Below are positions 1 to 64,000 of a DNA stretch of 64,000 nucleotides, in pieces. The stretch comes from Salegentibacter lacus (GTDB lineage: Bacteria; Bacteroidota; Bacteroidia; Flavobacteriales; Flavobacteriaceae), in the NCBI RefSeq assembly GCF_020164555.1, contig NZ_JAIQZB010000012.1, forward strand, positions 1-64,000. The letters are read 5' to 3'. The notes under the pieces were generated by a model. The model had not been told where the DNA came from. It ran no database searches and worked only from the letters and a program-made list of their open reading frames with translations. The number at the start of each line of letters is the position of its first letter. Position 1 is the stretch's first letter. The translations under genes and the position numbers were made by a program.

Positions 1-334
1 GACCTAGGCCGCTGTTTTCTTTTAACCTGCCTTTATGCTTCCCAAGATTAACCTCACAAGTATCCTGAATGCAAAGTAAGTCTCTTCCAAATGATAAGCT
101 TTTTGTTCGAGAAGAGGCCTCTTTCACTAACTGCTCTTCCCTTGTCCTTTCATTGTTCAAGAGGCGGTAAAATGCTTTTTGTTCCGCATTGTTGGAAGCA
201 ATTTTCCGTATGGAAGAACTGGGACGATCACTTAATTTTTTCCATAATTGCTGACATCTTCGTTCTAAACGAGGGTCAGACAGATATCCCGAATAGTTCG
301 GGAAAAACCCATGAGTATCTTCAGTTATATTCAT
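1..334 (-). CDS. IS4-family (Tn5-like) transposase, N-terminal part, cut by window edge
   Basis: Reading the minus strand from an ATG at 334 gives 111 residues with no stop before the window edge. The ATG is preceded by TTTTAGGAG, a good ribosome site. The protein starts with the pattern of the Tn5/IS4 transposase N-terminal DNA-binding domain (DPRLERR near residue 20, SIRKIASNNAEQKAFYRLL at 41-59) and reaches the first acidic residue of the DDE catalytic core in CIQDTCEVNL (D91). The enzyme would cut and paste its own insertion sequence. The rest of the element lies outside the window, so I cannot say whether it is intact. A perfect 10-base palindrome (tgtgtacaca, 354-363) just upstream may belong to the element end. 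Confidence 0.85.
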   Translation of the reverse strand, partial: MNITEDTHGFFPNYSGYLSDPRLERRCQQLWKKLSDRPSSSIRKIASNNAEQKAFYRLLNNERTREEQLVKEASSRTKSLSFGRDLLCIQDTCEVNLGKHKGRLKENSGLG

Positions 335-353
335 ACTCCTAAAATAGTACATT

Positions 354-363
354 TGTGTACACA
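354..363. repeat. 10-bp palindrome, possible IS end
   Basis: The sequence tgtgtacaca is a perfect palindrome 20 bases upstream of the transposase start. It may be part of the terminal inverted repeat or an operator. The other end of the element is not in the window, so it cannot be compared. Confidence 0.3.
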
Positions 364-408
364 CGGTAGCTTATTTTCAAGGGGAGGTGGCCGCGGGTCG
401 GAGGGTTT

Positions 409-1137
409 CTAACTCTTCCCTGTAGGTTTTATAAGCAACTCATTCACATTTACACTATCGGGTTGGGTAGTGGCGTAAAGTACTGCATCAGCAATATTCT
501 TCGGAGTTAACTTCGGCTCGCCGTTTCCATAATCTTTGTCTTCCAGCAATTCCTCGTCGGTGATGTCTTCTCTAAGACTGGTTTCAACAGTTCCCGGTTC
601 TATAGAAGTCACTCGAATATTAAATTCGGGCGAAAGTTCCATACGCATTGCTCTGGAAAGTTCTATCACCGCAGCTTTCGATGCGCCGTAAACCGCGCCG
701 CCTTCAAAAATCTCTTTTCCGTCTACCGAGGCGATGTTTATAATATGTCCGCTGTTTTGTTTCTTCATCATAGGGAGTACGGCGTGAATACAACGCAGCG
801 TACCTTTTACATTTACTTCTATAGTTTGTAGCCAGTCTTCCAGCTTTCTATTTTTAAGATAGGTGAGTGGCATCACTCCGGCAGAATTTACCAGGATATC
901 TATCTGCCCATAACGATCGTGTATTTTCTCAAAAGCTTTAGTCACACTTTTATCGCTGGTAACATCCATTTCTACTTCAAAACTTCCGCTAAGGCCTTTT
1001 CCTATATCTTTCAATTTATCCAGGCTTCGGCTGGCTAAAGCCACTTTACAGCCCTTTTTAGAAAGTTCTTCCGCAATAGATTTTCCAATTCCGCTACTTG
1101 CACCGGTTACAACGGCTACTTTATCATTTAAATCCAT
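409..1137 (-). CDS. Short-chain dehydrogenase/reductase (SDR)
   Basis: A 242-residue classical SDR, a cytoplasmic NAD(P)-dependent oxidoreductase. The N-terminus has the nucleotide-binding motif TGASSGIG (residues 11-18), NSAG at 84-87, the catalytic serine in NIAS (S137) and the YGASK pair (Y150, K154), so the tetrad looks complete. Length and order fit the YdfG/NADP-dependent 3-hydroxy-acid dehydrogenase type, but the substrate cannot be read from the sequence. A basic residue in ASRS after the second strand suggests NADP(H). It stands alone, with the IS fragment downstream and a repeat-filled gap upstream. Confidence 0.93.
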   Translation of the reverse strand: MDLNDKVAVVTGASSGIGKSIAEELSKKGCKVALASRSLDKLKDIGKGLSGSFEVEMDVTSDKSVTKAFEKIHDRYGQIDILVNSAGVMPLTYLKNRKLEDWLQTIEVNVKGTLRCIHAVLPMMKKQNSGHIINIASVDGKEIFEGGAVYGASKAAVIELSRAMRMELSPEFNIRVTSIEPGTVETSLREDITDEELLEDKDYGNGEPKLTPKNIADAVLYATTQPDSVNVNELLIKPTGKS

Positions 1138-1464
1138 GTTATTTATTTATTGGTTGATTTGCAAGTTGGGAGGATTAAGAAGTTTATCGCGTTAAAGAAG
1201 TTTGAAATAACAGGAATTTAACTAGGGAGATCCGGCTGCTGAAAGTTAACAAGAATCTCATTCTCGTCACCCTGAACTGGTTTCAGGGTCTATCATGTAT
1301 TAGGATACAATTTATCTTAGATCCTGAAATAAATTCAGGATGACGACCCGAACGTCATGCTGAACCTGCCCGGCCGTTCAGGCGGGATTGTTTCAGCATC
1401 TAACAGGTCTTTAATTTTTCGGTTTTTCTAAAGGATTACAAAAGATTCTTGTGCATAGTCGCTC
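1138..1464. other. Intergenic region filled by palindromic repeats
   Basis: No gene seen. The right two thirds (1265-1408) consist of two adjoining copies of the family A palindromic repeat described separately. The 130 bases next to the SDR start would have to hold its promoter. I see no clear TAnnTTTG there. Confidence 0.6.
1265..1408. repeat. Family A palindromic repeat, copy 1 (compound)
   Basis: Two inverted imperfect palindromes (cgtcaccctgaact...tttcagggtcta and tagatcctgaaat...attcaggatgacg, 1265-1345) face each other across a short spacer. They are followed by a second, diverged unit (1352-1402) that carries a small GC-rich hairpin insertion. Other copies are at 19774, 29387, 54694 and 57572. 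The structure resembles REP/BIME elements. Confidence 0.8.
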
Positions 1465-1713
1465 TCAATTCAACGAACAATTCACTGTCGTCATCATCTT
1501 CCAGGCGCAGCTAAACTGTGGTGGTTTTTTAGCTGAATTCAGTTTTTTCTTAAACCTTATTTTAATGAATTTCCCTCCGGAAGTCTTGTATTGGTAATTC
1601 GCCGAATTAAGCAAACGCCCGTTATAATCTATAATAATTCCTCCGGTATTTCGCCAAAGAAAACTGCCGCTAAAGGCTTTTACAAGCTTGGGATGTTTAC
1701 GGGAACCTTCCAT
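1465..1713 (-). CDS. Small hypothetical protein, possibly frame-shifted
   Basis: 82 residues, no family recognised. The first 50 residues are basic and mixed as in a real protein. The C-terminus (PQFSCAWKMMTTVNCSLN) looks unlike coding sequence. In the next frame the last 70 bases read LRLEDDDDSELFVELRATMH and end at a stop near 1440, a more natural acidic tail. So this may be a gene with a frameshift near 1500-1560, or not a gene at all. There is no clear ribosome site before the ATG. Confidence 0.35.
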   Translation of the reverse strand: MEGSRKHPKLVKAFSGSFLWRNTGGIIIDYNGRLLNSANYQYKTSGGKFIKIRFKKKLNSAKKPPQFSCAWKMMTTVNCSLN

Positions 1714-1806
1714 TTTTTGAGTTTTTTGGAAGTATAAGATAAGGAAAAGAAGTGTTAAACTGAAGTTTAGACCAAAATTAATTGATTTCCAGTGCTTTTA
1801 AAAAGC

Positions 1807-2103
1807 TTAATATTTCTTCTTTGAAATGCGATTCCCGGTAATTTGGCGTTGTGCCGAAGACTTAAACCTCGAGATCTCGTTATCCCTTAGTTTTGCGTGT
1901 TTGGTCTTCCTACCCTGAACCCTGGCGCGCCATTTTCTCCAGTTTCGCGGGTGCATTTGCTCCTGCATAAATTTAATCACGTCTTTTTCAGCAAGGCCAA
2001 ACTGGTATTCAATAGCTTCAAAAGGCGTACGATCTTCCCAAGCCATAGCAATTACACGGTCTTGCTGGCGTTCATTCAATTCAAATTTTTCAGCGATCTT
2101 CAT
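1807..2103 (-). CDS. DUF2805 / TIGR03643 family protein
   Basis: 98 residues. The sequence ERQQDRVIAMAWEDRTPFEAIEYQFGL followed by HPRNWRKWRARV is the signature of the small DUF2805 (TIGR03643) family, whose function is unknown. The N-terminal half looks like a helix-turn-helix-like helical unit (sparse hydrophobics, Q/E rich) and the C-terminus is strongly basic, ending SKKKY, so nucleic-acid binding is possible but not shown. In related genomes the family is often found near photolyase/cryptochrome and SDR genes. Only the SDR is nearby here. Confidence 0.85.
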   Translation of the reverse strand: MKIAEKFELNERQQDRVIAMAWEDRTPFEAIEYQFGLAEKDVIKFMQEQMHPRNWRKWRARVQGRKTKHAKLRDNEISRFKSSAQRQITGNRISKKKY

Positions 2104-2281
2104 TTTTTATTCGATAATCGAGATTTAAATACTCCGGGGCTTATCTCGAAAAATTAAACAATTCTTCACTACGAATGACTCGTAAGCCTACTCTAAGGTA
2201 GTTGACTACAAATTTATATAAATACAGGAGTTTAGCCGGTTGAACATTGGTGAAGGTTTTTGTAAATTAGAAAGCTAATTT

Positions 2282-2372
2282 GGGCGTTCCCCTAACGGGG
2301 CGGGCCTTACGTTGCAATCTTTTTGTTCGTACCTCCCAAAAAGGATTTCCACTGCAATCCCTACCGAGGGAA
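2282..2372. repeat. Interspersed palindromic element (gggcgtt...ccctaccg type)
   Basis: The stretch opens with gggcgttcccctaacgggg, has a central inverted pair (gcaatctttttg / aaaaaggatt...gcaat) and closes with caatccctaccgaggg. I recall closely similar elements scattered in Flavobacteriaceae genomes, often at variable loci; that is memory, not a search. It sits directly downstream of the HNH gene, at the 3' end of the helicase operon. Confidence 0.55.
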
Positions 2373-2391
2373 TCTTTGTTTGATATGATAC

Positions 2392-3372
2392 TTAAAGCAT
2401 AAAAACTTCTTTATTATGCCATTTTAAAGCTTCTTGAGACGGGAACCATTCTTCTTTTTTGGGTAATAAAATCTGCTTACCTTCAAAATTGGAGAGGGAA
2501 AAACTAGAATTTTCTTCTTCTATTGTTGGAGAAATTCTAACTAGGAAATCTGAATTAATTGTTATTAAACCTCGATCAAAAGCGCGGTGAAGCGTTGGGG
2601 ATAAAGCTATACCATTTGTTACAGTATCGTCATTTGAAATACTGAAGGGATAAATATGGCAGGCGTCCACCATTTGGATATTATGAGATGAATTTATTTT
2701 TAAACCTGAAATACAGCACGTGTAATCGTAAATTTTAGGAACTGTTCTTTTAAATAAGCCTCCACGAACAAAAATTTCTTCTTCAAACTCATTTTCTTGT
2801 AAAGTTTCTTTTAACTGCTTAATGTGATTCTGATAAAGTTCACTGGGCTCGTTTAGAATTTCATTTTCAATTTTATCTTCTTCGTAATACCTATCTGGTC
2901 TTAAATAATTAACCTTAAAATCTGGGAAATAAGATTCGATTAAAAACTGTTCAAACCATAGCAGATTTTCGGGCTGCTGAAGTAATAAAAAGAACTCCTT
3001 GTCAATTTCAGCAAAAGCAATAGATTCATTTAAATTATTAAAGCTTTTAATACTTTTAGAACGGGTTGTCTCTATTCGTTTTCCCGGTTTTGCTACTAAA
3101 TACCAGAAGGGTTCTGATCTCATATGAAAAAAAGGTAGTGCAAAATTTCGAGAATGATCGGTGTGTACCAATTGCTCCCAATTTTGTTTAAATGCCAGAA
3201 GAATTTCTGATGTAATGAAAATTCGATTCGAGGTTATTTTTCCTTTAGCAATTAATTGAATTATGGTAAGTAGAAGTATAGGTTTATGAGGTGCCCTGCC
3301 AAGCTTTTTATTAAAACCCCGGTTAAGTTTTTTGAAATAGTTCAAGTATTTAAAGATTAACTCTTCTGACAT
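2392..3372 (-). CDS. HNH endonuclease, McrA-like, third gene of the helicase operon
   Basis: 326 residues. The C-terminal part is an HNH_2-type (PF13391-like) nuclease: CCISG (219-223), VDACHIYPFS (235-244, with the general-base H239), NG at 253-254 and LHRAFDRG (261-268). This is the arrangement of ScoMcrA-type enzymes. The N-terminal 90 residues (GRAPHKPILLL at 25-35, LPFFHMRSEPFW at 79-90) resemble the domain in front of HNH in McrA-like type IV enzymes, where it can read modified DNA; that link is inference. The ATG lies 3 bases after the helicase stop, so the two are surely co-transcribed. Predicted role: DNA cleavage in a restriction or defence setting. Confidence 0.88.
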   Translation of the reverse strand: MSEELIFKYLNYFKKLNRGFNKKLGRAPHKPILLLTIIQLIAKGKITSNRIFITSEILLAFKQNWEQLVHTDHSRNFALPFFHMRSEPFWYLVAKPGKRIETTRSKSIKSFNNLNESIAFAEIDKEFFLLLQQPENLLWFEQFLIESYFPDFKVNYLRPDRYYEEDKIENEILNEPSELYQNHIKQLKETLQENEFEEEIFVRGGLFKRTVPKIYDYTCCISGLKINSSHNIQMVDACHIYPFSISNDDTVTNGIALSPTLHRAFDRGLITINSDFLVRISPTIEEENSSFSLSNFEGKQILLPKKEEWFPSQEALKWHNKEVFML

Positions 3373-3375
3373 ATT

Positions 3376-6300
3376 TTAACCAACAGCTAATTTCTGACTT
3401 TCCTTTAAAATATAAGACGGCATTTCTTCGTGCAATCTCCATTCAACGTTCATTGGTTTAGCTCCTTTCGATTTCACGAAATCTGCTTCTCCTAAAAAGG
3501 TGTAAGACATTGTAAAACCGTATTCATCTACATTCTGTTCTCTAACAAACAAGAGTATCTTTTTGCCTTTTTCGCGATGTTTAATATAGGATTCGCCTTT
3601 TGGAGAATCTGGCGCAGTACTGTTTTGGGATTGCCAGTGAAAAAGTTGTTTATTTAATGCATAATCTTCATACATCGTAGTAGGGGAATACTCTTTCTCA
3701 GTTTTCTTAAGAGTAACAAATAATGCTTCAATGTTCAATTCCTTGTTTTGAGCCACGCCTTCACGATTTGATGATTTTTTCTGAAAAGTACTCAATCCTA
3801 AAGAAGCTAAAATTTCTTCCCGATTATATCTGCTGTGTAGTTTTAATGCGAATGGAAATTCTAAATCTATATCTTTTTCGACAAATTCAATTTGTTCAAC
3901 CTGATGTTGAATAAATTCTTGCATCTCTTTAAGCATTATTTTATTCTTGCTTAAAGTTTCAATACTCGTTGTAAGATCTGTGAATTTTAATTTTTCGCCA
4001 CTTTCTTGCCATAGGTCATAATGAAACATAAGAAGCATCATTTCCTGCTTTTTTGAGAGCAGTCTTAAGTTTAAATCATTGTTGATTAATTCTTGAATAA
4101 ATCTAAAGTAACTTAATGAGTTACAATTGATGAGTTTTCTTTGCATACACGCGGTAAACTCTTTTTCCTGTGGCTCTTTAAAATCGGGAATTACACCGGC
4201 GTCTGCACATAAACGTTTCCAGCTTCCTTTCTTGTAAATTTGCCGAATATCTAAGTGATGAAATTCCAGGAAATTATTCAAAGTAAGTGGTAGCGTAGAA
4301 TGATGTTTGAATGCTTTTATTTTTTGAAGAAGTTGTGGGCGTCTAAATTCTGTTGCTTCGCGAATATTCTTTAGAATTACTTCTTTTGCCTTTTTCTCCA
4401 GAACGATAGAACATCCAAGGGGTAAATGTGGAAACTCGTCTTCAATTTCCCTAATTATTGAAGTGTGAGTTTTGCCAACAAGTGCGCGGAATTTATGTTC
4501 AAAGTCATATTCCGGGCGAGCATTTCCAACAAAATCAAGAACAGTTAAACAGTCTTTGTTCTCGGCAAGCCGAAGTCCACGACCTAATTGCTGTAGGAAT
4601 ACAGTTAAACTTTCAGTAGGCCTCAGAAAGAGAACTGTGTCAATATTAGGAATATCAACTCCCTCGTTAAAAATATCTACCACAAAAAGATAATTTATAT
4701 CCTTTCGAAGTAGTTTATTCCGAATTACATCTCTCGAACTACTATTGCCACTTACCAGATAATCAGCTTTAAGATTGGCGAGTGTGAATTTTTCTGCCAT
4801 AAATTTTGCGTGCTCCTGGCTTACACAAAACCCCAAAGCTTGCACATTATTTATATCGGTTAAATATTCTTCGCAGTTTTTAATAATATCGGCAACTCGG
4901 TGATCATCTTCGGTATATAGTTTAGTGAGTTCTCTAATTTCGTACTTACCATTCCATTTCACATTACTTAAATCAACTGTATCAGAAAGTGCAAAGTATT
5001 GAAAAGGGCTAAGCAGTTTTCTATTTAGTGCTTCAGGTAATCTTATTTCGGCTGCTATTTTATTATGAAAATCTTCTGTAATATCTCCACCATCCATTCT
5101 TTCCGGAGTGGCGGTAAGTCCTAGTAAGATTTCAGGTTCAAAACGATGAAGTATTGGACGGTAGCTGTTTGCTTTTATATGATGAACTTCATCTACAATT
5201 ATGTAATCAAAAAAGCTTTCAGCTAACTCAATATTTTCCAAACGGCTATGCAATGTCTGGACCGAAGCAAAAAGATGGTTATATCTTTCAGGCTCATAAC
5301 CATCTACCCATAATTCCCCAAAATTGGCATCTCTTAGCACGTGTTGAAAAGTTGCTTGCGCTTGTTGAAGAATTTCTTTTCGGTGTGCTACAAATAAGAA
5401 ATTTGCATTTGGTTTTTTGTCTTTAAACCTTTTAAAATCGAAAGCAGAAATAACAGTTTTTCCGGTACCTGTAGCCGCGACTAATAAGTTTTTATTTCGG
5501 TTATGAATTTCTCTTTCTGCCTGTAATTTTGATAAAATTTCTTCCTGATATGGATAAGGTTTAAGATCAAAGAAAGTGCTAATTTGATTCGTTTTATGGG
5601 TGTTTTCTCTGTTGAGAGCTTTACTTAGCTTTATGCGATGAGTTTGATATTTGTAGTTTTCAAACTCCGGATCTTCCCAATATGTTTCAAAAGTTTTTTG
5701 AAATTTATCAATGATATGTCCAATTTCCTGGGTGGTAACTTTAAGGTTCCATTCTAAACCATTGGTTAGTGCAGAGCGTGAAAGATTAGAAGACCCAATA
5801 TAACCGGTATGAAAACTTGAATTTCGAAGAAATAAATATGCTTTGGCGTGCAACCTTTCGTGCTCTGAATTATAAGAAACCTTTATTTCGGTATTCGGTA
5901 ACGATGAGAGGTATTCTACAGCTTTTACATCTGTAGCACCCATATATGAAGTTGTAATGATTTTTAGTTTTCTACCGCTTCTGGTAAATTCTTCAAGTTC
6001 CTTTTTAAATATTCTAATGCCAGAAAATTTAATGAAAGAGACTAACCAGCAAATTTCGTCAGCAGAAAGAATTTCTTTTTTAATCTCGCTTTCCAGGGAA
6101 ATTCCTACATTATTTCCGGTAAAAAGTTCACTTTGGCTTAATCGAGTATAAGGTGTAATTTCTTTCAACCTCGCTTCCAAATTTGAATAGGGAAAATCTA
6201 GTTTTGAAAATACCGCTTGTAAAATCCTCCCTTCATTTTCAATTAAATTATCTGAAAATTCAACATTTTTGAGCTCTTCAACTAGTAAGCTAATAATTTT

Positions 6301-6519
6301 GTTCGATAGTTCAATCTGTTTTAAAGGGCGGTCTTTGTCTTTGATTTCATTTAGTGCAAACTTGATGGTTTCAGACAAATAAGTACTTAAGTACTGAGAA
6401 GCTTCTTCTTTATCTAAAGCTGATTCACTGACGTGGAACTTTTGTAAATCGACATCTTCAAGTTTATTGGACACTAATTTGGTAATTAGTTGTTCGTAAA
6501 GACCGGTTTCAAAACTCAT
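3376..6519 (-). CDS. PLD-nuclease / DEAD-box SF2 helicase / DUF3427 fusion
   Basis: 1047 residues in three parts. Residues about 140-290 form a phospholipase-D-type nuclease domain with a single HxK motif (H224, K226) and GSSN (242-245). Residues about 320-680 are an SF2 helicase: Walker A AATGTGKT (348-355), DEVH (443-446), TATPE (469-473), QQLGRGLR (643-650). The rest (about 700-1040) fits DUF3427, which is found behind such helicases. The N-terminal 130 residues are unassigned and helical. The start overlaps the NUDIX stop by 4 bases (ATGA). All helicase motifs look intact. Likely an ATP-driven DNA-unwinding or translocating nuclease. The biological role is not established; the operon setting suggests DNA defence or repair. 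Confidence 0.93.
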   Translation of the reverse strand: MSFETGLYEQLITKLVSNKLEDVDLQKFHVSESALDKEEASQYLSTYLSETIKFALNEIKDKDRPLKQIELSNKIISLLVEELKNVEFSDNLIENEGRILQAVFSKLDFPYSNLEARLKEITPYTRLSQSELFTGNNVGISLESEIKKEILSADEICWLVSFIKFSGIRIFKKELEEFTRSGRKLKIITTSYMGATDVKAVEYLSSLPNTEIKVSYNSEHERLHAKAYLFLRNSSFHTGYIGSSNLSRSALTNGLEWNLKVTTQEIGHIIDKFQKTFETYWEDPEFENYKYQTHRIKLSKALNRENTHKTNQISTFFDLKPYPYQEEILSKLQAEREIHNRNKNLLVAATGTGKTVISAFDFKRFKDKKPNANFLFVAHRKEILQQAQATFQHVLRDANFGELWVDGYEPERYNHLFASVQTLHSRLENIELAESFFDYIIVDEVHHIKANSYRPILHRFEPEILLGLTATPERMDGGDITEDFHNKIAAEIRLPEALNRKLLSPFQYFALSDTVDLSNVKWNGKYEIRELTKLYTEDDHRVADIIKNCEEYLTDINNVQALGFCVSQEHAKFMAEKFTLANLKADYLVSGNSSSRDVIRNKLLRKDINYLFVVDIFNEGVDIPNIDTVLFLRPTESLTVFLQQLGRGLRLAENKDCLTVLDFVGNARPEYDFEHKFRALVGKTHTSIIREIEDEFPHLPLGCSIVLEKKAKEVILKNIREATEFRRPQLLQKIKAFKHHSTLPLTLNNFLEFHHLDIRQIYKKGSWKRLCADAGVIPDFKEPQEKEFTACMQRKLINCNSLSYFRFIQELINNDLNLRLLSKKQEMMLLMFHYDLWQESGEKLKFTDLTTSIETLSKNKIMLKEMQEFIQHQVEQIEFVEKDIDLEFPFALKLHSRYNREEILASLGLSTFQKKSSNREGVAQNKELNIEALFVTLKKTEKEYSPTTMYEDYALNKQLFHWQSQNSTAPDSPKGESYIKHREKGKKILLFVREQNVDEYGFTMSYTFLGEADFVKSKGAKPMNVEWRLHEEMPSYILKESQKLAVG

Positions 6520-6902
6520 TTATAATTTTTACAATAATAATTTACAATAGGAATATCTGCTTCTGCCCAATCTAAGGATTTTAAATTTTGAATATCTAAC
6601 CATTCAATTCGTGAATGCTCAAGTAGCAAAAAATTGAAAGTTTTTAATGAACAACGAAAAGGTATCAATTGGATTTCTTTCGATTCAGAATAGATATGTT
6701 CACTGATAGGTAATTGCGCCAGAATTTTAATTTCAACTCCCAATTCTTCTTTAATTTCTCTTATTAAGCATTCTTCATAAGTTTCTTCATCTACTTTTCC
6801 GCCAGGGAACTCCCATTTGTTGGGTAAATCCATTTTGCCGCTCCTTTGTGCGCATAAAATTTTGCCATTATGTTCAATAATAGCGCAAGAAACCTTTATC
6901 AT
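6516..6902 (-). CDS. NUDIX (MutT-like) nucleoside triphosphate pyrophosphohydrolase
   Basis: 128 residues with a perfect Nudix box at 34-56 (G-x5-E-x7-REIKEELGV). The surroundings (CAQRSGKMDLPNKWEFPGG, KSLDWAEADIPIV) match the (deoxy)nucleoside triphosphate pyrophosphohydrolase group of MutT-like proteins. It would hydrolyse a modified or ordinary NTP to NMP and pyrophosphate. It is the first gene of the three-gene operon; its stop overlaps the helicase ATG. Translational coupling to a nuclease-helicase suggests a role other than general nucleotide sanitation. The exact substrate cannot be told. Confidence 0.92.
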   Translation of the reverse strand: MIKVSCAIIEHNGKILCAQRSGKMDLPNKWEFPGGKVDEETYEECLIREIKEELGVEIKILAQLPISEHIYSESKEIQLIPFRCSLKTFNFLLLEHSRIEWLDIQNLKSLDWAEADIPIVNYYCKNYK

Positions 6903-7116
6903 AAAGAGTATGATTTAATGGAATAACTCAATTGTGAGAAAGGATATTTTTTCAGAATAAAAATTTAGGTGTGCTCAATTTAACATTTAATTCAGAAACC
7001 AAAAAAGGTTTTCCGTAATGCTGTAGGTTTTTATCAACTATTCATTTTTCGTTTAATCAATCCCTATTTCCAGGAGTGGTTGATTATCAATAAAAAATCA
7101 TAACTTGAAAACAAAA

Positions 7117-7650
7117 ATGTTACAGCAACAATGCTTCTTGTTTTTAATAATCCTGACGATGAGTAAATTACTTCTTTTTGATTTTAGCGCTACTACCGAC
7201 TGGTCGGCCTGGAAAATACAGAACGACGTGGTAATGGGTGGTAATTCCAGCAGTAAACTGGAACGTAGTGACGATGGAAATGCTATTTTTAAAGGTTCGG
7301 TTTCCCTGGAAAACAATGGGGGTTTCGCTTCAGTACAGTATCATTTTCCTTCTAAAAACATCGAAGGCTATAAAAAAGCGCTCATTACGTTAAAAGGGAA
7401 CGGGAAGTCTTATCAGTTCAGGATGAAATCCAATCTAAACGATAGAGCTTCCTACATTTATACTTTCAAAACTACCGGAGATTGGCAAACCGTGGAAGTG
7501 CCGCTAAAGGAAATGGAACCGGTGTTTCGTGGACGGAAACTGGATCTTCCCAACTTTTCTGCAGAAACAATTCAGGAAATTCGGTTTTTAATCGGTAATA
7601 AAATAGCAGAAGATTTCAGGCTGGAAATCGATAAAATTGAGCTGGAGTAA
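7117..7650 (+). CDS. CIA30-family protein
   Basis: About 177 residues in the CIA30 (PF08547, complex I intermediate-associated protein 30) family: the repeated aromatic pattern WSAWKIQNDVVMGGNSSS, GGFASVQY, YQFRMKSN and the end FRLEIDKIELE. These form a galactose-binding-like beta sandwich. The bacterial function is unknown; complex I assembly is known only for the mitochondrial relatives. I start at the ATG at 7117, which adds a short hydrophobic leader (FLFLIILT). The ATG at 7159 (MSKLLLFDF) would begin exactly at the first strand and is also plausible; an upstream TTG at 7105 is less so. Confidence 0.85.
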   Translation: MLQQQCFLFLIILTMSKLLLFDFSATTDWSAWKIQNDVVMGGNSSSKLERSDDGNAIFKGSVSLENNGGFASVQYHFPSKNIEGYKKALITLKGNGKSYQFRMKSNLNDRASYIYTFKTTGDWQTVEVPLKEMEPVFRGRKLDLPNFSAETIQEIRFLIGNKIAEDFRLEIDKIELE

Positions 7651-7774
7651 TTTTCCATAGTAGAAATTACAAGGGCGTTTGCGGCTTGTAAATTTCTTCA
7701 ATAGCAATAACTCATAACTATACTTCCATAAAAAACTAATAAAAGCCGGCTTTCCCGGTTTCTATGCTTTCACT

Positions 7775-7782
7775 TATCTTTG
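7775..7782 (+). promoter_or_regulatory. Promoter -7 element of yaaA
   Basis: TATCTTTG, an exact match to the Bacteroidota TAnnTTTG element, 18 bases before the yaaA ATG. The -33 region has TTTCCC (7751) instead of a TTG. Confidence 0.6.
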
Positions 7783-7800
7783 AAATAAAACTACCTATCT

Positions 7801-8562
7801 ATGAAAATTGTTGTTTCCCCGGCGAAAAGCCTGGATTACGAATCTAAATTACCTACCACCCGCGGCACACAGCCCGCTTTTCTGGAAACCACTGCGAAAC
7901 TCAATCGCAAAATGTCCAGAATGACTAAAAGTGAAATTTCAGAATTAATGAGCATTAGCGATAAGCTGGCCGATCTTAATTATACCCGTTACCAGGATTT
8001 TGAGGAAGAACACAACAAAAAGAATTCCCGCCCGGCGATGTACGCTTTTGATGGCGATGTTTATACAGGCCTGGATGCTTATACCATCTCCACCGAAAAG
8101 CTGGATCGTCTGCAGGATAGTTTGCGCATCCTATCCGGACTTTACGGCGTTTTAAAACCGCTGGATCTCATGCAGCCTTATCGTTTAGAGATGGGAACTT
8201 CGGTAGGGATAGAGCGTAAGAACAGTCTTTATGAAGTTTGGCAACCTAAAGTCACCAAACTGCTAAACGAGGAAATGGAAGAAGGAGAGCTGTTTATCAA
8301 CCTGGCCAGCAACGAATATTTTAAAGCAATAGACACCAAAAAACTAAAAGCCGAAGTGATCTCACCGGTTTTTAAAGATTTCAAGAACGGAAAATTAAAG
8401 ATCATCAGTTTCTTCGCCAAAAAAGCCCGCGGCGCAATGGTGCGCTATATTATAGATAAAGACGTAAAAACCCTGGAGGAGCTTAAAGGTTTCGATTATA
8501 TGGATTACCGATTTAGCGAAGAACATACGGAGAAGGAGAACGAACCGGTTTTTATTAGATAG
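7801..8562 (+). CDS. yaaA: Peroxide stress protein YaaA (UPF0246)
   Basis: 253 residues matching the YaaA/DUF328 family end to end: the start [32 protein letters not shown] in the middle, and [15 protein letters not shown] near the end. In E. coli YaaA is a DNA-binding protein induced by hydrogen peroxide that limits free iron and oxidative DNA damage. Length is normal for the family. It has its own promoter and is followed by a repeat-rich gap, so it is probably transcribed alone. Confidence 0.95.
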
Positions 8563-9009
8563 GTTTTTTCAGTAGGCAGTTTTTCAGTTTTCAGTAGGCA
8601 GTTCTCAAATTCGTCATCGCGAGCGCGGCGATCTTTTGTTGGAGTTTCCCCGTCACTTCGAGTTCCGATGCGAGTCGGAAGTATCGAGAAGTGCTTTTGA
8701 GCTCTAACTTCTACTGGTTCTCGATATAACGATATTTTCGCTTTCAGCTCAAATACCGTCACTCAAACTGACAGTGAAATTGTGAATAACAGAAACTAAC
8801 TGATTGAACACAGTGCCACACCAGCTGCGCTTTCTAACAATGACGATCGGCACGACAACACGTAACTTACAACCCGAAACAGATAACAGACAACTCGCAA
8901 CCGAGAACTTTTACCAATCCCACAACAAATTATTAACGCTTCCTTGGCAGCAGAAGAAAATATAGCAGTCTAATTTCGTACACAAACAGAAAAGTTTTTT
9001 TTCCTGGAA
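8563..9009. other. Repeat-filled intergenic region
   Basis: No gene seen; small ORFs here fall inside repeats. It begins with a short direct repeat (cagtaggcagtt, twice, 8569-8602), then the family B interspersed repeat (8612-8773), then C/A-rich simple sequence. The promoter of the L,D-transpeptidase must be near the right end; TAATTTCG at 8971-8978 is a near match. Confidence 0.6.
8612..8773. repeat. Family B interspersed repeat, copy 1
   Basis: It starts cgtcatcgcgagcg, continues with cacttcgagttccga, a gtatcgagaagtgc / ggttctcgatata inverted pair, and ends caaataccgtcactcaaactgac. The same order occurs at 10816-10980, and the first part at 25755. It resembles the cgtcattgcgag repeats common in Bacteroidota. 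Confidence 0.75.
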
Positions 9010-9945
9010 ATGCAACCTAAATCTGCCAATTTGAAACAACAATACACTAAACTAATCCTGGTGTTTTCGGGAATAATTTTTCTAATTTTTTCGGCCTGTA
9101 ATAAGAATGAACAGGAAAAGAAGAAGCAGAAGGAAGTTCCGCCAACCCAATTAGATACCATTTCCCTTGATCCGCCGGTTTTTAAAACTACTTATAGACT
9201 GGATTCTATTTCGAGCAAGGAACATCTGGACAGTCTCATTAATAATTTCTCTGAAGAAGAGGCGAAATTGGTTTATACCCTAAACCGAATTGATGCTCAC
9301 CGTATTCAACCCGGTACCAAACTCATAATCCCTGATTCTTTGGTAAGTGACTTGAAGCTCTATGCACCTTTTCCGAAGCTTTTAGAACCTCTGGATTCAA
9401 TAGACAAAACTGTGATAATTTCGAAACACATTCAGGCTTTTGCCCTTTATGAAAACGGAAACTTATTGTATTGGGGGCCGGTGAGTACCGGGAAACAGAG
9501 TACTGGTACACCTTCGGGCTTATATTATGGGAATTATAAAGCCAAGCGAAAGATAAGTACCATAGACCAATCCTGGATTATGCCTTATTATTTCAACTTT
9601 ATGAATTTTGAAGGAATTGGCACACACGAATATACGCTGCCGGGATATCCTGCTAGCCACGGTTGTGTGAGAATGTACCGTGAAGATGCAAAATTTATTT
9701 ACGATTGGGCGAGTATGTGGGCACTGGAAAGTGATGTGATTGTGCAAAACGGAACTCCGTTTATGGTCATTGGTGAATATGATTATAAAGATATTCAACC
9801 CTGGTTAAAACTTGAAGAAAACCAGAGAAGTAATGAGTTAAGCAGGGCAGAACGAGATACCCTTAAAGTTTATGCCCAACGTTATAAAAACGATCCTTTA
9901 AACTTTAAATTTGAAGATTTAAGCGATCAGGAAATTGTGCTTTAG
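9010..9945 (+). CDS. Lipoprotein L,D-transpeptidase (YkuD fold)
   Basis: 311 residues. A lipobox (FSAC, C30) follows a hydrophobic stretch, so this is a membrane-anchored periplasmic protein. Residues about 85-110 (VYTLNRIDAHRIQPGTKLIIPD) read like a LysM-type peptidoglycan-binding unit. The YkuD catalytic domain (about 133-245) has H206 and the signature ASHGCVRM with nucleophile C219. Such enzymes make 3-3 cross-links in peptidoglycan or attach proteins to it. The C-terminal 60 residues are charged and unassigned. The next secreted gene starts 40 bases downstream, so the two may share a transcript. Confidence 0.92.
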   Translation: MQPKSANLKQQYTKLILVFSGIIFLIFSACNKNEQEKKKQKEVPPTQLDTISLDPPVFKTTYRLDSISSKEHLDSLINNFSEEEAKLVYTLNRIDAHRIQPGTKLIIPDSLVSDLKLYAPFPKLLEPLDSIDKTVIISKHIQAFALYENGNLLYWGPVSTGKQSTGTPSGLYYGNYKAKRKISTIDQSWIMPYYFNFMNFEGIGTHEYTLPGYPASHGCVRMYREDAKFIYDWASMWALESDVIVQNGTPFMVIGEYDYKDIQPWLKLEENQRSNELSRAERDTLKVYAQRYKNDPLNFKFEDLSDQEIVL

Positions 9946-9985
9946 ATGCCTGCAGATTTTGTATTTTAGTAATAAATTCGGTTTT

Positions 9986-10747
9986 ATGAAATTTAGATTT
10001 TCGATTCTTAGTTTATTCTGTGCTTTTTTATTTGGATTCGGAAGCCTTTTGGCTCAGGAGACTTCAGTTATGGTTAGAGCTTTGGCAAAAGATGCAAAAT
10101 TTATAGGAAGCTCTATTGGCGGCGCAAAAATAATTATTAGAAATGCTGAAACAGGAGAGATCCTGGATCAGGGCGTAACCTCCGGAAGCACTGGAAATAC
10201 CAAACTAATCCTGCAAACTCCGAAAGCACGCTACGATAAGCTTACCGATGAAAATACAGCCGGATTTGAAGCTAAATTAAATATAGAAGAACCTACTTTT
10301 ATAGGGGTAGAAGCCCACGCCCCAATCAATAAAAAGCAGGCAAAAGTAATTTCGAGTACCCAACTTTGGGTGATTCCGGGTAAAGATATTACCGGCGATG
10401 GAGTAGTGCTGGAAGTGCCCGGGTTTGTAGTCGATATCTTATCACCACAAACGCACGAACGTATTAAAGCTTCAGAAGAAGTTAGTCTTAAAGCCAATAT
10501 TGTTATGATGTGTGGTTGCCCCGTAACCGAGGATGGTATTTGGGATGCCAACCAATATGAGGTAAAAGCAATTATAAGTTCTGAAGAAAAAGAAAGTCGG
10601 GAAATCACTTTAAAGCCGACAGAAAAGCCCAGCACCTTTGCCGCAGAGACTAATTTAGAAAAAGGTTATTATGCCATCACTATTTATGCTTTTGATCCTG
10701 TAACGGGTAATACGGGCGTGGATAAAACGAATATTATTATTAATTAA
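9986..10747 (+). CDS. Secreted hypothetical protein with CGCP motif
   Basis: 253 residues from the ATG at 9986; an in-frame codon 17 positions upstream lacks sense as a start because it precedes the signal peptide. The signal peptide is clear (MKFRFSILSLFCAFLFGFGSLLAQ). The mature part is beta-rich, with two likely immunoglobulin-like or carboxypeptidase-regulatory-like halves (GGAKIIIRNAETGEIL; GYYAITIYAFDPVTGN) and a striking VMMCGCPVTEDGIWDAN around the middle, the only cysteines in the mature chain. The cysteines could bind metal or form a disulfide. No family recognised. Confidence 0.8.
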   Translation: MKFRFSILSLFCAFLFGFGSLLAQETSVMVRALAKDAKFIGSSIGGAKIIIRNAETGEILDQGVTSGSTGNTKLILQTPKARYDKLTDENTAGFEAKLNIEEPTFIGVEAHAPINKKQAKVISSTQLWVIPGKDITGDGVVLEVPGFVVDILSPQTHERIKASEEVSLKANIVMMCGCPVTEDGIWDANQYEVKAIISSEEKESREITLKPTEKPSTFAAETNLEKGYYAITIYAFDPVTGNTGVDKTNIIIN

Positions 10748-10756
10748 GTTTTCTCA

Positions 10757-10784
10757 CTGTTCTCTGTTCTCTGTTCTCTGTTCT
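10757..10784. repeat. Four tandem copies of a 7-bp unit
   Basis: ctgttct is repeated four times without interruption just after the stop of the secreted CGCP protein. Such short arrays can change copy number by slippage. It lies outside any gene. Confidence 0.8.
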
Positions 10785-10815
10785 CAGTTGTGAGTTGCCA
10801 GCCTCTCTTGCATTT

Positions 10816-11081
10816 GTCATCGCGAGCGAGGGACGAGCGCGGCGATCTGTTTCCTTCCGTCACTTCGATTTCCGACGGGAGGAGGAAGTATCGAGAAGTG
10901 CAAGGCAGGTAGAACTTCTTAAGGTTCTCGATACAGCGGTATTTTCACTCTTGCTCAAATACGGCCACTCGAACTGACGAGGAGAGATTATACAAGGCGA
11001 GATATAAGTGCATTCGTGGCGGAACAACCAATGGAACCAAGCACAGATTGCCGCGTCGGCGATCGCCTCCTCGCAATGACG
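10816..11081. repeat. Family B interspersed repeat, copy 2
   Basis: It opens gtcatcgcgagcgagggacgag, carries the same gtatcgagaagtgc / ttctcgatacagcg inverted pair and the caaatacggccactcgaactgac tail as copy 1, then closes with the complementary end (gattgccgcgtcgg ... ctcgcaatgacgg). It is therefore a full inverted unit. Confidence 0.75.
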
Positions 11082-11128
11082 GAAACTACAAACTCAAAAC
11101 TCCAAACAATAAACCGAAAACTGAAATC

Positions 11129-12406
11129 CTAACTTCCGCATTCAAAGCATTTAATTAATTCAGGGCTGATTTTGGCATCTTCCGAACCTTTTAGCGGTTT
11201 ACTTAGTAATTCTTTTTCAGAAATAATTCGGTGGAATTCCTTTGCATATTCGACCAAATTTTCCCGGCGGGATTTTATCTTTTCGGCAATCTCTTTTCCA
11301 TCTAATTCGTAGATTTCCTTGGGCCAGGCTTTAAAAGCATCAGCTATCGCTTCATCGGTCATTAATTCCTGTAGCTTTTTTGCTTCCGAATTAAAGATTT
11401 GTTCCGGAGTATCGGTTAGAAAATAAACATCGTTAGGATATACCAGTCCCGGCATATAATCGATTTCCTCTTCAAAAGGCCGTACTTTGGGTTCAATACT
11501 TTCATTTGAGATTATTCCGGGAATAACGCCTTCCAAATTGAAAAAAGCATTATCCCTATCGCCAGCCACGGGAATAGCTTTGAATGTGTCATCTTCCACC
11601 CGAATTCCCCAGCCCCATTGCTTGGCGTGCCTGTCCCAATCACCAATTAGTAAATCGAATAACCGCGCTCTCACCAGGGCATTTTTGTCAACCGAAACTT
11701 TTTCAGGGTATTCATCTTTCAATTCCTGCAGGTGTTTGGTGTCAAGGATTTCATTTACATTTTCGTATTCTGTCCAGTTCTTTTCTCCTTCGGTTTCATA
11801 TTCCAGCAGAAACAACCGATTGCCATATTTCTCGTTGTATTTTTTACCTAAAAATTTTTGTTTCGGTACAAAAACCACTTTAGGGTGGGTGTGTAAAACA
11901 TTAGCTTTTTCCGAAAGTGCAGCGGTAAGAATGTCGCCGTATGGATGAGAGGCTGAGATGGCATCTACTACAATATTTTCAAGCCTCAGACTTCGGGCAA
12001 ATTCGAGCACGTGGGTAGAAGGATCTTTATTTACACTGCGTAATGAATACAAGTAACCATCTTTATCTTTTAAACGAAGCGAATGGGTTTGGGTGCCACC
12101 ACCTTCTTTTACAATCTCCATCCCGCCATAAAGCGTATCGAGAAAAAGTACCGGAACTTTTACCAGGGTCGCCCAGGCTTCCCTGTAATTTTCGCCCTGC
12201 ATAATATTCTTAAGCGGATTGGTTTTATATAAACTGCTGGCAGCCACTAAAACCGAATCGTGCTCGCGGAAATCTATATTCTCAATATCTTTAAATTCTT
12301 TTATCGTTGCGGTTTCAAATTCTTTATCGGTTGCGGAAACTGAGAAGTAAATAAGGCCGATAAAGCCAATGAGAAGTATAAAAATTAGCCAAAGCAGCTT
12401 TTTCAT
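11129..12406 (-). CDS. Membrane-anchored protein with HipA/FAM20-like kinase motifs
   Basis: 425 residues. It begins with one membrane segment (LLWLIFILLIGFIGLIYF), so the rest is probably periplasmic. Residues about 105-290 carry the pattern of atypical protein-kinase-like folds: YLYSLRSVNKD (118-128) as the nucleotide-binding strand, RARLFDLLIGDWDRH (246-260) as a catalytic-loop-like motif and PVAGDRDNAF (279-288) in the place of DFG. The same GDWDRH...Q.W...DRD pattern occurs, to my knowledge, in Bacteroidota proteins annotated as metallophosphatase-associated or of unknown function. Phosphotransfer activity is inferred, not shown. It stands alone. Confidence 0.75.
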   Translation of the reverse strand: MKKLLWLIFILLIGFIGLIYFSVSATDKEFETATIKEFKDIENIDFREHDSVLVAASSLYKTNPLKNIMQGENYREAWATLVKVPVLFLDTLYGGMEIVKEGGGTQTHSLRLKDKDGYLYSLRSVNKDPSTHVLEFARSLRLENIVVDAISASHPYGDILTAALSEKANVLHTHPKVVFVPKQKFLGKKYNEKYGNRLFLLEYETEGEKNWTEYENVNEILDTKHLQELKDEYPEKVSVDKNALVRARLFDLLIGDWDRHAKQWGWGIRVEDDTFKAIPVAGDRDNAFFNLEGVIPGIISNESIEPKVRPFEEEIDYMPGLVYPNDVYFLTDTPEQIFNSEAKKLQELMTDEAIADAFKAWPKEIYELDGKEIAEKIKSRRENLVEYAKEFHRIISEKELLSKPLKGSEDAKISPELIKCFECGS

Positions 12407-12469
12407 TTTCTGTAAATTTATAGTGATTTAAAAATACAGATTTATCAATAATTGCAAGGAAAAAACCGC

Positions 12470-12862
12470 TTATACTTGCTGAGATTGAAGTGGTATTTCA
12501 TTTAGAAGATCGGTAAGCTGGTTAAGAGAATCTGTAGCGATTAAATCTTTATGAATTTTAATATTTTGCTCTTGCGATTCCAGAACAAAAGTGCTTCTAT
12601 ATTTTCTAATAGCATTAAGTTCGGTAAGATCGATGCTCTTCGGGAAGAGTGAGTTTTTGGTAAGTATATTATTATTTATTTGCAGGTAGTGATATTTCCT
12701 CTCGTAATACCAGGTGCCAATTTCTAAGAATCCCAGGATTAACCAGGGATATATAAAAAGAGGTTCTGAACCTATGATAAACGAAATAGTACCAAAACTT
12801 ACTGAAACGATGCCGTACAGTAGTTTATACTCTAGCCTTTTCTTTTGATAGTGAATAGTCAC
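12470..12862 (-). CDS. Small membrane protein with PH-like C-terminal part
   Basis: 130 residues, no named family recognised. Two hydrophobic segments (about 15-33 and 35-52) are followed by a soluble part alternating short strands (YHYLQINNNILTKNSLFP, IDLTELNAIRKY, FVLESQEQNIKI) and one final helix, the usual layout of bacterial PH-like membrane proteins. Function unknown. It is separated from the kinase-like gene downstream by about 60 bases on the same strand. Confidence 0.7.
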   Translation of the reverse strand: MTIHYQKKRLEYKLLYGIVSVSFGTISFIIGSEPLFIYPWLILGFLEIGTWYYERKYHYLQINNNILTKNSLFPKSIDLTELNAIRKYRSTFVLESQEQNIKIHKDLIATDSLNQLTDLLNEIPLQSQQV

Positions 12863-13022
12863 AACTTAACTTTTAAAGGTGATATTAGAATAAACACTAT
12901 TATCCCGGTCGGTGCCTGTTAATGGCAATTCGAAATACTATAAGTGAAAATTCAAATAAATTTTCGGTTAAGTTGTTAGAATATTTTGGGAATATTCTTA
13001 ATGAAATTAATCAAAAAAACTA

Positions 13023-14030
13023 TTATTTCAATAATTCTTTAATATTTTCCTCTAATTCGTCATCTCTTAAATTGCGACCTACAACCCTGCCTTCGTTATT
13101 TATAAGATAATTGGACGGTGTTCTTTTTATTCCGTAGTTAGTAAATACCGGACCTTCCCAACCTTCTAAACTACTTAAATGTATCCATTTGAGATTATCT
13201 TTTTTAATCGATTCAATCCAATTTTCTTTATGGAGATCTCGGGAAACAGCTACAATTTCAAGTCCGTCTGATTTATATTTTCGATATAATTTTTTTAGTT
13301 CTCGGTTTTGCATTTTGCTGGGTTCACAGGTAGAAGCCCAGAATTGTAATAGCGTTACTTTACCGGTTAAAGCTGAAAATTTAAGCTCCTTTCCATTTGG
13401 CGTCGGTAACTGAAAGTCGGCATATTTTTCCCCAAGTTGCGGGATATTCTCATTATTTAAGATTGAAAGTATTCGCTTTCCTAAAGAGCTATCCTGAATT
13501 TCATCAGGAAACATTTCAAAATATTTGGCAGTAGCTTCCTGTCCCCATTTTCCCGAAACTTCATAAAGCATGCGGGCGCTAATCAAGGCATTAGGATTGT
13601 TTTCTATAAATTCTTCCTGACGTCTTCTGAGTTCAGTCTCACTAATATTATCAAAGTCTTCGTAAACCGCTTTTTCTGCTTCGACTAACTGCTGTGAAAT
13701 GGAGCCGGTTATTTCAGCTTCTGCAAAATCCTTGTTGCTGGCATCAAAATGTATAGGTTTATTTTGAAGCCAGACTTCTACAAATTTAGACCGGTCTTTA
13801 GTATGTAACATAACCCACATTCTGGGTTCAGGAAGTTTGGTGGTAAACTTAAAACGCTTATTTTTTACTTCTGCAGAATCCAGAGTGCCTCCGTTCACCA
13901 AATCCCGAAAATAAAGCCAATTGCCATCTTTTATATCACTTGTTTTTCCGGTTAAAGAAAACGCTGATTCCTGCGCCTGAAGTGCGGGAAAAATGAATAA
14001 GAGGAATAAAAAGGTGAAAAATAATCGCAT
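13023..14030 (-). CDS. Periplasmic thioredoxin-fold protein (TlpA-like) with CxxS
   Basis: 335 residues with a signal peptide ending at LQAQ (residue 20). Residues about 24-125 resemble the DUF4369 beta domain usual before Bacteroidota TlpA proteins; about 195-335 form the thioredoxin/AhpC-TSA fold (GKVTLLQFWAST ... GIKRTPSNYLINNEGRVVGRNL). The usual WCxxC is WASTCEPS here (C235, S238), so the second cysteine is missing. A CxxS enzyme cannot do a normal dithiol exchange; it could act as a monothiol isomerase, a mixed-disulfide trap, or be redox inactive. Confidence 0.87.
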   Translation of the reverse strand: MRLFFTFLFLLFIFPALQAQESAFSLTGKTSDIKDGNWLYFRDLVNGGTLDSAEVKNKRFKFTTKLPEPRMWVMLHTKDRSKFVEVWLQNKPIHFDASNKDFAEAEITGSISQQLVEAEKAVYEDFDNISETELRRRQEEFIENNPNALISARMLYEVSGKWGQEATAKYFEMFPDEIQDSSLGKRILSILNNENIPQLGEKYADFQLPTPNGKELKFSALTGKVTLLQFWASTCEPSKMQNRELKKLYRKYKSDGLEIVAVSRDLHKENWIESIKKDNLKWIHLSSLEGWEGPVFTNYGIKRTPSNYLINNEGRVVGRNLRDDELEENIKELLK

Positions 14031-14166
14031 TGATGTATCTATTTATGAGATTAATTTAGATTAAGATAGCGATTAAAAATCAAAAGAAAGTTTGTGTAAG
14101 CAGGTCTTACAAATTAAATAAATCTGCGATAAAAAGTATTACTAGTAGATTGCTTGACTATCCTTT

Positions 14167-14334
14167 TTACGATTTTCTTCTCCACTGCCAGTACCGGAAT
14201 CTCCCTGTGATCAGGAAGGGAACACCTGCACCGATTAAAATACCAGCGAAGAAATCAAAGTTTTTTTCTTCGGAATAAAAACTTAAAATCAAGCCGGCTA
14301 TTATTAGGAGCAGGCCGAATAATCTTGCTTGCAT
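14167..14334 (-). CDS. 55-residue membrane protein (short ORF)
   Basis: Found by reading the minus strand: MQARLFGLLLIIAG, then a charged break (SEEKNFDF), a second hydrophobic segment (FAGILIGAGVPFLITG) and a basic tail (RFRYWQWRRKS). Two membrane helices with a positively charged end are typical of small bacterial membrane proteins. The frame is preceded by another small ORF whose stop lies 2 bases before this ATG. No family recognised. Confidence 0.5.
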   Translation of the reverse strand: MQARLFGLLLIIAGLILSFYSEEKNFDFFAGILIGAGVPFLITGRFRYWQWRRKS

Positions 14335-14336
14335 GA

Positions 14337-14444
14337 TTATAAAGCTGCTATGGCCGATTTTAAAGCGAAATCCAGTAAAATAACCAGTATTAAAGCTGTG
14401 AAAATAATTCCTACTAATTTTAAAATATTTATACGATCTTTCAT
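14337..14444 (-). CDS. 35-residue single-span membrane peptide (short ORF)
   Basis: Minus-strand ORF MKDRINILKLVGIIFTALIL followed by VILLDFALKSAIAAL: a charged start and one long hydrophobic helix. It lies directly upstream of the 55-residue membrane ORF, with 2 bases between. The pairing of two membrane ORFs in an otherwise empty region is the main support. No family recognised and no strong ribosome site. Confidence 0.42.
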   Translation of the reverse strand: MKDRINILKLVGIIFTALILVILLDFALKSAIAAL

Positions 14445-14792
14445 GTTTAAGTGATTTTTAGAGTCTCAAAATGCCTTTTTAAAGAATGTTTTTGTAGTCG
14501 TAAAAATCCAGTATTTCGGATATTCCTGGCTTTTGAGAAATTGATGTTTAAAACTCAATTTTTATAAAACAGACTGTAAATATAAGGAATTTTTATGCTT
14601 TTAGCCAAATTTATATTTTATCCGGAGCTTTTTCTGGTTTATTTGGTTAAAAAAATATAGGTATTGTAAGTTTAAGTAAAAATTAATTTTTTGAGGAAAT
14701 TAGACGGAGTGAAATTTTCTGATTTTTCCGGAAAATGATATTTAAGCCTTATCTTTTTATAACCAAAAAAATATTGATCTCGATTAAAGCGA
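14445..14792. other. AT-rich intergenic region
   Basis: About 350 bases, very AT-rich, no gene seen. On the minus strand TAAATTTG (14606-14613) matches the TAnnTTTG element and could drive the two small membrane ORFs downstream through a long leader. Confidence 0.4.
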
Positions 14793-15329
14793 TTAATTGA
14801 ATTTAAAATCACAGTGATGGTGCCACTGCTTCCCATCGTGTTTTAGAAGTGTAAAGGAATTCGCGGTAAAGGATGCTTCGAACTCGCGTTCTTTAAAATC
14901 GGCCCAGGCTTTGGGAAATTGTTTATAATGAAGATCTCGTGAAGCGAGAGTAATATGCGGATGGATCTTAGAAAATTTCTCGTGCTTTTTTAAACTGAAA
15001 TTTTTGTTCAGAACTTGCTGTAATTCGGCGTGAAGCTTAATGATCTCCTCGTGCTGCTGAATATTGATGAAAATCACTTTTTGCGAAAACCTGCCGAAAT
15101 CTCTTAAATTAATTTCAAAAGATTTCTGTTTTTCAGTAAAACGATCAAGGATATCTATAAGTCTTTCTTCTTCTGTTTCAGGAAGTTTAAAAGGAATTTG
15201 AAGGGTGATATGTGCCGGTAGTTTCAGCGCGTGTTTTGCTTCATATTTTTCGGCAATTTCCTTTTTCAGCGATTCTATTTGCTTACAAACTTCTTCCGGA
15301 GGAATTGTCGCGAGAAAATATAAAGACAT
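14793..15329 (-). CDS. 2H phosphoesterase family (2'-5' RNA ligase-like)
   Basis: 178 residues with the two HxT motifs that define the 2H superfamily: AHITLQIPF (H61, T63 region) and HPHITLASRD (near 123-132). The family includes ThpR/LigT RNA cyclic phosphodiesterases that act on 2',3'-cyclic ends. Length and spacing are normal. The physiological substrate in this lineage is not known. It is followed upstream by a small membrane protein and lysA on the same strand with short gaps (22 and 8 bases), so it may be the last gene of a lysA operon. Confidence 0.87.
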   Translation of the reverse strand: MSLYFLATIPPEEVCKQIESLKKEIAEKYEAKHALKLPAHITLQIPFKLPETEEERLIDILDRFTEKQKSFEINLRDFGRFSQKVIFINIQQHEEIIKLHAELQQVLNKNFSLKKHEKFSKIHPHITLASRDLHYKQFPKAWADFKEREFEASFTANSFTLLKHDGKQWHHHCDFKFN

Positions 15330-15351
15330 TTCAGAATATTATTTTCGAGAT

Positions 15352-15729
15352 TTAATTTAATTCTCTTTCCCTTAAAAAAACAGTTTTCTTATTAAAATAA
15401 TAAATCAATAAGCCGAAAGTGAATAAGAGTAAATTTTGCACAAGGCTATCTACTATAAAATTTAAATCATCTCCGGTTGCCGATTTGATAAGTTTTCCAA
15501 TTATAGAAAGTCCAGGGCCAAGCATCATTATAATTGCCCAAAACTGTATGGCCGTTTTTGCCAGTCTGTGTTTATTAAATAGTAAATATAACAGCGCTAA
15601 TTCTATAACTATTGCAATTAATCCCAGGAGGTTTCCGGTAATCACCATATAGGTATTCCAGATGAGCAATAGGAAAATATAAATAATGAGTAGCCTATAA
15701 AACCATTTGTTTTTAAAAACTGTTTCCAT
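15352..15729 (-). CDS. Four-helix membrane protein, unknown
   Basis: 125 residues with about four hydrophobic segments (RLLIIYIFLLLIWNTYMVI, LLGLIAIVIELALLYLLF, AIIMMLGPGLSIIGKLI, LVQNLLLFTFGLLIYYF). No family recognised. It lies 8 bases downstream of lysA on the same strand. Confidence 0.72.
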   Translation of the reverse strand: METVFKNKWFYRLLIIYIFLLLIWNTYMVITGNLLGLIAIVIELALLYLLFNKHRLAKTAIQFWAIIMMLGPGLSIIGKLIKSATGDDLNFIVDSLVQNLLLFTFGLLIYYFNKKTVFLRERELN

Positions 15730-15737
15730 AAAGAGGA

Positions 15738-16970
15738 TTATTTAGAACTTTTTGATGTCTTCGGCGCAAAATCTATAACTTTTTGATGTCTCAGCAAATC
15801 TTCAAAAGTTTCGCGTTCTCTAATTAAATGGCCTTTACCCTTGTACCATAAAACTTCGGCAGGGCGGTAGCGTGAATTAAAATTACTGGCCATAGAGAAA
15901 GAATAGGCCCCGGCGTTGCTAAAAGCGAGAATATCACCTTCGGTAATTTCGGCAATTCGGCGGTTGTTGGCAAAAGTATCGGTTTCGCAAATATAGCCTA
16001 CCACCGAGTAAAACCTGAATTTCCCCTCGGGATTGGAAACATTTTTAATATCGTGATGAGATCCATAAAACATTGGGCGAATTAGATGATTAAATCCGGT
16101 GTCAACTCCGGCGAAAACCGTAGAAGTGGTTTGTTTTATTACGTTCACTTTGGCCAGGAATTTTCCGGCTTCGCTCACTAAAAATTTTCCCGGTTCAAAA
16201 ACTAAGGTAAGTTCGCGCCCGTATTCTTTACAGAAATTTTTAAATCGCTCGGTTAATTTTTCTCCCAGTTCTTCAATATCGGTTTCAATGTCATTTTCAC
16301 GGTATGGTACTTTAAATCCGCTTCCAAAATCGAGAAACTGAAGATTTTTAAAGTTTTTAGCCGAATCAAATAAAATTTCTGAAGCACGCAGGAAAACTTC
16401 AATATCAAGAATATCGCTTCCGGTATGCATATGGATCCCATTAATATTCATTCCGGTATTTTCAACAATGCGCAGCAAAAGCGGCATTTGATGGATGGAA
16501 ATCCCGAATTTAGAATCTACGTGACCTACAGAAATTTTAGAATTTCCGCCAGCCAAAATATGCGGATTAATACGAATACAAACCGGAACATCGGGATGCT
16601 TGGCACCAAATTGTTCCAGGATAGAAAGGTTATCTATATTAATTTGAACTCCCAATCTCACCACCTGTTCAATTTCTTCTAAAGAAACTCCATTTGGTGT
16701 ATAAATAATATCTTTTGGCGCAACCCCGGCTTCAACCGCAAGCTTAACTTCCTGTACAGAAACCGTGTCCATCCCGCTGCCCAGGGAATTTAAATATTTC
16801 AGAATAGAAATATTAGAAAGCGCTTTTACCGCATAATGAATACGCAAATCTTTAACTTCAGAAAACGCATTTTTTAGTCGGTTAAACTGAAAAGCGATTT
16901 TTTCGGCATCATAAACATATACAGGGCTTCCAAATTCTTTGGCAACAGCAAGCAGATCTTGATTAGTCAT
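15738..16970 (-). CDS. lysA: Diaminopimelate decarboxylase
   Basis: 410 residues. This fold III PLP enzyme converts meso-diaminopimelate to lysine and CO2, the last lysine step. The PLP lysine is in HYAVKA (K49); HVDSKFG, GIHMHTGSD, FLDFGSGFKVPY and the glycine-rich EPGKFLVSEAG phosphate-binding segment follow in order, and CETDTFA provides the cysteine contributed across the dimer. Near the end GAYSFSMASNFNSRYRP is the usual C-terminal motif. Complete length. It heads a short run with two genes downstream. Confidence 0.96.
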   Translation of the reverse strand: MTNQDLLAVAKEFGSPVYVYDAEKIAFQFNRLKNAFSEVKDLRIHYAVKALSNISILKYLNSLGSGMDTVSVQEVKLAVEAGVAPKDIIYTPNGVSLEEIEQVVRLGVQINIDNLSILEQFGAKHPDVPVCIRINPHILAGGNSKISVGHVDSKFGISIHQMPLLLRIVENTGMNINGIHMHTGSDILDIEVFLRASEILFDSAKNFKNLQFLDFGSGFKVPYRENDIETDIEELGEKLTERFKNFCKEYGRELTLVFEPGKFLVSEAGKFLAKVNVIKQTTSTVFAGVDTGFNHLIRPMFYGSHHDIKNVSNPEGKFRFYSVVGYICETDTFANNRRIAEITEGDILAFSNAGAYSFSMASNFNSRYRPAEVLWYKGKGHLIRERETFEDLLRHQKVIDFAPKTSKSSK

Positions 16971-17082
16971 AATAATTAAAAAATTTAAGTGGCAAAAAAC
17001 AGGAGAAATTTGAACTCACACAAGTGCAAGTCTCAAAAATAACGAATTCCCTGAAATTGTTAATATTTAAAGAGAAGATACT

Positions 17083-18255
17083 TTAACTCGCGGTTGCTAC
17101 GGTACTTTCTTTTCGCTTTCTAATAAGAATAATTGCCAGGGCGATAAAAACACCCAGTCCGGCCATAATAGCGCCAACCAATGAGGCCGAAGTAAAACTA
17201 TAACCAAAGGCGATGGGTAATCCGGCAAAGTAAGCACCGGAAGCATTTCCCATATTAAATGCACTTTGGTTCATAGACGAGCCCAAACTTTCTGAGCCCT
17301 TGGCTGAGTTGATCATCACCATTTGTATTGGAGTGGAAAGACAAAAAGCGATGGTGGCGATTAGAAAAGTCATTACCAAAATTGCGATTTGGTTTTCGGC
17401 TACGTACGCGTTGGTAATTAAAGCGAAAACCATTAAAATCATACTCATAATCACCGCATAAATAGGAGAGAATTTTTCGGCAAGTTTAGCGCCAATCAGG
17501 TTTCCTATAACCATTCCTACACCGGCAAGAATCATCACATAACTTACAAATCCTTCTGGGTGGCCTGCTACATCGGTAATTAACGGCGCGATATAACTAT
17601 ACCAGGCAAAAAAGCCACCGGTTCCAATTGTAGTGAGTAAAACCACCATCCAGAGTTCGCCGCGTTTAAGTACATTTAAGTCTTTTCTAATTCCTTCAGA
17701 AGAAGATTTTGGAAGTTCTGGCATCCAGAATTTCACGCTGGCAATGGCCAGTAAACCAATTACACCCACCAGCATAAAAGAAACATTCCAGCTATAATTA
17801 TGCCCTAAATAAGTTCCCAGCGGAACTCCAAATACATTGGCCAGGGTTAGTCCGGTAAACATAATGGCTATGGCCTGAGCCGATTTCCCCGGTTTTGCCA
17901 ATTGGCCGGCAACCACGGCGCCAATTCCGAAAAAAGCTCCGTGCGGTAAACCCGATAGAAAACGGGAAACCAGTAATAACTCGTAAGAATTAGCAAAAGC
18001 CGAAAGTGAATTAAACACCGTAAACCAAACCATAAGCAAAAGCAGGGTCTTATGGGCAGGCCATTTTCCACCAAAAGCAGTAAGCAAAGGCGCGCCTACT
18101 ACCACACCTAAAGCATAAGCCGAGATAAAATGTCCGGCCTGGGGAATACTTATGTTTAGTGCCGAAGCTACATCTGGAAGAATTCCCATAATCACAAATT
18201 CGGTCATTCCAATCCCAAAACCTCCAATAGCCAATGCAACAAGTGCTTTATTCAT
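17083..18255 (-). CDS. MFS exporter, AraJ/drug-efflux type
   Basis: 390 residues, about 12 membrane segments. The start (ALAIGGFGIGMTEFVIMGILPDVA) and the SGLPHGAFFGIGAVVAGQLA segment are hallmarks of the AraJ/YdhP group of the major facilitator superfamily, proton-driven exporters of sugars or drugs. The substrate cannot be deduced. It is transcribed alone, divergently from sucC. Confidence 0.92.
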   Translation of the reverse strand: MNKALVALAIGGFGIGMTEFVIMGILPDVASALNISIPQAGHFISAYALGVVVGAPLLTAFGGKWPAHKTLLLLMVWFTVFNSLSAFANSYELLLVSRFLSGLPHGAFFGIGAVVAGQLAKPGKSAQAIAIMFTGLTLANVFGVPLGTYLGHNYSWNVSFMLVGVIGLLAIASVKFWMPELPKSSSEGIRKDLNVLKRGELWMVVLLTTIGTGGFFAWYSYIAPLITDVAGHPEGFVSYVMILAGVGMVIGNLIGAKLAEKFSPIYAVIMSMILMVFALITNAYVAENQIAILVMTFLIATIAFCLSTPIQMVMINSAKGSESLGSSMNQSAFNMGNASGAYFAGLPIAFGYSFTSASLVGAIMAGLGVFIALAIILIRKRKESTVATAS

Positions 18256-18282
18256 TCTTTTGGTTAATTTTTAAGCAAGGGG

Positions 18283-18290
18283 CAAAATTA
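18283..18290 (-). promoter_or_regulatory. Promoter -7 element of the MFS gene
   Basis: On the minus strand TAATTTTG, an exact TAnnTTTG match, lies about 28 bases before the MFS start. No clear TTG at -33. Confidence 0.5.
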
Positions 18291-18472
18291 AACTGGATAT
18301 GGTTAATAACATAAAATTTAGGTAAAAACCTACGATAAGCTTATAGTTGTGAAATCGCAGTAATAACGTGGATTTAGAAAATCCTGATTCCTTAACGAAA
18401 TGCTAAATTTTTCTGCGGAATTAGATTATAGCAGGGCTGGGGATATCGTAAAAAAGATTGGTACAATAGCTA

Positions 18473-18480
18473 TACATTTG
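18473..18480 (+). promoter_or_regulatory. Promoter -7 element of sucC
   Basis: TACATTTG matches TAnnTTTG about 43 bases before the sucC ATG. The nearest TTG upstream is only 12 bases away, closer than the usual 17-23. Confidence 0.5.
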
Positions 18481-18523
18481 TTACTTTTGCTAACCGTAAT
18501 AAATACTGAAGAAATAGCTGATT

Positions 18524-19720
18524 ATGAACATACACGAATATCAAGGAAAAGAGATTTTAAGCAGTTTTGGCGTTCGCATTCAACGCGGTTTAGTTGCGCA
18601 TAATGCAAAAGAAGCCGTAGATGCTGCCAAAGAACTAACCGAACAAACCGGTACCGGATGGCACGTTATTAAGGCTCAGGTACACGCCGGTGGCCGCGGA
18701 AAAGGCGGTGGTGTTAAACTAGCAAAAAACCTTAAAGAGGTTGAAGAAATAGCAGGAAACATTATTGGGATGAACCTTGTGACTCCACAAACTTCTGCCG
18801 AAGGTAAAAAAGTACACCAGGTGTTGATAGCCGAGGATGTTTATTATCCTGGCGACAACGAGCCAGAAGAGTACTATATGTCTGTATTGCTAAACCGTGC
18901 AACCGGTCGTAATATGATTATGTATTCTCCCGAAGGTGGTGTGGATATTGAAAGCGTTGCAGAGGAAACTCCGCATTTAATCTTTAATGAAGAAATTGAT
19001 CCTTCAACAGGGTTAATGCCATTTCAGGCGAGAAGAATTGCTTTTAATTTCGGACTTAGCGGAACTGCTTTTAAGGAAATGACAAAATTCGTAATGGCTC
19101 TTTACAAAGCCTTCGAAAAATCTGACTCTTCACTTTTTGAGATCAACCCGGTTTTAAAAACCAGTGATGATAAAATCCTTGCAGTTGATGCAAAAGTAAC
19201 CCTTGATGATAATGCGCTTTTCCGTCATAAAGACTATGCTGAGATGCGTGATATTCGTGAAGAAAATCAAACTGAAGTTGAAGCTGGGGAAGTCGGGCTT
19301 AATTTTGTAAACCTAGACGGAAACGTAGGTTGTATGGTAAATGGTGCCGGACTTGCGATGGCAACAATGGACCTTATTAAACAAGCAGGTGGTGAGCCGG
19401 CTAACTTCCTTGACGTTGGTGGTACAGCTGATGCCAAGAGAGTTGAAGAAGCTTTCCGTTTGATCTTAAAAGATGATAAAGTTGAAGCGATCCTGGTAAA
19501 TATCTTTGGAGGAATTGTTCGTTGTGACCGAGTGGCGCAAGGAATTGTAGATGCCTACAAAAACCTTGGAGATACTATTGATGTGCCAATTATTGTACGT
19601 CTACAGGGAACCAATGCAGATATAGCCAAGAAATTAATTGACGATAGCGGATTTAAGATTCACTCTGCAGTACAATTCCAGGAAGCTGCTGATAAAGTAC
19701 AGGAAGTACTTAAAAAATAA
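18524..19720 (+). CDS. sucC: Succinyl-CoA synthetase, beta subunit (ADP-forming)
   Basis: 398 residues, the full beta subunit that with SucD makes succinate and ATP (or GTP) from succinyl-CoA in the citric acid cycle. It starts MNIHEYQGKEIL, typical of the family, has the ATP-grasp residues (KAQVHAGGRGKGGGVK, FEINPVL) and the C-terminal LDVGGTADAKRVEEAF and NIFGGIVRCDRVAQGI. The alpha subunit gene is not in the window; in many Bacteroidota sucC and sucD are separated. It is followed by a terminator carrying a repeat in its loop. Confidence 0.97.
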   Translation: MNIHEYQGKEILSSFGVRIQRGLVAHNAKEAVDAAKELTEQTGTGWHVIKAQVHAGGRGKGGGVKLAKNLKEVEEIAGNIIGMNLVTPQTSAEGKKVHQVLIAEDVYYPGDNEPEEYYMSVLLNRATGRNMIMYSPEGGVDIESVAEETPHLIFNEEIDPSTGLMPFQARRIAFNFGLSGTAFKEMTKFVMALYKAFEKSDSSLFEINPVLKTSDDKILAVDAKVTLDDNALFRHKDYAEMRDIREENQTEVEAGEVGLNFVNLDGNVGCMVNGAGLAMATMDLIKQAGGEPANFLDVGGTADAKRVEEAFRLILKDDKVEAILVNIFGGIVRCDRVAQGIVDAYKNLGDTIDVPIIVRLQGTNADIAKKLIDDSGFKIHSAVQFQEAADKVQEVLKK

Positions 19721-19750
19721 ATTTTCACAGGAATTTATTTCTGTAAAATT

Positions 19751-19830
19751 AAGACTGTCTAAAGTGAATCGTGTTAGATCCTGAAACAAGTTCAGGATGA
19801 CCTAATAAGATAATTTTAGACAGTTTTTTT
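19751..19830 (+). terminator. sucC terminator with a palindromic repeat in the loop
   Basis: The arm actgtctaaa (19754-19763) pairs with tttagacagt (19815-19824), which runs into eight T. The 51-base loop holds family A repeat copy 2. With weaker pairs the stem extends to 13. Confidence 0.65.
19774..19802. repeat. Family A palindromic repeat, copy 2 (single unit)
   Basis: ttagatcctgaaacaagttcaggatgacc is one half-unit of the family; the palindrome is atcctgaa / ttcaggat. It lies entirely inside the loop of the sucC terminator. Confidence 0.75.
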
Positions 19831-19914
19831 GTGCATGAATGTTAGCGATTGGATAACAATTTTTTTTATTCGAAGCAGAAAAGTCTTAGGCTTTTCCAAA
19901 TTATAAACAATAAA

Positions 19915-19937
19915 AAACCCGGTTCATCACCGGGTTT
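19915..19937. terminator. Bidirectional terminator
   Basis: A 9-bp stem (aaacccggt / accgggttt) with a 5-base loop, A-rich on the left and T-rich on the right, lies between the convergent sucC and MBL hydrolase genes and can end both transcripts. Confidence 0.85.
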
Positions 19938-19958
19938 TACTTTTTATAATCAGGATTT

Positions 19959-20771
19959 TTATTCTTCTTCTCTGTCAGGATACCATTCCAGCATTTTCAC
20001 TTTAATAGCTGTGTTGCCTTCGTTAACCAATTCTTTAAATTTTTCAACATCGGCAAATCCCTCCTGACCTCTAAAATGGTAAGGAATTACTTTTTCAGGT
20101 GCAAAGGCTAAAACGCCATCGGCAGCTTCTTCTACGGTCATCGTGTACGGAAGGTTCATTGGGATTAAAGCAATTTCAATATTTTCCAGTTCCTTCATTT
20201 CAGGAATATTTTCGGTATCACCCGCAATATAAAGTCGTTGTCCGTTTTTCTCTACAACATAGCCGTTACCACGTCCTTTAGGGTGAAAAGCTTCAGGGTC
20301 TTCAGGAAGGTTGTACATTGGGATGGCTTCAATATAGAAATCAAGTACGCGAGTTATTGCGCCATTTTCCAGAGTTCTAACAACATCATTCATTTCATCC
20401 GGCAGTTCATCTTTTACCGCTTGCGGAACAATAATATGTACGCCTTCCAGGTCTATGGCCTGTAAAGTTTCAGCGCTCATGTGATCTCCGTGAATATCGG
20501 TAATGAGGATGAAATCTGGTTTTTCTTTTCCTTCAAAAGCTTCAGCACCGCCTACGGGATCTATATAAAAAGTGGCATCGCCCCAGTTAATCACCGCCGT
20601 AGCGTGGGAAATGGGTTGGATGTCTATGTTAACCGAATCAGCCACCAGAACGTTATTTGCCTCGCCATACGGATTTTCGGTGATCGTATCTTCCTTTTGT
20701 TTTTCTTTTTCTTCATCCTTGCAGCCGGTAAAAAGAATTCCCACTGCGAGTAAAGTGAATAAATATTTCAT
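19959..20771 (-). CDS. Lipoprotein MBL-fold metallohydrolase (UlaG-like)
   Basis: 270 residues with lipobox FTGC (C16), so exported and membrane-anchored. The fold is the UlaG-type metallo-beta-lactamase: SHATAVINWGDATFYIDPVGG, DIHGDH (the metal motif, close to HxHxDH, with the first histidine replaced by aspartate in TDIHGDHMS), GDTENIPEM and PYHFRGQ. Related proteins act as lactonases or phosphodiesterases. An exported member is common in Bacteroidota. Substrate unknown. Confidence 0.87.
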   Translation of the reverse strand: MKYLFTLLAVGILFTGCKDEEKEKQKEDTITENPYGEANNVLVADSVNIDIQPISHATAVINWGDATFYIDPVGGAEAFEGKEKPDFILITDIHGDHMSAETLQAIDLEGVHIIVPQAVKDELPDEMNDVVRTLENGAITRVLDFYIEAIPMYNLPEDPEAFHPKGRGNGYVVEKNGQRLYIAGDTENIPEMKELENIEIALIPMNLPYTMTVEEAADGVLAFAPEKVIPYHFRGQEGFADVEKFKELVNEGNTAIKVKMLEWYPDREEE

Positions 20772-20834
20772 ATTTGGTTGTTTTGCATTAAAATTAAGGA
20801 ACAGAGAATAGAATAACTTAGCTTTTGTAAAAAT

Positions 20835-21293
20835 TTAAGAAAGATCAAGCCGCATCTTTATATCTCCACGTGTGTAGGGATTGTTTTCTCCAATAGGAAT
20901 TTCCCTGAAACCATATTTTTTATAGATATAAATGGCATTTTCAAGCTTTCTGTTCGAAAAGATAATCAGATGATCCCAGTCCTGTTTTTTAGCGAAATCG
21001 AGGGTGTGTTCCATTAATTTCTGACCTATTTTCTTTCCCTGGTATTCAGGACTTACGGCCATTTTGGTAAGCTCAAAAATTCCGGTGTCAATTTTCATTA
21101 AAGCCACACAGCCAATAATTTTATCGCCGTCTTTTATTAAAAAGATATTCCCACCAGGTTCAATAATATATTTTTCGGGTTTTCCCAGAACTTCCTGATC
21201 GTGAGGTTCTACCCAAAAATATTTTTCAAGCCAGGCTATATTTAGTTCCTTGAAATCTTTGGCGTATTGAGGTTGGTAAGCAATTATTTCCAT
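20835..21293 (-). CDS. GNAT N-acetyltransferase
   Basis: 152 residues with the GNAT fold: VALMKIDTGIFELTKMAVSPEYQGKKIGQKLMEHTL contains motif A (Q/RxxGxG/A as QGKKIG) that binds acetyl-CoA, followed by the C-terminal IYIYKKYGFREI strand. Substrate unknown. Single gene, divergent from trehalase. Confidence 0.9.
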   Translation of the reverse strand: MEIIAYQPQYAKDFKELNIAWLEKYFWVEPHDQEVLGKPEKYIIEPGGNIFLIKDGDKIIGCVALMKIDTGIFELTKMAVSPEYQGKKIGQKLMEHTLDFAKKQDWDHLIIFSNRKLENAIYIYKKYGFREIPIGENNPYTRGDIKMRLDLS

Positions 21294-21424
21294 TTTCTTA
21301 TTCTTAATTTCTGGCTAAAATAGAAAATAATGCTGTTTCTGCAGATTGACTTCAGACCCAAAACCTTGATTTATAAATTATTTTTTACTTTCACAGCTGT
21401 TTGACTAATTAAAAATTGAATTGT

Positions 21425-23029
21425 ATGAAAAGGCTTTCAGTAAACTTCCTGTTTTTATGTTCTTTTTTACTATTAAATGCCTGCTCTTCAGTTATAAAGC
21501 CTGAAGAAAAGCAAGTAAGCATCCTGCCGCCCCAAGATCTTTACGGAAAATTGTTTTTTGATGTCCAGGAAAATGAATCCTTGTTTTCTGATAGCAAAAC
21601 TTTTGTAGATGCGGTACCGCGCATTGCTCCAGCAGATATTCGGAAGAAATATTCTGAAGAGAAACCTGAGACCAACGCTGAAATGATGGCTTTTTTAAAT
21701 GAAAACTTCCTAATCCCGGAAGCGAACAACAATTACGAGACTGATTCTTCTTCCATTAATCTACATATAAATAAATTATGGGATGTGCTCAAACGCCCAG
21801 CAGATAAACAAGTTTCGGGAACCCTGATTCCATTACCGAATCCCTATATTGTTCCAGGCGGTAGATTTCGTGAGATCTATTACTGGGATAGTTATTTCAC
21901 TATGCTTGGTTTGCAGGAAGACGGGGAAATAGAAACTATCAGGAATATGGTAGATAATTTTGCCTGGCTCATCGAAAGTTATGGTTTTATTCCCAACGGA
22001 AACCGAACTTATTATTTAAGCCGTTCCCAACCGCCATTTTTTGCAAAGATGGTAGAACTGCTCGCCGAAATTGAAGGGGAAGAGGTTTATACAGAATACC
22101 TTCCGGCATTGCAAAAAGAATATGATTTCTGGATGGACGGCAGCGGTAATGCAGATTTGGAGGCTTATAAAAGAGTGGTGAAGCTTCCCGATGGGGAGAT
22201 TTTAAATCGGTACTGGGATAATAAAGACACCCCAAGACCGGAGAGCTATCGTGAGGATGTAGAAACCGCCGAAAAGGCCATTGCAGAAAATCCAAAGCGT
22301 ACCAGGGAGGAAATCTATCGCGATCTAAGGGCCGGCGCCGAATCAGGTTGGGATTTTTCCAGCCGATGGCTGAGTATAAATGGAAATGGGGATTTTAATC
22401 TTTACAGTATATATACCACGCAAATTATTCCGGTAGATCTTAACAGCTTGCTTTATAATTTGGAGCAAACACTTGCCCGGGCCTATGAACTGGAAGCAGC
22501 ATCTGAAAAGGTTGAGGTTTACCTGAAAAAAGCAGAAAATCGAAAGGCCGCTATTCAGAAATATCTTTGGGAAGAAGGGACCGGTTTTTATTTCGATTAC
22601 AATTTTAAAAAGGCGCATACAACCGGAATCTATTCGCTGGCTGGGGTTTATCCACTCTTTTTTGAAATTTCAGAAGATGAGCAGGCTAGCACGGTGTCTA
22701 ATACCCTGGAGCAGGTTTTCCTAAGACCAGGCGGACTTGTAAGTACTCCGCATAATACCGGGCAACAATGGGATGCGCCAAATGGTTGGGCTCCCTTGCA
22801 GTATATGAGTATTGAAGGGTTACGGAATTATGGTATAGACCAACTGGCTTCAGAGATTAAGGAGCGCTGGTTAAAACTTAACCAAAACGTCTATGAGAAT
22901 ACTTATAAATTGCTGGAAAAATATAATGTTGAAGACCTGAGTAAAGAGAGCGGAGGCGGGGAATATCCAACCCAGGATGGCTTTGGCTGGACAAACGGTG
23001 TCTACCAGAAATTGTCAAAAGAAGAATAA
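21425..23029 (+). CDS. treA: Periplasmic alpha,alpha-trehalase (GH37), lipoprotein
   Basis: 534 residues from the ATG at 21425 (a TTG 3 codons earlier is less likely). A lipoprotein signal with the lipobox LNAC (C20) sends it to the periplasm or surface. Both GH37 signatures are present: PGGRFREIYYWDSYF (144-158) and QWDAPNGWAPLQ near residue 448, plus RAGAESGWDFSSRW with the catalytic acid aspartate region. It hydrolyses trehalose to two glucose. The C-terminal GGGEYPTQDGFGWTNGVY is also family-typical. No sugar transporter or regulator lies beside it. Confidence 0.95.
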   Translation: MKRLSVNFLFLCSFLLLNACSSVIKPEEKQVSILPPQDLYGKLFFDVQENESLFSDSKTFVDAVPRIAPADIRKKYSEEKPETNAEMMAFLNENFLIPEANNNYETDSSSINLHINKLWDVLKRPADKQVSGTLIPLPNPYIVPGGRFREIYYWDSYFTMLGLQEDGEIETIRNMVDNFAWLIESYGFIPNGNRTYYLSRSQPPFFAKMVELLAEIEGEEVYTEYLPALQKEYDFWMDGSGNADLEAYKRVVKLPDGEILNRYWDNKDTPRPESYREDVETAEKAIAENPKRTREEIYRDLRAGAESGWDFSSRWLSINGNGDFNLYSIYTTQIIPVDLNSLLYNLEQTLARAYELEAASEKVEVYLKKAENRKAAIQKYLWEEGTGFYFDYNFKKAHTTGIYSLAGVYPLFFEISEDEQASTVSNTLEQVFLRPGGLVSTPHNTGQQWDAPNGWAPLQYMSIEGLRNYGIDQLASEIKERWLKLNQNVYENTYKLLEKYNVEDLSKESGGGEYPTQDGFGWTNGVYQKLSKEE

Positions 23030-23043
23030 AGAATCCGGTAGGT

Positions 23044-23409
23044 TTACTTCTGGTCTGTGGTTCTGTTCTTTTCTTGTTTCCAGGGCAATTTTCCTTCTAT
23101 TTCTACTTCCAGCGTAAAACTCAAAAACGTTCGAATCAGAATTATGAGTCCGAGTTTCAGAATTTGTTCCATTTCTGCATCGTAAACTACTGTAGCGATA
23201 ATATCGGCGGCGATCAGGATCTCCAGCCCTAGCAGAATAGCACGGCCCAATTCCTCACGAATCTGTTGAAAACTCCTGACTTCCTTTCCCTGTCGCTTAA
23301 AAGCATACCGGCCCAATGCGAGAAATGTACCGATTACCATGACCAGAATCCCTACTACTTCTATTACCAGCGCAGTTATTTCAATTAGTTTTCCTACCTT
23401 ATCTTCCAT
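23044..23409 (-). CDS. DUF1622 membrane protein
   Basis: 121 residues, three membrane segments, matching DUF1622 (IREELGRAILLGLEILIAADII is the recognisable core). Function unknown. Its ATG lies inside the end of hutG (11 base overlap), so it is translated from the hut transcript. Confidence 0.88.
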   Translation of the reverse strand: MEDKVGKLIEITALVIEVVGILVMVIGTFLALGRYAFKRQGKEVRSFQQIREELGRAILLGLEILIAADIIATVVYDAEMEQILKLGLIILIRTFLSFTLEVEIEGKLPWKQEKNRTTDQK

Positions 23410-24409
23410 AGTCTGCTTTCATAAAATCTGTTAGAAAAAACGATAATGCTTTTCCAACCTGTCCCACGCTTTCCTGAGTAGGAGCAGCTTCGCAAATATG
23501 TAGATATTTACAATTTTTTTCTTCGGAAGTAAGTTGAATAAAATTCCTCACCATATTCAGGGCAAATCCTGAAGGCGATTTCGCGCTCGATGGAAAATTT
23601 ATAATTGCATCACAATCCAGTTCTAACCCAAAAGCCAGCTTATTCACAAATTCCAGTTGCGAATTGAAAGCTGCCATTTTTCCTTGGTGGGTTTGTAAAA
23701 TAAGGTCTTCGAAAAGATGAAATTTAATATTAGAAACCGATTTTATCTCGTTAAAAATATACTGAGGCGTATAATTCTTATGCAAACCAAATATCGCATA
23801 TTTTCCTAAAAACCCATCACGTTGCGCAAAGCTGAACCCATTCCCACTGTGGCGATGTTCCAGTTTTCTAAGATCGGTATGTGCATCGATATTTAGAATA
23901 TTCAACGGTTTTTTTATTGCTTTAGAAGTTCCTTTTATATTCCCGTAGGCATTGTTATGACCGCCGCCAATAATGATTGGTATTTTTCCGGCTAAAACAA
24001 TCTTCTCTATCAACAAGCTTACTTTTTCGTCAATTGTTTCTACCAGGTCGCCGAGTTTGGGGTAGTAGTTAGGGTCATTTTCATCGATATTGACTGCTTT
24101 TGCCATTTCAGCTTTACAATCAATTTCCCCGAGTAAGATAATGTTTTCTGGAGCTGTAAATTCGTTTTTCTGAATATTCAATAGCGAACTTAAACAAGCC
24201 TCCCAGGCTTTTGAAGCGCCTGCTTTTCCGTGATTGGCTCTAACGCCAATATCTTCCGGAATTCCAAAAAGCACGTATCTAGCGTTAGATTCTTTTAAAT
24301 TATGCAGACTTTCAATAAATGCAATCTTTTCTCCAAATCGGGTTTCACCATCCCGTACCGAGATAAATTTTTCAACCGATTTATAGTTGTAGATTTTCAA
24401 TCCCTCCAT
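23399..24409 (-). CDS. hutG: Formimidoylglutamase (arginase/ureohydrolase family)
   Basis: 336 residues of the ureohydrolase superfamily. Manganese ligands are visible: GGGHNNAYG, NIDAHTDLR and LELDCDAI. The operon partner hutI makes formiminoglutamate hydrolysis (to glutamate and formamide) the best guess over arginase or agmatinase. Its ATG overlaps the hutI stop by one base (TAATG), showing coupling. Histidase and urocanase genes are not in the window. Confidence 0.87.
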   Translation of the reverse strand: MEGLKIYNYKSVEKFISVRDGETRFGEKIAFIESLHNLKESNARYVLFGIPEDIGVRANHGKAGASKAWEACLSSLLNIQKNEFTAPENIILLGEIDCKAEMAKAVNIDENDPNYYPKLGDLVETIDEKVSLLIEKIVLAGKIPIIIGGGHNNAYGNIKGTSKAIKKPLNILNIDAHTDLRKLEHRHSGNGFSFAQRDGFLGKYAIFGLHKNYTPQYIFNEIKSVSNIKFHLFEDLILQTHQGKMAAFNSQLEFVNKLAFGLELDCDAIINFPSSAKSPSGFALNMVRNFIQLTSEEKNCKYLHICEAAPTQESVGQVGKALSFFLTDFMKADYGR

Positions 24410-25647
24410 TATTCTACCAATTTACCATTAATAAAAACCGATTTTATGGAATTTGTTCCAAAGGCATAAGGCAAAAAGGTATAAGATGGAATTTCTTTAG
24501 TTAATATAAAATTAGCCTTTTTTCCTTTGGTGATGCTTCCGTGGGTTTTGCTGAGTTCCATAGCATATGCGCCATTTATTGTAGCTGCGTTAATCGCTTC
24601 TTCCGGAGTCATTTTCATTTTTATACAAGCCAGGGAAACAACTAAATTCATATTTCCGCTTGGTGTACTCCCGGGGTTAAAATCGGTGGCTAGCGCCAAT
24701 GGTAATCCGGCGTCAAGCATTTCACGGGCTGGAGTGTAGGGAATGCTCAAAAATAAAGAGCAGGAGGGAAGTGCCACTGGCATAGTAATCGAGCCTTTTA
24801 AACTTTCAATATCTTCCTGGCGCATTACTTCTAAATGATCTACGCTTAAAGCATCGTGTTCAATTCCCGCTTGAATGCCACCAATGGCGTTAAATTGATT
24901 TACGTGAATTTTCGGCTTTAAACCAAATTTCGTCGCTGCGGAAAGTAATTTATGAGTGTCATCTACGCTGAAATAACCTTTTTCGCAAAAAATATCAATG
25001 TAATCTGCGAGTTTTTCTTCGGCTACTTTCGGTAAGATTTCATCAATTACCAGATCCATATACGCCCCAGGTTTTTCCTTGTATTTTTTCGGAATAGCGT
25101 GGGCGCCTAAAAAAGTGGCTTTGATAGGAATATCATAATTCTGCTGAAGTTTTTTAATAACCCGGAGCATTTTTAATTCACCTTCTTCAGTTAAACCGTA
25201 TCCCGATTTAATTTCTACCGCGCCGGTACCTAGTTTTATCACTTCTTCCAGACGTTTCGCTGATTGTTTGTAAACTTCGTCTTCGGGAGTTTCCTGAAGG
25301 GTCTTAGCCGAATTTAAAATTCCACCACCTCGATTTGCGATTTCTTCATAGGAAAGTCCGTTAATACGATCGGCGAATTCCAGTTCCCGGTTTCCGGCAT
25401 AAACGATATGCGTATGGGAGTCGCACCAGCTTGGCAGAATTATTTGTCCTTGAACATCTATGGTTTTATCGGCATTTAATTCGGGCAGGGAATTCATTTG
25501 GCCATAATCGGCAATTTTATCGTTTTCAATAAGTAACCAGGCATTTTTAATTGTTGGCAACTCCTTCATTTCAGCGCCGGAGAGTTTCTCTATCGGTTCA
25601 TCCCTAACCTGGAGGAGTTCTTTTATATTTATAAATAGTTGTTTCAT
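24409..25647 (-). CDS. hutI: Imidazolonepropionase
   Basis: 412 residues of the metal-dependent amidohydrolase superfamily: SWCDSHTHIVYAG gives the HxH zinc motif, then KSGYGL, HVNQFNAIGG and LATDFNPGSTPSGNM. It opens the imidazolone ring in histidine degradation to give formiminoglutamate. I start at the ATG at 25647; a longer frame to 25830 only runs through a repeat. A TATATTTG promoter element lies 47 bases upstream. Confidence 0.95.
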   Translation of the reverse strand: MKQLFINIKELLQVRDEPIEKLSGAEMKELPTIKNAWLLIENDKIADYGQMNSLPELNADKTIDVQGQIILPSWCDSHTHIVYAGNRELEFADRINGLSYEEIANRGGGILNSAKTLQETPEDEVYKQSAKRLEEVIKLGTGAVEIKSGYGLTEEGELKMLRVIKKLQQNYDIPIKATFLGAHAIPKKYKEKPGAYMDLVIDEILPKVAEEKLADYIDIFCEKGYFSVDDTHKLLSAATKFGLKPKIHVNQFNAIGGIQAGIEHDALSVDHLEVMRQEDIESLKGSITMPVALPSCSLFLSIPYTPAREMLDAGLPLALATDFNPGSTPSGNMNLVVSLACIKMKMTPEEAINAATINGAYAMELSKTHGSITKGKKANFILTKEIPSYTFLPYAFGTNSIKSVFINGKLVE

Positions 25648-25693
25648 TTTGCGTAGTTTGTGTATGTGTATTCTACTGAAAATATCAGTTAAA

Positions 25694-25701
25694 CAAATAT
25701 A
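25694..25701 (-). promoter_or_regulatory. Promoter -7 element of the hut operon
   Basis: On the minus strand TATATTTG matches TAnnTTTG and lies 47 bases before the hutI ATG. It supports the start at 25647, since a start further upstream would place the promoter inside the gene. Confidence 0.55.
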
Positions 25702-25754
25702 AAAACTAAGCCGGGAAAAACTGATTTTTAAGAAAAACAAAAAAGCTAAGTAAT

Positions 25755-25867
25755 CGTCATCGCGAGCGAGGAACGAGCGCGGCGATCTGTTGCTGAAAGT
25801 TAGATTTTCTAGAAAAGTGATCATCCACAAAAGATTGCCTTGTCGGCTAACGCCTTCGCAATGACGA
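25755..25867. repeat. Family B interspersed repeat, copy 3
   Basis: It opens cgtcatcgcgagcgaggaacg and closes with the complementary agattgccttgtcgg ... cttcgcaatgacg, an inverted unit of 113 bases without the internal gtatcgag part of copies 1 and 2. Confidence 0.75.
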
Positions 25868-25882
25868 ATATGGATTTTAATT

Positions 25883-26932
25883 CTAGTTCTTCAACGACTT
25901 CATATCAATCACAAAACGATATTTTACATCAGATTTTACCACGCGATCGTAAGCTTCGTTGATATTTTGTATATCAATCATTTCAATATCTGATACGATA
26001 TTATGCTCGCCACAAAAGTCTAGCATTTCCTGGGTTTCTTTAATACCACCAATCACCGAACCGGCAATGCGTTTACGCCCGCCAATTAATCCGCCACCGT
26101 GAACAGGATCGAGAGGTTCAATAGCGCCAACCAAAACCATAGTAGCATCCCTTTTGAGCAAGGCTATATATGGATTCATATCGTGACCCACCGGAACGGT
26201 ATTTAGAAGGAAATCGAAAGATCCAGCCTGTTTTTTCATATCATCTTCATTCTTTGATACCAAAACTTCATCAGCACCGAGTTTTTTCGCGTCTTCAGAT
26301 TTTGAAGGAGAGGTAGTAATCATAACAACGTGCGCGCCTATAGCGTGAGCAAATTTTACTCCCATATGGCCGAGTCCGCCAAGGCCAATTACGCCAACCT
26401 TATCTCCTTTTTTTACATTCCAGTGGCGAAGCGGTGAGTAAGTAGTAATTCCCGCGCAAAGTAGCGGTGCAGTGGCTTTAGCATCTATATTTTCAGGAAT
26501 TCTAAGTACAAATTCCTTATCTACTACTATTTGTTCAGAATAACCTCCAAAGGTATGTCCGCCCAAATGTTTGTCTTTGCTGTTGTAGGTAAGCGTGGCG
26601 CCTTTTTCACAGAATTGCTCAAGGTCTTCTTTACAGGAATCGCACTCCTGGCAGGAATCTACCATGCAGCCTACGCCCACAAGATCACCTTCCTTAAAAT
26701 TGCTCACGTTTTTACCAATCTGGGTTACCCGGCCAATAATTTCGTGTCCCGGTACCACGGGATATTTTGAATTTTTCCAGTCGTTTCGAACCTGGTGGAT
26801 ATCACTATGGCAAACCCCACAATATTCTATTTCAATTTTCACATCGTCTGCGGTAATCTCTCTACGTTCAATGTTTAAGGCTTTTAAATTGGCATCGCTG
26901 GATTGCGCGCCATATGCTTTTACTTCGTTCAT
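25883..26932 (-). CDS. Zinc-dependent NAD(P) alcohol dehydrogenase (YahK/CAD type)
   Basis: 349 residues of the medium-chain dehydrogenase family. Catalytic zinc: CGVCHSDIHQ and GHEIIGRV; structural zinc: the four cysteines in CQECDSCKEDLEQFC; nucleotide fold: GVIGLGGLGHMGVKFA. These match the YahK/cinnamyl-alcohol-dehydrogenase-like aldehyde reductases, which prefer NADPH. Actual substrate unknown. Single gene, divergent from the PLP enzyme. Confidence 0.94.
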   Translation of the reverse strand: MNEVKAYGAQSSDANLKALNIERREITADDVKIEIEYCGVCHSDIHQVRNDWKNSKYPVVPGHEIIGRVTQIGKNVSNFKEGDLVGVGCMVDSCQECDSCKEDLEQFCEKGATLTYNSKDKHLGGHTFGGYSEQIVVDKEFVLRIPENIDAKATAPLLCAGITTYSPLRHWNVKKGDKVGVIGLGGLGHMGVKFAHAIGAHVVMITTSPSKSEDAKKLGADEVLVSKNEDDMKKQAGSFDFLLNTVPVGHDMNPYIALLKRDATMVLVGAIEPLDPVHGGGLIGGRKRIAGSVIGGIKETQEMLDFCGEHNIVSDIEMIDIQNINEAYDRVVKSDVKYRFVIDMKSLKN

Positions 26933-27116
26933 ATCAATTCGTTTTTCTTAAAGATAAAGAATAGAGAGGCTAATATTCAAATGATGATATTGGTTTAACT
27001 TAATTTAACTTCCGTTCGTAAGAATTGTTGGAATACTATAGGAAACAGCCTGAAAACGCAGGGCATTTAGAATATTTCTTTTTACATTAGGGCGAATTTT
27101 GAAAGTACTAGAAAAG

Positions 27117-28268
27117 ATGAAAAAACATCCCGGAATAAATACAATTTGTACCCATAGTGGTGAACTGGAAGACAAACAATTTAAAGGTGCGATTTCGCCG
27201 TTATATATGGCGACATCCTATGCTTTTGAAGATGTAGAGGTGAAGCGTTACCCAAGATATTTTAATACACCAAATCAGGTGGCCCTGGCGCAAAAAATGG
27301 CGGCTCTGGAACATGGAGAAGCCGCTTTGATCTTTGGAAGTGGTATGGCCGCAGTAAGCACAGCGCTTATGGCTTTTGCCCAAAAAGGAGATCACGTGGT
27401 TTTTCAGAATACACTTTATGGCGGAACCAGTAATTTAATTACTGAGGAATTTGAGAAATTCGGAATTGAATTTTCGTTCACAAAAGACTCAAAACCGGAA
27501 TCATTTGAAGCTGAAATCAAAGAAAATACAAAGGTTATTTATATTGAAACACCTTCAAATCCGCTGCTTACCGTAACCGATATCAAGGCGATAGCCGAGA
27601 TTGCCAAAAAACACAAGCTGGTGAGTATGATAGATAACACTTTCGCTTCCCCAGTGAACCAGAACCCTATAGATTTCGGAATTGATGTGGTGTTGCATTC
27701 GGCTACCAAATATATGGGCGGGCATAGTGATATCCTGGCAGGGACGGCGATAGCTTCCGAAGAACATATAGATAAGATCTTTCAGCTGGCTAAAAATTTC
27801 GGCGGAAGTTTGAGCGATTTTACTGTTTGGATGCTGGAGCGTAGTCTGAAAACTATGGGATTACGGGTAAAAGCCCAAAATGAAAATGCTTTGGAATTAG
27901 CTCGTTTTCTTGAAAAACACGATGATATCTCTCGGGTTTATTATCCCGGTTTGGAATCGCATCTAGATCATCAGCTGGCAAAATCACAAATGAAAGGTTT
28001 TGGAGGTATGATGTCTTTCGAATTGCGTGACGGACTGGATTTTGATCTCTTTCAGAAAAAATTAAAGCTGATAAAACCTTCAATGAGCCTGGCGGGTGTT
28101 GAATCTACGATCTTATCGCCTTCAAAAACATCCCACGGTTTGCTTTCTCCTGAAGAAAGGGAAGCCCAGGGAATTAGAGATGGATTGATGAGATTTTCGG
28201 TAGGAATCGAGGAGAAAGAAGATTTAATGGAAGACCTGGAGCAGGCGTTGAAAAAGCTTAGAGGTTAG
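27117..28268 (+). CDS. Cys/Met metabolism PLP enzyme (cystathionine gamma-synthase/lyase family)
   Basis: 383 residues from the ATG at 27117 (a TTG at 27099 is the alternative). The gamma family of PLP enzymes is clear: EHGEAALIFGSGMAAVSTA, TLYGGTSNL, the aspartate of MIDNTFASP, the PLP lysine in SATKYMGGHSDI, and ESTILSPSKTSH. These enzymes make or break cystathionine, or release methanethiol from methionine. I cannot separate gamma-synthase from gamma-lyase by eye. The first third, which includes YPRYFNTPNQ, suits a lyase. Confidence 0.92.
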   Translation: MKKHPGINTICTHSGELEDKQFKGAISPLYMATSYAFEDVEVKRYPRYFNTPNQVALAQKMAALEHGEAALIFGSGMAAVSTALMAFAQKGDHVVFQNTLYGGTSNLITEEFEKFGIEFSFTKDSKPESFEAEIKENTKVIYIETPSNPLLTVTDIKAIAEIAKKHKLVSMIDNTFASPVNQNPIDFGIDVVLHSATKYMGGHSDILAGTAIASEEHIDKIFQLAKNFGGSLSDFTVWMLERSLKTMGLRVKAQNENALELARFLEKHDDISRVYYPGLESHLDHQLAKSQMKGFGGMMSFELRDGLDFDLFQKKLKLIKPSMSLAGVESTILSPSKTSHGLLSPEEREAQGIRDGLMRFSVGIEEKEDLMEDLEQALKKLRG

Positions 28269-28299
28269 AAGTTTGAGGTTTTTTGACATATCAAGAATT

Positions 28300-28378
28300 A
28301 AGATTTCCGTCGCAGTTTATCTGAGGTTTTATTGGGACGGAAATGACTATAATAGATTTTCGCCTGCGCGGAAATGAC
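28300..28378. repeat. Palindromic repeat (atttccgtc / gacggaaat type)
   Basis: The arms atttccgtc and gacggaaat (28300-28350) and then the related attttcgcctgcgcggaaatgac (28356-28378) give two hairpins between the PLP gene and bshB1. Similar cctgcgcgg elements are common in Bacteroidota. The second overlaps the frame upstream of the bshB1 ATG. Confidence 0.55.
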
Positions 28379-28390
28379 AAAAGTATTATT

Positions 28391-29107
28391 ATGAAACTAG
28401 ATATATTGGCTATTGGCTCGCATCCCGATGATGTGGAATTAAGTTGCTCGGGCACTATTGCAAAAGAAGTTGACAGAGGAAAAAAGGTGGGGATTTTGGA
28501 TCTCACACGCGGGGAATTGGGAACGCGGGGAACTGCCGAAACCCGTGATAGAGAGGCAAGAAATGCTGCTGAAATTCTTGGGGTTTCTTTTAGGGAAAAC
28601 CTGGAATTTAGTGATGCTTTTTTTGAAAATAACACTTCACATCAGCTGGAGATTATAAAAGTTTTGCGAAAGTACCGTCCTGAAATTGTGTTATGCAACG
28701 CAGTAGACGATAGGCATATAGATCACGGGAAAGGAGCGAAGTTGGTAAGCGATGCCTGTTTTCTTAGCGGGTTGAGAAAAATTGAAACCATTCACGATCG
28801 TGAGAGTCAGGAGTCATGGAGGCCAAAACACGTTTATCATTATATCCAGTGGAAAAATTTAAAACCCGATGTGGTGGTGGATATTTCGGGATATATGGAT
28901 AAAAAGATGGAATCGGTAAAAGCCTATAAAAGTCAGTTTTTTGATGAAAGCAGTAAGGAGCCGCAAACCCCAATCTCAAGTAGTAACTTCCTGGAAAGTA
29001 TCACCTATAGAGCGAGAGACCTAGGAAGATTAATTAACACAGAACATGCCGAAGGTTTCACCGTAGAACGCTACCCGGCGGTAGATTCCATTTTCGATTT
29101 AATCTAA
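28391..29107 (+). CDS. bshB1: Bacillithiol biosynthesis deacetylase BshB1
   Basis: 238 residues of the GlcNAc-PI de-N-acetylase (LmbE) family with the zinc motif SHPDDVELSCSG (residues 10-21) and the DRHIDHGKG motif later; SQFFDESS and YRARDLGRLI are typical of BshB1. It removes acetate from GlcNAc-malate to give GlcN-malate in bacillithiol synthesis. I start at 28391; upstream in-frame codons are repeat sequence. bshA and bshC are not in the window, which is common because the genes are scattered. Confidence 0.92.
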   Translation: MKLDILAIGSHPDDVELSCSGTIAKEVDRGKKVGILDLTRGELGTRGTAETRDREARNAAEILGVSFRENLEFSDAFFENNTSHQLEIIKVLRKYRPEIVLCNAVDDRHIDHGKGAKLVSDACFLSGLRKIETIHDRESQESWRPKHVYHYIQWKNLKPDVVVDISGYMDKKMESVKAYKSQFFDESSKEPQTPISSSNFLESITYRARDLGRLINTEHAEGFTVERYPAVDSIFDLI

Positions 29108-29205
29108 AATTAATTTTAGTTTTCGCTAATTATTTAATTTGAAGCTTCTTAGCTTTATTTACAGTAAATAGCACTGAAATTCGTTCTAATATTGAAATTT
29201 TTTCT

Positions 29206-29235
29206 TTGGGAAATAGCTAAAATAAACTACATTTG
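29206..29235 (+). promoter_or_regulatory. Promoter of the tRNA-His gene
   Basis: TTG (29206-29208), 19 bases, then TACATTTG (29228-29235): an ideal Bacteroidota promoter, 16 bases before the tRNA. Confidence 0.75.
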
Positions 29236-29251
29236 CAACCGCAATTAAAAT

Positions 29252-29326
29252 GGTGGTTGTAGCTCAGCTGGTTAGAGCGCCGGATTGTGGTTCCGGAGGT
29301 CGCCGGTTCGAAACCGGTCTTCCACC
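29252..29326 (+). tRNA. tRNA-His (GTG)
   Basis: The cloverleaf can be drawn by eye. The D stem GCTC/GAGC, anticodon stem CCGGA/TCCGG with loop TTGTGGT (anticodon GTG) and T stem GCCGG/CCGGT with TTCGAAA are all good. The G at 29252 is the extra -1 G of tRNA-His, facing the discriminator C at 29326. In the acceptor stem GTGGTTG / CTTCCAC positions 5 and 6 are T opposite T. CCA is not encoded. A terminator follows 10 bases later. Confidence 0.95.
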
Positions 29327-29335
29327 CCTTTATTC

Positions 29336-29365
29336 AACCCTTCAGTTCGCTGAAGGGTTTTTTTA
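29336..29365 (+). terminator. Intrinsic terminator of tRNA-His
   Basis: A 10-bp stem (aacccttcag / ctgaagggtt) closed by a TTCG tetraloop and followed by T5. Confidence 0.9.
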
Positions 29366-29386
29366 TGGAGTTATTTACAACCCAGG

Positions 29387-29462
29387 TAATGCTGAACTTA
29401 TTTCAGTATCTAACATGTATTAAGTCCGAACATTTTAGACCCTGAAATAAATTCAGGTGACG
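29387..29462. repeat. Family A palindromic repeat, copy 3
   Basis: aatgctgaacttatttcagtatctaa faces ttagaccctgaaataaattcaggtgacg across the spacer catgtattaagtccgaacatt. The spacer start catgtatta is shared with copy 1. Confidence 0.75.
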
Positions 29463-29590
29463 ATGCCTACTTTAGTTAATTGTGATTGTTTCAGCATCTA
29501 AGCAGAATGAAGTAAACCATTATTTTTTTCTACTGATGCTTCTAAAAGCCTAAAATCAATCCCTATTTTTACGTTACCAAAATTTCTAAT

Positions 29591-30364
29591 ATGAACTCCA
29601 GAGAAGAGCAGCTAAAAGCATTTGATCGTTTATTGACCATAATGGATGAACTTCGGGAACAGTGTCCCTGGGATAGAAAACAAACAATGGAATCGCTAAG
29701 GCATCTTACCATTGAAGAAACCTACGAACTTGGCGATGCGATTTTAGATAAAGATCTGGAAGAAGTGCGAAAGGAACTTGGTGATTTATTACTACACCTC
29801 GTTTTTTATGCGAAAATAGGAAGTGAAACCAAAGACTTTGATATTGCTGATGTTGCTAACGGAATTTGTGATAAGTTAATAGATCGCCACCCACATATTT
29901 ATGGCGATGTTGAGGTTGCTGATGAGGAGGAAGTAAAAAGAAATTGGGAAAATCTAAAATTAAAAGAGGGTAAGAAAAGCGTATTGGAAGGTGTTCCCCG
30001 TTCCCTTCCGGCTGTTGTAAAAGCAAGCAGAATTCAGGAGAAAGTAGCGGGTGTTGGTTTTGACTGGGAAAAACCGGAACAGGTTTTTGAAAAACTGCAG
30101 GAAGAGCTGGGTGAATTACAGCACGAAATAAATACCGAAAATAAAGATAGGATTGAAGCTGAATTTGGCGATGTAATGTTCTCTATGATCAACTATGCGC
30201 GATTCCTCGGTATAAATCCTGAAAATGCCCTGGAGCGCACGAATAAAAAGTTTATCACGCGTTTTCAGTATTTGGAAAGTAAAGCTGTAGAGCAAAACAA
30301 AGCTTTAAAAGATATGACCTTAGCCGAAATGGATGGTTTTTGGAATGAGGCTAAGTTGTTGTAA
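29591..30364 (+). CDS. mazG: Nucleoside triphosphate pyrophosphohydrolase MazG
   Basis: 257 residues with two MazG helical domains: CPWDRKQTMESLRHLTIEETYEL with EVRKELGDLLLHLVF (EExxE and ExxD metal motifs), and in the second half LQEELGELQHEIN with EAEFGDVMFSMINYAR. It hydrolyses NTPs/dNTPs to monophosphates, cleaning damaged nucleotides; in E. coli it also lowers ppGpp effects. Length is normal. Independent gene. Confidence 0.95.
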   Translation: MNSREEQLKAFDRLLTIMDELREQCPWDRKQTMESLRHLTIEETYELGDAILDKDLEEVRKELGDLLLHLVFYAKIGSETKDFDIADVANGICDKLIDRHPHIYGDVEVADEEEVKRNWENLKLKEGKKSVLEGVPRSLPAVVKASRIQEKVAGVGFDWEKPEQVFEKLQEELGELQHEINTENKDRIEAEFGDVMFSMINYARFLGINPENALERTNKKFITRFQYLESKAVEQNKALKDMTLAEMDGFWNEAKLL

Positions 30365-30488
30365 AATGAATATACCCTTCTCATTGAAAATTTTTAACTC
30401 GGGTTTACGAAACTTTACTCAAAATTTATTGCAGCTCATAGAAAACTCATAATTGTAAACTTTAGTAGGAAGTTAGGTCTCATTTAAT

Positions 30489-31634
30489 ATGAAAAAAAGT
30501 CTAAAAAGAACAGATAGAGGATTATCTCATTATCGTGACCTCAAAAAAGATTTAGAATCTAGTAATGAAAGAATAAGTAAATCCCTACCTCTATTTATAA
30601 GAATAATGTATTATGATACAAACCCGTGGATCAAACAAATAAACCGCTTTGATTTTTTAAGGTTAGCGACCCTTGATAAAAATTTTGGAATTATTGATAC
30701 AAAAATTAACAAATGGGTATCCTATTGTTCAAAAATATCTCCTAAGAAAGCAGATCATTTAGAAATCTCGCTGGAGAATTTTTTTGAAAGTAGAATTTTA
30801 AAAATTCAGAATAAATTGTTTACTGTAAAGGATTTTGTTTTCGCTTTAGCTTACAACGGCGGAATTCATATGGTACCGGATAAAAAATTTGAAGAAACCT
30901 ACAACTTGATTTATGAGGAGCTATTTGAAAAGTATCCAATTATAGCATTTAATTTAACAGAACAAATTTCACAGGTTTTTGTTCAAATTTTTGATGAATT
31001 ATATTCTATACTAATTGGGGAAAATAATGCCTATGCCTTTAACACAAAGTTTGCTCCAAAAATTGTTGAAAATGGTAAAATGCTTGAAGGTAATTTGTTT
31101 GAGCATGCTTACTTACAGTTTCCAATTAGAGAGAAAAAATCAAAAGGAATAAGATTCTGTTTAGAGATTAAAATTCGAAATAATAGCTCCAAAAATAAAA
31201 TTTTTGAATATGGTCATCGACAGAATGAAAGTCTCCAGATAAAACTTTTTCAAAGTAACAATTTCACAGTCCTAGATGTTAAAACAACCAATGATAAATG
31301 TACATTACGATATGACTTAAAAGATAAAGTTAATGAGTTTATAAGTCTAGAAATTGCTCTGTACCCAAGCGGTCATTTAATTTTGGCAATAAATAATTTG
31401 GTTGTAGCAAATGGAAAAATCAACGATAAAATCTCAATTATAGATGGTAAGGTGATAATTGGGAGCGATTTATCAGGAAATTCATTTGGAGATTTTTTTG
31501 AAAAAACAATAACCGCTCAATCTATAGACCGAAATAATGATTTTCGAGTTTTAAATGCTTACGCAATGAAAAGGTTGAAATTACCACCTCAAAATATTCT
31601 TTATAATCAAATAAAAAGAGAATTCATTAATTAA
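30489..31634 (+). CDS. AT-rich orphan protein of unknown function
   Basis: 381 residues, no family recognised. It is rich in Lys, Asn, Ile and Phe, and its DNA is clearly more AT-rich than its neighbours, which suggests later acquisition. The N-terminal 200 residues are helical and charged with no signal peptide. The C-terminal part (about 205-360) is beta-rich, with the phrase KVIIGSDLSGNSFGDFFEKTITAQSID, which reads like a concanavalin/LamG-type jelly-roll end. It is flanked by mazG and a convergent methyltransferase. Possibly cargo of a past insertion, but no mobile gene is beside it. Confidence 0.75.
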   Translation: MKKSLKRTDRGLSHYRDLKKDLESSNERISKSLPLFIRIMYYDTNPWIKQINRFDFLRLATLDKNFGIIDTKINKWVSYCSKISPKKADHLEISLENFFESRILKIQNKLFTVKDFVFALAYNGGIHMVPDKKFEETYNLIYEELFEKYPIIAFNLTEQISQVFVQIFDELYSILIGENNAYAFNTKFAPKIVENGKMLEGNLFEHAYLQFPIREKKSKGIRFCLEIKIRNNSSKNKIFEYGHRQNESLQIKLFQSNNFTVLDVKTTNDKCTLRYDLKDKVNEFISLEIALYPSGHLILAINNLVVANGKINDKISIIDGKVIIGSDLSGNSFGDFFEKTITAQSIDRNNDFRVLNAYAMKRLKLPPQNILYNQIKREFIN

Positions 31635-31664
31635 GGGCAACTTAACAAAGAACTTAGCTCATCA

Positions 31665-32291
31665 TCATTTACCAAAAACAATCACCTTCGGGTGAATCTC
31701 TAGTGCTGAAAAACCCAGGTTGTCTTTGATCCATTCAAGGCTTTTTGCAGTGTAGAAAAAAACGTGGGTAGCATCGTTTTTATAATACCAGTGATCAAAA
31801 TTGATTTCTGCTGAATAAATAGAGGTTTTGCAATAGAGTTTTCCTCCGAGGTGCAGTAGTGCCGCCAATTCACTGAACTCCCGTTTTGGCTCGTAAAAAT
31901 GCTCCATCACTTCACAGCAAATTATAAAATCGTATTTAGCTTTTAATACTTCAGTGTTGGGATGGAAGTAGGGATCGTAAAGCGCTACAGTATAGCCTTC
32001 TTTTTCCAGTTCGGTGGTCGCTACAGGGCCTGTGCCGCAGCCGTAGTCCAAACCTTTATGTTTAGTAGAAAAATCTTTTAAAACCCTTGAAGTTATTGGG
32101 TTCACAAAATCCTGATACCTGGAATCTTCAACATCGTTGTTATGAGTGAGATAACGTGCTTCTTCCGCTATTTTGGAAACATAAAATTTGGGTAAAAGTT
32201 GAATGCCACCGCAATTGGAGCATTCAACAAATTCCCGGTTCTTACTTTTCCAAAATTTCTTTGTTGGGCCTTCGCAAAGAATACAATTCAT
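31665..32291 (-). CDS. SAM-dependent methyltransferase with N-terminal zinc ribbon
   Basis: 208 residues. Four cysteines (C3, C6 and C24, C27) form a zinc-ribbon-like start, followed by a class I methyltransferase fold with LDYGCGTGP (81-89) as the SAM loop and IICCEVMEHFYEP as motif IV-like. Proteins of this layout are often called putative methyltransferases in the Methyltransf_23 group. Target unknown. It lies 11 bases after the DUF349 gene, in the same direction. Confidence 0.88.
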   Translation of the reverse strand: MNCILCEGPTKKFWKSKNREFVECSNCGGIQLLPKFYVSKIAEEARYLTHNNDVEDSRYQDFVNPITSRVLKDFSTKHKGLDYGCGTGPVATTELEKEGYTVALYDPYFHPNTEVLKAKYDFIICCEVMEHFYEPKREFSELAALLHLGGKLYCKTSIYSAEINFDHWYYKNDATHVFFYTAKSLEWIKDNLGFSALEIHPKVIVFGK

Positions 32292-32302
32292 AACCGCTTT
32301 TC

Positions 32303-34672
32303 TTAGTAAAGCGACTTGATTTTACGCAATTTTTCTTTCCAAACTTCCAGTTGTTCCTTCTGGTCTGCTATATTTTTATGTACATCCTGTACCAAAGGAT
32401 TGTCTTCATCTACATTAGAGAAGAACTGCAGGTTGTTTTCCAGCTGGCGAATTTCAGCTTTTGTTTCTTCTACTTTTTTGGTAAGGAAATAATGCTCATT
32501 TCGAAGCTTTTTATCATCATCGGCATCGTTTAAGGCCTGTACCTTGTTCTCGTATTTCAGCATTTCTGCCTTAGTGTGATCTACGTCCAGCTTATTAAAA
32601 AGTTGATCTAAAGCCTTGTTGAATTTTCCTTCAATAAAACGCTTGTTGTAAGGAACTCTTCCCAAATTTTTCCAGTCTTCTATAAACTGTTTAATTTTAG
32701 GCAGATCTTCTTTTTTGTCACCGCTAAGCTCTAAAGATTTAACCTGATCTAGCAATTCTTTTTTCTTGTCATAAGCCTCAAATTCCTCTTTATTTTCGTC
32801 GTCACGGCTTTCGTGCATGCGTTCAAAATAATGATTGCAGGCTGCTTTAAACTGTTTCCAAACCTTATCGCTGTCTTTTCTTGGTACGTGACCAATCTTC
32901 TTCCAATCGGCCTGTATTTTCTTCATTAAAGGTGTAACCGTTTTAAAATCGTCACTATCCTTATTATCTTCAGCAATTTTAATAAGCTCTTTTTTCTTTT
33001 CGAGGTTATCGTATTGTTGCTTTTTTAATTTTTTATAGAAAGCGTTTTTGTTTCGGTTAAATCGGCGTACGGTTTGTTTAAAATCGGTCCAGGTTTCTTC
33101 ATTCTTACTACGCGGAACTTTTCCTGCATTAAAAAATGCTTCCCGAAGTGCCTCAATTTCCTTGATTTTTTGCTGCCATTTATTATGGCTTGTATACTCT
33201 TCGTCTGCAATTACCCTTATCTTCTCAATAATCACCTGCTTGGCTTTCCAGTTCTCTTCGTAACGCTCGTCCATGGTGTTGAAGAATTCCTGGCGCTTAT
33301 CGTGAATTTGTTTGGTAGCGCTGCTAAAACGTTCCCAGATATCTTCCCGAAATTCTTTTGCTACAGGGCCAAGTTCTTCTTTCCACATTTTGTGGAGCAT
33401 TTGCAATTCTCTAAACGCACGATTTATATCCTCTTCCTGAACTAATTCTTCAGCCCGGTCAATTACCTTTAATTTTTGATCAAGGTTGTGTTTAAAATCA
33501 AGATCCCGAAATTCACGATTTAAATGAAGAAAATCGTAAAAGTTCTCGACGTGGTGATGGTAAGTATTCCAAACATCGTTATATTTTTCTCGCGGAATTG
33601 GTCCCGCAACACGCCAGCGATCCTGAAGTTCTTTAAAATGCTTGTAAGTGGTATTTATATTTTCTTCAACATCTATAAGACCCTTTAACTCTTCAATTAT
33701 TTCTAGACGTTTATCCAGGTTTTTATTAAGGTCCTGTTTGAGTTGCTTGTAGTAGTTATTGCGTTTTTCCCTGTAATCGAAATAAAGGGAATTAAAACGT
33801 TTTTTAAGCGGAGTAGAGTAGTGGAAATCTATAATATTCCCGCCATCGGCAAGAAATTCTTCTTTTTTCTCTTCTTCCTCTTCATTAAATTTCGCATTGA
33901 ATTCTGCACGAATTTCAATCACATGGTCTTTAATAGCCTGGACTTTTTCCTTTTTAAGCAGGGATTCAAATTCATCTACCAACTGCTCCTTACTCATTGC
34001 GTGATAATCTTTTTTCGCAATATCGTGGCGTTCAGACTTGGTTTCATCTTCGCTGTCTTCAGCTACTGAATCGTCTATATGATCCTGGTGATGCTTTGAA
34101 GTTCGTCCTTCTTCTTCAGAAGTTTCCTCATCATCGTCATCTTCATCTGAAACATCTTTAGATTGAGCTCCGGTTTCTGCCTGAATCTTTTCTTCTTCCG
34201 GCCGGGTTTTCTTCTGGCTTTCTTCAACAATAGCAGCATCGCCATCTTTGTCTGACTCGGCTTTATCGGAATTATCTTCAGCTTTAGCTTCGGTTTCTGC
34301 CTGAACTTTTTCTTCTTCTACCCGGGTTTTCTTGCGGCTTTCTTGAAGAATAGCATCATCTTCATCGTCTTCTTCGCTAGTCGCTTTATTTTCTTCTGAA
34401 GTATTCTTTTTGTCTCCGGCTTCAGCAATCATCGCATCTTCCAGCCTGTCTTCTTCAGATTTAATTTCAGAGGCGGTTTCTGCCGGCTCTATAACAGTAT
34501 CTTTATCTTTTGAAGGTTTCTCGGTTTTAGACTTTTGAGAAAATGAATTTTCCTCTGCATTAGCCTCCTTGTTTTCTTCGGTCAACTTTTTTCCATCCTG
34601 AGCTTTTTCAGGATTATTGGTTGATTCGTTAGAAAACTCCTCTTTATTTTTATCATTTTCTTGCTGAGACAT
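32303..34672 (-). CDS. DUF349 protein with long acidic N-terminus
   Basis: 789 residues from ATG 34672 (a TTG 3 codons upstream is possible). The first 230 residues are a disordered, Glu/Lys/Ser-rich region that contains a duplicated segment of about 30 residues (AILQESRKKTR.EEEK.QAET and AIVEESQKKTRPEEEKIQAET). The rest is a series of DUF349 helical repeats (W.....P......W..F.......). DUF349 proteins are cytoplasmic and of unknown role; deletions affect stress tolerance in some bacteria. The -7 and -33 promoter elements are seen at 34711-34741. Confidence 0.9.
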   Translation of the reverse strand: MSQQENDKNKEEFSNESTNNPEKAQDGKKLTEENKEANAEENSFSQKSKTEKPSKDKDTVIEPAETASEIKSEEDRLEDAMIAEAGDKKNTSEENKATSEEDDEDDAILQESRKKTRVEEEKVQAETEAKAEDNSDKAESDKDGDAAIVEESQKKTRPEEEKIQAETGAQSKDVSDEDDDDEETSEEEGRTSKHHQDHIDDSVAEDSEDETKSERHDIAKKDYHAMSKEQLVDEFESLLKKEKVQAIKDHVIEIRAEFNAKFNEEEEEKKEEFLADGGNIIDFHYSTPLKKRFNSLYFDYREKRNNYYKQLKQDLNKNLDKRLEIIEELKGLIDVEENINTTYKHFKELQDRWRVAGPIPREKYNDVWNTYHHHVENFYDFLHLNREFRDLDFKHNLDQKLKVIDRAEELVQEEDINRAFRELQMLHKMWKEELGPVAKEFREDIWERFSSATKQIHDKRQEFFNTMDERYEENWKAKQVIIEKIRVIADEEYTSHNKWQQKIKEIEALREAFFNAGKVPRSKNEETWTDFKQTVRRFNRNKNAFYKKLKKQQYDNLEKKKELIKIAEDNKDSDDFKTVTPLMKKIQADWKKIGHVPRKDSDKVWKQFKAACNHYFERMHESRDDENKEEFEAYDKKKELLDQVKSLELSGDKKEDLPKIKQFIEDWKNLGRVPYNKRFIEGKFNKALDQLFNKLDVDHTKAEMLKYENKVQALNDADDDKKLRNEHYFLTKKVEETKAEIRQLENNLQFFSNVDEDNPLVQDVHKNIADQKEQLEVWKEKLRKIKSLY

Positions 34673-34710
34673 ATCTTTCAATGTTAAGGTTCTTGTGAAT
34701 TAATTAGGCT

Positions 34711-34741
34711 GAAAGATAGTAACTCCACTAAAATTGGGCAA
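34711..34741 (-). promoter_or_regulatory. Promoter of the DUF349 gene
   Basis: On the minus strand TTG, 20 bases, TATCTTTC: a near match to the TTG-N19-TAnnTTTG consensus (last base C, not G). Confidence 0.5.
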
Positions 34742-34784
34742 ACAAATCCCTTTTTTTGTAAAGTTAAAACGGAAAATGGTGTGG

Positions 34785-35513
34785 CTATTTATTCCAGATT
34801 CTCCAGGCACTTTCGGCCTGTAATTGCAGCATTTTTAGTCCATTGGTAACGCTTGCTCCCTGTTTTTTTGCACGAGCCATCAATTGGGTGGTCTCCGGAT
34901 TGTATATAAGATCGTAAACCAGGTGTTTCTCGGTTAAATACTGAAAAGGGACTTGTGGATTTTTATCTACCTCTGGGGAGGTTCCCACAGGAGTGGTGTT
35001 GATGATAACGGTGTATTCTTTTATTATTTCTTCTGAAAGGTCATCGTAGCTCAACCTACCTTCTCCCGAAGTTCTTGAAACAAATTTATATTCGATCCCT
35101 AATTTCTTTAAGGTGTAGGCTACAGCTTTTGAGGCACCACCGGTACCCAGAATTAGCGCCTTTGTATGGTGAGCTTTTAGAAGAGGTTTTAAAGAGTCAG
35201 AAAACCCAATATAATCTGTATTATATCCAATAAGCTTGTTGCCGTCTACTTTAATAGTATTTACCGCGCCAATTTCCTTAGCTTCAGGAGCTAAATTGTC
35301 TAAAAATGAAATGATTTCCTGTTTATATGGAATGGTAACATTTAGCCCGTGCAGGTTAGGTGTTTCCTTTATCACATCCCGGAATTGTTTTAAATTCTCC
35401 AGGTCAAAATTATTGTATTCAGCTTCAATATTTTCGTTTTCAAATTTATTAGTAAAGTAAGACTTGGAAAACGAGTAACTGATATTTTTTCCTATTAGCC
35501 CAAAATTTTTCAT
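34785..35513 (-). CDS. aroE: Shikimate dehydrogenase
   Basis: 242 residues, on the short side for the family (about 270), which is usual for Bacteroidota AroE. Shikimate-binding NISYSFSKSYF, catalytic lysine in VTIPYKQE and aspartate in NTDYIGF, NADP-binding LGTGGASKAV and NTTPVGTSP are all present. It reduces dehydroshikimate in aromatic amino-acid synthesis. The ATG overlaps the stop of the second DUF368 gene by 4 bases (ATGA). Confidence 0.95.
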   Translation of the reverse strand: MKNFGLIGKNISYSFSKSYFTNKFENENIEAEYNNFDLENLKQFRDVIKETPNLHGLNVTIPYKQEIISFLDNLAPEAKEIGAVNTIKVDGNKLIGYNTDYIGFSDSLKPLLKAHHTKALILGTGGASKAVAYTLKKLGIEYKFVSRTSGEGRLSYDDLSEEIIKEYTVIINTTPVGTSPEVDKNPQVPFQYLTEKHLVYDLIYNPETTQLMARAKKQGASVTNGLKMLQLQAESAWRIWNK

Positions 35514-36535
35514 CGTTTAACGGGTTTTTGGTTTTTCTTTTCGTACCAGGCGAGTCCAAGTACTATAAGTATACCTACAAAGATAAAGAAAATTGCGAGC
35601 CAGGTTTCGGAAGAAGAGAATGTGGGTAAATACCGGTCGTAATAATCTATTATTGCATTCCCTTCACTGTCTAAAATCATTTCGCCATCGGCGCTAATTT
35701 TAAAGATCTTTTCTTTCCAGGGCCAAACCACGCCCAGGGAGCCGGTAATAAATCCTATTATTGTAGCAAAAGTATCTTTTTTATAGTGTTTGAGAACGAA
35801 ACCCAGAAGATGGGAAAGCGTTACTAAACCGGCCAGCGATCCTGCGCCAAATACGAGTAGTACTTCGAGCAACCTAATTCGTTCTGGATCGGTAAGAAAG
35901 CTCAAATCCCACAGCATCAAATCGGCTATGGTATCGTACAGGGCATTTACAGAATCAACCAGTAGTAAAACATAATTTCCAAGTAAAATAAGGATAAATG
36001 AGCCGGAAAGTCCTGGGAGCGTCATTCCTGAAACGCCAACCATTCCGCAAAAAAATACAAACCAGAGATTATCATTTTCTTTCGCAGGTTCAAGGAAACT
36101 AATGGCTAGACCGGCAATTATCCCGAGGAAAACAAAAACCATGGAACGTTTGCTCCATTCGTCAAAATCTTTACTAATGTAATAAATGGAACCTACAATC
36201 ATTCCGAAGAAAGCTGCCCAAACATAGAGTTCATACTGCAAGATTAAATAGTCCAGTAATTTTGAGACGCTAAAATAACTAATGAGCATTCCCAGGATAA
36301 GTAAGCCCAGAAATTTTCCGTTGGTATAATGATATAAACTTCTAAACCGCCCGTTAATAAGCAATATAAAAGCCTTGTAATTTATTTTTTGAAGTGAATA
36401 GATAAATTCTTCGTAGAATCCGGCAACAAAAGCCACAACACCCCCAGACACACCGGGAACTTTATTAGCTGCTCCCATAGCTAAACCTTTAAGTACCAAA
36501 AGCACTTTATCTGTAAAGGTTCTAGTTTGTTGCAT
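35510..36535 (-). CDS. DUF368 membrane transporter (PopT-like), second copy
   Basis: 341 residues, about nine membrane segments, with the paired glycine-rich DUF368 motifs NKVPGVSGGVVAFVAGFYEE and LPGLSGSFILILLGNY. DUF368 members (PopT) move undecaprenyl phosphate back across the inner membrane for reuse in wall and O-antigen synthesis; whether both tandem copies have this role is not known. It overlaps the first copy by 14 bases and aroE by 4. An insert-like hydrophilic stretch (KISADGEMILDSEGNAIIDY) follows the middle. Confidence 0.9.
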   Translation of the reverse strand: MQQTRTFTDKVLLVLKGLAMGAANKVPGVSGGVVAFVAGFYEEFIYSLQKINYKAFILLINGRFRSLYHYTNGKFLGLLILGMLISYFSVSKLLDYLILQYELYVWAAFFGMIVGSIYYISKDFDEWSKRSMVFVFLGIIAGLAISFLEPAKENDNLWFVFFCGMVGVSGMTLPGLSGSFILILLGNYVLLLVDSVNALYDTIADLMLWDLSFLTDPERIRLLEVLLVFGAGSLAGLVTLSHLLGFVLKHYKKDTFATIIGFITGSLGVVWPWKEKIFKISADGEMILDSEGNAIIDYYDRYLPTFSSSETWLAIFFIFVGILIVLGLAWYEKKNQKPVKR

Positions 36536-37460
36536 TAGCTTTCGTTGAACTTTTTGAGGCGAAAATTTCCAGGCTTAGAATTAAGAGAAACCCTGCAAAC
36601 ATTAAAAGGATTGCATATAATGTTTGTGGTTGCCCATCAAAATTCCAGGGTAAAACCGAAGCTTCTCTTAATACAACTTCTTTATCACCGTACATTTCGG
36701 TTTCAAGAACATGTTTCCAGGGCCATATCTTATTCAGGGAACCGGCAATAAAACCCGTAAGTACCGCCAGGGTAATACTGCTGTAATGTACAAAAAGCCA
36801 TTTAAGAATTTTAGAAAAACTAAGAAGCCCGATCACGGCTCCAACGGCAAAGATCCCCAGAGTTTGGAAATCGAAATCGTGTGCAGCTTCGGTAATTCTT
36901 TTATAAGCTCCAAGAAGCACTAAAATAAAGGCTCCGGAAATTCCCGGAAGTATCATTGCGCAAATAGCAATGGCTCCGGAAAAAAAGATGAATAAATTAC
37001 TGTCGTTTGCAGCCATTGGAGGCAGGGAAACGATATAAAATGCGACTCCTGCGCCAATGAGCAGCGCGAGTACAATCTTAAAATTCCATTTGGGGATTTG
37101 TTTGCCAACATACCAGATACTGGCAAGCACAAGACCAAAGAAAAAAGACCAGATCAAAATTGGGTGATTTTCCAGCAGATAATTTGCAATTCGCATAAGT
37201 GAAAAAACACTAATAAGGATACCTATTAACAGCGCTAAAATAAATGGCCCGTTAAGTTGGTGCCACATTGCTTTAAAACCTTTCTCCTTCCAGGTTGTAA
37301 TCAGCGAGAAGTTTACCCCGCTAATGGTAGAGATTAGTTCTTCGTAAATTCCTGTAATAAAAGCAATGGTACCTCCCGATACTCCGGGAACAACATCTGC
37401 CGCGCCCATCGCCATACCTTTTAGGGTTACTGGAAGATAGTCTTTAAAGCTTTTTCGCAT
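36522..37460 (-). CDS. DUF368 membrane transporter (PopT-like), first copy
   Basis: 312 residues, same fold as the following gene: ADVVPGVSGGTIAFITGIYEEL near the start and ILPGISGAFILVLLGAYKR in the centre. Identical spacing of motifs and IWPWK in both indicates an old tandem duplication, though the sequences have diverged. Predicted polyprenyl-phosphate flippase in the inner membrane. First gene of a DUF368-DUF368-aroE operon; the TPR gene lies 40 bases further upstream, in the same direction. Confidence 0.9.
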   Translation of the reverse strand: MRKSFKDYLPVTLKGMAMGAADVVPGVSGGTIAFITGIYEELISTISGVNFSLITTWKEKGFKAMWHQLNGPFILALLIGILISVFSLMRIANYLLENHPILIWSFFFGLVLASIWYVGKQIPKWNFKIVLALLIGAGVAFYIVSLPPMAANDSNLFIFFSGAIAICAMILPGISGAFILVLLGAYKRITEAAHDFDFQTLGIFAVGAVIGLLSFSKILKWLFVHYSSITLAVLTGFIAGSLNKIWPWKHVLETEMYGDKEVVLREASVLPWNFDGQPQTLYAILLMFAGFLLILSLEIFASKSSTKANATN

Positions 37461-37500
37461 GTGTACAAATTAAAATTCCGGCTCAAAGTTAGCAAAATAA

Positions 37501-38898
37501 CTAAGAGAGGTTTATAAAGGAATTTATAATTTGCCTTACACTTTTACGGTTAAAAATTTGAGGAAATAATTCTTCGATTACAATATAATATTCGGCGTCT
37601 AACTTTAATCCTTTGTTAAGGTGAAAATAGGCTTTTTCTCCTTCATTATGACTAAAATAAAGGCCGGCCAAACGGAATTCAACCTCGGCTGTATCAGGAT
37701 AAAATTCCAACGCCTGGTTAAGATTCTTTATAGCAGTTTCAAATTCACCAAGATCTATTAAAATATCGCAGCGTCTAATCCAGGTTTCTAATTCGTAATT
37801 ACCAAGATCAAGGCTTTTTTTATAGCCTCGTTCCGCCTCTTCATAAAACTTAAGGCGGTTATTAATTTTGGCGTAACGTTTCCAATATAAAACGTTTTCC
37901 TCGTCAATATTTATCGCTTTGTTAATGTAATAAAGGGCTTTCTGGTAATTTTTCTTTTTAATATAAAAATCGGTGATTGCAATCCAGCCTTTATCTAAAA
38001 GCGGATCTTCGTGCACACAATCTTTATAATGCTTAAGAGCAAGCTCATTTAATCCAAGTTTTTCGAAACACTTCCCAATGCGTAAATAAGCAAAAGAAGT
38101 AGGATCGTCTAACTCAAGAGTTAAACGGTAGTTTTCAATAGCTTCGTGGTAACGACCTAATTTCTCCAGTACTTTTCCTTTTTCAAGATAAGCACCTATA
38201 AAATAATCATCACTAATTATTGCAAAATCGAAAGCCGATAATGCCTTATCGTAATCTTTTAAATCAAAATATTGCTTTCCTACCTGGTGCCAGGCTACCT
38301 CGCAGTAAGGATTTTTATCCAAATACATATTCAGGTATTCAATAGCTTCGGTTTTTTGATCCAGAAAATCGAAACAATACATAATGTTGTAAAGCGCCGA
38401 ATAATCTTCTTCATCGGCTTCCAAACATTTCATAAAGCTGAATTTCGCATTCTCAAAATCTTCAAGAAATAAGTGTTCCATCCCGATAAGTGAATAAACT
38501 TCAGCAGGGTCAAGGGTAATATCAAGCGCCATTTCTAAAACCTGAATGGCATTAGCGTGGCGATCACGTTTAGAAAGAATTTGAGCTTTTTGTATGTAAA
38601 TTTCTTCGTTAGAAGATTCTAATTGTTGTAAATCGGTAAGCATTGCTTCAGCAACATCCAGTTTATCTTCAAAAACCAAAATCTCAATTTTAAAGAGTTT
38701 TAGGTTAGTAGAAGTAGGGTGCTGCGCCAGGCCTAATTTAACGGCTTTTTTGGCCAATGCAAATTTCCCGTTTTCCAAATAGTAGTTAATAATATCTTCA
38801 AATTCCGCGGAATCAAAGAATAAAACATCATTTGTTTTAAGCATAGATTCAAATCGGGAAAGTGAGAAATTGTTTTCGTCGTTATGGCTTAATTGCAT
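37501..38898 (-). CDS. TPR-repeat protein
   Basis: 465 residues made of about ten tetratricopeptide units (for example YSALYNIMYCFDFLDQKTEAIEYLNMYL, GAYLEKGKVLEKLGRYHEAIENY, FAYLRIGKCFEKLGLNELALKHY). No signal peptide, so cytoplasmic. A protein-interaction scaffold; partner unknown. A close relative is widely conserved in Flavobacteriia next to DUF368 genes (from memory). It may start the operon with the two DUF368 genes and aroE. Confidence 0.9.
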   Translation of the reverse strand: MQLSHNDENNFSLSRFESMLKTNDVLFFDSAEFEDIINYYLENGKFALAKKAVKLGLAQHPTSTNLKLFKIEILVFEDKLDVAEAMLTDLQQLESSNEEIYIQKAQILSKRDRHANAIQVLEMALDITLDPAEVYSLIGMEHLFLEDFENAKFSFMKCLEADEEDYSALYNIMYCFDFLDQKTEAIEYLNMYLDKNPYCEVAWHQVGKQYFDLKDYDKALSAFDFAIISDDYFIGAYLEKGKVLEKLGRYHEAIENYRLTLELDDPTSFAYLRIGKCFEKLGLNELALKHYKDCVHEDPLLDKGWIAITDFYIKKKNYQKALYYINKAINIDEENVLYWKRYAKINNRLKFYEEAERGYKKSLDLGNYELETWIRRCDILIDLGEFETAIKNLNQALEFYPDTAEVEFRLAGLYFSHNEGEKAYFHLNKGLKLDAEYYIVIEELFPQIFNRKSVRQIINSFINLS

Positions 38899-39098
38899 AC
38901 GTTGGTAATTACGGGATTTCTACTTTACTCACTAAGTGAGGTTTAATATTTCAACGCCTTTGTCGAAATTACAGGATCTTATTGAACTTTATGCCTTGCG
39001 AGCCTGTTCAAGGTATTTCCTAAAATTAAAAACGATTATGGTTGAATAGTTAAAAAATCAATATTGTTGTTAACAAATTAATTAACAGTTTTCTGCTA

Positions 39099-40277
39099 TT
39101 ACATTATATCATTCAATACGTCAATAATGATGCCACAGCCTTCTTTTATTTCCTCTTCAGAAATGGTGAGTGGCGGGGTAATTCTCACCGCTTTTTTCTC
39201 GAATAAAAGCCAGAAAAGGATGAGGTTTTTCTCTTTACATTTTAAGATTAACTTATTCGCTATTTCTTCTGAAGTTGTAAGAATGGCAAGCATTAAGCCC
39301 ATTCCTCTTACTTCTGAAATTAATGGATGCACCAGCAATTCTCTAAAGAGTTTTTCCTTTTTGAGACTTTCTGACATTAAGTCTGAAGAAGTGATTTCTT
39401 TTAATGTAGCTAAAGCTGAAGCAGCAATTACAGGATTTCCCCCAAAGGTGGTGATATGTCCCATTTTTGGATTGTCAGAAAGTGTATCCATCATCTCAGC
39501 TGAAGCAGAAAAAGCACCAATTGGCATCCCGCCACCCATTCCTTTGCCCAAAGCAACGATATCGGGAACCATATCAAAATTCTGAAATCCAAAGAGTTTT
39601 CCTGTTCTTCCAAATCCGGGCTGGATTTCATCGAGAATCAATAAAGCGCCCACATCCTCGCAGCGTTGTTTCACTTTTTGCAAATAATTATTTTCTGGAA
39701 GTATAAATCCGGCTCCTCCCTGAATACTTTCCAGGATAACGGCTGCAGTTTTTTCGGTGATCTTTTGCAGCTCTTCCTCATCGTTAAACTCAATAAAGGA
39801 AATTGCTCCTAAAAGTGGCCTGAAAGGTTTTTGACGTTCTTCGTAATCCATTAAACTTAAAGAACCCATCGTATTCCCGTGATAGGCCTGGTGGGCAGCA
39901 ATAATCTCGGCTCTCCCCGTATAACGCCTTGCCAGTTTTAGAGCGCCTTCTATGGCCTCGGTACCCGAATTGGTTAAGTAGGTTTTTTCCAACGGTTTCG
40001 GAAAATGTTTAGCTAGCATTTTAGTTAATTCTACGGCCGGCTGCTGCGCATATTCGCCGTAAACCATAACGTGCAGGTATTTTTCAGCCTGATCTTTAAT
40101 AGCATTTACCACCTTAGGATGGCAATGCCCCAAACTGCAGGCCGAAACCCCGGCTACAAAATCCAGGTGCTTCTTTCCGTCAGTGGTAAAAATATAAGAA
40201 CCTTTGGCCGATTCCACTTCAAGTCCCAGTGGATGCGGAGTGGTTTGCGCCTGGTATTTGAGAAAATCTTTATTCAT
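39099..40277 (-). CDS. Class III PLP aminotransferase (aspartate/ornithine aminotransferase family)
   Basis: 392 residues from ATG 40277; the frame extends further but into OstA. Subgroup II aminotransferase features: YLTNSGTEAIEGALKLAR, LILDEIQPGFGRTG, and the PLP lysine in ALGKGMGGGMPIG. Similar to acetylornithine/4-aminobutyrate aminotransferases, but the specific amino donor cannot be read. Its ATG overlaps the OstA stop by 8 bases, so the two are co-translated, a pairing that gives no obvious functional clue. Confidence 0.9.
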   Translation of the reverse strand: MNKDFLKYQAQTTPHPLGLEVESAKGSYIFTTDGKKHLDFVAGVSACSLGHCHPKVVNAIKDQAEKYLHVMVYGEYAQQPAVELTKMLAKHFPKPLEKTYLTNSGTEAIEGALKLARRYTGRAEIIAAHQAYHGNTMGSLSLMDYEERQKPFRPLLGAISFIEFNDEEELQKITEKTAAVILESIQGGAGFILPENNYLQKVKQRCEDVGALLILDEIQPGFGRTGKLFGFQNFDMVPDIVALGKGMGGGMPIGAFSASAEMMDTLSDNPKMGHITTFGGNPVIAASALATLKEITSSDLMSESLKKEKLFRELLVHPLISEVRGMGLMLAILTTSEEIANKLILKCKEKNLILFWLLFEKKAVRITPPLTISEEEIKEGCGIIIDVLNDIM

Positions 40278-42108
40278 TAGGTTGGTCTTCTTCAGCTTCA
40301 GTCTCTTCTTTATTTTCAATCGTATCTTCTGCAGCCTTAATCAACGTCTGAGGTTCTTTTAACTGCGGGATGCTATCTTTTACCCTGTTTTGTAGATCTT
40401 CGGGTTTTAATCTAGATTTATCATTGAGCAGCATGTCGTCTCCTTCTTCCCGTTCATCAAAGAACTCTTCCTCTTCATCCGGTAACGGGATACCTTTAAT
40501 TTTAACTAGCTCGGGTACCGGTTTGCCTTTAAACAAATCTTCTTTTGTAAGTAATCTTTCGTCCCCACGCCAGTTGAAGCCAATTAATTCCCGAACGTTT
40601 TCGGGGAAATCTTCTTCCGGAGTTAAATTTCCCTCTACATTTTGGTAGTAATAAATATCCTCAATTTGCTGCTCTTTAAAAAGAATTTTAATTGAACTGG
40701 ACAGGGTTTTGTTAATTCCAATAAGTTCCTGATCGCTATTTCGGCTATAATAGAGAGTTTCTGTATTTTTATTTATATCTACCTGGTATAGCTCATTATC
40801 TTCAAATAATCCTACCAGATCCATTCCTTTTACCTGGTTGTAACCTTGAATAGTATCTTTCTGAATTAAAAAAGCATTATTAAAAACCCGCATAGAATCC
40901 AGCTGCTCAGTTTTATTATTGCTTTGCAAATGAATGGTGTCTCCCGTCATTTGGCTCAGTCCGCTCCATAGAACTGGACTTCTTCTCTTGGTTACGGAAG
41001 TAACGGGACCGCTAGTAATATTAATCATTTTGGTAAGTGCGGTTTCCTGGTTTATATGAACGGAATCACTTTTCCCGCTCATATCTGTTTTGTAAAGGCG
41101 AACGTCATAAAATCCGCGAATAATACGTTTCTCGGGTTTTCCGGTAATCATTATGGTATCACCATGAATAAACAGCGAATCATTATCCTGAACGCTGGCG
41201 GCAACCGCTCTTTTGGTAATAAAAACGGAATCTTTATCCCGGAAAACTTCAGCATAATGGCCCGTGACCACACTTTCATTTATGGTATCTATAACTTCAA
41301 TGTTATTGGTAGCCGAAGCAAAATTGGTATTCCGGTTAAAATACATACTGTCGCCTTTAACCGTTCTATTCTCGTAATCTATTTTCGAATTTTTGACGAA
41401 ATAACCTGTATCGCCTCGGGTGTCGTAGAATCCGCGTTCGCAATAAACCGTGCTAGTTTCACTTTCTATAGTAGAAGGGCCGTAGAGATATGCGTGGCCG
41501 GTTTCCCCATAAAAATCAAGTTGTTCTGAATTTATGATGTATTCAGGATTGGTAAGCACCACATCTGAGACGAAAGAATATTTATCGTCTTCCATAAAAT
41601 AACGACCAATATTACTGGTTATCACCCCGCCGGTATCTGTAACTTTCCCGCCACTTCTATAATAGGCTTGTTGTTTTAAACGATCAAAGAAAAGGCTGTC
41701 AGATTCCAGTGTAGTTTGTGGCCGCTTCATAACAACCTCTCCACTAGCGAAAGCAAATTGCGAGTTTCCGTTATATTCAGCATAATTGCTGTTTAGCTTT
41801 ACGGTATCACCTTGTTGCATTCTGACATTTCCAAAAGCCCTAAAGAAATTTTCATCTTTATAATGAATAGCGAGATCGCACCAAACTTCTATCCCTTCAT
41901 GTTTAAAATAAACCTGGTTTTCAACTTTGCTCAAAACAAAGGCTCCCGGATATTTTTCATCCTGAATATTTCTGTCGGCACTATAGTCAATTTCTTTTGC
42001 TTCCTGCGCCTGTGTTAAAGCTGGGAAAGCAAAAAAGGCAATTACTATAAAAAGAATGATTTTTTTCAAGCTGAAAATTTTTTCAAAAGTAACTAAATTT
42101 TCCGCCAT
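40270..42108 (-). CDS. OstA-like protein (LPS transport-associated)
   Basis: 612 residues. A signal anchor (KKIILFIVIAFFAFPALTQAQ) leads to several OstA/LptA beta-jellyroll units (VRMQQGDTVKLNSNYAEYNGNSQFAFASGEVVM..., TVKGDSMYFNRNTNFASATNNIEVID), the fold that carries LPS across the periplasm. It lacks the large barrel of LptD, so it is a soluble or anchored OstA-only protein, common in Bacteroidota. The C-terminus is acidic and proline-rich. Precise partners unknown. Confidence 0.9.
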   Translation of the reverse strand: MAENLVTFEKIFSLKKIILFIVIAFFAFPALTQAQEAKEIDYSADRNIQDEKYPGAFVLSKVENQVYFKHEGIEVWCDLAIHYKDENFFRAFGNVRMQQGDTVKLNSNYAEYNGNSQFAFASGEVVMKRPQTTLESDSLFFDRLKQQAYYRSGGKVTDTGGVITSNIGRYFMEDDKYSFVSDVVLTNPEYIINSEQLDFYGETGHAYLYGPSTIESETSTVYCERGFYDTRGDTGYFVKNSKIDYENRTVKGDSMYFNRNTNFASATNNIEVIDTINESVVTGHYAEVFRDKDSVFITKRAVAASVQDNDSLFIHGDTIMITGKPEKRIIRGFYDVRLYKTDMSGKSDSVHINQETALTKMINITSGPVTSVTKRRSPVLWSGLSQMTGDTIHLQSNNKTEQLDSMRVFNNAFLIQKDTIQGYNQVKGMDLVGLFEDNELYQVDINKNTETLYYSRNSDQELIGINKTLSSSIKILFKEQQIEDIYYYQNVEGNLTPEEDFPENVRELIGFNWRGDERLLTKEDLFKGKPVPELVKIKGIPLPDEEEEFFDEREEGDDMLLNDKSRLKPEDLQNRVKDSIPQLKEPQTLIKAAEDTIENKEETEAEEDQPNE

Positions 42109-42328
42109 AATTTATAGTAATCTATCTAAGCTGTTTTCTAAAATAATGAGAATTATATATAATAAAAAAGTTTATTTATTGAGAATTTACTGTCAAAAAG
42201 ATAAATCTATCACAAAATTCACATAATTTAAGTCTTCTCAGCTTCTGTTTAGAAAACCTTAACAACTTAAATAAAACCCTGACACTTTTTACTGCGTATG
42301 TTTAATAAATAACTAAAGAACTTAAATT

Positions 42329-43072
42329 ATGGAAAAACCACGTATTAAGGTAGATGCAGTTTCTGCAAAGCCTTTGAAAAACAGTAAATCCCGAAGAAAA
42401 TTTCTTAAAATGGGAGGACTTGCAGTAGCAGGTTCAGGATTGTTGCTTTATGGATGTAGCAGTGATGATGACATGAATAACCCGGAACCTATGCCGGGAG
42501 AAGTTTTTGATCTGGGAAGCGGCGATGTAGGTATTTTAAATTATGCTTACGCCCTGGAGCAGTTGGAGGCTGCATTCTATACTAAGGTTCTAGATGGTTC
42601 TTATTGGGCCGGAGCTAATGCTGAAGAAAAAAAGATATTAGAAGATCTATATGACCACGAGGTAATTCACCGCGAATTTTTCAAGGCTGCCATTGGTGCA
42701 AACGCGGAGGCAAGCCAGGTATTACCAGAACTTGAATTTGACTTTAGCAGTGTGAATTTTGCCGATAGAAATTCTGTACTGGCCACCGCTAGAGTACTTG
42801 AAGATACGGGTGTAGCCGCATATAATGGCGCAGGAAGATTACTTCAAACTCCGGATTTTCTGGTGATTGCTGGGAAAATTGTTTCTGTAGAAGCAAGACA
42901 CGCCGCAGCAATTCGCTCTATTTATCTAGAAGATGATACAGCTTTTGCAGGAGATGATATTATTGATAGCAACGGATTAGATCTAGCGAAAGATCCGCAA
43001 ACAATTCTAAGCGAAGTTGGAAATACCGGCTTTGTAGTTACAGAATTCACTGCTAATAACTTGCCTCAATAA
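42329..43072 (+). CDS. Ferritin-like lipoprotein with twin-arginine signal
   Basis: 247 residues. N-terminus SRRKFLK (R22-R23) is a twin-arginine motif, followed by a lipobox YGC (C43), so it is likely exported folded and lipidated. The rest is a Ferritin_2 (PF13668) four-helix domain: LEQLEAAFY, DLYDHEVIHREFF, LEDTGVAAYNG and VEARHAAAIRS carry the expected Glu/His metal ligands. Function of these exported proteins is unknown. It is followed 27 bases later by a related gene. Confidence 0.88.
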   Translation: MEKPRIKVDAVSAKPLKNSKSRRKFLKMGGLAVAGSGLLLYGCSSDDDMNNPEPMPGEVFDLGSGDVGILNYAYALEQLEAAFYTKVLDGSYWAGANAEEKKILEDLYDHEVIHREFFKAAIGANAEASQVLPELEFDFSSVNFADRNSVLATARVLEDTGVAAYNGAGRLLQTPDFLVIAGKIVSVEARHAAAIRSIYLEDDTAFAGDDIIDSNGLDLAKDPQTILSEVGNTGFVVTEFTANNLPQ

Positions 43073-43099
43073 TCTTTTAATCAACTTAAAAACAACATT

Positions 43100-43933
43100 A
43101 TGGATATTATAAAATTTTTAGACGAATTTACTTCTGAAAGTCTTACGAAAAAGGCTTCATCGAGACGAGCTATGCTTGGTAATCTTGGTAGTTTTGGGAA
43201 AAAGGCAGCTATGGTAGCGGTGCCTTTTGGCCTGGCTTCAACATCGAGTAAAGCATTTGCTCAGGATAACGGGAATAATGCTATTGGAGCATTGCAGCTT
43301 GCGCTTACTCTAGAATACCTTGAAGCTGAATTCTACATTAAAGCCTTAGACTCTGGTGTGTTGCCCAGTGGCGGTAGAGCCGAAGCGGTATATAACCAAA
43401 TTTCGAAACACGAATCTGCTCACGTTACATTTCTACAAACAGGTCTAGGAGATAATTCAGTAGATTCTCCGGAATTCGATTTTACGGCTGGAGGAGCTTT
43501 TGATCCTTTTAACCCAAATAATGATATGGCCTACGCTCAGTTATTAGCTTTAGCCCAGGCATTTGAGGATACCGGAGTTAGAGCTTACAAAGGACAGGCC
43601 GGAAATCTTATGGGAACCCAATTTTTAACCCCTGCTTTGCAAATACATTCTGTAGAAGCAAGACATGCTTCAGAAATAAGAAGGTTAAGAGCTGATGTTT
43701 TAAATGAAAATACTAACGAAAATGCTCTTGGCTGGATAACGCTAAACAACCGCGGACCGGGAATGCCGGAAGCAACGCAGGCAGTTTACGATGGTGAAGA
43801 GAATGTAGTACAGGGAGGAGTAAACCTGGTAGATGCTACAGGATTTAGCGCCGAAGCCGTATCGCAATCTTATGATGAACCAATGAGCGGGGAAGTAGCC
43901 CAGCAAATTGCAGGATTGTTTATCGTTTCATAA
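43100..43933 (+). CDS. Ferritin-like exported protein with twin-arginine signal
   Basis: 277 residues. SSRRAML and a hydrophobic stretch ending in SKAFAQ give a Tat-type signal with an AxA-like cleavage site. The Ferritin_2 fold follows: LTLEYLEAEFYIKAL, SKHESAHVTFL, AFEDTGVRAYKG, VEARHASEIRR. Helices and metal-ligand positions match the gene just before it, so the two arose by duplication. A 50-residue tail after the fold is not in the first gene. Probably co-transcribed and exported folded with bound metal. Confidence 0.88.
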   Translation: MDIIKFLDEFTSESLTKKASSRRAMLGNLGSFGKKAAMVAVPFGLASTSSKAFAQDNGNNAIGALQLALTLEYLEAEFYIKALDSGVLPSGGRAEAVYNQISKHESAHVTFLQTGLGDNSVDSPEFDFTAGGAFDPFNPNNDMAYAQLLALAQAFEDTGVRAYKGQAGNLMGTQFLTPALQIHSVEARHASEIRRLRADVLNENTNENALGWITLNNRGPGMPEATQAVYDGEENVVQGGVNLVDATGFSAEAVSQSYDEPMSGEVAQQIAGLFIVS

Positions 43934-43982
43934 AGATAACTAACTCAATTCTAAGTTTTTGTTATAAGAATTTTGTTATGAA

Positions 43983-44013
43983 AAAAGCCGTTTCGATTTG
44001 AAACGGCTTTTTG
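43983..44013. terminator. Bidirectional terminator
   Basis: A 12-bp stem (aaaagccgtttc / gaaacggctttt) with a 5-base loop lies between the convergent ferritin-like pair and purA. Confidence 0.9.
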
Positions 44014-44038
44014 ATTTTTAAACTCGGTACGCTTTAAA

Positions 44039-45310
44039 TTAGCGTTCTATAGTTTGTTTTCTATCGGGTCCTACTGAAACCACTTTAATTGGTATTTCCA
44101 GTTCTTTTTCTAAAAACTCTACATAATCAATCAACTCTTTCGGAAGTTCATCGGCCTTGGTCATTCCGGTAAGATCTGCTGCCCAACCCTTAATTTCGGT
44201 ATAAACAGGTGTCACATTTTCCGGTTCAATATTATAGGGTAAATGATGAATTTCCTTTCCTTTATAATTATAGGCAGTACATACTTTTAGAGTTTTAAAT
44301 CCGCTAAGTACATCACCTTTCATCATAATTAACTGGGTGATTCCGTTAACCTGAACTGCATATTTTAAAGCTACTAAATCCAGCCAGCCACATCTACGCG
44401 CGCGACCGGTGGTAGCACCAAATTCGTTACCTACACGTCCCATGGTTTCACCGTCTTCATCAAAAAGTTCGGTAGGGAAGGGGCCACTTCCAACGCGGGT
44501 TGTATATGCTTTGAAAATCCCATAGGCTTCACCAATTTTATTCGGCGCAACGCCAAGTCCTGTACAGGCTCCTGCAGCAGTAGTTGTGGAAGAAGTTACA
44601 AAAGGATAGGTTCCAAAATCAATATCCAGTAAAGATCCCTGGGCACCTTCGGCTAAAATAGTTTTTCCTTCTTTCTGGGCTTCGTGCAAATAAGCTTCAC
44701 TATCTATAAAAGTTAGTGATTTCAGCGTTTTTATTGCATTAAAAAATTCCTTTTCCAGTTCAGCAAGATCATATTGAACATCTACATCGTAGAATTTGAT
44801 CATCTTCTCGTGCTTATCGGCCAGAGTTCTGTATTTTTCTTTCCAGTTTTCCAGCTCTAAATCACCAACACGAATTCCGTTTCTTCCGGTTTTGTCCATA
44901 TAAGTTGGACCAATACCTTTAAGGGTAGAACCAATTTTAGCCTTTCCTTTAGAAGCTTCAGAAGCCGCATCTAAAAGCCTGTGTGTAGGCAAAATTAAAT
45001 GTGCTTTTCGGGAAATAAGCAGTTTAGATATATAATCTATATTGTGTTTGCTGAGGTTGTCCAGTTCTTTTTTAAAAATCACTGGATCTATCACTACGCC
45101 ATTTCCTACAAGGTTAATGGTTTCATCGTGAAAAATTCCTGAAGGGATGGTGTGGAGTACGTGTTTTTGCCCATCGAATTCGAGCGTGTGTCCTGCGTTT
45201 GGTCCGCCCTGAAATCTCGCAATAATATCGTATTTAGAGGTGAGCACATCAACAATTTTTCCTTTGCCTTCGTCACCCCATTGGAGACCGAGTAGTAAAT
45301 CTACCGCCAT
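44039..45310 (-). CDS. purA: Adenylosuccinate synthetase
   Basis: 423 residues. It joins IMP and aspartate, using GTP, in AMP synthesis. GLQWGDEGKGKIVD (P-loop with the active-site Asp and Lys), GPNAGHTL, IGSTLKGIGPTY, LAEGAQGSLLDIDFGTYPFVTSS and GATTGRARRCGWLD are all intact. It is the third gene after relA/spoT and fur on one strand, 12 bases behind fur; purA and relA being together links nucleotide supply with ppGpp, which inhibits PurA in other bacteria. Confidence 0.97.
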   Translation of the reverse strand: MAVDLLLGLQWGDEGKGKIVDVLTSKYDIIARFQGGPNAGHTLEFDGQKHVLHTIPSGIFHDETINLVGNGVVIDPVIFKKELDNLSKHNIDYISKLLISRKAHLILPTHRLLDAASEASKGKAKIGSTLKGIGPTYMDKTGRNGIRVGDLELENWKEKYRTLADKHEKMIKFYDVDVQYDLAELEKEFFNAIKTLKSLTFIDSEAYLHEAQKEGKTILAEGAQGSLLDIDFGTYPFVTSSTTTAAGACTGLGVAPNKIGEAYGIFKAYTTRVGSGPFPTELFDEDGETMGRVGNEFGATTGRARRCGWLDLVALKYAVQVNGITQLIMMKGDVLSGFKTLKVCTAYNYKGKEIHHLPYNIEPENVTPVYTEIKGWAADLTGMTKADELPKELIDYVEFLEKELEIPIKVVSVGPDRKQTIER

Positions 45311-45322
45311 TGAAATCTTAAG

Positions 45323-45778
45323 TTAGTTGGTTGTTTTTTTATTGCCGTAAAAATATAAAGAATGTTTGGTAATTTTAATATCAAACACTTCTTCAATTGT
45401 TTGCTTAATAGATTGTATACGAGGGTCGCAAAATTCTATCACTTCGCCTGTGTCGGTTAGAATAACGTGGTCGTGCTGCCGGTCAAAATAAGATTTCTCG
45501 TATTGGGACTGGTTTTGTCCAAATTGATGCTTCCTAACAAGTCCGCATTCCAGTAATAATTCTATGGTATTATAGAGGGTGGCACGACTTACCCGGTACT
45601 TCTTGTTTTTCATTTTAATGTAGAGTGACTCTATATCAAAATGATCGTCGTTATTGTAGATTTCTTGAAGTATCGCAAAACGTTCTGGGGTTTTTCTATG
45701 CCCTTTTTCTTCCAAATACTTGGTGAAAACGTTTTTAACTACTGCCTGATCGTTCTTATTTACAACTTTTTTGCTCAT
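45323..45778 (-). CDS. Fur-family transcriptional regulator
   Basis: 151 residues. The winged helix ([32 protein letters not shown]) and the metal-binding dimer domain ([21 protein letters not shown]) are of Fur type. Only one of the cysteines of the structural CxxC zinc sites remains (EFCDP), as in many Bacteroidota Fur proteins. Whether it senses iron, zinc or peroxide is open. It has its own promoter (TACCTTTG) overlapped by a perfect-arm palindrome, which suggests self-regulation. Confidence 0.92.
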
Positions 45779-45782
45779 AGTT

Positions 45783-45799
45783 CTTTGTACCTTACAAAG
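45783..45799. promoter_or_regulatory. Candidate operator upstream of the Fur-family gene
   Basis: The inverted repeat ctttgta-cct-tacaaag (7-bp perfect arms) starts 5 bases before the fur ATG and overlaps the TACCTTTG promoter element, the right place for repressor binding. Confidence 0.5.
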
Positions 45800-45802
45800 G
45801 TA
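45795..45802 (-). promoter_or_regulatory. Promoter -7 element of the Fur-family gene
   Basis: On the minus strand TACCTTTG is an exact TAnnTTTG match, 17 bases before the ATG and just after the relA/spoT stop. Confidence 0.6.
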
Positions 45803-45807
45803 TAGGA

Positions 45808-48018
45808 TTATTCACGGCTAACCTTATCGATGCCGTTAATTTTTTTGAGTCGGTTTATGATTTTTGTAAGTATGGCATTGTTCTTTACCCTAAGCGTTAT
45901 TTGCCCGCTAAAGACACCATCTACACTTTCAAAATTAACCTTTTGCATATTCACATTTAGGTTGCTGGAGATTTCTTTTGTGATCTCACTTACCAAACCT
46001 AAATTGTCAATTCCCGTTAATTTAACTACTGCTTTAAAGTCTTGTTGCGAAGAATCTATCCATTTTGCGGGAATAATTCTGTAGGCATAATTGCTCTGAA
46101 GCTGAAGCGCATTTGGGCAGTTTTTCTTATGAACTTTAATCCCATCATTTACCGTTACAAAACCAAAAACCTGGTCTCCGGGAATAGGATTACAGCAATT
46201 AGCCAGTTTATATTCTAAAGTTTCATCTTCATCCCTTCCAAAAACAAGCTGATCGTATTTAGAAGTAATTTCATCTTTATTAAGATCTTCGGCAATAACC
46301 GGTTTAGTGATCTTTCGTTTAATATAACTTACCAGTGCATTACTTCGGGAAGATGCAAATTCCTTGAGTTTCTGATTGTCAATTTTCCCAATTCCAACGC
46401 GATAAAATAGATCAAGGCTGGTTTTTAGATTAAAATGAACCACCAACTCATTGATTATTTTTTCATTAAAAGGAATTTTTTGTGCGCGTAACTTTCGGGT
46501 GAGTATCGCTTTCCCTTCTTCGGCTATTTCTCGTTTTTCATCTTTTAAAGAAGATTTTATCTTGGCGCGAGCTCTTGCGGTTGTCGCATAATCAAGCCAG
46601 TTTACATTAGGCTGTGCATTTTCGGAAGTGATTATTTCTACCTGGTCACCACTTTTCAATTCGTGGCTTAAAGGCACTAATTTATTGTTTACACGTGCGC
46701 CTCTCGTTTTTAAGCCAATTTCTGTATGAATACTGAAAGCGAAATCTAAAGGCGTAGAGCCTTTTGGTAAAGATTTTAAATCTCCCTGGGGAGTAAAAAC
46801 GAATATTTCTTTTGAATAAAGGTTGAGTTTAAACTGCTCTACAAAATCTACCGCATTTACATCGGGGTTTTCCAATGCTTCCTGAAGCCGGTTTAACCAT
46901 TCTTCAATTCCGCGGTCTTCCTGGGTGTCACCTTCCTTATATTTATAGTGTGCAGCATATCCTTTTTCGGCAATCTCGTTCATTCGTTGGCTACGAATCT
47001 GAACTTCTACCCAACGGCCTTTTGGTCCCATAACGGTAATATGCAAAGCTTCGTAACCTGTAGATTTAGGTGAAGAAATCCAATCCCGAAGCCTTGTAGG
47101 ATTTGGCCTAAAGTGATCGGTGACTATAGAATAAATTTTCCAGGCAAGGAATTTTTCGTTTGCCTGGTCACTTTTGTAAATTATCCGAATAGCAAATTTG
47201 TCGTAAACCTCGTCAAAACTCACATTCTGAGCTTGCATTTTACGATTTATGGAATAGATAGATTTTGGCCTTCCTTTAATATCATATTTAAGCTCTTCCT
47301 GATTCAGCGAATCTTCAATAATCCTGGAAAATTCTTTAATGTAGGCATCCTGCTCCTCTTTGCTTTCTTTTATTTTAGTGTGAATCTCATGATAAACTTC
47401 GGGTTCAGTATATTTTAAACCAAGATCCTCGAGTTCGGTTTTAATATTGTATAGCCCAATTCTGTGGGCTAGCGGAGCATAAATATAAAGTGTTTCTGAA
47501 GCGATCTTTTCCTGTTTATCACGCCGCATTGCATCCATAGTTTGCATATTGTGCAATCTATCGGCAATCTTGATAATAATTACCCGAATATCATCATTTA
47601 GAGTAAGCAACATTTTCCGGAAATTCTCGGCCTGCAGCGAAACATCTTTATCTTTCTTTAAACTGGAAATTTTAGTAAGCCCGTCAACGATTGTTGCAAC
47701 AGTTTTCCCGAACATCTTCTCTATATCCTCCAGCGTATAAATCGTGTCTTCAACCACATCGTGTAAAAGGGCTGCGATAATGGAAGTGGCATCTAACCCA
47801 ATTTCTGAAGCTACGATTTTTGCAACAGCGATTGGGTGAAAAATATAAGCTTCGCCAGATTTTCTTCGCTGATCTTTATGTGCCTCTACAGCGGTATCAA
47901 AAGCCTTTCTAATTTGCTTTTTATCATCGTCACTTAAGCTGCGGTAACTTATGCGCAGGAGTTCTTTATACTGCCTTGCAATTTGCTTGTTTTCTTTCTC
48001 TATAGCGGCTTCTGTCAT
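45808..48018 (-). CDS. Bifunctional (p)ppGpp synthetase/hydrolase (RelA/SpoT)
   Basis: 736 residues with the full long-RSH layout: an HD hydrolase domain ([21 protein letters not shown], about 40-190) with intact metal motif, the synthetase domain ([27 protein letters not shown], about 240-370), TGS ([24 protein letters not shown], about 400-465), a zinc-finger-like CCNPIPGD region and a C-terminal ACT domain. Both activities look possible. It sets the alarmone level for the stringent response. The fur and purA genes follow at short distance. Confidence 0.96.
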
Positions 48019-48053
48019 AATTTAAAAGTACAATTAAGATTATAAAGAAACAA

Positions 48054-49292
48054 CTACAAACCGCGCTTTAAGTTCCTGAACCTTTGTAAAAGTGTGGGAT
48101 GCGAATAATGCATAAAGACATAAGCTTTATGTGGAGTAAGATTGCTTAAGGTGTTTTTGGTAAGTTTTTTTAAGCTTGAAATTAAAGGCCCAGCACCGTA
48201 GGTTTGCTTTGCATAATCATCTGCCTGATATTCAAATTTTCGAGATAAATAATTCATTAACAAGCCTGTGACTTCTGAAATAGGACTGTATAAAATCCCG
48301 AAGGCAATTAAGCCAATATGAAAACTTGGTTCATCAACCCCCAGCGCTTGTGAAAGGGCAGGGCTACCCACAAATAGGGACAAAAGCCACAATGTGAAAC
48401 CGGTAGTTAAGATTGAAGCGCCCAAATTCACAATAATATGGTTCTTTTTATAATGCCCAACTTCGTGCGCCAGTACCGCTACAATTTCTTCTTCTTCCAG
48501 GTCTTTTACCAAAGTATCAAAAAGGGTAATGCGTTTTTCTTTTCCAAATCCGGAAAAATAAGCATTCGCTTTTGTACTCCGTTTAGAACCGTCTATGATA
48601 AAAATATTATCGAGGGTAAAACCTACACTTTCGGCATAAGTTTCAATCTTTGTGCGCAGAGAACCTTCTTCCAGCGGACTTTGTTTATTAAATATAGGCA
48701 CTATGAGTTTTGCATAAAACATATTGAGGAATATAGAAAATACCGCTACCAGAATCCAAGCATACCACCAGAAATCATTTCCGGCAAATTGGTAGAACCA
48801 AACGATTAGTGCCAAGATCCCACCTCCGAGGATAGCCATCATAAGCAAACCTTTTATTTTATCTAAAAAAAAGGTTTTTTTCGTGGTTTTATTGAAGCCA
48901 TATTTTTCCTCGATAACAAAAGTGCTGTACCAGGAAAAAGGCGTGGTAAGTATATCGCTGCCAATCATTATTATTCCGAAGAAAATAAGGGCCACCAGAA
49001 TGGCATTATCGGTAAAGTTTCGCGCGATGTCATCTACCCACGCAAATCCGTCAAAGAGGATAAATCCCAAAGTAAGCAAAACTGAAAATGTAGATGTGAT
49101 AATTCCAAACCTGTAACGCTCCTTTTTGTAACATTGGGACTTTTCGTTTTCTTCTTTATCGTAAACATCGCTGAGCTCCTGAGGGACAGGATCATCAAAA
49201 TGTTTCGCGTTTAAGGTGTCCAGAATCTTATCGATAATAAAATCGATTACAATAATGGCAATGATGATATAAAATATGGTTTCGGGGTTCAA
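48054..49292 (-). CDS. M48 family membrane metalloprotease (Ste24/CAAX-protease-1-like)
   Basis: 412 residues, about seven membrane segments, with the zinc motif VLAHEVGHYKKNH and the third ligand in SEVTGLLMNYLSRKFEYQADDYA. Closest in layout to Ste24-type M48 enzymes (N-terminal Peptidase_M48_N extension). Bacterial members are thought to act in membrane protein quality control; prenyl processing is not expected here. Stands in the same direction as relA/spoT, 35 bases before it. Confidence 0.92.
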   Translation of the reverse strand: MNPETIFYIIIAIIVIDFIIDKILDTLNAKHFDDPVPQELSDVYDKEENEKSQCYKKERYRFGIITSTFSVLLTLGFILFDGFAWVDDIARNFTDNAILVALIFFGIIMIGSDILTTPFSWYSTFVIEEKYGFNKTTKKTFFLDKIKGLLMMAILGGGILALIVWFYQFAGNDFWWYAWILVAVFSIFLNMFYAKLIVPIFNKQSPLEEGSLRTKIETYAESVGFTLDNIFIIDGSKRSTKANAYFSGFGKEKRITLFDTLVKDLEEEEIVAVLAHEVGHYKKNHIIVNLGASILTTGFTLWLLSLFVGSPALSQALGVDEPSFHIGLIAFGILYSPISEVTGLLMNYLSRKFEYQADDYAKQTYGAGPLISSLKKLTKNTLSNLTPHKAYVFMHYSHPTLLQRFRNLKRGL

Positions 49293-49344
49293 AGGCTTTT
49301 AATTTTAATGCTGAATTATACTTGCTGACAACGTGGTTTAATCT

Positions 49345-50139
49345 TTAGAAACGACGTTGTCTTTTGGCTTCAAAAATAAGGATTCCGGCCGCAACAGAAA
49401 CATTCATAGAATCAATTTCACCACTCATTGGAATAATAATATTTTGGGTTGAATTTTGTCGCCATTCTCCACTTAAACCGGTGGCTTCAGTTCCCACTAC
49501 AATAGCTGCAGCCTGAGTGAAATCTATCTCGTGATATGGTTTTGAAGCTTGCAGGGCAGCAGCATATATCGAAATATTCTTTTCCTTTAAAAATTCAATA
49601 ATTTCTGAAGTACTCCCGGTGGCGATTTGATTGGTAAATACGCAGCCCACACTGGAACGGATAATATTTGGGTTATAAAGATCGGTTTTTGGATTTGCGA
49701 TAAAAACAGCATCTACATTCGCAGCATCGGCAGTTCTTAGAATCGCACCTATATTTCCCGGTTTTTCAGGAGCTTCAGCAACAAGAATTAAAGGATTTTT
49801 AGTCTGGAATTTAATACTTTGTAGGCTGTTCTCTTTAGTTTTAAAAATCGCTAAAACTCCTTCAGTACTACTTCTATAGGCTAGTTTCTCGTAAACTTCC
49901 GAAGAAATCTCAGTAATTTGAACTTCCTCTGAAATTAATGATTCAATTTCTTTTAAATTCAGCAAGTCTGGACAAAAATAGACTGCTTTTAGTTCAAATT
50001 TTCCCTTTAAAGCCAATTGAATTTCCCGTTTGCCTTCAACCAGACAAACACCTTCTTTTCTACGCTGCCGTGATTTTTCCTGTAATAGGAGCAGGTGTTT
50101 TACTTCCTTATTTTGCGTACTGCTAATTTGCTTAATCAT
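49345..50139 (-). CDS. TrmH/SpoU family RNA 2'-O-methyltransferase
   Basis: 264 residues from ATG 50139; a longer frame upstream carries no sensible sequence. The substrate-binding N-terminus (QISSTQNKEVKHLLLLQEKSRQR) precedes the trefoil-knot SPOUT domain with the three motifs: LVAEAPEKPGNIGAILRTADA, VGTEATGL and IPMSGEIDSMNVSVAAGI. It methylates a ribose in rRNA or tRNA, most like RlmB/TsnR. Target unknown. Confidence 0.92.
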   Translation of the reverse strand: MIKQISSTQNKEVKHLLLLQEKSRQRRKEGVCLVEGKREIQLALKGKFELKAVYFCPDLLNLKEIESLISEEVQITEISSEVYEKLAYRSSTEGVLAIFKTKENSLQSIKFQTKNPLILVAEAPEKPGNIGAILRTADAANVDAVFIANPKTDLYNPNIIRSSVGCVFTNQIATGSTSEIIEFLKEKNISIYAAALQASKPYHEIDFTQAAAIVVGTEATGLSGEWRQNSTQNIIIPMSGEIDSMNVSVAAGILIFEAKRQRRF

Positions 50140-50176
50140 AGGTGTAAAAATAGGGAGTTTAAGCCTATTGCAAAGA

Positions 50177-50223
50177 AAAGAGGTTAACAAAATACCGCCT
50201 TCGGTATAATTGTTAACCTCTTT
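50177..50223 (-). terminator. Long two-tier hairpin downstream of the amidohydrolase operon
   Basis: A 14-bp outer stem (aaagaggttaacaa / ttgttaacctcttt) plus a 6-bp inner stem (ataccg / cggtat) with a cctt loop. It lies 20 bases after the stop of the 435-residue protein and ends in T on the minus strand. Confidence 0.8.
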
Positions 50224-50242
50224 AAATTCCGCGAATTTATTT

Positions 50243-51550
50243 CTATTTACTCGCGCTATCGTATTTTTCCATATAACGTTGGTAAAGTTCGGTTTGGTGA
50301 GTTTCCAAACTTACTTCCCGTCCCTGGATAAAAGCGTGGGTCAAAATATTTCCTCGCATATCCAAAGCATCCCCTTCGCTAATAAACAATGTGGCTGTTT
50401 TTCCTTTTTCCAAAGTACCAACCATATCATCTATTCCAAGTATTTTGGCGGTGTTCGAAGTAATAAGCTTAAGCGCTTCTTCTTTACCCAAACCATAAGC
50501 ACCTGCAGTTCCTGCGTAAAAAGGTAGGTTTCTGGTATTCATTCTTTCCATACTCCCGCTGCTTTCCAGAGCTACTAAAACACCTTTGTTATGTAGAATT
50601 CCGGCTAATTTATAGGGAAAATCATAATCATGGTCTTCACTGCTTGGCGTATCGTGTGGTCGTTGAACCAAGACTGAAATATTATTGTTTTTTAGATCTT
50701 CTATTGCTTTATGTGCTTCATAGCCACCAACAATTACCAGATGTTCTAATTCGTGATCTTTCTTAAAATCTATTACATCCAGGATTTCCTTCTTTCCATC
50801 TACGTGAATATAAACACGTTTATCTCCAGTGAAAACGTTTTTCATCGCTTCGTAAGCGAGATTTGTTTTTTCGTTGTTACCTTCTAAATAAGCTTTAGCC
50901 GATGCGAAAAATTCTTCAAGTTTTAAGAGATCTTCCTGATAATCTTCACTTGGTTTAACACCTGGATCTTCACCGGCCCACCAGCGGCCTCTGGTAAAAC
51001 TACTTGGCCAGTTAATATGTAAACCATCGTCTTCTTTGATTGTCGCGTCTTCCCAATTCCATGCGTCAAACTGCACGATAGATGATGTTCCTGAAATTCT
51101 GCCACCACGTGGTACAATTTGTCCCATAAGAACCCCATTTGGTCGCATACTTTCTACGATTTTGCTTTCGGCATTGTAGGCAATAACACTTCTAATATGG
51201 GGAAGCATGGATCCAATTTCATCTTCATCGTCTGTAGCACGAACAGCATCGATCTCTACCAAACCTAAAGTGGCGTTCGGAGCGATAAATCCCGGGTACA
51301 CGTGTTTTCCTTCGGCCTCAATAATTCGGCCGCGGTATTGCATTTTTGTAGCGGTAGCATCCATCACCTGAGTGATTTTACCATCTTCAAAAATAATTAG
51401 GCTGTTCTCAATAATTTCACCGTTCCCGAGGTGGGCCGTGGCGCCAACAATAGTTACTGCTTCGGTTTGTTTGGAAGCCGGGGTTTGTTGGGCAAAAGAA
51501 TTTCCTATACAGGTAAATAGCGCAATTATTACTAAATATTTCATCTTCAT
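50243..51550 (-). CDS. Secreted amidohydrolase-like protein lacking the HxH motif
   Basis: 435 residues with a signal peptide (MKYLVIIALFTCIGNSFAQ). The fold is that of metal-dependent amidohydrolases at both ends (IFEDGKITQVMD at the start; KLITSNTAKILGIDDMVGTLEKGKTATLFI at the end). The metal-binding segment, normally PGFIDxHxH, reads PGFIAPNATLG (87-96), so HxH is lost, and no metal aspartate is obvious. Probably non-catalytic. It lies 9 bases behind the larger homologue, so the two are a unit. Confidence 0.88.
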   Translation of the reverse strand: MKMKYLVIIALFTCIGNSFAQQTPASKQTEAVTIVGATAHLGNGEIIENSLIIFEDGKITQVMDATATKMQYRGRIIEAEGKHVYPGFIAPNATLGLVEIDAVRATDDEDEIGSMLPHIRSVIAYNAESKIVESMRPNGVLMGQIVPRGGRISGTSSIVQFDAWNWEDATIKEDDGLHINWPSSFTRGRWWAGEDPGVKPSEDYQEDLLKLEEFFASAKAYLEGNNEKTNLAYEAMKNVFTGDKRVYIHVDGKKEILDVIDFKKDHELEHLVIVGGYEAHKAIEDLKNNNISVLVQRPHDTPSSEDHDYDFPYKLAGILHNKGVLVALESSGSMERMNTRNLPFYAGTAGAYGLGKEEALKLITSNTAKILGIDDMVGTLEKGKTATLFISEGDALDMRGNILTHAFIQGREVSLETHQTELYQRYMEKYDSASK

Positions 51551-51559
51551 TTGTTCTTT

Positions 51560-54550
51560 TTAATGGATTTCTTCCAGTGTATTACAATGGATATGTTGTT
51601 CTTCTTTCTTCGTTACCGGTTGAGTTTTAAGGCCTTTATTTTTGGCTTCCAACATTTGGGTAATTAATTCACTTCTTTGCTCCTGAATTTCTTCACGCAA
51701 TTCTTTATCTCGTTCTATATCAAAGAAAACTTTTCCCTGAATTAAGGTTTTTTCCGCCTTGGCGTAAATCGATAAAGGATTATCTGACCACAATACCAAA
51801 TCGGCGTCTTTTCCTGTTTTTACACTTCCAACACGATCGTCTATATGCAATAATTTTGCCGGATTCAATGTTACGAATTTCCATGCGTCTTCTTCAGATA
51901 CACCTCCATATTTAACAGATTTCGCTGCTTCCTGATTTAATCGTCTACTCATCTCGGCATCGTCACTGTTAATTGCGGTTACAATTCCCTGGCTGTGCAT
52001 AATTGGTGCATTAAAAGGAATGGCATCGTTCACCTCATATTTATAGGCCCACCAATCAGAAAAAGTTGAGCCACCGGCGCCGTGTTCCTTCATTTTATCG
52101 GCCACTTTATAACCTTCTAAAATATGGGTGAAAGTATTAATTCTGAAATCAAAATTCTCGGCAACTTTCATCAACATATTAATTTCACTTTGAACATAGG
52201 AATGAGCTGAAACAAAACGCTCGCTATTAATTATTTCTAAAAGGGTTTCCATCTCCAGGTCTCTTCTAAAGTCTTCATCGTTTTCCCTGCCTTCTTCATA
52301 TTCCTTTGCCCTGGTGAAATAATCGGTAAAAACCTGCTCTACACCCATCCTGGTTTGTGGGAATCTTGAACGACTTCCCCAGTTAGATTGCTTCACATTT
52401 TCCCCCAATGCGAATTTTATAAATTTCGGGGAATTTTCAAAGAGCATATCCTCAGCGTTTTCCCCCCATTTAAGTCTCAAGATCGCCGATTGCCCACCAA
52501 TGGGATTTGCTGAACCGTGTAAAAGTTGAACGGTAGTTACGCCGCCGGCAAGATTTCGGTAAATATTCATATCTGTAGGATCTACTACGTCTTCCATAGT
52601 TACTTCGGCAGTAGAATTATGGCCCGCTTCGTTAATTGCTGAAGCAGCAATATGGGAGTGTTCGTCTATAATTCCCGAAGTAAGGTGTTTTCCTGTAGCA
52701 TCAACTACTCGTGCATTTCCTGCATTTAGATTTTCTCCAATTTTGGAAATCTTCCCATTTTTCACTAAAACATCGGTATTTTCTAGAATTCCTTCTTCTT
52801 CATTGGTCCACACTGTGGCGTTTTGAAATAGAATGCTTTCTTCTTCTGGCATTTCAGAAAATCCGTAGGCTTTATTCGGAAAACTTACAGGCATAATTTC
52901 GCGAATGTCCTCATCTTCATCTTCTCCATTTTCTTTTTCGTCTTCTTCTGCTTCAGCAGTTTCAGTTGAAGTTTTCTTAGTAGCACTAAAATCAGTTTCT
53001 GAACCATCACTTAAATACGCTGTTCCAGAAATTTCATTCTTATTATCGTCGGTTTTGGCCACTAAACGTGTAAAACCTGTTTTTGTGGTATCGGCCGGAG
53101 AAAGCAATAAGTTCATCCAGTTATCTGAAAAACTAAGTTTTGCACCTAGTTTTGTTTCACCAGATTTTACGCTTGCTTTAGGTGCTTCCGGTTTTCCAGA
53201 AATCTTTAGTTCATATGTAGAGCCTTCTAACTTAAGATCATACGTTCCGGTTATATCGGTAGTGTTCATTTTATTAATGACAGCTCTTTCTCCCTGGATC
53301 CAGTTTTCGAAAACACTGGTTTCCTTATCAAAATAATCTCCTGAAGTTATGATGAAATTCGCCCAGGCACCTTCTTTTAAAGTTCCCAAACGATTTCCCT
53401 CTCCAAGTATTTTTGCCGGAGTAGTGGTTAGTGCCGCAAGCGCGTCCTCTTTGCTCAAGCCGTAAGAAACCGCTTTTAGCAAATTATTTCTAAAATCTTT
53501 TTCAGATTCAAGATCGTGAGCAGTTATGGTAAAAGGAATGTCATTTTCGGCAAGCATTTTAAGGTTAGCCGGGGCCTGGTTCCAGATTTTCATTTCTTCC
53601 AGCGTTACGTGCTCAGCCAAAAAAGGATTTTCTACATCGTAGGCATCAGGGAAATTAAGCGGAACAATAAAAGTGCTTCCGGTTTCTTTTATTTCATGGA
53701 GACGTTGGTATTCTTTTCCGTCGCCTAAAATCACATAATCTACGCTAAATTCATTTCCGATTTTGCCAGCTCTTAAAGCATCCAGAAGATTATCTGTAGC
53801 AAAGATTTGAGTGAGGCTTTTATTTCGGTTTAAAGCTTCCAGAGCTAAATCTTTGTTTTCTGATTTTCCTTTTCCATACCATTCTGCATCCAAATAGGCC
53901 TGGCGAATTAAAGCCATCGCGCCCATTGTTGAGGTTGGATAAGATTGTCTGGACAGTTTACTTTTATCGAAAGAAAGGTATTGTGCTGAGCGATCTTTTA
54001 GTATACGATCGCCTTCGGTTCCGCCCGGGTTCAATGCTACAAGCATTCCGGTACCGCGTATAATTCCGTCAGGAACGTGTGTGTTTACCGCACCAAATCC
54101 GGCTTTATGAAGTGAAGTTGCAGCCTTTTCATCGTAATTAAAAGATTCTACGGCATCGGTTTCCGGCCTAATATGATCGTTCCAGTAATAACCTTCACGG
54201 TTTGCATCATATTGCGGCTGGCCGTTTCCACTGGCTTCTTCAGGTTCTTTTATTCCAAAACTGCTGTATAAATCAATAAATGAAGGATAAACTTCTTTAC
54301 CTTCTAAATCAATAACAATACTGTTTTGCGGTTCGTTAACCGATTTGCCAATGGCGGTGATTTTGCCATCTTTCACCACGAACATTCCGCTTTCTATTGT
54401 CTCCTGCGGGCTTACGTGAATTTTTGCATTTTTAAATACCGTGTAGTTGGTTTGTGGATTTTTTACCCCGTCGTTTTTGGGGAAGTATTCCTGGGCTTTT
54501 GCCTGTAGGCTGACCAGAAATACCAGACATAGTAAAAGTCTTATTTTCAT
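51560..54550 (-). CDS. Large secreted double amidohydrolase
   Basis: 996 residues with a signal peptide (ending QAKAQ). Two amidohydrolase halves in one chain. The first (about 37-425) has no HxH (FIDLYSSFG, 91-99). Between the halves (425-560) is a beta domain and an acidic linker (AEEDEKENGEDEDED). The second half (about 570-980) has an intact IIDEHSHI (H631, H633), GGVTTVQLLHGSANPIGGQ and INSDDAEMSRRL, so it should bind metal and be active. Likely a periplasmic hydrolase, with the dead half as scaffold. Substrate unknown; some relatives are annotated as imidazolonepropionase-like. Confidence 0.9.
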   Translation of the reverse strand: MKIRLLLCLVFLVSLQAKAQEYFPKNDGVKNPQTNYTVFKNAKIHVSPQETIESGMFVVKDGKITAIGKSVNEPQNSIVIDLEGKEVYPSFIDLYSSFGIKEPEEASGNGQPQYDANREGYYWNDHIRPETDAVESFNYDEKAATSLHKAGFGAVNTHVPDGIIRGTGMLVALNPGGTEGDRILKDRSAQYLSFDKSKLSRQSYPTSTMGAMALIRQAYLDAEWYGKGKSENKDLALEALNRNKSLTQIFATDNLLDALRAGKIGNEFSVDYVILGDGKEYQRLHEIKETGSTFIVPLNFPDAYDVENPFLAEHVTLEEMKIWNQAPANLKMLAENDIPFTITAHDLESEKDFRNNLLKAVSYGLSKEDALAALTTTPAKILGEGNRLGTLKEGAWANFIITSGDYFDKETSVFENWIQGERAVINKMNTTDITGTYDLKLEGSTYELKISGKPEAPKASVKSGETKLGAKLSFSDNWMNLLLSPADTTKTGFTRLVAKTDDNKNEISGTAYLSDGSETDFSATKKTSTETAEAEEDEKENGEDEDEDIREIMPVSFPNKAYGFSEMPEEESILFQNATVWTNEEEGILENTDVLVKNGKISKIGENLNAGNARVVDATGKHLTSGIIDEHSHIAASAINEAGHNSTAEVTMEDVVDPTDMNIYRNLAGGVTTVQLLHGSANPIGGQSAILRLKWGENAEDMLFENSPKFIKFALGENVKQSNWGSRSRFPQTRMGVEQVFTDYFTRAKEYEEGRENDEDFRRDLEMETLLEIINSERFVSAHSYVQSEINMLMKVAENFDFRINTFTHILEGYKVADKMKEHGAGGSTFSDWWAYKYEVNDAIPFNAPIMHSQGIVTAINSDDAEMSRRLNQEAAKSVKYGGVSEEDAWKFVTLNPAKLLHIDDRVGSVKTGKDADLVLWSDNPLSIYAKAEKTLIQGKVFFDIERDKELREEIQEQRSELITQMLEAKNKGLKTQPVTKKEEQHIHCNTLEEIH

Positions 54551-54693
54551 AAAGTTTTAGTTGAATTAAATGTGGTTTTACTCTTAAGGCCGGTAAATTA
54601 AGAAAATTATAACAAAGCTGAAATTGGTTTTTAAACTATGTGAGATTTTATTTATGTCTGTTTTTATTCATTAAATTAAAATTATGAATAAAT

Positions 54694-54775
54694 CGTCATG
54701 CTGAACTTTTTTCAGCATCTAACACGAACAGTCTATATATTCAACTTAGACCCTGAAACAAGTTACCAGGGTGAC
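54694..54775. repeat. Family A palindromic repeat, copy 4
   Basis: cgtcatgctgaactttttt...cagcatctaac faces cttagaccctgaaacaagtt...cagggtgac with a 25-base spacer. It fills much of the gap between the amidohydrolase and the DUF3810 gene. Confidence 0.75.
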
Positions 54776-54844
54776 ATCCAAATTTTAAAGCATGACTGTT
54801 TTCAGATATTCAATTTATTTTCTCAATCCTAAATAATTAATAGG

Positions 54845-55918
54845 TTAAAGTTTATTTTTTTCTTCTGAAAAGTAATTAACCAAGAGTGCAACCACGTAAC
54901 TGTAGCTTTTCATTCCGTCGGCCTGATTATTCACTATTAGAAAACGGTTGTAAAAAGCTTGAAAAATCGGTTCAAAAGGATTTTGATGCGCAAGCCAGAA
55001 TTCTTCTACTTCACGATAGTTTTCCAGTATTCCGGAATTAAGTTTGGCTTTTAAAGCTTCAAACTTTTCAGGTTCTCTTCTATATAATTCATTTAGGCAA
55101 TATCGCAACGCAAAAGTATAACCTGAATACCTAAAATAAGCATCGGGATGGTTCATCGTGCTTAGACAGGCAATAAAATTAGCCTCATTTTCTTTGGCAA
55201 ATCCTAACTGATGTCCAATTTCGTGGCTGGCAGTAGTAGGAATTTTATAAGATACAATTTGCGTATTTACCTGGGCCTCGCCGGTAAGCGGGTTGAGATA
55301 ACCGTTGAAACCCATATAAGAAAGCGGAATACTATATAAGGATCGTTTTAGCGATTCGCCTTTATAAGTGAGCTCAGGATAATCTTTGCTGATATTGGTA
55401 TAGCCTTCAATAGTTTTTTCAAAGATTTGATTTTTAGAATAGGGAACTACTACACTAAGCGAATCATTTTCGGTAAGCTGGTTATGGAGTTTGTTGGATT
55501 CGGTAATTAATATTTCTGAAAGTGAATAGAGCTCTTCGGTGGTATAATCGTTTTCAATCTCCAAAGTTTCGTGAAGCGGTAAGCGGTAATAATTAAATCC
55601 CCAGAAAATATGAAAACAGGCATATACCAAAGATAAAACCGCAAGGGCATCTATTAACCAAAACCTGGGATTTCTAAATTTCTGCTGAAAACGTCTAATT
55701 ACCCAACGAATTATTAAAATTCCGAAGAACGTATATAAGAGGTCGCCCAGTGAAAACGGTAAAAATCCGTGTCCGTAGCGCATTAATTTTGATAACTGTG
55801 GGTAAACCAATCGGCTGTACCAATTTTCTACCAGCTCAGGATATCCGGCGAGGAAAATGATAAAAACGATCTGCACCGGAAGCAGAAATGCTAAAATATA
55901 AAGTCCTTTTTTCTTCAC
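54845..55918 (-). CDS. DUF3810 membrane protein with zinc-protease-like motif
   Basis: 357 residues, three membrane segments near the N-terminus and then a soluble domain. The phrase TASHEIGHQLGFAKENEANFIACL has HExxH and a following glutamate, as in gluzincin peptidases; this matches DUF3810. Activity has not been shown for the family to my knowledge. Divergent from pepD. Confidence 0.87.
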   Translation of the reverse strand: MKKKGLYILAFLLPVQIVFIIFLAGYPELVENWYSRLVYPQLSKLMRYGHGFLPFSLGDLLYTFFGILIIRWVIRRFQQKFRNPRFWLIDALAVLSLVYACFHIFWGFNYYRLPLHETLEIENDYTTEELYSLSEILITESNKLHNQLTENDSLSVVVPYSKNQIFEKTIEGYTNISKDYPELTYKGESLKRSLYSIPLSYMGFNGYLNPLTGEAQVNTQIVSYKIPTTASHEIGHQLGFAKENEANFIACLSTMNHPDAYFRYSGYTFALRYCLNELYRREPEKFEALKAKLNSGILENYREVEEFWLAHQNPFEPIFQAFYNRFLIVNNQADGMKSYSYVVALLVNYFSEEKNKL

Positions 55919-56033
55919 TTTTTAAAAATACAATTATTAGCAAAACACGACTTAAAATCTTAAGTAACTGGCCTTCTTTTGGTTAAATAAGTTTTAAAAA
56001 GTCTGTAAATTTTCCTTCTTTGTTTATTACCAA

Positions 56034-56041
56034 TACCTTTG
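56034..56041 (+). promoter_or_regulatory. Promoter -7 element of pepD
   Basis: TACCTTTG, an exact TAnnTTTG match 23 bases before the pepD ATG. Confidence 0.55.
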
Positions 56042-56063
56042 TAAAAGACCAAAATATAAAACA

Positions 56064-57524
56064 ATGAACGAAGAAATAAGGGAATTAGAACCGAAAATCT
56101 TATGGAATAAATTTGCCGATCTAAACGAAGTGCCGCGACCTTCTAAAAAAGAAGAGCGGGTAATTGAGTTTATGAAAAACTTTGGTAACAAACTTAACCT
56201 GGAAACCCTGGTAGACGATACCGGAAATGTGGTAATAAAAAAACCGGCCACTGCCGGGATGGAAGAAAGAAAACCTATCGTGCTGCAGTCGCATTTAGAT
56301 ATGGTACACCAGAAAAACAACGATACCGATTTTGATTTTGAAACCAGCGCAATCAATATGTATGTTGATGGTGATTGGGTACGAGCCAAAGGAACCACTC
56401 TGGGAGCAGATAACGGACTCGGTGTAGCAAGTATGATGGCGATTTTGGAAAGTAACGATATTCAGCATCCCGCTCTCGAAGCTTTGTTTACTATAGATGA
56501 AGAAACCGGTATGACCGGCGCCAAAGGTTTGGATTCTAATCTACTTGAGGGTGATATTCTCTTAAATCTGGATACGGAAGAAGACGATGAAATTGGTATT
56601 GGATGTGCCGGTGGGGTAGATATTACTGCAGTTAGAGATTATGAAGAAGAAAACACGCCTGATAATTCGGTAGGTTACCAGATAAAAGTAAAAGGATTAA
56701 GAGGTGGACATTCCGGAATGGATATCATAAAAGGTCTGGCTAATGCCAATAAAATTATGGCTCGTGTGCTTTTCGATTCAAATAGAGATTTCGGTTTGCG
56801 TGTTTCCAGCATTAATGGAGGTGGACTAAGAAATGCTATTCCACGCGAAAGTGAAGCCATTGTAGTAGTTGATAAATCGAATACCGAAACTTTTTTGACC
56901 GAAATTATTCAGCAGGTTCGTGAGATTAAAGCTGAATTTGCTTCCCTCGAACCTAATATGGATATTGAAATTTCTGAAACCGAAGTTCCTAATAAGGTAA
57001 TGAAAGTTGAAGATCAGCAGGAAGTAGTTAAGGCAATTTCTGCAGCGCATAACGGCGTTTACAGAATGAGTCCTGATATTGAAGGTTTAGTGGAAGCTTC
57101 CAATAATATCGCCAGCGTAAAAGTTGTGGATGGGAAGGTGAAAATAAATTGCCTTACAAGATCATCGGTAGAATCTTCTAAAGATGATTTAGCCAATAGT
57201 TTGGAAGCGACTTTTGAACTTGCGAAGTTTAAAGTAAAATTATCTGGTGAATATCCTGGTTGGGCGCCAAATCCTAATTCGGCTATTTTGAAGGTGGTAG
57301 ATGAATTGTATCAAAACCTGCATAAAGAAAAAGCAGATGTAGCTGCCTGTCACGCGGGGCTTGAATGTGGAATTATTGGAAACCATTATCCGGAAATGGA
57401 TATGATTTCTTTTGGACCTACAATTAGGGGAGCACATTCACCCGATGAACGTGCGAGCATTACTTCAGCCCAGAAATACTGGAAATTCTTAATTGAAGTT
57501 TTAAAGAATATTCCAAAGAAATAA
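56064..57524 (+). CDS. pepD: Aminoacyl-histidine dipeptidase (M20C)
   Basis: 486 residues of the M20C family (PepD). Metal ligands are seen in LQSHLDMVHQ, GADNGLGVA, DEETGMTGAKGLD and, near the end, HAGLECG and GPTIRGAHSPDERA. It cleaves Xaa-His and other dipeptides in the cytoplasm. Length fits. Followed by a terminator whose loop holds a palindromic repeat. Confidence 0.95.
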   Translation: MNEEIRELEPKILWNKFADLNEVPRPSKKEERVIEFMKNFGNKLNLETLVDDTGNVVIKKPATAGMEERKPIVLQSHLDMVHQKNNDTDFDFETSAINMYVDGDWVRAKGTTLGADNGLGVASMMAILESNDIQHPALEALFTIDEETGMTGAKGLDSNLLEGDILLNLDTEEDDEIGIGCAGGVDITAVRDYEEENTPDNSVGYQIKVKGLRGGHSGMDIIKGLANANKIMARVLFDSNRDFGLRVSSINGGGLRNAIPRESEAIVVVDKSNTETFLTEIIQQVREIKAEFASLEPNMDIEISETEVPNKVMKVEDQQEVVKAISAAHNGVYRMSPDIEGLVEASNNIASVKVVDGKVKINCLTRSSVESSKDDLANSLEATFELAKFKVKLSGEYPGWAPNPNSAILKVVDELYQNLHKEKADVAACHAGLECGIIGNHYPEMDMISFGPTIRGAHSPDERASITSAQKYWKFLIEVLKNIPKK

Positions 57525-57544
57525 TAAGGAGTATTTAAAAGTAA

Positions 57545-57669
57545 AAAGGCTGTTTGAGTTATTTTCTCTTTCGTCATCCTGAATTTATTTCAGGATCTAG
57601 TTTCAATTGAACTTAGAAGCTGAAATAAATTCAGCTTGACGTCGGAAAATAAGAATTCAAACAGCCTTT
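57545..57669. terminator. Terminator with a palindromic repeat in the loop
   Basis: The arms aaaggctgtttga (57545-57557) and tcaaacagccttt (57657-57669) pair over 13 bases and enclose 99 bases that contain family A repeat copy 5. It lies between the convergent pepD and PPIase genes. Confidence 0.65.
57572..57641. repeat. Family A palindromic repeat, copy 5
   Basis: The two facing units cgtcatcctgaatttatttc... and ...gaaataaattcagcttgacg are the most regular pair in the window. They fold as one long hairpin inside the terminator loop. Confidence 0.8.
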
Positions 57670-57688
57670 CTTATATAAATTCAGGAAA

Positions 57689-58810
57689 TTACTCCTGGAT
57701 ACCTACCAACTCTACCTTAAAAACAAGATCGGTATTTGGAGGAATTACGCCACCGGCGCCTCTTTCACCGTAACCTAAATGACTTGGGATGTAAAGTAGC
57801 GCTTCATCACCAACTTTAAGTTGCTGAATGCCTTCTTTAAAACCTGGAATCATTGGAGCATCTGGACCGTAAACTACCGTCATTGGACCATAACCTCCCT
57901 GGCTTTTTCTACCTTCATTAAATAAGCCCATTTCTTTTGCCAGTTCTTCTTTGTTTGTATCAAAGATATCCCCGTCACTAAAATAGCCTTCGTAAAGTAC
58001 TTCCACCATTTGTCCGGTATTTGGTCTTTCACCGTCACCTTCTTCTAAATAGTACACTTTTAATCCGCTATCTAAGGTTTCCGCTTCATCTTTATGACTT
58101 TCAAACTCTTCGGCGTTAGCTGTCTTAGCTTCCTGACGCTTTTCAGCTTCGGCGTCTTCTTTGTCTTTTATAGCTTGCAATTCTTCTTCAAACACTTCTG
58201 GTGCATCAAAATTTTTGGCAGCTTTTCCTTTTCTAATAATATTTACCTCTTCCATAGTAACTGTTTTCACAGGCTTATCTCTAGCGCCGGTTTCAACCTT
58301 TCCTATAGAATCTACAACATCCTGGCCAGCTACAACCTTGCCGAAAACTGTGTGTCTGCCATCAAGGTTCGGAGTTGGTGCAAGAGTTACAAAAAACTGA
58401 CTTCCATTGGTGCCGGGACCAGCGTTGGCCATAGAAAGAATTCCTTTAGAATCGTGGCTTAAGCTGTCTACAATTTCATCGGGGAATTTGTAGCCCGGGC
58501 CACCACTACCGGTTCCTGAGGGATCACCTCCCTGAATCACGAATCCGTCAATAATTCTATGAAAGGTTAGTCCGTCGTAATAATTTTTTCCTTTATGGGT
58601 GCTGTCTACCATTTTATTACTGCCTTCGGCAAGGGAAACAAAACTGGCAACAGTTATTGGAGTTGCCTCAAAGTAGAGTTCGGAAACAAAAGTTCCGTAA
58701 TTGGTTTTAAATTCAGCATACATCCCATCTTCTAAATCGGGATATTCGTCATTACACGAAATCATGGTAAATACCATGGCACAAAGTAGTAGAAATTTAC
58801 TGGTTCTCAT
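57689..58810 (-). CDS. Lipoprotein cyclophilin-FKBP fusion (double PPIase)
   Basis: 373 residues with lipobox ISC (C19). Residues about 30-205 form a cyclophilin domain (TFHRIIDGFVIQGGDPSGTG, ANAGPGTNGSQFFVTL, GRHTVFGKVV). An alpha-helical acidic linker (210-250) leads to an FKBP domain (about 255-373: GQMVEVLYEGYFSDGDIFDT, IPGFKEGIQQLKVGD, YIPSHLGYGERGAGGVIPPNTDLVF). Two unrelated prolyl isomerase folds in one periplasmic lipoprotein. It is next to gldI, another FKBP-type lipoprotein. Confidence 0.93.
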   Translation of the reverse strand: MRTSKFLLLCAMVFTMISCNDEYPDLEDGMYAEFKTNYGTFVSELYFEATPITVASFVSLAEGSNKMVDSTHKGKNYYDGLTFHRIIDGFVIQGGDPSGTGSGGPGYKFPDEIVDSLSHDSKGILSMANAGPGTNGSQFFVTLAPTPNLDGRHTVFGKVVAGQDVVDSIGKVETGARDKPVKTVTMEEVNIIRKGKAAKNFDAPEVFEEELQAIKDKEDAEAEKRQEAKTANAEEFESHKDEAETLDSGLKVYYLEEGDGERPNTGQMVEVLYEGYFSDGDIFDTNKEELAKEMGLFNEGRKSQGGYGPMTVVYGPDAPMIPGFKEGIQQLKVGDEALLYIPSHLGYGERGAGGVIPPNTDLVFKVELVGIQE

Positions 58811-58858
58811 TTATTATAAAAATTAAAAGGCGCTCTATGGCCCTGGGTTTACTTATTG

Positions 58859-59413
58859 TTAATTTTGAATTTCTTCTTTCTCAGTAATATTATTTAGCGT
58901 GACCTCGGTTTTTATAGGCCAGTTAGTGCCTATTTTATTTTTATCACCATAATAGCCGTAGGCTTTATACGAAGGAAATAAAAAAGTTACAGTTTCTCCT
59001 TCTTTCATTAATTTTAAGCCCTGTCTTAAACCGCTAAAAAGTTTTTCCTGGTCCACAGCATAAGTTCTGGTAGCTTTTTCTCCTTCAGCATAAATAACAT
59101 CATCATCTAATGTTGAAATACTATAATCGAATTCTACAAGGTCCCCAAATTCTGGGGTAGCTGTGTTAGAAGTATCTTCACTTTTTTTATTGTAAGTGTA
59201 CCAAAAACCATCTTGAGACGATTGATATTCTCTTGTGGAATCTTGATTAATTACATTTTCTATAAGAGCCATTTCTTTTTCCAGTAACTCCTGGTTTTTA
59301 GCTATAGATTCACTAATGTGCGATCCCGATTTCTGGGTCACGGGATAACGAGCTTCTGGAGATTTGCAGGCACCTAAAGTGAGTATTGCTAAAATGATTA
59401 AGTATCTATTCAT
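58859..59413 (-). CDS. gldI: Gliding-motility-associated peptidyl-prolyl isomerase lipoprotein GldI
   Basis: 184 residues with lipobox LGAC (C16), a helical spacer, and an FKBP domain from about residue 85 (FGDLVEFDYSISTLDDDVIY, SGLRQGLKLMKEGETVTFLFPSYKAYGYYGD). It matches GldI, needed for folding of type IX secretion/gliding proteins in Flavobacterium. Presence of the gene does not prove that this organism glides. The start overlaps the nrnA stop by 4 bases. Confidence 0.9.
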   Translation of the reverse strand: MNRYLIILAILTLGACKSPEARYPVTQKSGSHISESIAKNQELLEKEMALIENVINQDSTREYQSSQDGFWYTYNKKSEDTSNTATPEFGDLVEFDYSISTLDDDVIYAEGEKATRTYAVDQEKLFSGLRQGLKLMKEGETVTFLFPSYKAYGYYGDKNKIGTNWPIKTEVTLNNITEKEEIQN

Positions 59414-60423
59414 TGTTGTAATTCCTTATAATCGGGAAGAATAGTATTAAACTTTGCGATGGTATCTTCCATAGAAAGGTCACTTTTTCCTCCGGCTGCA
59501 TTATTATGACCGCCACCTTCAAAATGAGCCCTTGCAAATTCATTCACATTAAAAGCGCCCTTAGACCTAAAAGAAATTTTAATAATTCCTTCTTGTTTGT
59601 TTTCTATAAAAATAACGGCAAAAACCACATTTTCTATAGCCAGGCCGTAATTTACGAAACCTTCGGTATCTCCTTTTTGAAAATTATGTTTATCGAGTTC
59701 TTCCTGGGTTAAACTGATGTAAGCCGTTTTAAATTGAGGTTTTACGCGCAGATTTTGCAAAGCAATTCCCAAAAGCTGAAGCCTGTCTTCATTAAATGTA
59801 TCAAAAATATTATTATGAATTTCGTGATTCACCGCCCCTTTAGCAATAAGATCAGCGATCACGCGATGTGTTTCCGCACTTGTGGCGCTAAACCTAAAAG
59901 AACCGGTATCGGTCATAATTCCTACGTAAAGGCAGGTTGCAATTTCGGGAGTAATTTTATGGACGGCCCTTAGTTTGTCTATAAAATGATATACCATCTC
60001 ACAGGTAGAACTCATTTCAGCATCGCTATACGTATAATTAGCAAAGTCTGATGGTTCTCGATGATGGTCTATCATAATAAAAACCGCTTCAGAAGCAGTT
60101 AAAATTCCCTGCATATCGCCTGAACGGTCTAAATGGTTGAAATCCAAGGCGAAAACCAGGTCGGCATTATTTATAATATCTTCGGCATTAGCTTTATCTT
60201 TTTCATAAATAATTACCTCGTCATTTCCCGGCAACCATTTTAGAAATCTTGGATAATCATTTGGTGTAATTACATTTACCTTATGACCTTTATCCTTTAA
60301 AAAATGCATTAGACCTAAAGTAGAGCCCATGGCATCACCATCGGGTCCTTTGTGTGGTACAATTACTATATTTTTAGCCTGAGAAAGTTCGGCGGTGATC
60401 TCTAAAATTGCTTGTTCTATCAT
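59410..60423 (-). CDS. nrnA: DHH-family nanoRNase / pAp phosphatase
   Basis: 337 residues with DHH domain motifs HKGPDGDAMGSTLGL, ALDFNHLDR, MIDHHREP and the DHHA1 glycine-rich end FEGGGHNNAAGGKS. It degrades 2-5 nt RNA oligonucleotides and 3'-phosphoadenosine 5'-phosphate. Gene order nrnA-gldI is a known pairing in flavobacteria. Overlap of 4 bases with gldI. Confidence 0.95.
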   Translation of the reverse strand: MIEQAILEITAELSQAKNIVIVPHKGPDGDAMGSTLGLMHFLKDKGHKVNVITPNDYPRFLKWLPGNDEVIIYEKDKANAEDIINNADLVFALDFNHLDRSGDMQGILTASEAVFIMIDHHREPSDFANYTYSDAEMSSTCEMVYHFIDKLRAVHKITPEIATCLYVGIMTDTGSFRFSATSAETHRVIADLIAKGAVNHEIHNNIFDTFNEDRLQLLGIALQNLRVKPQFKTAYISLTQEELDKHNFQKGDTEGFVNYGLAIENVVFAVIFIENKQEGIIKISFRSKGAFNVNEFARAHFEGGGHNNAAGGKSDLSMEDTIAKFNTILPDYKELQQ

Positions 60424-60611
60424 AATTTAATGTAAAACACCCTGGAATGAATTCTCAAGGTATTAAGTTGAAAAAAATAAAACATTCTGATTGTTAAATG
60501 TTTCAAATCCCATTTGCCTTAGAGCAAACCAAGGCTGTAAATTCTATACCTCGCTTAGCGAGTAAGCAGTAAAGATACAATTTATTAATACCAGCTTAAA
60601 AAACCAATCTG

Positions 60612-60619
60612 TATTTTTG
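60612..60619 (+). promoter_or_regulatory. Promoter -7 element of the PhoD-like gene
   Basis: TATTTTTG matches TAnnTTTG, 21 bases before the ATG at 60641. Confidence 0.55.
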
Positions 60620-60640
60620 TATTCAACAAATCAACAAAAA

Positions 60641-61684
60641 ATGAAGGTAATTTTATCGCTCTTTTTAAGCTTTTTTCTATTTATTTCCTGCGGAAGTAAT
60701 TCTAAAGTTACTCAAAAAGAAACCGGGAATACTGCTGAAACTTACGATTATAAAATCGCCTTCGGAAGCTGTAATCGGCAGGAGAAAGCCCAGCCATTAT
60801 GGAGTGCGATTATAGGAGAAAAGCCCGATCTTTTTCTCTGGGGTGGCGATAATATTTATGCCGATACCGAGGATATGGCCCAACTGGAAGCCGACTACCA
60901 AATACAGAAAAATCATCCAGATTATAAAAAGTTATGGAAAACTATACCGGTTCTTGGCACCTGGGATGACCACGATTATGGTGAAAATGATGCCGGAAAA
61001 GACTGGGAATATAAAGATGAAAGTCAGCAGTTATTCCTCGATTTCTTCGATGTCCCTGAAAATGATCCCCGCCGTGAAAGGGAAGGTGTTTATTACGCAG
61101 AAGAGTTTGAGGAAGCGGGAAATTCAATAAATGTAATTGTTTTGGACACTCGCTACTTCAGATCGAATTTAGAACCGAGTGAAAAACCAGGGCAGCGCTA
61201 TAAAATTAATTCTAAAGGAACAATTTTAGGAGCCGAACAATGGAAATGGCTGGAGAATGAATTAAATAATAGTACTGCCGATTATAATGTGATCTTAAGT
61301 TCTATACAGGTGCTTTCAGCAGAACACGGATTTGAAACCTGGGGAAATTTTCCTTCAGAAGTAGAAAAACTGGAAAAGCTTTTTAAAACTTCAGAAGCAA
61401 AAAACGTAATTATCCTTAGCGGCGATCGCCATATTTCAGAATTTTCAGAAAAGAAAATTGAAGGTTGGGATTATCCTTTAGTAGATTTCACTTCCAGTGG
61501 GATGACGCATGCATATTCCGATTTTAGCGGGGAACCCAATCAATATAGAGTGGGAGAGGTAGTGAGCGATTTAAGTTTTGGACTTTTAAAGTTTGATTTT
61601 GATTCTGGACAGGTGAAAATGGAGATGCGCGGGGTTGGTAATAAACTTCAGCAGGAATATTTGGTACAGTACAGAGATAAATAG
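60641..61684 (+). CDS. PhoD-like alkaline phosphatase lipoprotein
   Basis: 347 residues from ATG 60641. Lipobox FISC (C17). The PhoD/metallophosphatase fold shows FGSCNRQEKAQPLW, WGGDNIYADT, TWDDHDYGENDAG and ILSGDRHISEFS, giving the metal-binding Asp, Asn and His set. It likely frees phosphate from organic esters outside the cell. No signs of phosphate regulation (pho box) seen. Single gene. Confidence 0.92.
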   Translation: MKVILSLFLSFFLFISCGSNSKVTQKETGNTAETYDYKIAFGSCNRQEKAQPLWSAIIGEKPDLFLWGGDNIYADTEDMAQLEADYQIQKNHPDYKKLWKTIPVLGTWDDHDYGENDAGKDWEYKDESQQLFLDFFDVPENDPRREREGVYYAEEFEEAGNSINVIVLDTRYFRSNLEPSEKPGQRYKINSKGTILGAEQWKWLENELNNSTADYNVILSSIQVLSAEHGFETWGNFPSEVEKLEKLFKTSEAKNVIILSGDRHISEFSEKKIEGWDYPLVDFTSSGMTHAYSDFSGEPNQYRVGEVVSDLSFGLLKFDFDSGQVKMEMRGVGNKLQQEYLVQYRDK

Positions 61685-61743
61685 AATCAGGTTTTAAAAA
61701 TGCAGCTGCCTGAAAGCTAAATTCATATAAAACTTAAAGGAGC

Positions 61744-61773
61744 TTGTATTTGCAGCTTATTTAATTATTTTTG
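61744..61773 (+). promoter_or_regulatory. Promoter of ndk
   Basis: TTG (61744-61746), 19 bases, TATTTTTG (61766-61773): an exact Bacteroidota promoter, 22 bases before the ATG. Confidence 0.75.
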
Positions 61774-61795
61774 CCAAAATTTAAAAAACCATATA

Positions 61796-62215
61796 ATGGC
61801 AGGAAAAAGAACATTCACCATGATAAAGCCCGATGCTGTTGAAGCCGGGAATGTAGGTGCAATATTAGAACAAATTACCGCTTCAGGATTTAGAATTGTA
61901 GCTTTGAAAATGACTCAAATGGCTACCGCTGATGCTGAAGAATTTTATGCAGTACATAAGGAACGTCCATTTTTTGGAGAGTTGGTAGAGTTTATGACTC
62001 GCGGGCCAATCGTATCGGCTGTGTTGGAGAAAGACAATGCTGTAGAAGATTTTAGAGCTTTAATTGGGGCGACAAATCCAGAAGATGCGGCTGAAGGAAC
62101 TATTAGAAAGAAATACGCAAAATCTGTTGGTGAAAACGCCGTTCACGGAAGTGACAGCGACGAAAATGCACAGATTGAAGCTGCTTTTCATTTCTCTGGT
62201 AGAGAGATGTTCTAA
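61796..62215 (+). CDS. ndk: Nucleoside diphosphate kinase
   Basis: 139 residues. It transfers phosphate among NDPs and NTPs through the histidine in [32 protein letters not shown] at the start and [16 protein letters not shown] are standard. Good promoter, single gene, strong terminator right after. Confidence 0.97.
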
Positions 62216-62236
62216 GCAGAAAATTTATTTTATATA

Positions 62237-62267
62237 AAAACCACCAGTGATTCGCTGGTGGTTTTTT
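62237..62267 (+). terminator. Intrinsic terminator of ndk
   Basis: An 11-bp stem (aaaaccaccag / ctggtggtttt) with a 7-base loop and a T-run. Confidence 0.92.
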
Positions 62268-62397
62268 TGTGTCTATTATATTGTCCTACAAACATTTATA
62301 ATTTTGCTGTTTGTCTTTTTAATGTGAATAGTATCGATTAAATATGGTTTTTAGCCAGCTTATTTTTAAATTATTGTTGAAATTTAAAGTATTCAGT

Positions 62398-63000
62398 ATG
62401 AAGTTTATAGATAGTTATTTGGTCTTTTTTGTTTTATTATTTGGCACCTCAATTACTGCACAGGAATTGGAAGGTAAATGGATTGTATCCGGAAATAAAA
62501 GTTTTGGAGCCTTTCCCGGAATACATTTAATGGAAGTAAGTGAAGACTCCTTATCCCATTATAATTTTGATCAATTTGTGACTAAAACTTCCTATGAAAC
62601 TGAAGATAACAAGTTGAAAATTGATACGCTTGCCTTTGCTGAATTCAATTTTAAAAATCCCAACAGGCTAAGTATTACTTCCCCGAGATTAGAGAAGCCA
62701 GTAGATTATATACGTTTGGTTCCTACCGAAACCAACCTGAGCCCTGAAGAAATTAGAAAAATAAAATATGATTTAGTTCGCGGAGGTAAAAACTTTATCA
62801 TCGACTTTCAGGATCACGCTGATGGAAAAATAATGGAGTCTTACTTGAAGAAAGTTGATGACACCTTCTTTTTGGTAATTCATCGCCACGGTAATCCAAT
62901 TACTGCTGTACCTATTGAAAAAATCACTCAGGAAAAAATGCATTTATATGGTTTTATGGCTGGTCCCAATAAATTGGTAGCTACCGCAATTGAGAAATAG
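62398..63000 (+). CDS. Secreted lipocalin-like hypothetical protein
   Basis: 200 residues from ATG 62398, with a signal peptide (YLVFFVLLFGTSITAQ). The mature start ELEGKWIVSG, alternating strands, and length resemble lipocalin-like proteins, but I do not recognise a named family. A DFQDHADGK stretch and HRHGNP near the end are notable. Convergent with the M3 peptidase gene. Confidence 0.72.
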   Translation: MKFIDSYLVFFVLLFGTSITAQELEGKWIVSGNKSFGAFPGIHLMEVSEDSLSHYNFDQFVTKTSYETEDNKLKIDTLAFAEFNFKNPNRLSITSPRLEKPVDYIRLVPTETNLSPEEIRKIKYDLVRGGKNFIIDFQDHADGKIMESYLKKVDDTFFLVIHRHGNPITAVPIEKITQEKMHLYGFMAGPNKLVATAIEK

Positions 63001-63007
63001 TTAAATT

Positions 63008-63047
63008 AGAAAACCTGCCTAAAAGAAATTTTCCAGGCAGGTTTTCT
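63008..63047. terminator. Bidirectional terminator
   Basis: A 13-bp stem (agaaaacctgcct / aggcaggttttct) with a 14-base loop lies between the convergent genes ending at 63000 and 63068. Confidence 0.85.
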
Positions 63048-63067
63048 ACAAAGTTTCATTTGATAGA

Positions 63068-64000
63068 TTATTTATCTTCAGGAACAGGGAAACCACGATC
63101 ACGCATTAACGCATCAATCTTGGCATCTCTACCTCTAAACTTTCGGTAAGCTTCAGCAGGATCCATAGCATTTCTTGGCGCAAAAAGATATTTCACCAGT
63201 TTTTCTGCCATATTCTCATCGTAGAATCCTCCGGGAGACTCGGCAAAAGCTTCTGCAGCATCAGAAGTTAACACATCTGCCCATAAATAACCGTAGTATC
63301 CGGTTGCATAACCTTCACCCGAAAATACGTGTCCAAAATGCGGAGAACGGTGACGCATCACAATTTCATCTGGCATCCCGAGTTCGTACAGGGTCTCTTT
63401 TTCAAACTCTCTAGGTTCAATTTTATCAGGATCTGTGGTATGGTATTTCATATCCATTAAAGCAGAAGCAAGAAACTCGGTGGTTTCAAATCCCTGATTA
63501 AAAGTAGAAGCTTTTTTAATTTTAGCTACTAATTCTTTAGGAATAATCTCGCCGGTTTCGTGGTGTTTTAAGTAACGGTTTATAACCTCGTCTGTAGATA
63601 ACCAACGCTCTAGTAGTTGTGACTGGAATTCGGTATAATCGCGAACTCCACTATTTAGGGTAGGATATTTAATATCGGCAGCCAGAAAGTGTAAAGCATG
63701 TCCAAATTCGTGGAAGAATGTTGTAGCATCGTCCCAGGAAACCAAAACGGGTTCTCCGGGAGCCGGTTTTATAAAATTAGAGTTGTTGGACGCTAAAACG
63801 GGTTTAGCACCCTCTAATTCAGAATAACTTCTATAGGTAGTTGCCCAGGCACCTGAACGTTTTCCCTGACGGGCAAAAGGATCTAAATACCAAAGCCCAA
63901 TAAGTTCTCCTGAATCTTTATCGGTTACTTCCCAGACATTTACATCTTCGTGAAAAACGGGAACGCTACCTTCTTCTACCGGTTGAAATTCGAAATTAAA
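63068..64000 (-). CDS. dcp: M3 family peptidyl-dipeptidase (Dcp-like), C-terminal part, cut by window edge
   Basis: The frame is open to the window end and carries 310 residues. Zinc motif TFFHEFGHALH, and SGEGYATGYYGYLWADVL and GGFYDENMAEKLVKYLFAPRNAMDPAEAYRKFRGRD at the end are typical of the M3 peptidases Dcp/OpdA. The substrate is oligopeptides. The N-terminal half is outside the window, so a signal peptide cannot be judged. Confidence 0.9.
   Translation of the reverse strand, partial: FNFEFQPVEEGSVPVFHEDVNVWEVTDKDSGELIGLWYLDPFARQGKRSGAWATTYRSYSELEGAKPVLASNNSNFIKPAPGEPVLVSWDDATTFFHEFGHALHFLAADIKYPTLNSGVRDYTEFQSQLLERWLSTDEVINRYLKHHETGEIIPKELVAKIKKASTFNQGFETTEFLASALMDMKYHTTDPDKIEPREFEKETLYELGMPDEIVMRHRSPHFGHVFSGEGYATGYYGYLWADVLTSDAAEAFAESPGGFYDENMAEKLVKYLFAPRNAMDPAEAYRKFRGRDAKIDALMRDRGFPVPEDK

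What the first reader, a model, noticed from the sequence alone, without database searches (positions are those of the whole stretch)
2392..6902. NUDIX + PLD-helicase-DUF3427 + HNH operon: candidate uncharacterised DNA-defence module
Three enzymes (nucleotide hydrolase; nuclease-helicase; HNH nuclease) are translated from one tight operon: a 4-base ATGA overlap, then a 3-base gap. All catalytic motifs look intact. The set does not match a named system that I can recall: helicases of the Hachiman, DISARM and Zorya systems have different partners. A NUDIX enzyme coupled to two nucleases could clear a nucleotide signal or phage-modified dNTPs. It sits between an IS fragment and palindromic repeats.
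Basis: partly seen in the sequence, partly recalled or inferred. Interest (0 to 1): 0.78.

Follow-up and report, generated by a model that had tools for sequence, protein, structure and literature searches.

The report
DNA-cutting defence enzyme with nucleotide cleaner
A bacterial operon pairs a nuclease that probably destroys DNA carrying methylated or hydroxymethylated cytosine with a small enzyme that probably removes those same altered cytosines from the cell's nucleotide supply, perhaps so that the cell does not build them into its own DNA and cut itself.

Summary
The three-gene operon is real, at the stated coordinates. The helicase is a relative of SauUSI (PDB 7CLG), the ATP-dependent type IV enzyme that cuts 5mC/5hmC DNA. 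The HNH protein has a sulfur-binding domain, like phosphorothioate-dependent type IV enzymes. So this is a modification-dependent restriction operon, not an unnamed system. The newer part is the NUDIX gene. It lies directly upstream, usually overlapping by four bases, in 55 of 77 assessable close-relative loci, in 20 of 44 genomes with a match in an even phylum draw, and next to S. aureus SauUSI itself, where its product is PDB 5X1X. The NUDIX is NudG-like. A related B. fragilis enzyme (3GWY) is reported to hydrolyse 5-methyl- and 5-hydroxymethyl-dCTP, and 9 of 9 nearest Bacteroidota relatives of 3GWY found here precede a SauUSI-like gene. Best reading: the NUDIX clears the modified dCTPs whose DNA form the nuclease attacks, guarding the host against self-restriction (or starving phages). 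Against: many SauUSI relatives lack it, NudG-like genes also occur elsewhere, one relative keeps the nuclease with a broken NUDIX, and SauUSI works alone in E. coli. The HNH gene is an optional neighbour. No activity was tested here.

The parts
6516..6902 (-). NUDIX hydrolase, NudG-like (128 aa); proposed 5-methyl-/5-hydroxymethyl-dCTP pyrophosphatase; first gene
   Evidence: Pfam NUDIX 1.7e-17; best NCBIfam match PRK10546 (NudG) 8.5e-23 but under its cut-off; PADLOC PDC-S07 4e-44; PDB 5X1X 9.5e-28, 3GWY 1.2e-17
6516..6519 (-). ATGA overlap of NUDIX stop and helicase start (suggests translational coupling)
   Evidence: the same 4-base overlap in 55 of 92 linked loci counted
3376..6519 (-). SauUSI-like ATP-dependent type IV restriction enzyme (1047 aa)
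   Evidence: 7CLG 6.3e-85 over residues 136-1017; PADLOC mREase_IV 1.8e-218; Foldseek top hit 7CLG, E 1.6e-33, low TM-scores
5677..6081 (-). PLD nuclease domain (residues 147-281; H224, K226, N245, E256)
   Evidence: Pfam PLDc_2 2.1e-12; these four residues invariant in 20 aligned sequences
4507..5565 (-). SF2 ATPase/translocase (about residues 319-671; ATGTGKT, DExH)
   Evidence: Pfam ResIII, Helicase_C; motifs invariant
3403..3993 (-). DUF3427: target recognition region (about residues 843-1039; F934, D952, W962 align with SauUSI F841, D858, W868)
   Evidence: Pfam 3.1e-29; alignment; pocket residues from PMC7913695 passages; D952 and W962 invariant in 20, F934 in at least 90%
2392..3372 (-). 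SBD-HNH protein (326 aa): putative phosphorothioate-dependent type IV enzyme; accessory gene
   Evidence: SBDHga1 8H0L 6.1e-15; Foldseek 8H0L 2.7e-9, 5ZMO 2.0e-3; NF045808 1.7e-32 but 112.7 bits against cut-off 180
2974..3354 (-). Sulfur-binding domain (residues 7-133; H29, K30, P80 correspond to ScoMcrA H116, R117, P165 by my reading of the motifs)
2554..2718 (-). HNH nuclease domain (residues 219-273)
   Evidence: Pfam HNH_2 4.3e-12

Best explanation
[quoted passage not shown] Its core is a SauUSI-like enzyme that recognises 5-methyl- or 5-hydroxymethylcytosine in DNA, translocates with ATP and cuts the DNA with a PLD nuclease. [quoted passage not shown] It keeps the cell's dCTP pool free of the base whose DNA form the nuclease attacks, so that nucleotides released from degraded foreign DNA, or made by phage kinases, are not built into the host chromosome and do not cause self-restriction. 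The SBD-HNH protein is an accessory enzyme that adds restriction of phosphorothioate DNA. SHOWN here: homology, domain order, conserved residues, gene overlap, recurrent linkage. SHOWN by others: SauUSI specificity; 3GWY activity on 5-Me-dCTP and 5-hydroxymethyl-dCTP. INFERRED: activities of these three proteins, and the guard role.
For: Helicase: 7CLG 6.3e-85; mREase_IV 1.8e-218; SRA pocket residues D952 and W962 kept. Linkage: NUDIX directly upstream in 55 of 77 assessable close-relative loci; 14 of 17 assessable genomes of the even family draw, own genome included; 20 of 44 genomes with a match in the even phylum draw, two of the 44 not assessable (my count); 11 of 11 intact Bacteroidota loci of the SauUSI-proper branch against 0 of 12 other SF2 helicase loci. 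These sets overlap. By clusters at 80% identity, 39 of 80 all linked, 5 mixed, 36 not. 55 of 92 linked pairs overlap by 4 bases, 84 of 92 lie within -30 to +15. NUDIX and helicase distances correlate (Spearman 0.76, n=92; 500 permutations, maximum 0.20). S. aureus: the NUDIX ends 1 base before a frame identical to 7CLG over 655 residues and is 5X1X, 130 of 130. Substrate: 3GWY/Q5LBB1 kcat/Km 4.8e6 on 5-Me-dCTP and 4.4e6 on 5-hydroxymethyl-dCTP (PMC5158307); its nearest Bacteroidota relatives are SauUSI partners, 9 of 9, eight of which are among the 11 above. Own genome: 0 matches to the C5-methylase family PF00145. 5-methyl-dCTP is incorporated by polymerases and phage kinases act on 5-methyl-dCMP (PMC10742078 passages).
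Against: The pair is not obligatory: no NUDIX in 22 of 77 close relatives, in 22 of 44 phylum-draw genomes (some of them broken or partial genes), and in 11 of 16 opened plasmid-collection regions, among them 4 of 9 of the SauUSI-proper branch. SauUSI alone is active as a clone in E. coli (PMC3874153 passage), so the NUDIX is not needed for restriction there (E. coli has its own NudG). A genus-mate keeps open helicase and HNH frames beside a NUDIX with an in-frame stop. NudG-like genes also occur away from SauUSI: with the window NUDIX as query 11 of 30 opened loci were linked, and 19 of 19 unlinked ones keep E31, H96 and D116, so these residues mark the subfamily, not the partnership. One NUDIX of this kind is fused to a Schlafen-group-3 helicase instead. 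The window NUDIX is closer to 5X1X, whose substrate I do not know, than to 3GWY. SauUSI Glu126 aligns with Leu231 here. No activity was measured.
Confidence: 0.5

Rival explanations
1. Offensive reading: the NUDIX destroys the 5-hydroxymethyl-dCTP or 5-methyl-dCTP that some phages make for their own genomes, so the phage is hit twice, in the pool and in the DNA.
For: Same linkage and substrate evidence. [quoted passage not shown] a 2025 review names nucleotide-pool monitoring of 5hmdCTP as a possible detection point (PMC12707154 passage).
Against: A 128-aa hydrolase must outpace phage synthesis; if it succeeded, phage DNA would be less modified and escape the nuclease, so the two would partly cancel. 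I did not look for hmC phages of these mostly Bacteroidota hosts.
Confidence: 0.23
2. The NUDIX is an ordinary MutT/NudG house-cleaning enzyme carried along in defence islands, with no functional tie to the nuclease.
For: NudG-like genes exist unlinked in many Bacteroidota; PDC-S07 also matches three unlinked ones (L209, L230, L250) and a fusion with another helicase; 22 of 77 relatives lack it.
Against: Position directly upstream and overlapping, co-divergence, 11 of 11 in a second branch and 0 of 12 in control helicases, recurrence in Bacillota and 9 of 9 for the 3GWY group do not look like hitchhiking.
Confidence: 0.18
3. The NUDIX clears or senses a nucleotide signal, controlling the nuclease.
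For: Overlapping genes.
Against: No cyclase or other signal synthase lies in the three-gene operon; NudG-like residues E31 and D116 fit dNTP binding (recalled roles); the related 3GWY acts on 5-modified cytidine triphosphates.
Confidence: 0.05
4. All three genes form one obligatory three-part machine.
For: In six of six other loci of the genus the HNH gene follows the helicase, and seven of 80 wider loci have it directly downstream.
Against: Of 80 wider loci 70 show no full SBD-HNH within the stretch held; in L124, L127 and L131 it sits upstream or on the other strand.
Confidence: 0.04

Closest known systems
SauUSI (S. aureus, PDB 7CLG), type IV ATP-dependent 5mC/5hmC restriction enzyme
   Same: PLD nuclease, SF2 motor, C-terminal DUF3427 recognition region; homology over residues 136-1017. 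Its S. aureus gene also has a NUDIX directly upstream.
   Different: About 100 extra N-terminal residues; Glu126 position is Leu231. The passages I saw describe SauUSI as a single active polypeptide and do not mention a NUDIX.
Q5LBB1_BACFN / PDB 3GWY, B. fragilis Nudix hydrolase, and E. coli NudG (Orf135)
   Same: NudG-like Nudix family; 3GWY has the same residues at E31, H96 and D116; 3GWY and NudG are reported to hydrolyse 5-methyl-dCTP.
   Different: The window NUDIX is on another branch (nearest to 3GWY on the tree are mostly the SauUSI-proper partners); activity untested. I could not see the genomic neighbours of Q5LBB1.
SBD-HNH phosphorothioate-dependent enzymes (ScoMcrA, SprMcrA, EcoWI; SBDHga)
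   Same: SBD fold and sulfur cavity residues, HNH domain.
   Different: Under the NCBIfam NF045808 cut-off (112.7 of 180 bits); Y164 position is Leu79 by my reading.
PADLOC PDC-S07 (candidate defence NUDIX)
   Same: Window and S. aureus NUDIX match.
   Different: The model comes without a stated mechanism and also matches unlinked NudG-like genes.
T4 gp56 dCTPase plus C-specific endonucleases (recalled)
   Same: Logic: a pool enzyme removes the precursor of the base that the nuclease attacks.
   Different: Mirror image: in T4 the phage removes plain dCTP; unrelated proteins.

Membership tests
SauUSI-like type IV restriction enzymes | PLD-SF2-DUF3427 architecture and homology across all three | tested here: met
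SauUSI-like type IV restriction enzymes | HxK catalytic pair of the PLD domain (His119, Lys121) | tested here: met
   H224, K226 invariant in 20 sequences, also N245 and E256; motif from PMC7913695 passages
SauUSI-like type IV restriction enzymes | Glu126 of the H(X)K(X)4E motif (a motif of the prototype; I do not treat it as defining the family) | tested here: not met
   Aligned residue is Leu231; the consensus of relatives is not Glu either
SauUSI-like type IV restriction enzymes | SRA pocket: Asp858 and Trp868 | tested here: met
   D952, W962; Tyr831 falls in an alignment gap, so not placed
SauUSI-like type IV restriction enzymes | Cleavage dependent on 5mC/5hmC and ATP | not testable with these tools
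   needs enzyme
NudG-like 5-methyl-dCTP hydrolases | Nudix box | tested here: met
NudG-like 5-methyl-dCTP hydrolases | Glu33 and Asp118 of NudG (roles recalled) | tested here: met
   E31, D116 in 95 of 95 NUDIX taken from SauUSI loci and in 3GWY; 8 other NUDIX of the genome lack the pair; 19 unlinked NudG-like ones have it too
NudG-like 5-methyl-dCTP hydrolases | NCBIfam PRK10546 equivalog cut-off (156 bits) | tested here: not met
   80.7 bits: not filed as NudG itself
NudG-like 5-methyl-dCTP hydrolases | Hydrolysis of 5-methyl-dCTP | not testable with these tools
   known only for relatives
SBD-HNH phosphorothioate-dependent enzymes | SBD fold | tested here: met
   (model pLDDT about 90 over residues 1-90)
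SBD-HNH phosphorothioate-dependent enzymes | Sulfur cavity His, Arg/Lys, Pro | tested here: met
   H29, K30, P80 invariant in 11
SBD-HNH phosphorothioate-dependent enzymes | NF045808 curated cut-off | tested here: not met
   112.7 against 180 bits: works-like claim only
SBD-HNH phosphorothioate-dependent enzymes | Cleavage of phosphorothioate DNA | not testable with these tools
   needs enzyme

The most novel reading that the evidence does not exclude
Modification-dependent nucleases of the SauUSI family work as a pair with a pool enzyme that hydrolyses the triphosphate of the very base they attack. The NUDIX is the immunity part of a type IV system: the counterpart of a methyltransferase in types I to III, but acting on the precursor pool instead of on DNA. 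S. aureus SauUSI, with 5X1X next to it, would be the first studied case.
Probability: 0.4. Interest if true: 0.82.

Novelty: new variant of a known kind. Interest (0 to 1): 0.6.

Why it matters
Type IV enzymes have no partner methyltransferase, and how hosts avoid cutting themselves when modified nucleotides enter the pool is, as far as I know, seldom asked. Two solved structures without a settled cellular role (5X1X, 3GWY) and a well-studied restriction enzyme (SauUSI) would fall into one scheme that can be tested with purified enzymes. It would also give a function for a PADLOC candidate (PDC-S07). The pairing itself was noted once, in a figure legend for Streptococcus, without a function (PMC7641849).

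Tried and rejected
Hachiman, DISARM, Zorya: PADLOC gives no better model than mREase_IV; DrmC and DrmD matches are weak beside it. PbeA match (109 bits) rejected for the same reason. RadD-type repair helicase: 109 bits against a cut-off of 720. NUDIX fused to a SauUSI-like protein: none seen; the overlong helicase frames gave no NUDIX match as far as readable. A replacement nucleotide hydrolase in the 22 NUDIX-less close relatives: by eye only L126 has one, a Ham1-family gene (2.2e-56). The MazG-like gene of two lactobacilli as a second dCTP-pool partner of SauUSI: I first counted it as support; in L. plantarum it lies between the SauUSI-like gene and a Schlafen-group-3 helicase gene and may belong to the latter, so I no longer lean on it. 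The HNH stretch at the operon's site in genome G587 as a remnant: wrong, it is an open 254-aa HNH frame with another N-terminus. Finding the B. fragilis neighbourhood of Q5LBB1: three searches showed no near-identical gene. E31/H96/D116 as a mark of partnership: rejected. Helicase model: mean pLDDT 69.8, pTM 0.42, used only for the top-hit check. The HNH part of the other model is low confidence (residues 218-260 under 50). Odds were lowered a little (best 0.55 to 0.50, novel case 0.42 to 0.40) after this check, because of the MazG and fusion facts and the even-draw count.
Full report
WHAT IS THERE. Three minus-strand genes form a tight operon: NUDIX (6516-6902), a 1047-aa PLD-helicase-DUF3427 protein (3376-6519) and an HNH protein (2392-3372), with a 4-base overlap and a 3-base gap. 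Pfam finds each domain. The genome is probably a Salegentibacter: the best named relative of the helicase is in S. tibetensis, 95% identical; genome names are withheld, so this is inference.

THE HELICASE IS SauUSI-LIKE. phmmer against the PDB gives SauUSI (7CLG) at 6.3e-85 over residues 136-1017; PADLOC gives the type IV model mREase_IV at 1.8e-218; the predicted model's top two Foldseek hits are 7CLG chains (E 1.6e-33, 6.5e-33), with low TM-scores from a model of pTM 0.42. SauUSI is an ATP-dependent dimeric enzyme that cuts DNA with S-5mC-NGS sites, the cytosine being 5-methyl or 5-hydroxymethyl (PMC7913695, passages). Its modelled pocket residues Asp858 and Trp868 align with D952 and W962 here, both invariant in 20 aligned sequences; Phe841 aligns with F934. 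The PLD residues H224, K226, N245 and E256 are invariant, but SauUSI's Glu126 aligns with Leu231.

THE HNH PROTEIN IS SBD-HNH. Its N-terminus matches SBDHga1 (8H0L) at 6.1e-15; the model's best fold matches are sulfur-binding domains (8H0L 2.7e-9, 5ZMO 2.0e-3, SprMcrA structures). The ScoMcrA cavity residues His116, Arg117 (Lys in most homologues) and Pro165 (PMC6224610, passages) correspond, by my reading of the motifs, to H29, K30 and P80, invariant in 11 homologues. It falls short of the NCBIfam cut-off for such enzymes (112.7 of 180 bits), so I say it works like one and do not file it.

THE NUDIX IS THE INTERESTING PART. A profile scan reported 539 encoding stretches and kept the best 80, so that set leans to close relatives. 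Of these 80, 77 have more than 400 bases upstream of the helicase; 55 of 77 have the NUDIX directly upstream, 22 do not. Even draws are less favourable. In the family draw (199 genomes), 18 genomes hold a match at 7e-85 or better; one lies at a contig edge, and 14 of the other 17 are linked, own genome included. In the phylum draw (395 genomes), 44 have a match at 1e-40 or better; by my count are linked, 22 are not (several of these are broken or partial genes) and two sit at contig edges. A divergent branch, roughly 30-34% identical to the window protein where compared and nearer to SauUSI proper, has the NUDIX in 11 of 11 loci. I took as this branch intact frames of 971-1157 aa scoring 342-392 bits with my profile; L169 (895 aa, 299 bits), L167 and L168 (642 and 645 aa) and the pieces L170 and L175, all without NUDIX, were left out. 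Twelve loci of other SF2 helicases, used as control, have none. These sets overlap.

CO-DIVERGENCE AND SPACING. For one search I assembled 143 helicase rows from the fetched loci: some contigs occur twice, and truncated, overlong and duplicate loci, five loci at contig edges and one broken gene were left out. Of 143, 92 are linked; by clusters at 80% identity 39 of 80 are all linked, 5 mixed, 36 not. The tree needs at least 19 changes of state. NUDIX and helicase distances correlate (0.76; largest of 500 permutations 0.20). 55 of 92 pairs overlap by exactly 4 bases and 84 of 92 lie within -30 to +15, with starts taken mechanically.

BEYOND BACTEROIDOTA. I opened 16 regions of plasmid-collection hits, out of 21 and 26 records listed, which overlap. 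Five have the NUDIX before the SauUSI-like gene: Hymenobacter canadensis (itself Bacteroidota), Staphylococcus aureus, Latilactobacillus curvatus, Lactiplantibacillus plantarum, Limosilactobacillus fermentum (its nuclease frame is broken). Eleven do not: Pseudoalteromonas (three regions in two records), Rhodobacter, Hymenobacter swuensis, Peptoclostridium, Acetoanaerobium, Neotabrizicola, Spiroplasma, Arthrobacter, Fusobacterium (Spiroplasma reads TGA as Trp, so its miss under table 11 is weak). Within the SauUSI-proper branch that is 5 of 9. In S. aureus the nuclease frame is identical to 7CLG over 655 residues (it is cut short in this record), and the NUDIX one base upstream is identical to PDB 5X1X over all 130 residues. 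So the prototype itself has the partner. L. plantarum and L. fermentum also have a MazG-like gene downstream; the L. plantarum one matches a pyrophosphatase (4QGP, 1.7e-15) and dCTP pyrophosphatase 1 (4.5e-7). But in L. plantarum a Schlafen-group-3 helicase gene follows it, which may be its real partner.

SUBSTRATE. The window NUDIX hits 5X1X (9.5e-28), 3GWY (1.2e-17) and E. coli NudG 2RRK (5.8e-15) in the PDB. 3GWY is Q5LBB1 of B. fragilis: kcat/Km 4.8e6 on 5-Me-dCTP, 4.4e6 on 5-hydroxymethyl-dCTP, 6.7e6 on 5-Me-CTP, 8.5e4 on 5-OH-dCTP; the authors report large standard errors (PMC5158307, passages and section 18). NudG: 3e5 on 5-methyl-dCTP, quoted in PMC3744803 (passages). Reverse test: nine Bacteroidota loci matched 3GWY at the limits set (1 of 86 genomes, 8 of 395 including that one, 3 of 92 with two already counted); all nine have a SauUSI-like frame directly downstream. 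Eight of the nine are also among the 11 branch loci above, so the two counts are not independent. In plasmids 3 records matched; two are SauUSI partners, the third (Selenomonas pSRC2) is not and lies near a DUF262 gene. This is the strongest link between the pair and 5-modified dCTP. The same test with the window NUDIX is weaker: 69 of 395 genomes match (72 places listed); of 30 opened loci 11 are linked, own included, and 19 are not. Of the 42 not opened, nine coincide with SauUSI places listed. Linked and unlinked members share E31, H96 and D116 (92 of 92 and 19 of 19), so the subfamily, not the linkage, has these residues. Eight other NUDIX proteins of the genome lack the pair E31 with D116. 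One match is fused to a Schlafen-group-3 helicase (PADLOC PDC-S41) in a 790-aa protein, so this NUDIX type also serves another candidate defence enzyme.

HOW IT MOST LIKELY WORKS. A nuclease that attacks 5mC/5hmC in DNA is a danger to its host if the modified nucleotide gets into host DNA. 5-methyl-dCTP is incorporated by polymerases, its likely source is degraded methylated DNA, and phage kinases phosphorylate 5-methyl-dCMP and 5-hydroxymethyl-dCMP (PMC10742078 passages). The nuclease itself starts such degradation. A coupled pyrophosphatase for just these triphosphates would close the loop. The own genome has no match to the C5-methylase family PF00145 (10 of 14 control genomes have one), so modified cytosine would be foreign there. 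The offensive version, starving phages of hm-dCTP, uses the same chemistry and cannot be separated by sequence.

AGAINST. The pair is not universal. SauUSI alone is active as a clone in E. coli (PMC3874153 passage); E. coli has a NudG of its own, so this does not settle the guard idea. In one genus-mate the NUDIX carries an in-frame stop while the other two frames stay open; other NUDIX genes of the cell (nine PF00293 matches in the own genome) may cover for it.

INHERITANCE. In the genus, 7 of 15 genomes hold the helicase. In the six other loci the operon lies next to the DUF2805 gene, the CIA30 gene or the YaaA gene, as far as the held stretch reaches; in genome G587 the stretch beside CIA30 holds an open 254-aa HNH frame with a different N-terminus and no helicase or NUDIX match. 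This fits an old local defence locus with exchange and loss.

IN PRINT. The library (open-licence PMC papers) was searched for SauUSI with Nudix, pyrophosphohydrolase and MutT, for type IV restriction with Nudix, and for related terms. One relevant mention was found: a figure legend in PMC7641849 says the small DNA-repair proteins next to SauUSI homologues in Streptococcus are MutT homologues; that section's text gives no function. Two other joint hits were incidental (PMC7159879; PMC9146914, an author name). The 2011 SauUSI paper is not held. Most subscription papers and bioRxiv are outside this library, so the idea may exist elsewhere.

Noticed in passing
L259 1125-3497: A 790-aa protein fuses the same NUDIX type (PDC-S07) to a Schlafen-group-3 helicase (PDC-S41), with an HNH gene about 1.2 kb upstream on the same strand: another candidate defence enzyme with a built-in NUDIX.
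   Followed up: partly
L187 5398-7478; L189 5445-5756: A MazG-like gene follows the SauUSI-like gene on two lactobacilli plasmids; in L187 it precedes a GIY-YIG/Schlafen-group-3 helicase gene.
   Followed up: partly
L209 3992-7490: Selenomonas plasmid pSRC2: same NUDIX family near a nucleoside 2-deoxyribosyltransferase and a DUF262 gene, with no SauUSI-like gene annotated there.
   Followed up: no
L178 1118-1504: In one genus-mate the NUDIX has one in-frame stop while the SauUSI-like and SBD-HNH frames stay open.
   Followed up: partly
L064 1158-1877; L124 5123-5974: NUDIX-less SauUSI-like genes with a small PLD-like gene directly upstream (PLDc_2 5.1e-13 in L064; 9.7e-5, under the cut-off, in L124).
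   Followed up: partly
L126 5298-5957: A Ham1-family nucleotide pyrophosphatase gene lies 46 bases upstream of a NUDIX-less SauUSI-like gene.
   Followed up: partly
L192 1195-2220: NERD nuclease-domain gene upstream of a SauUSI-like gene on a Pseudoalteromonas plasmid.
   Followed up: no
L223 2440-3204: HNH gene with a different N-terminus but a C-terminal stretch 60% identical to the window HNH protein, at the operon's usual site in a genome where the helicase was not found.
   Followed up: partly
window 2-370: Transposase-like fragment (by recall, IS4-like) at the very end of the contig, probably an assembly break at an IS copy.
   Followed up: no
L127 4893-5840; L131 4614-5570: SBD-HNH gene adjacent to, but on the other strand from, the SauUSI-like gene: the two type IV enzymes meet in more than one arrangement.
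   Followed up: partly
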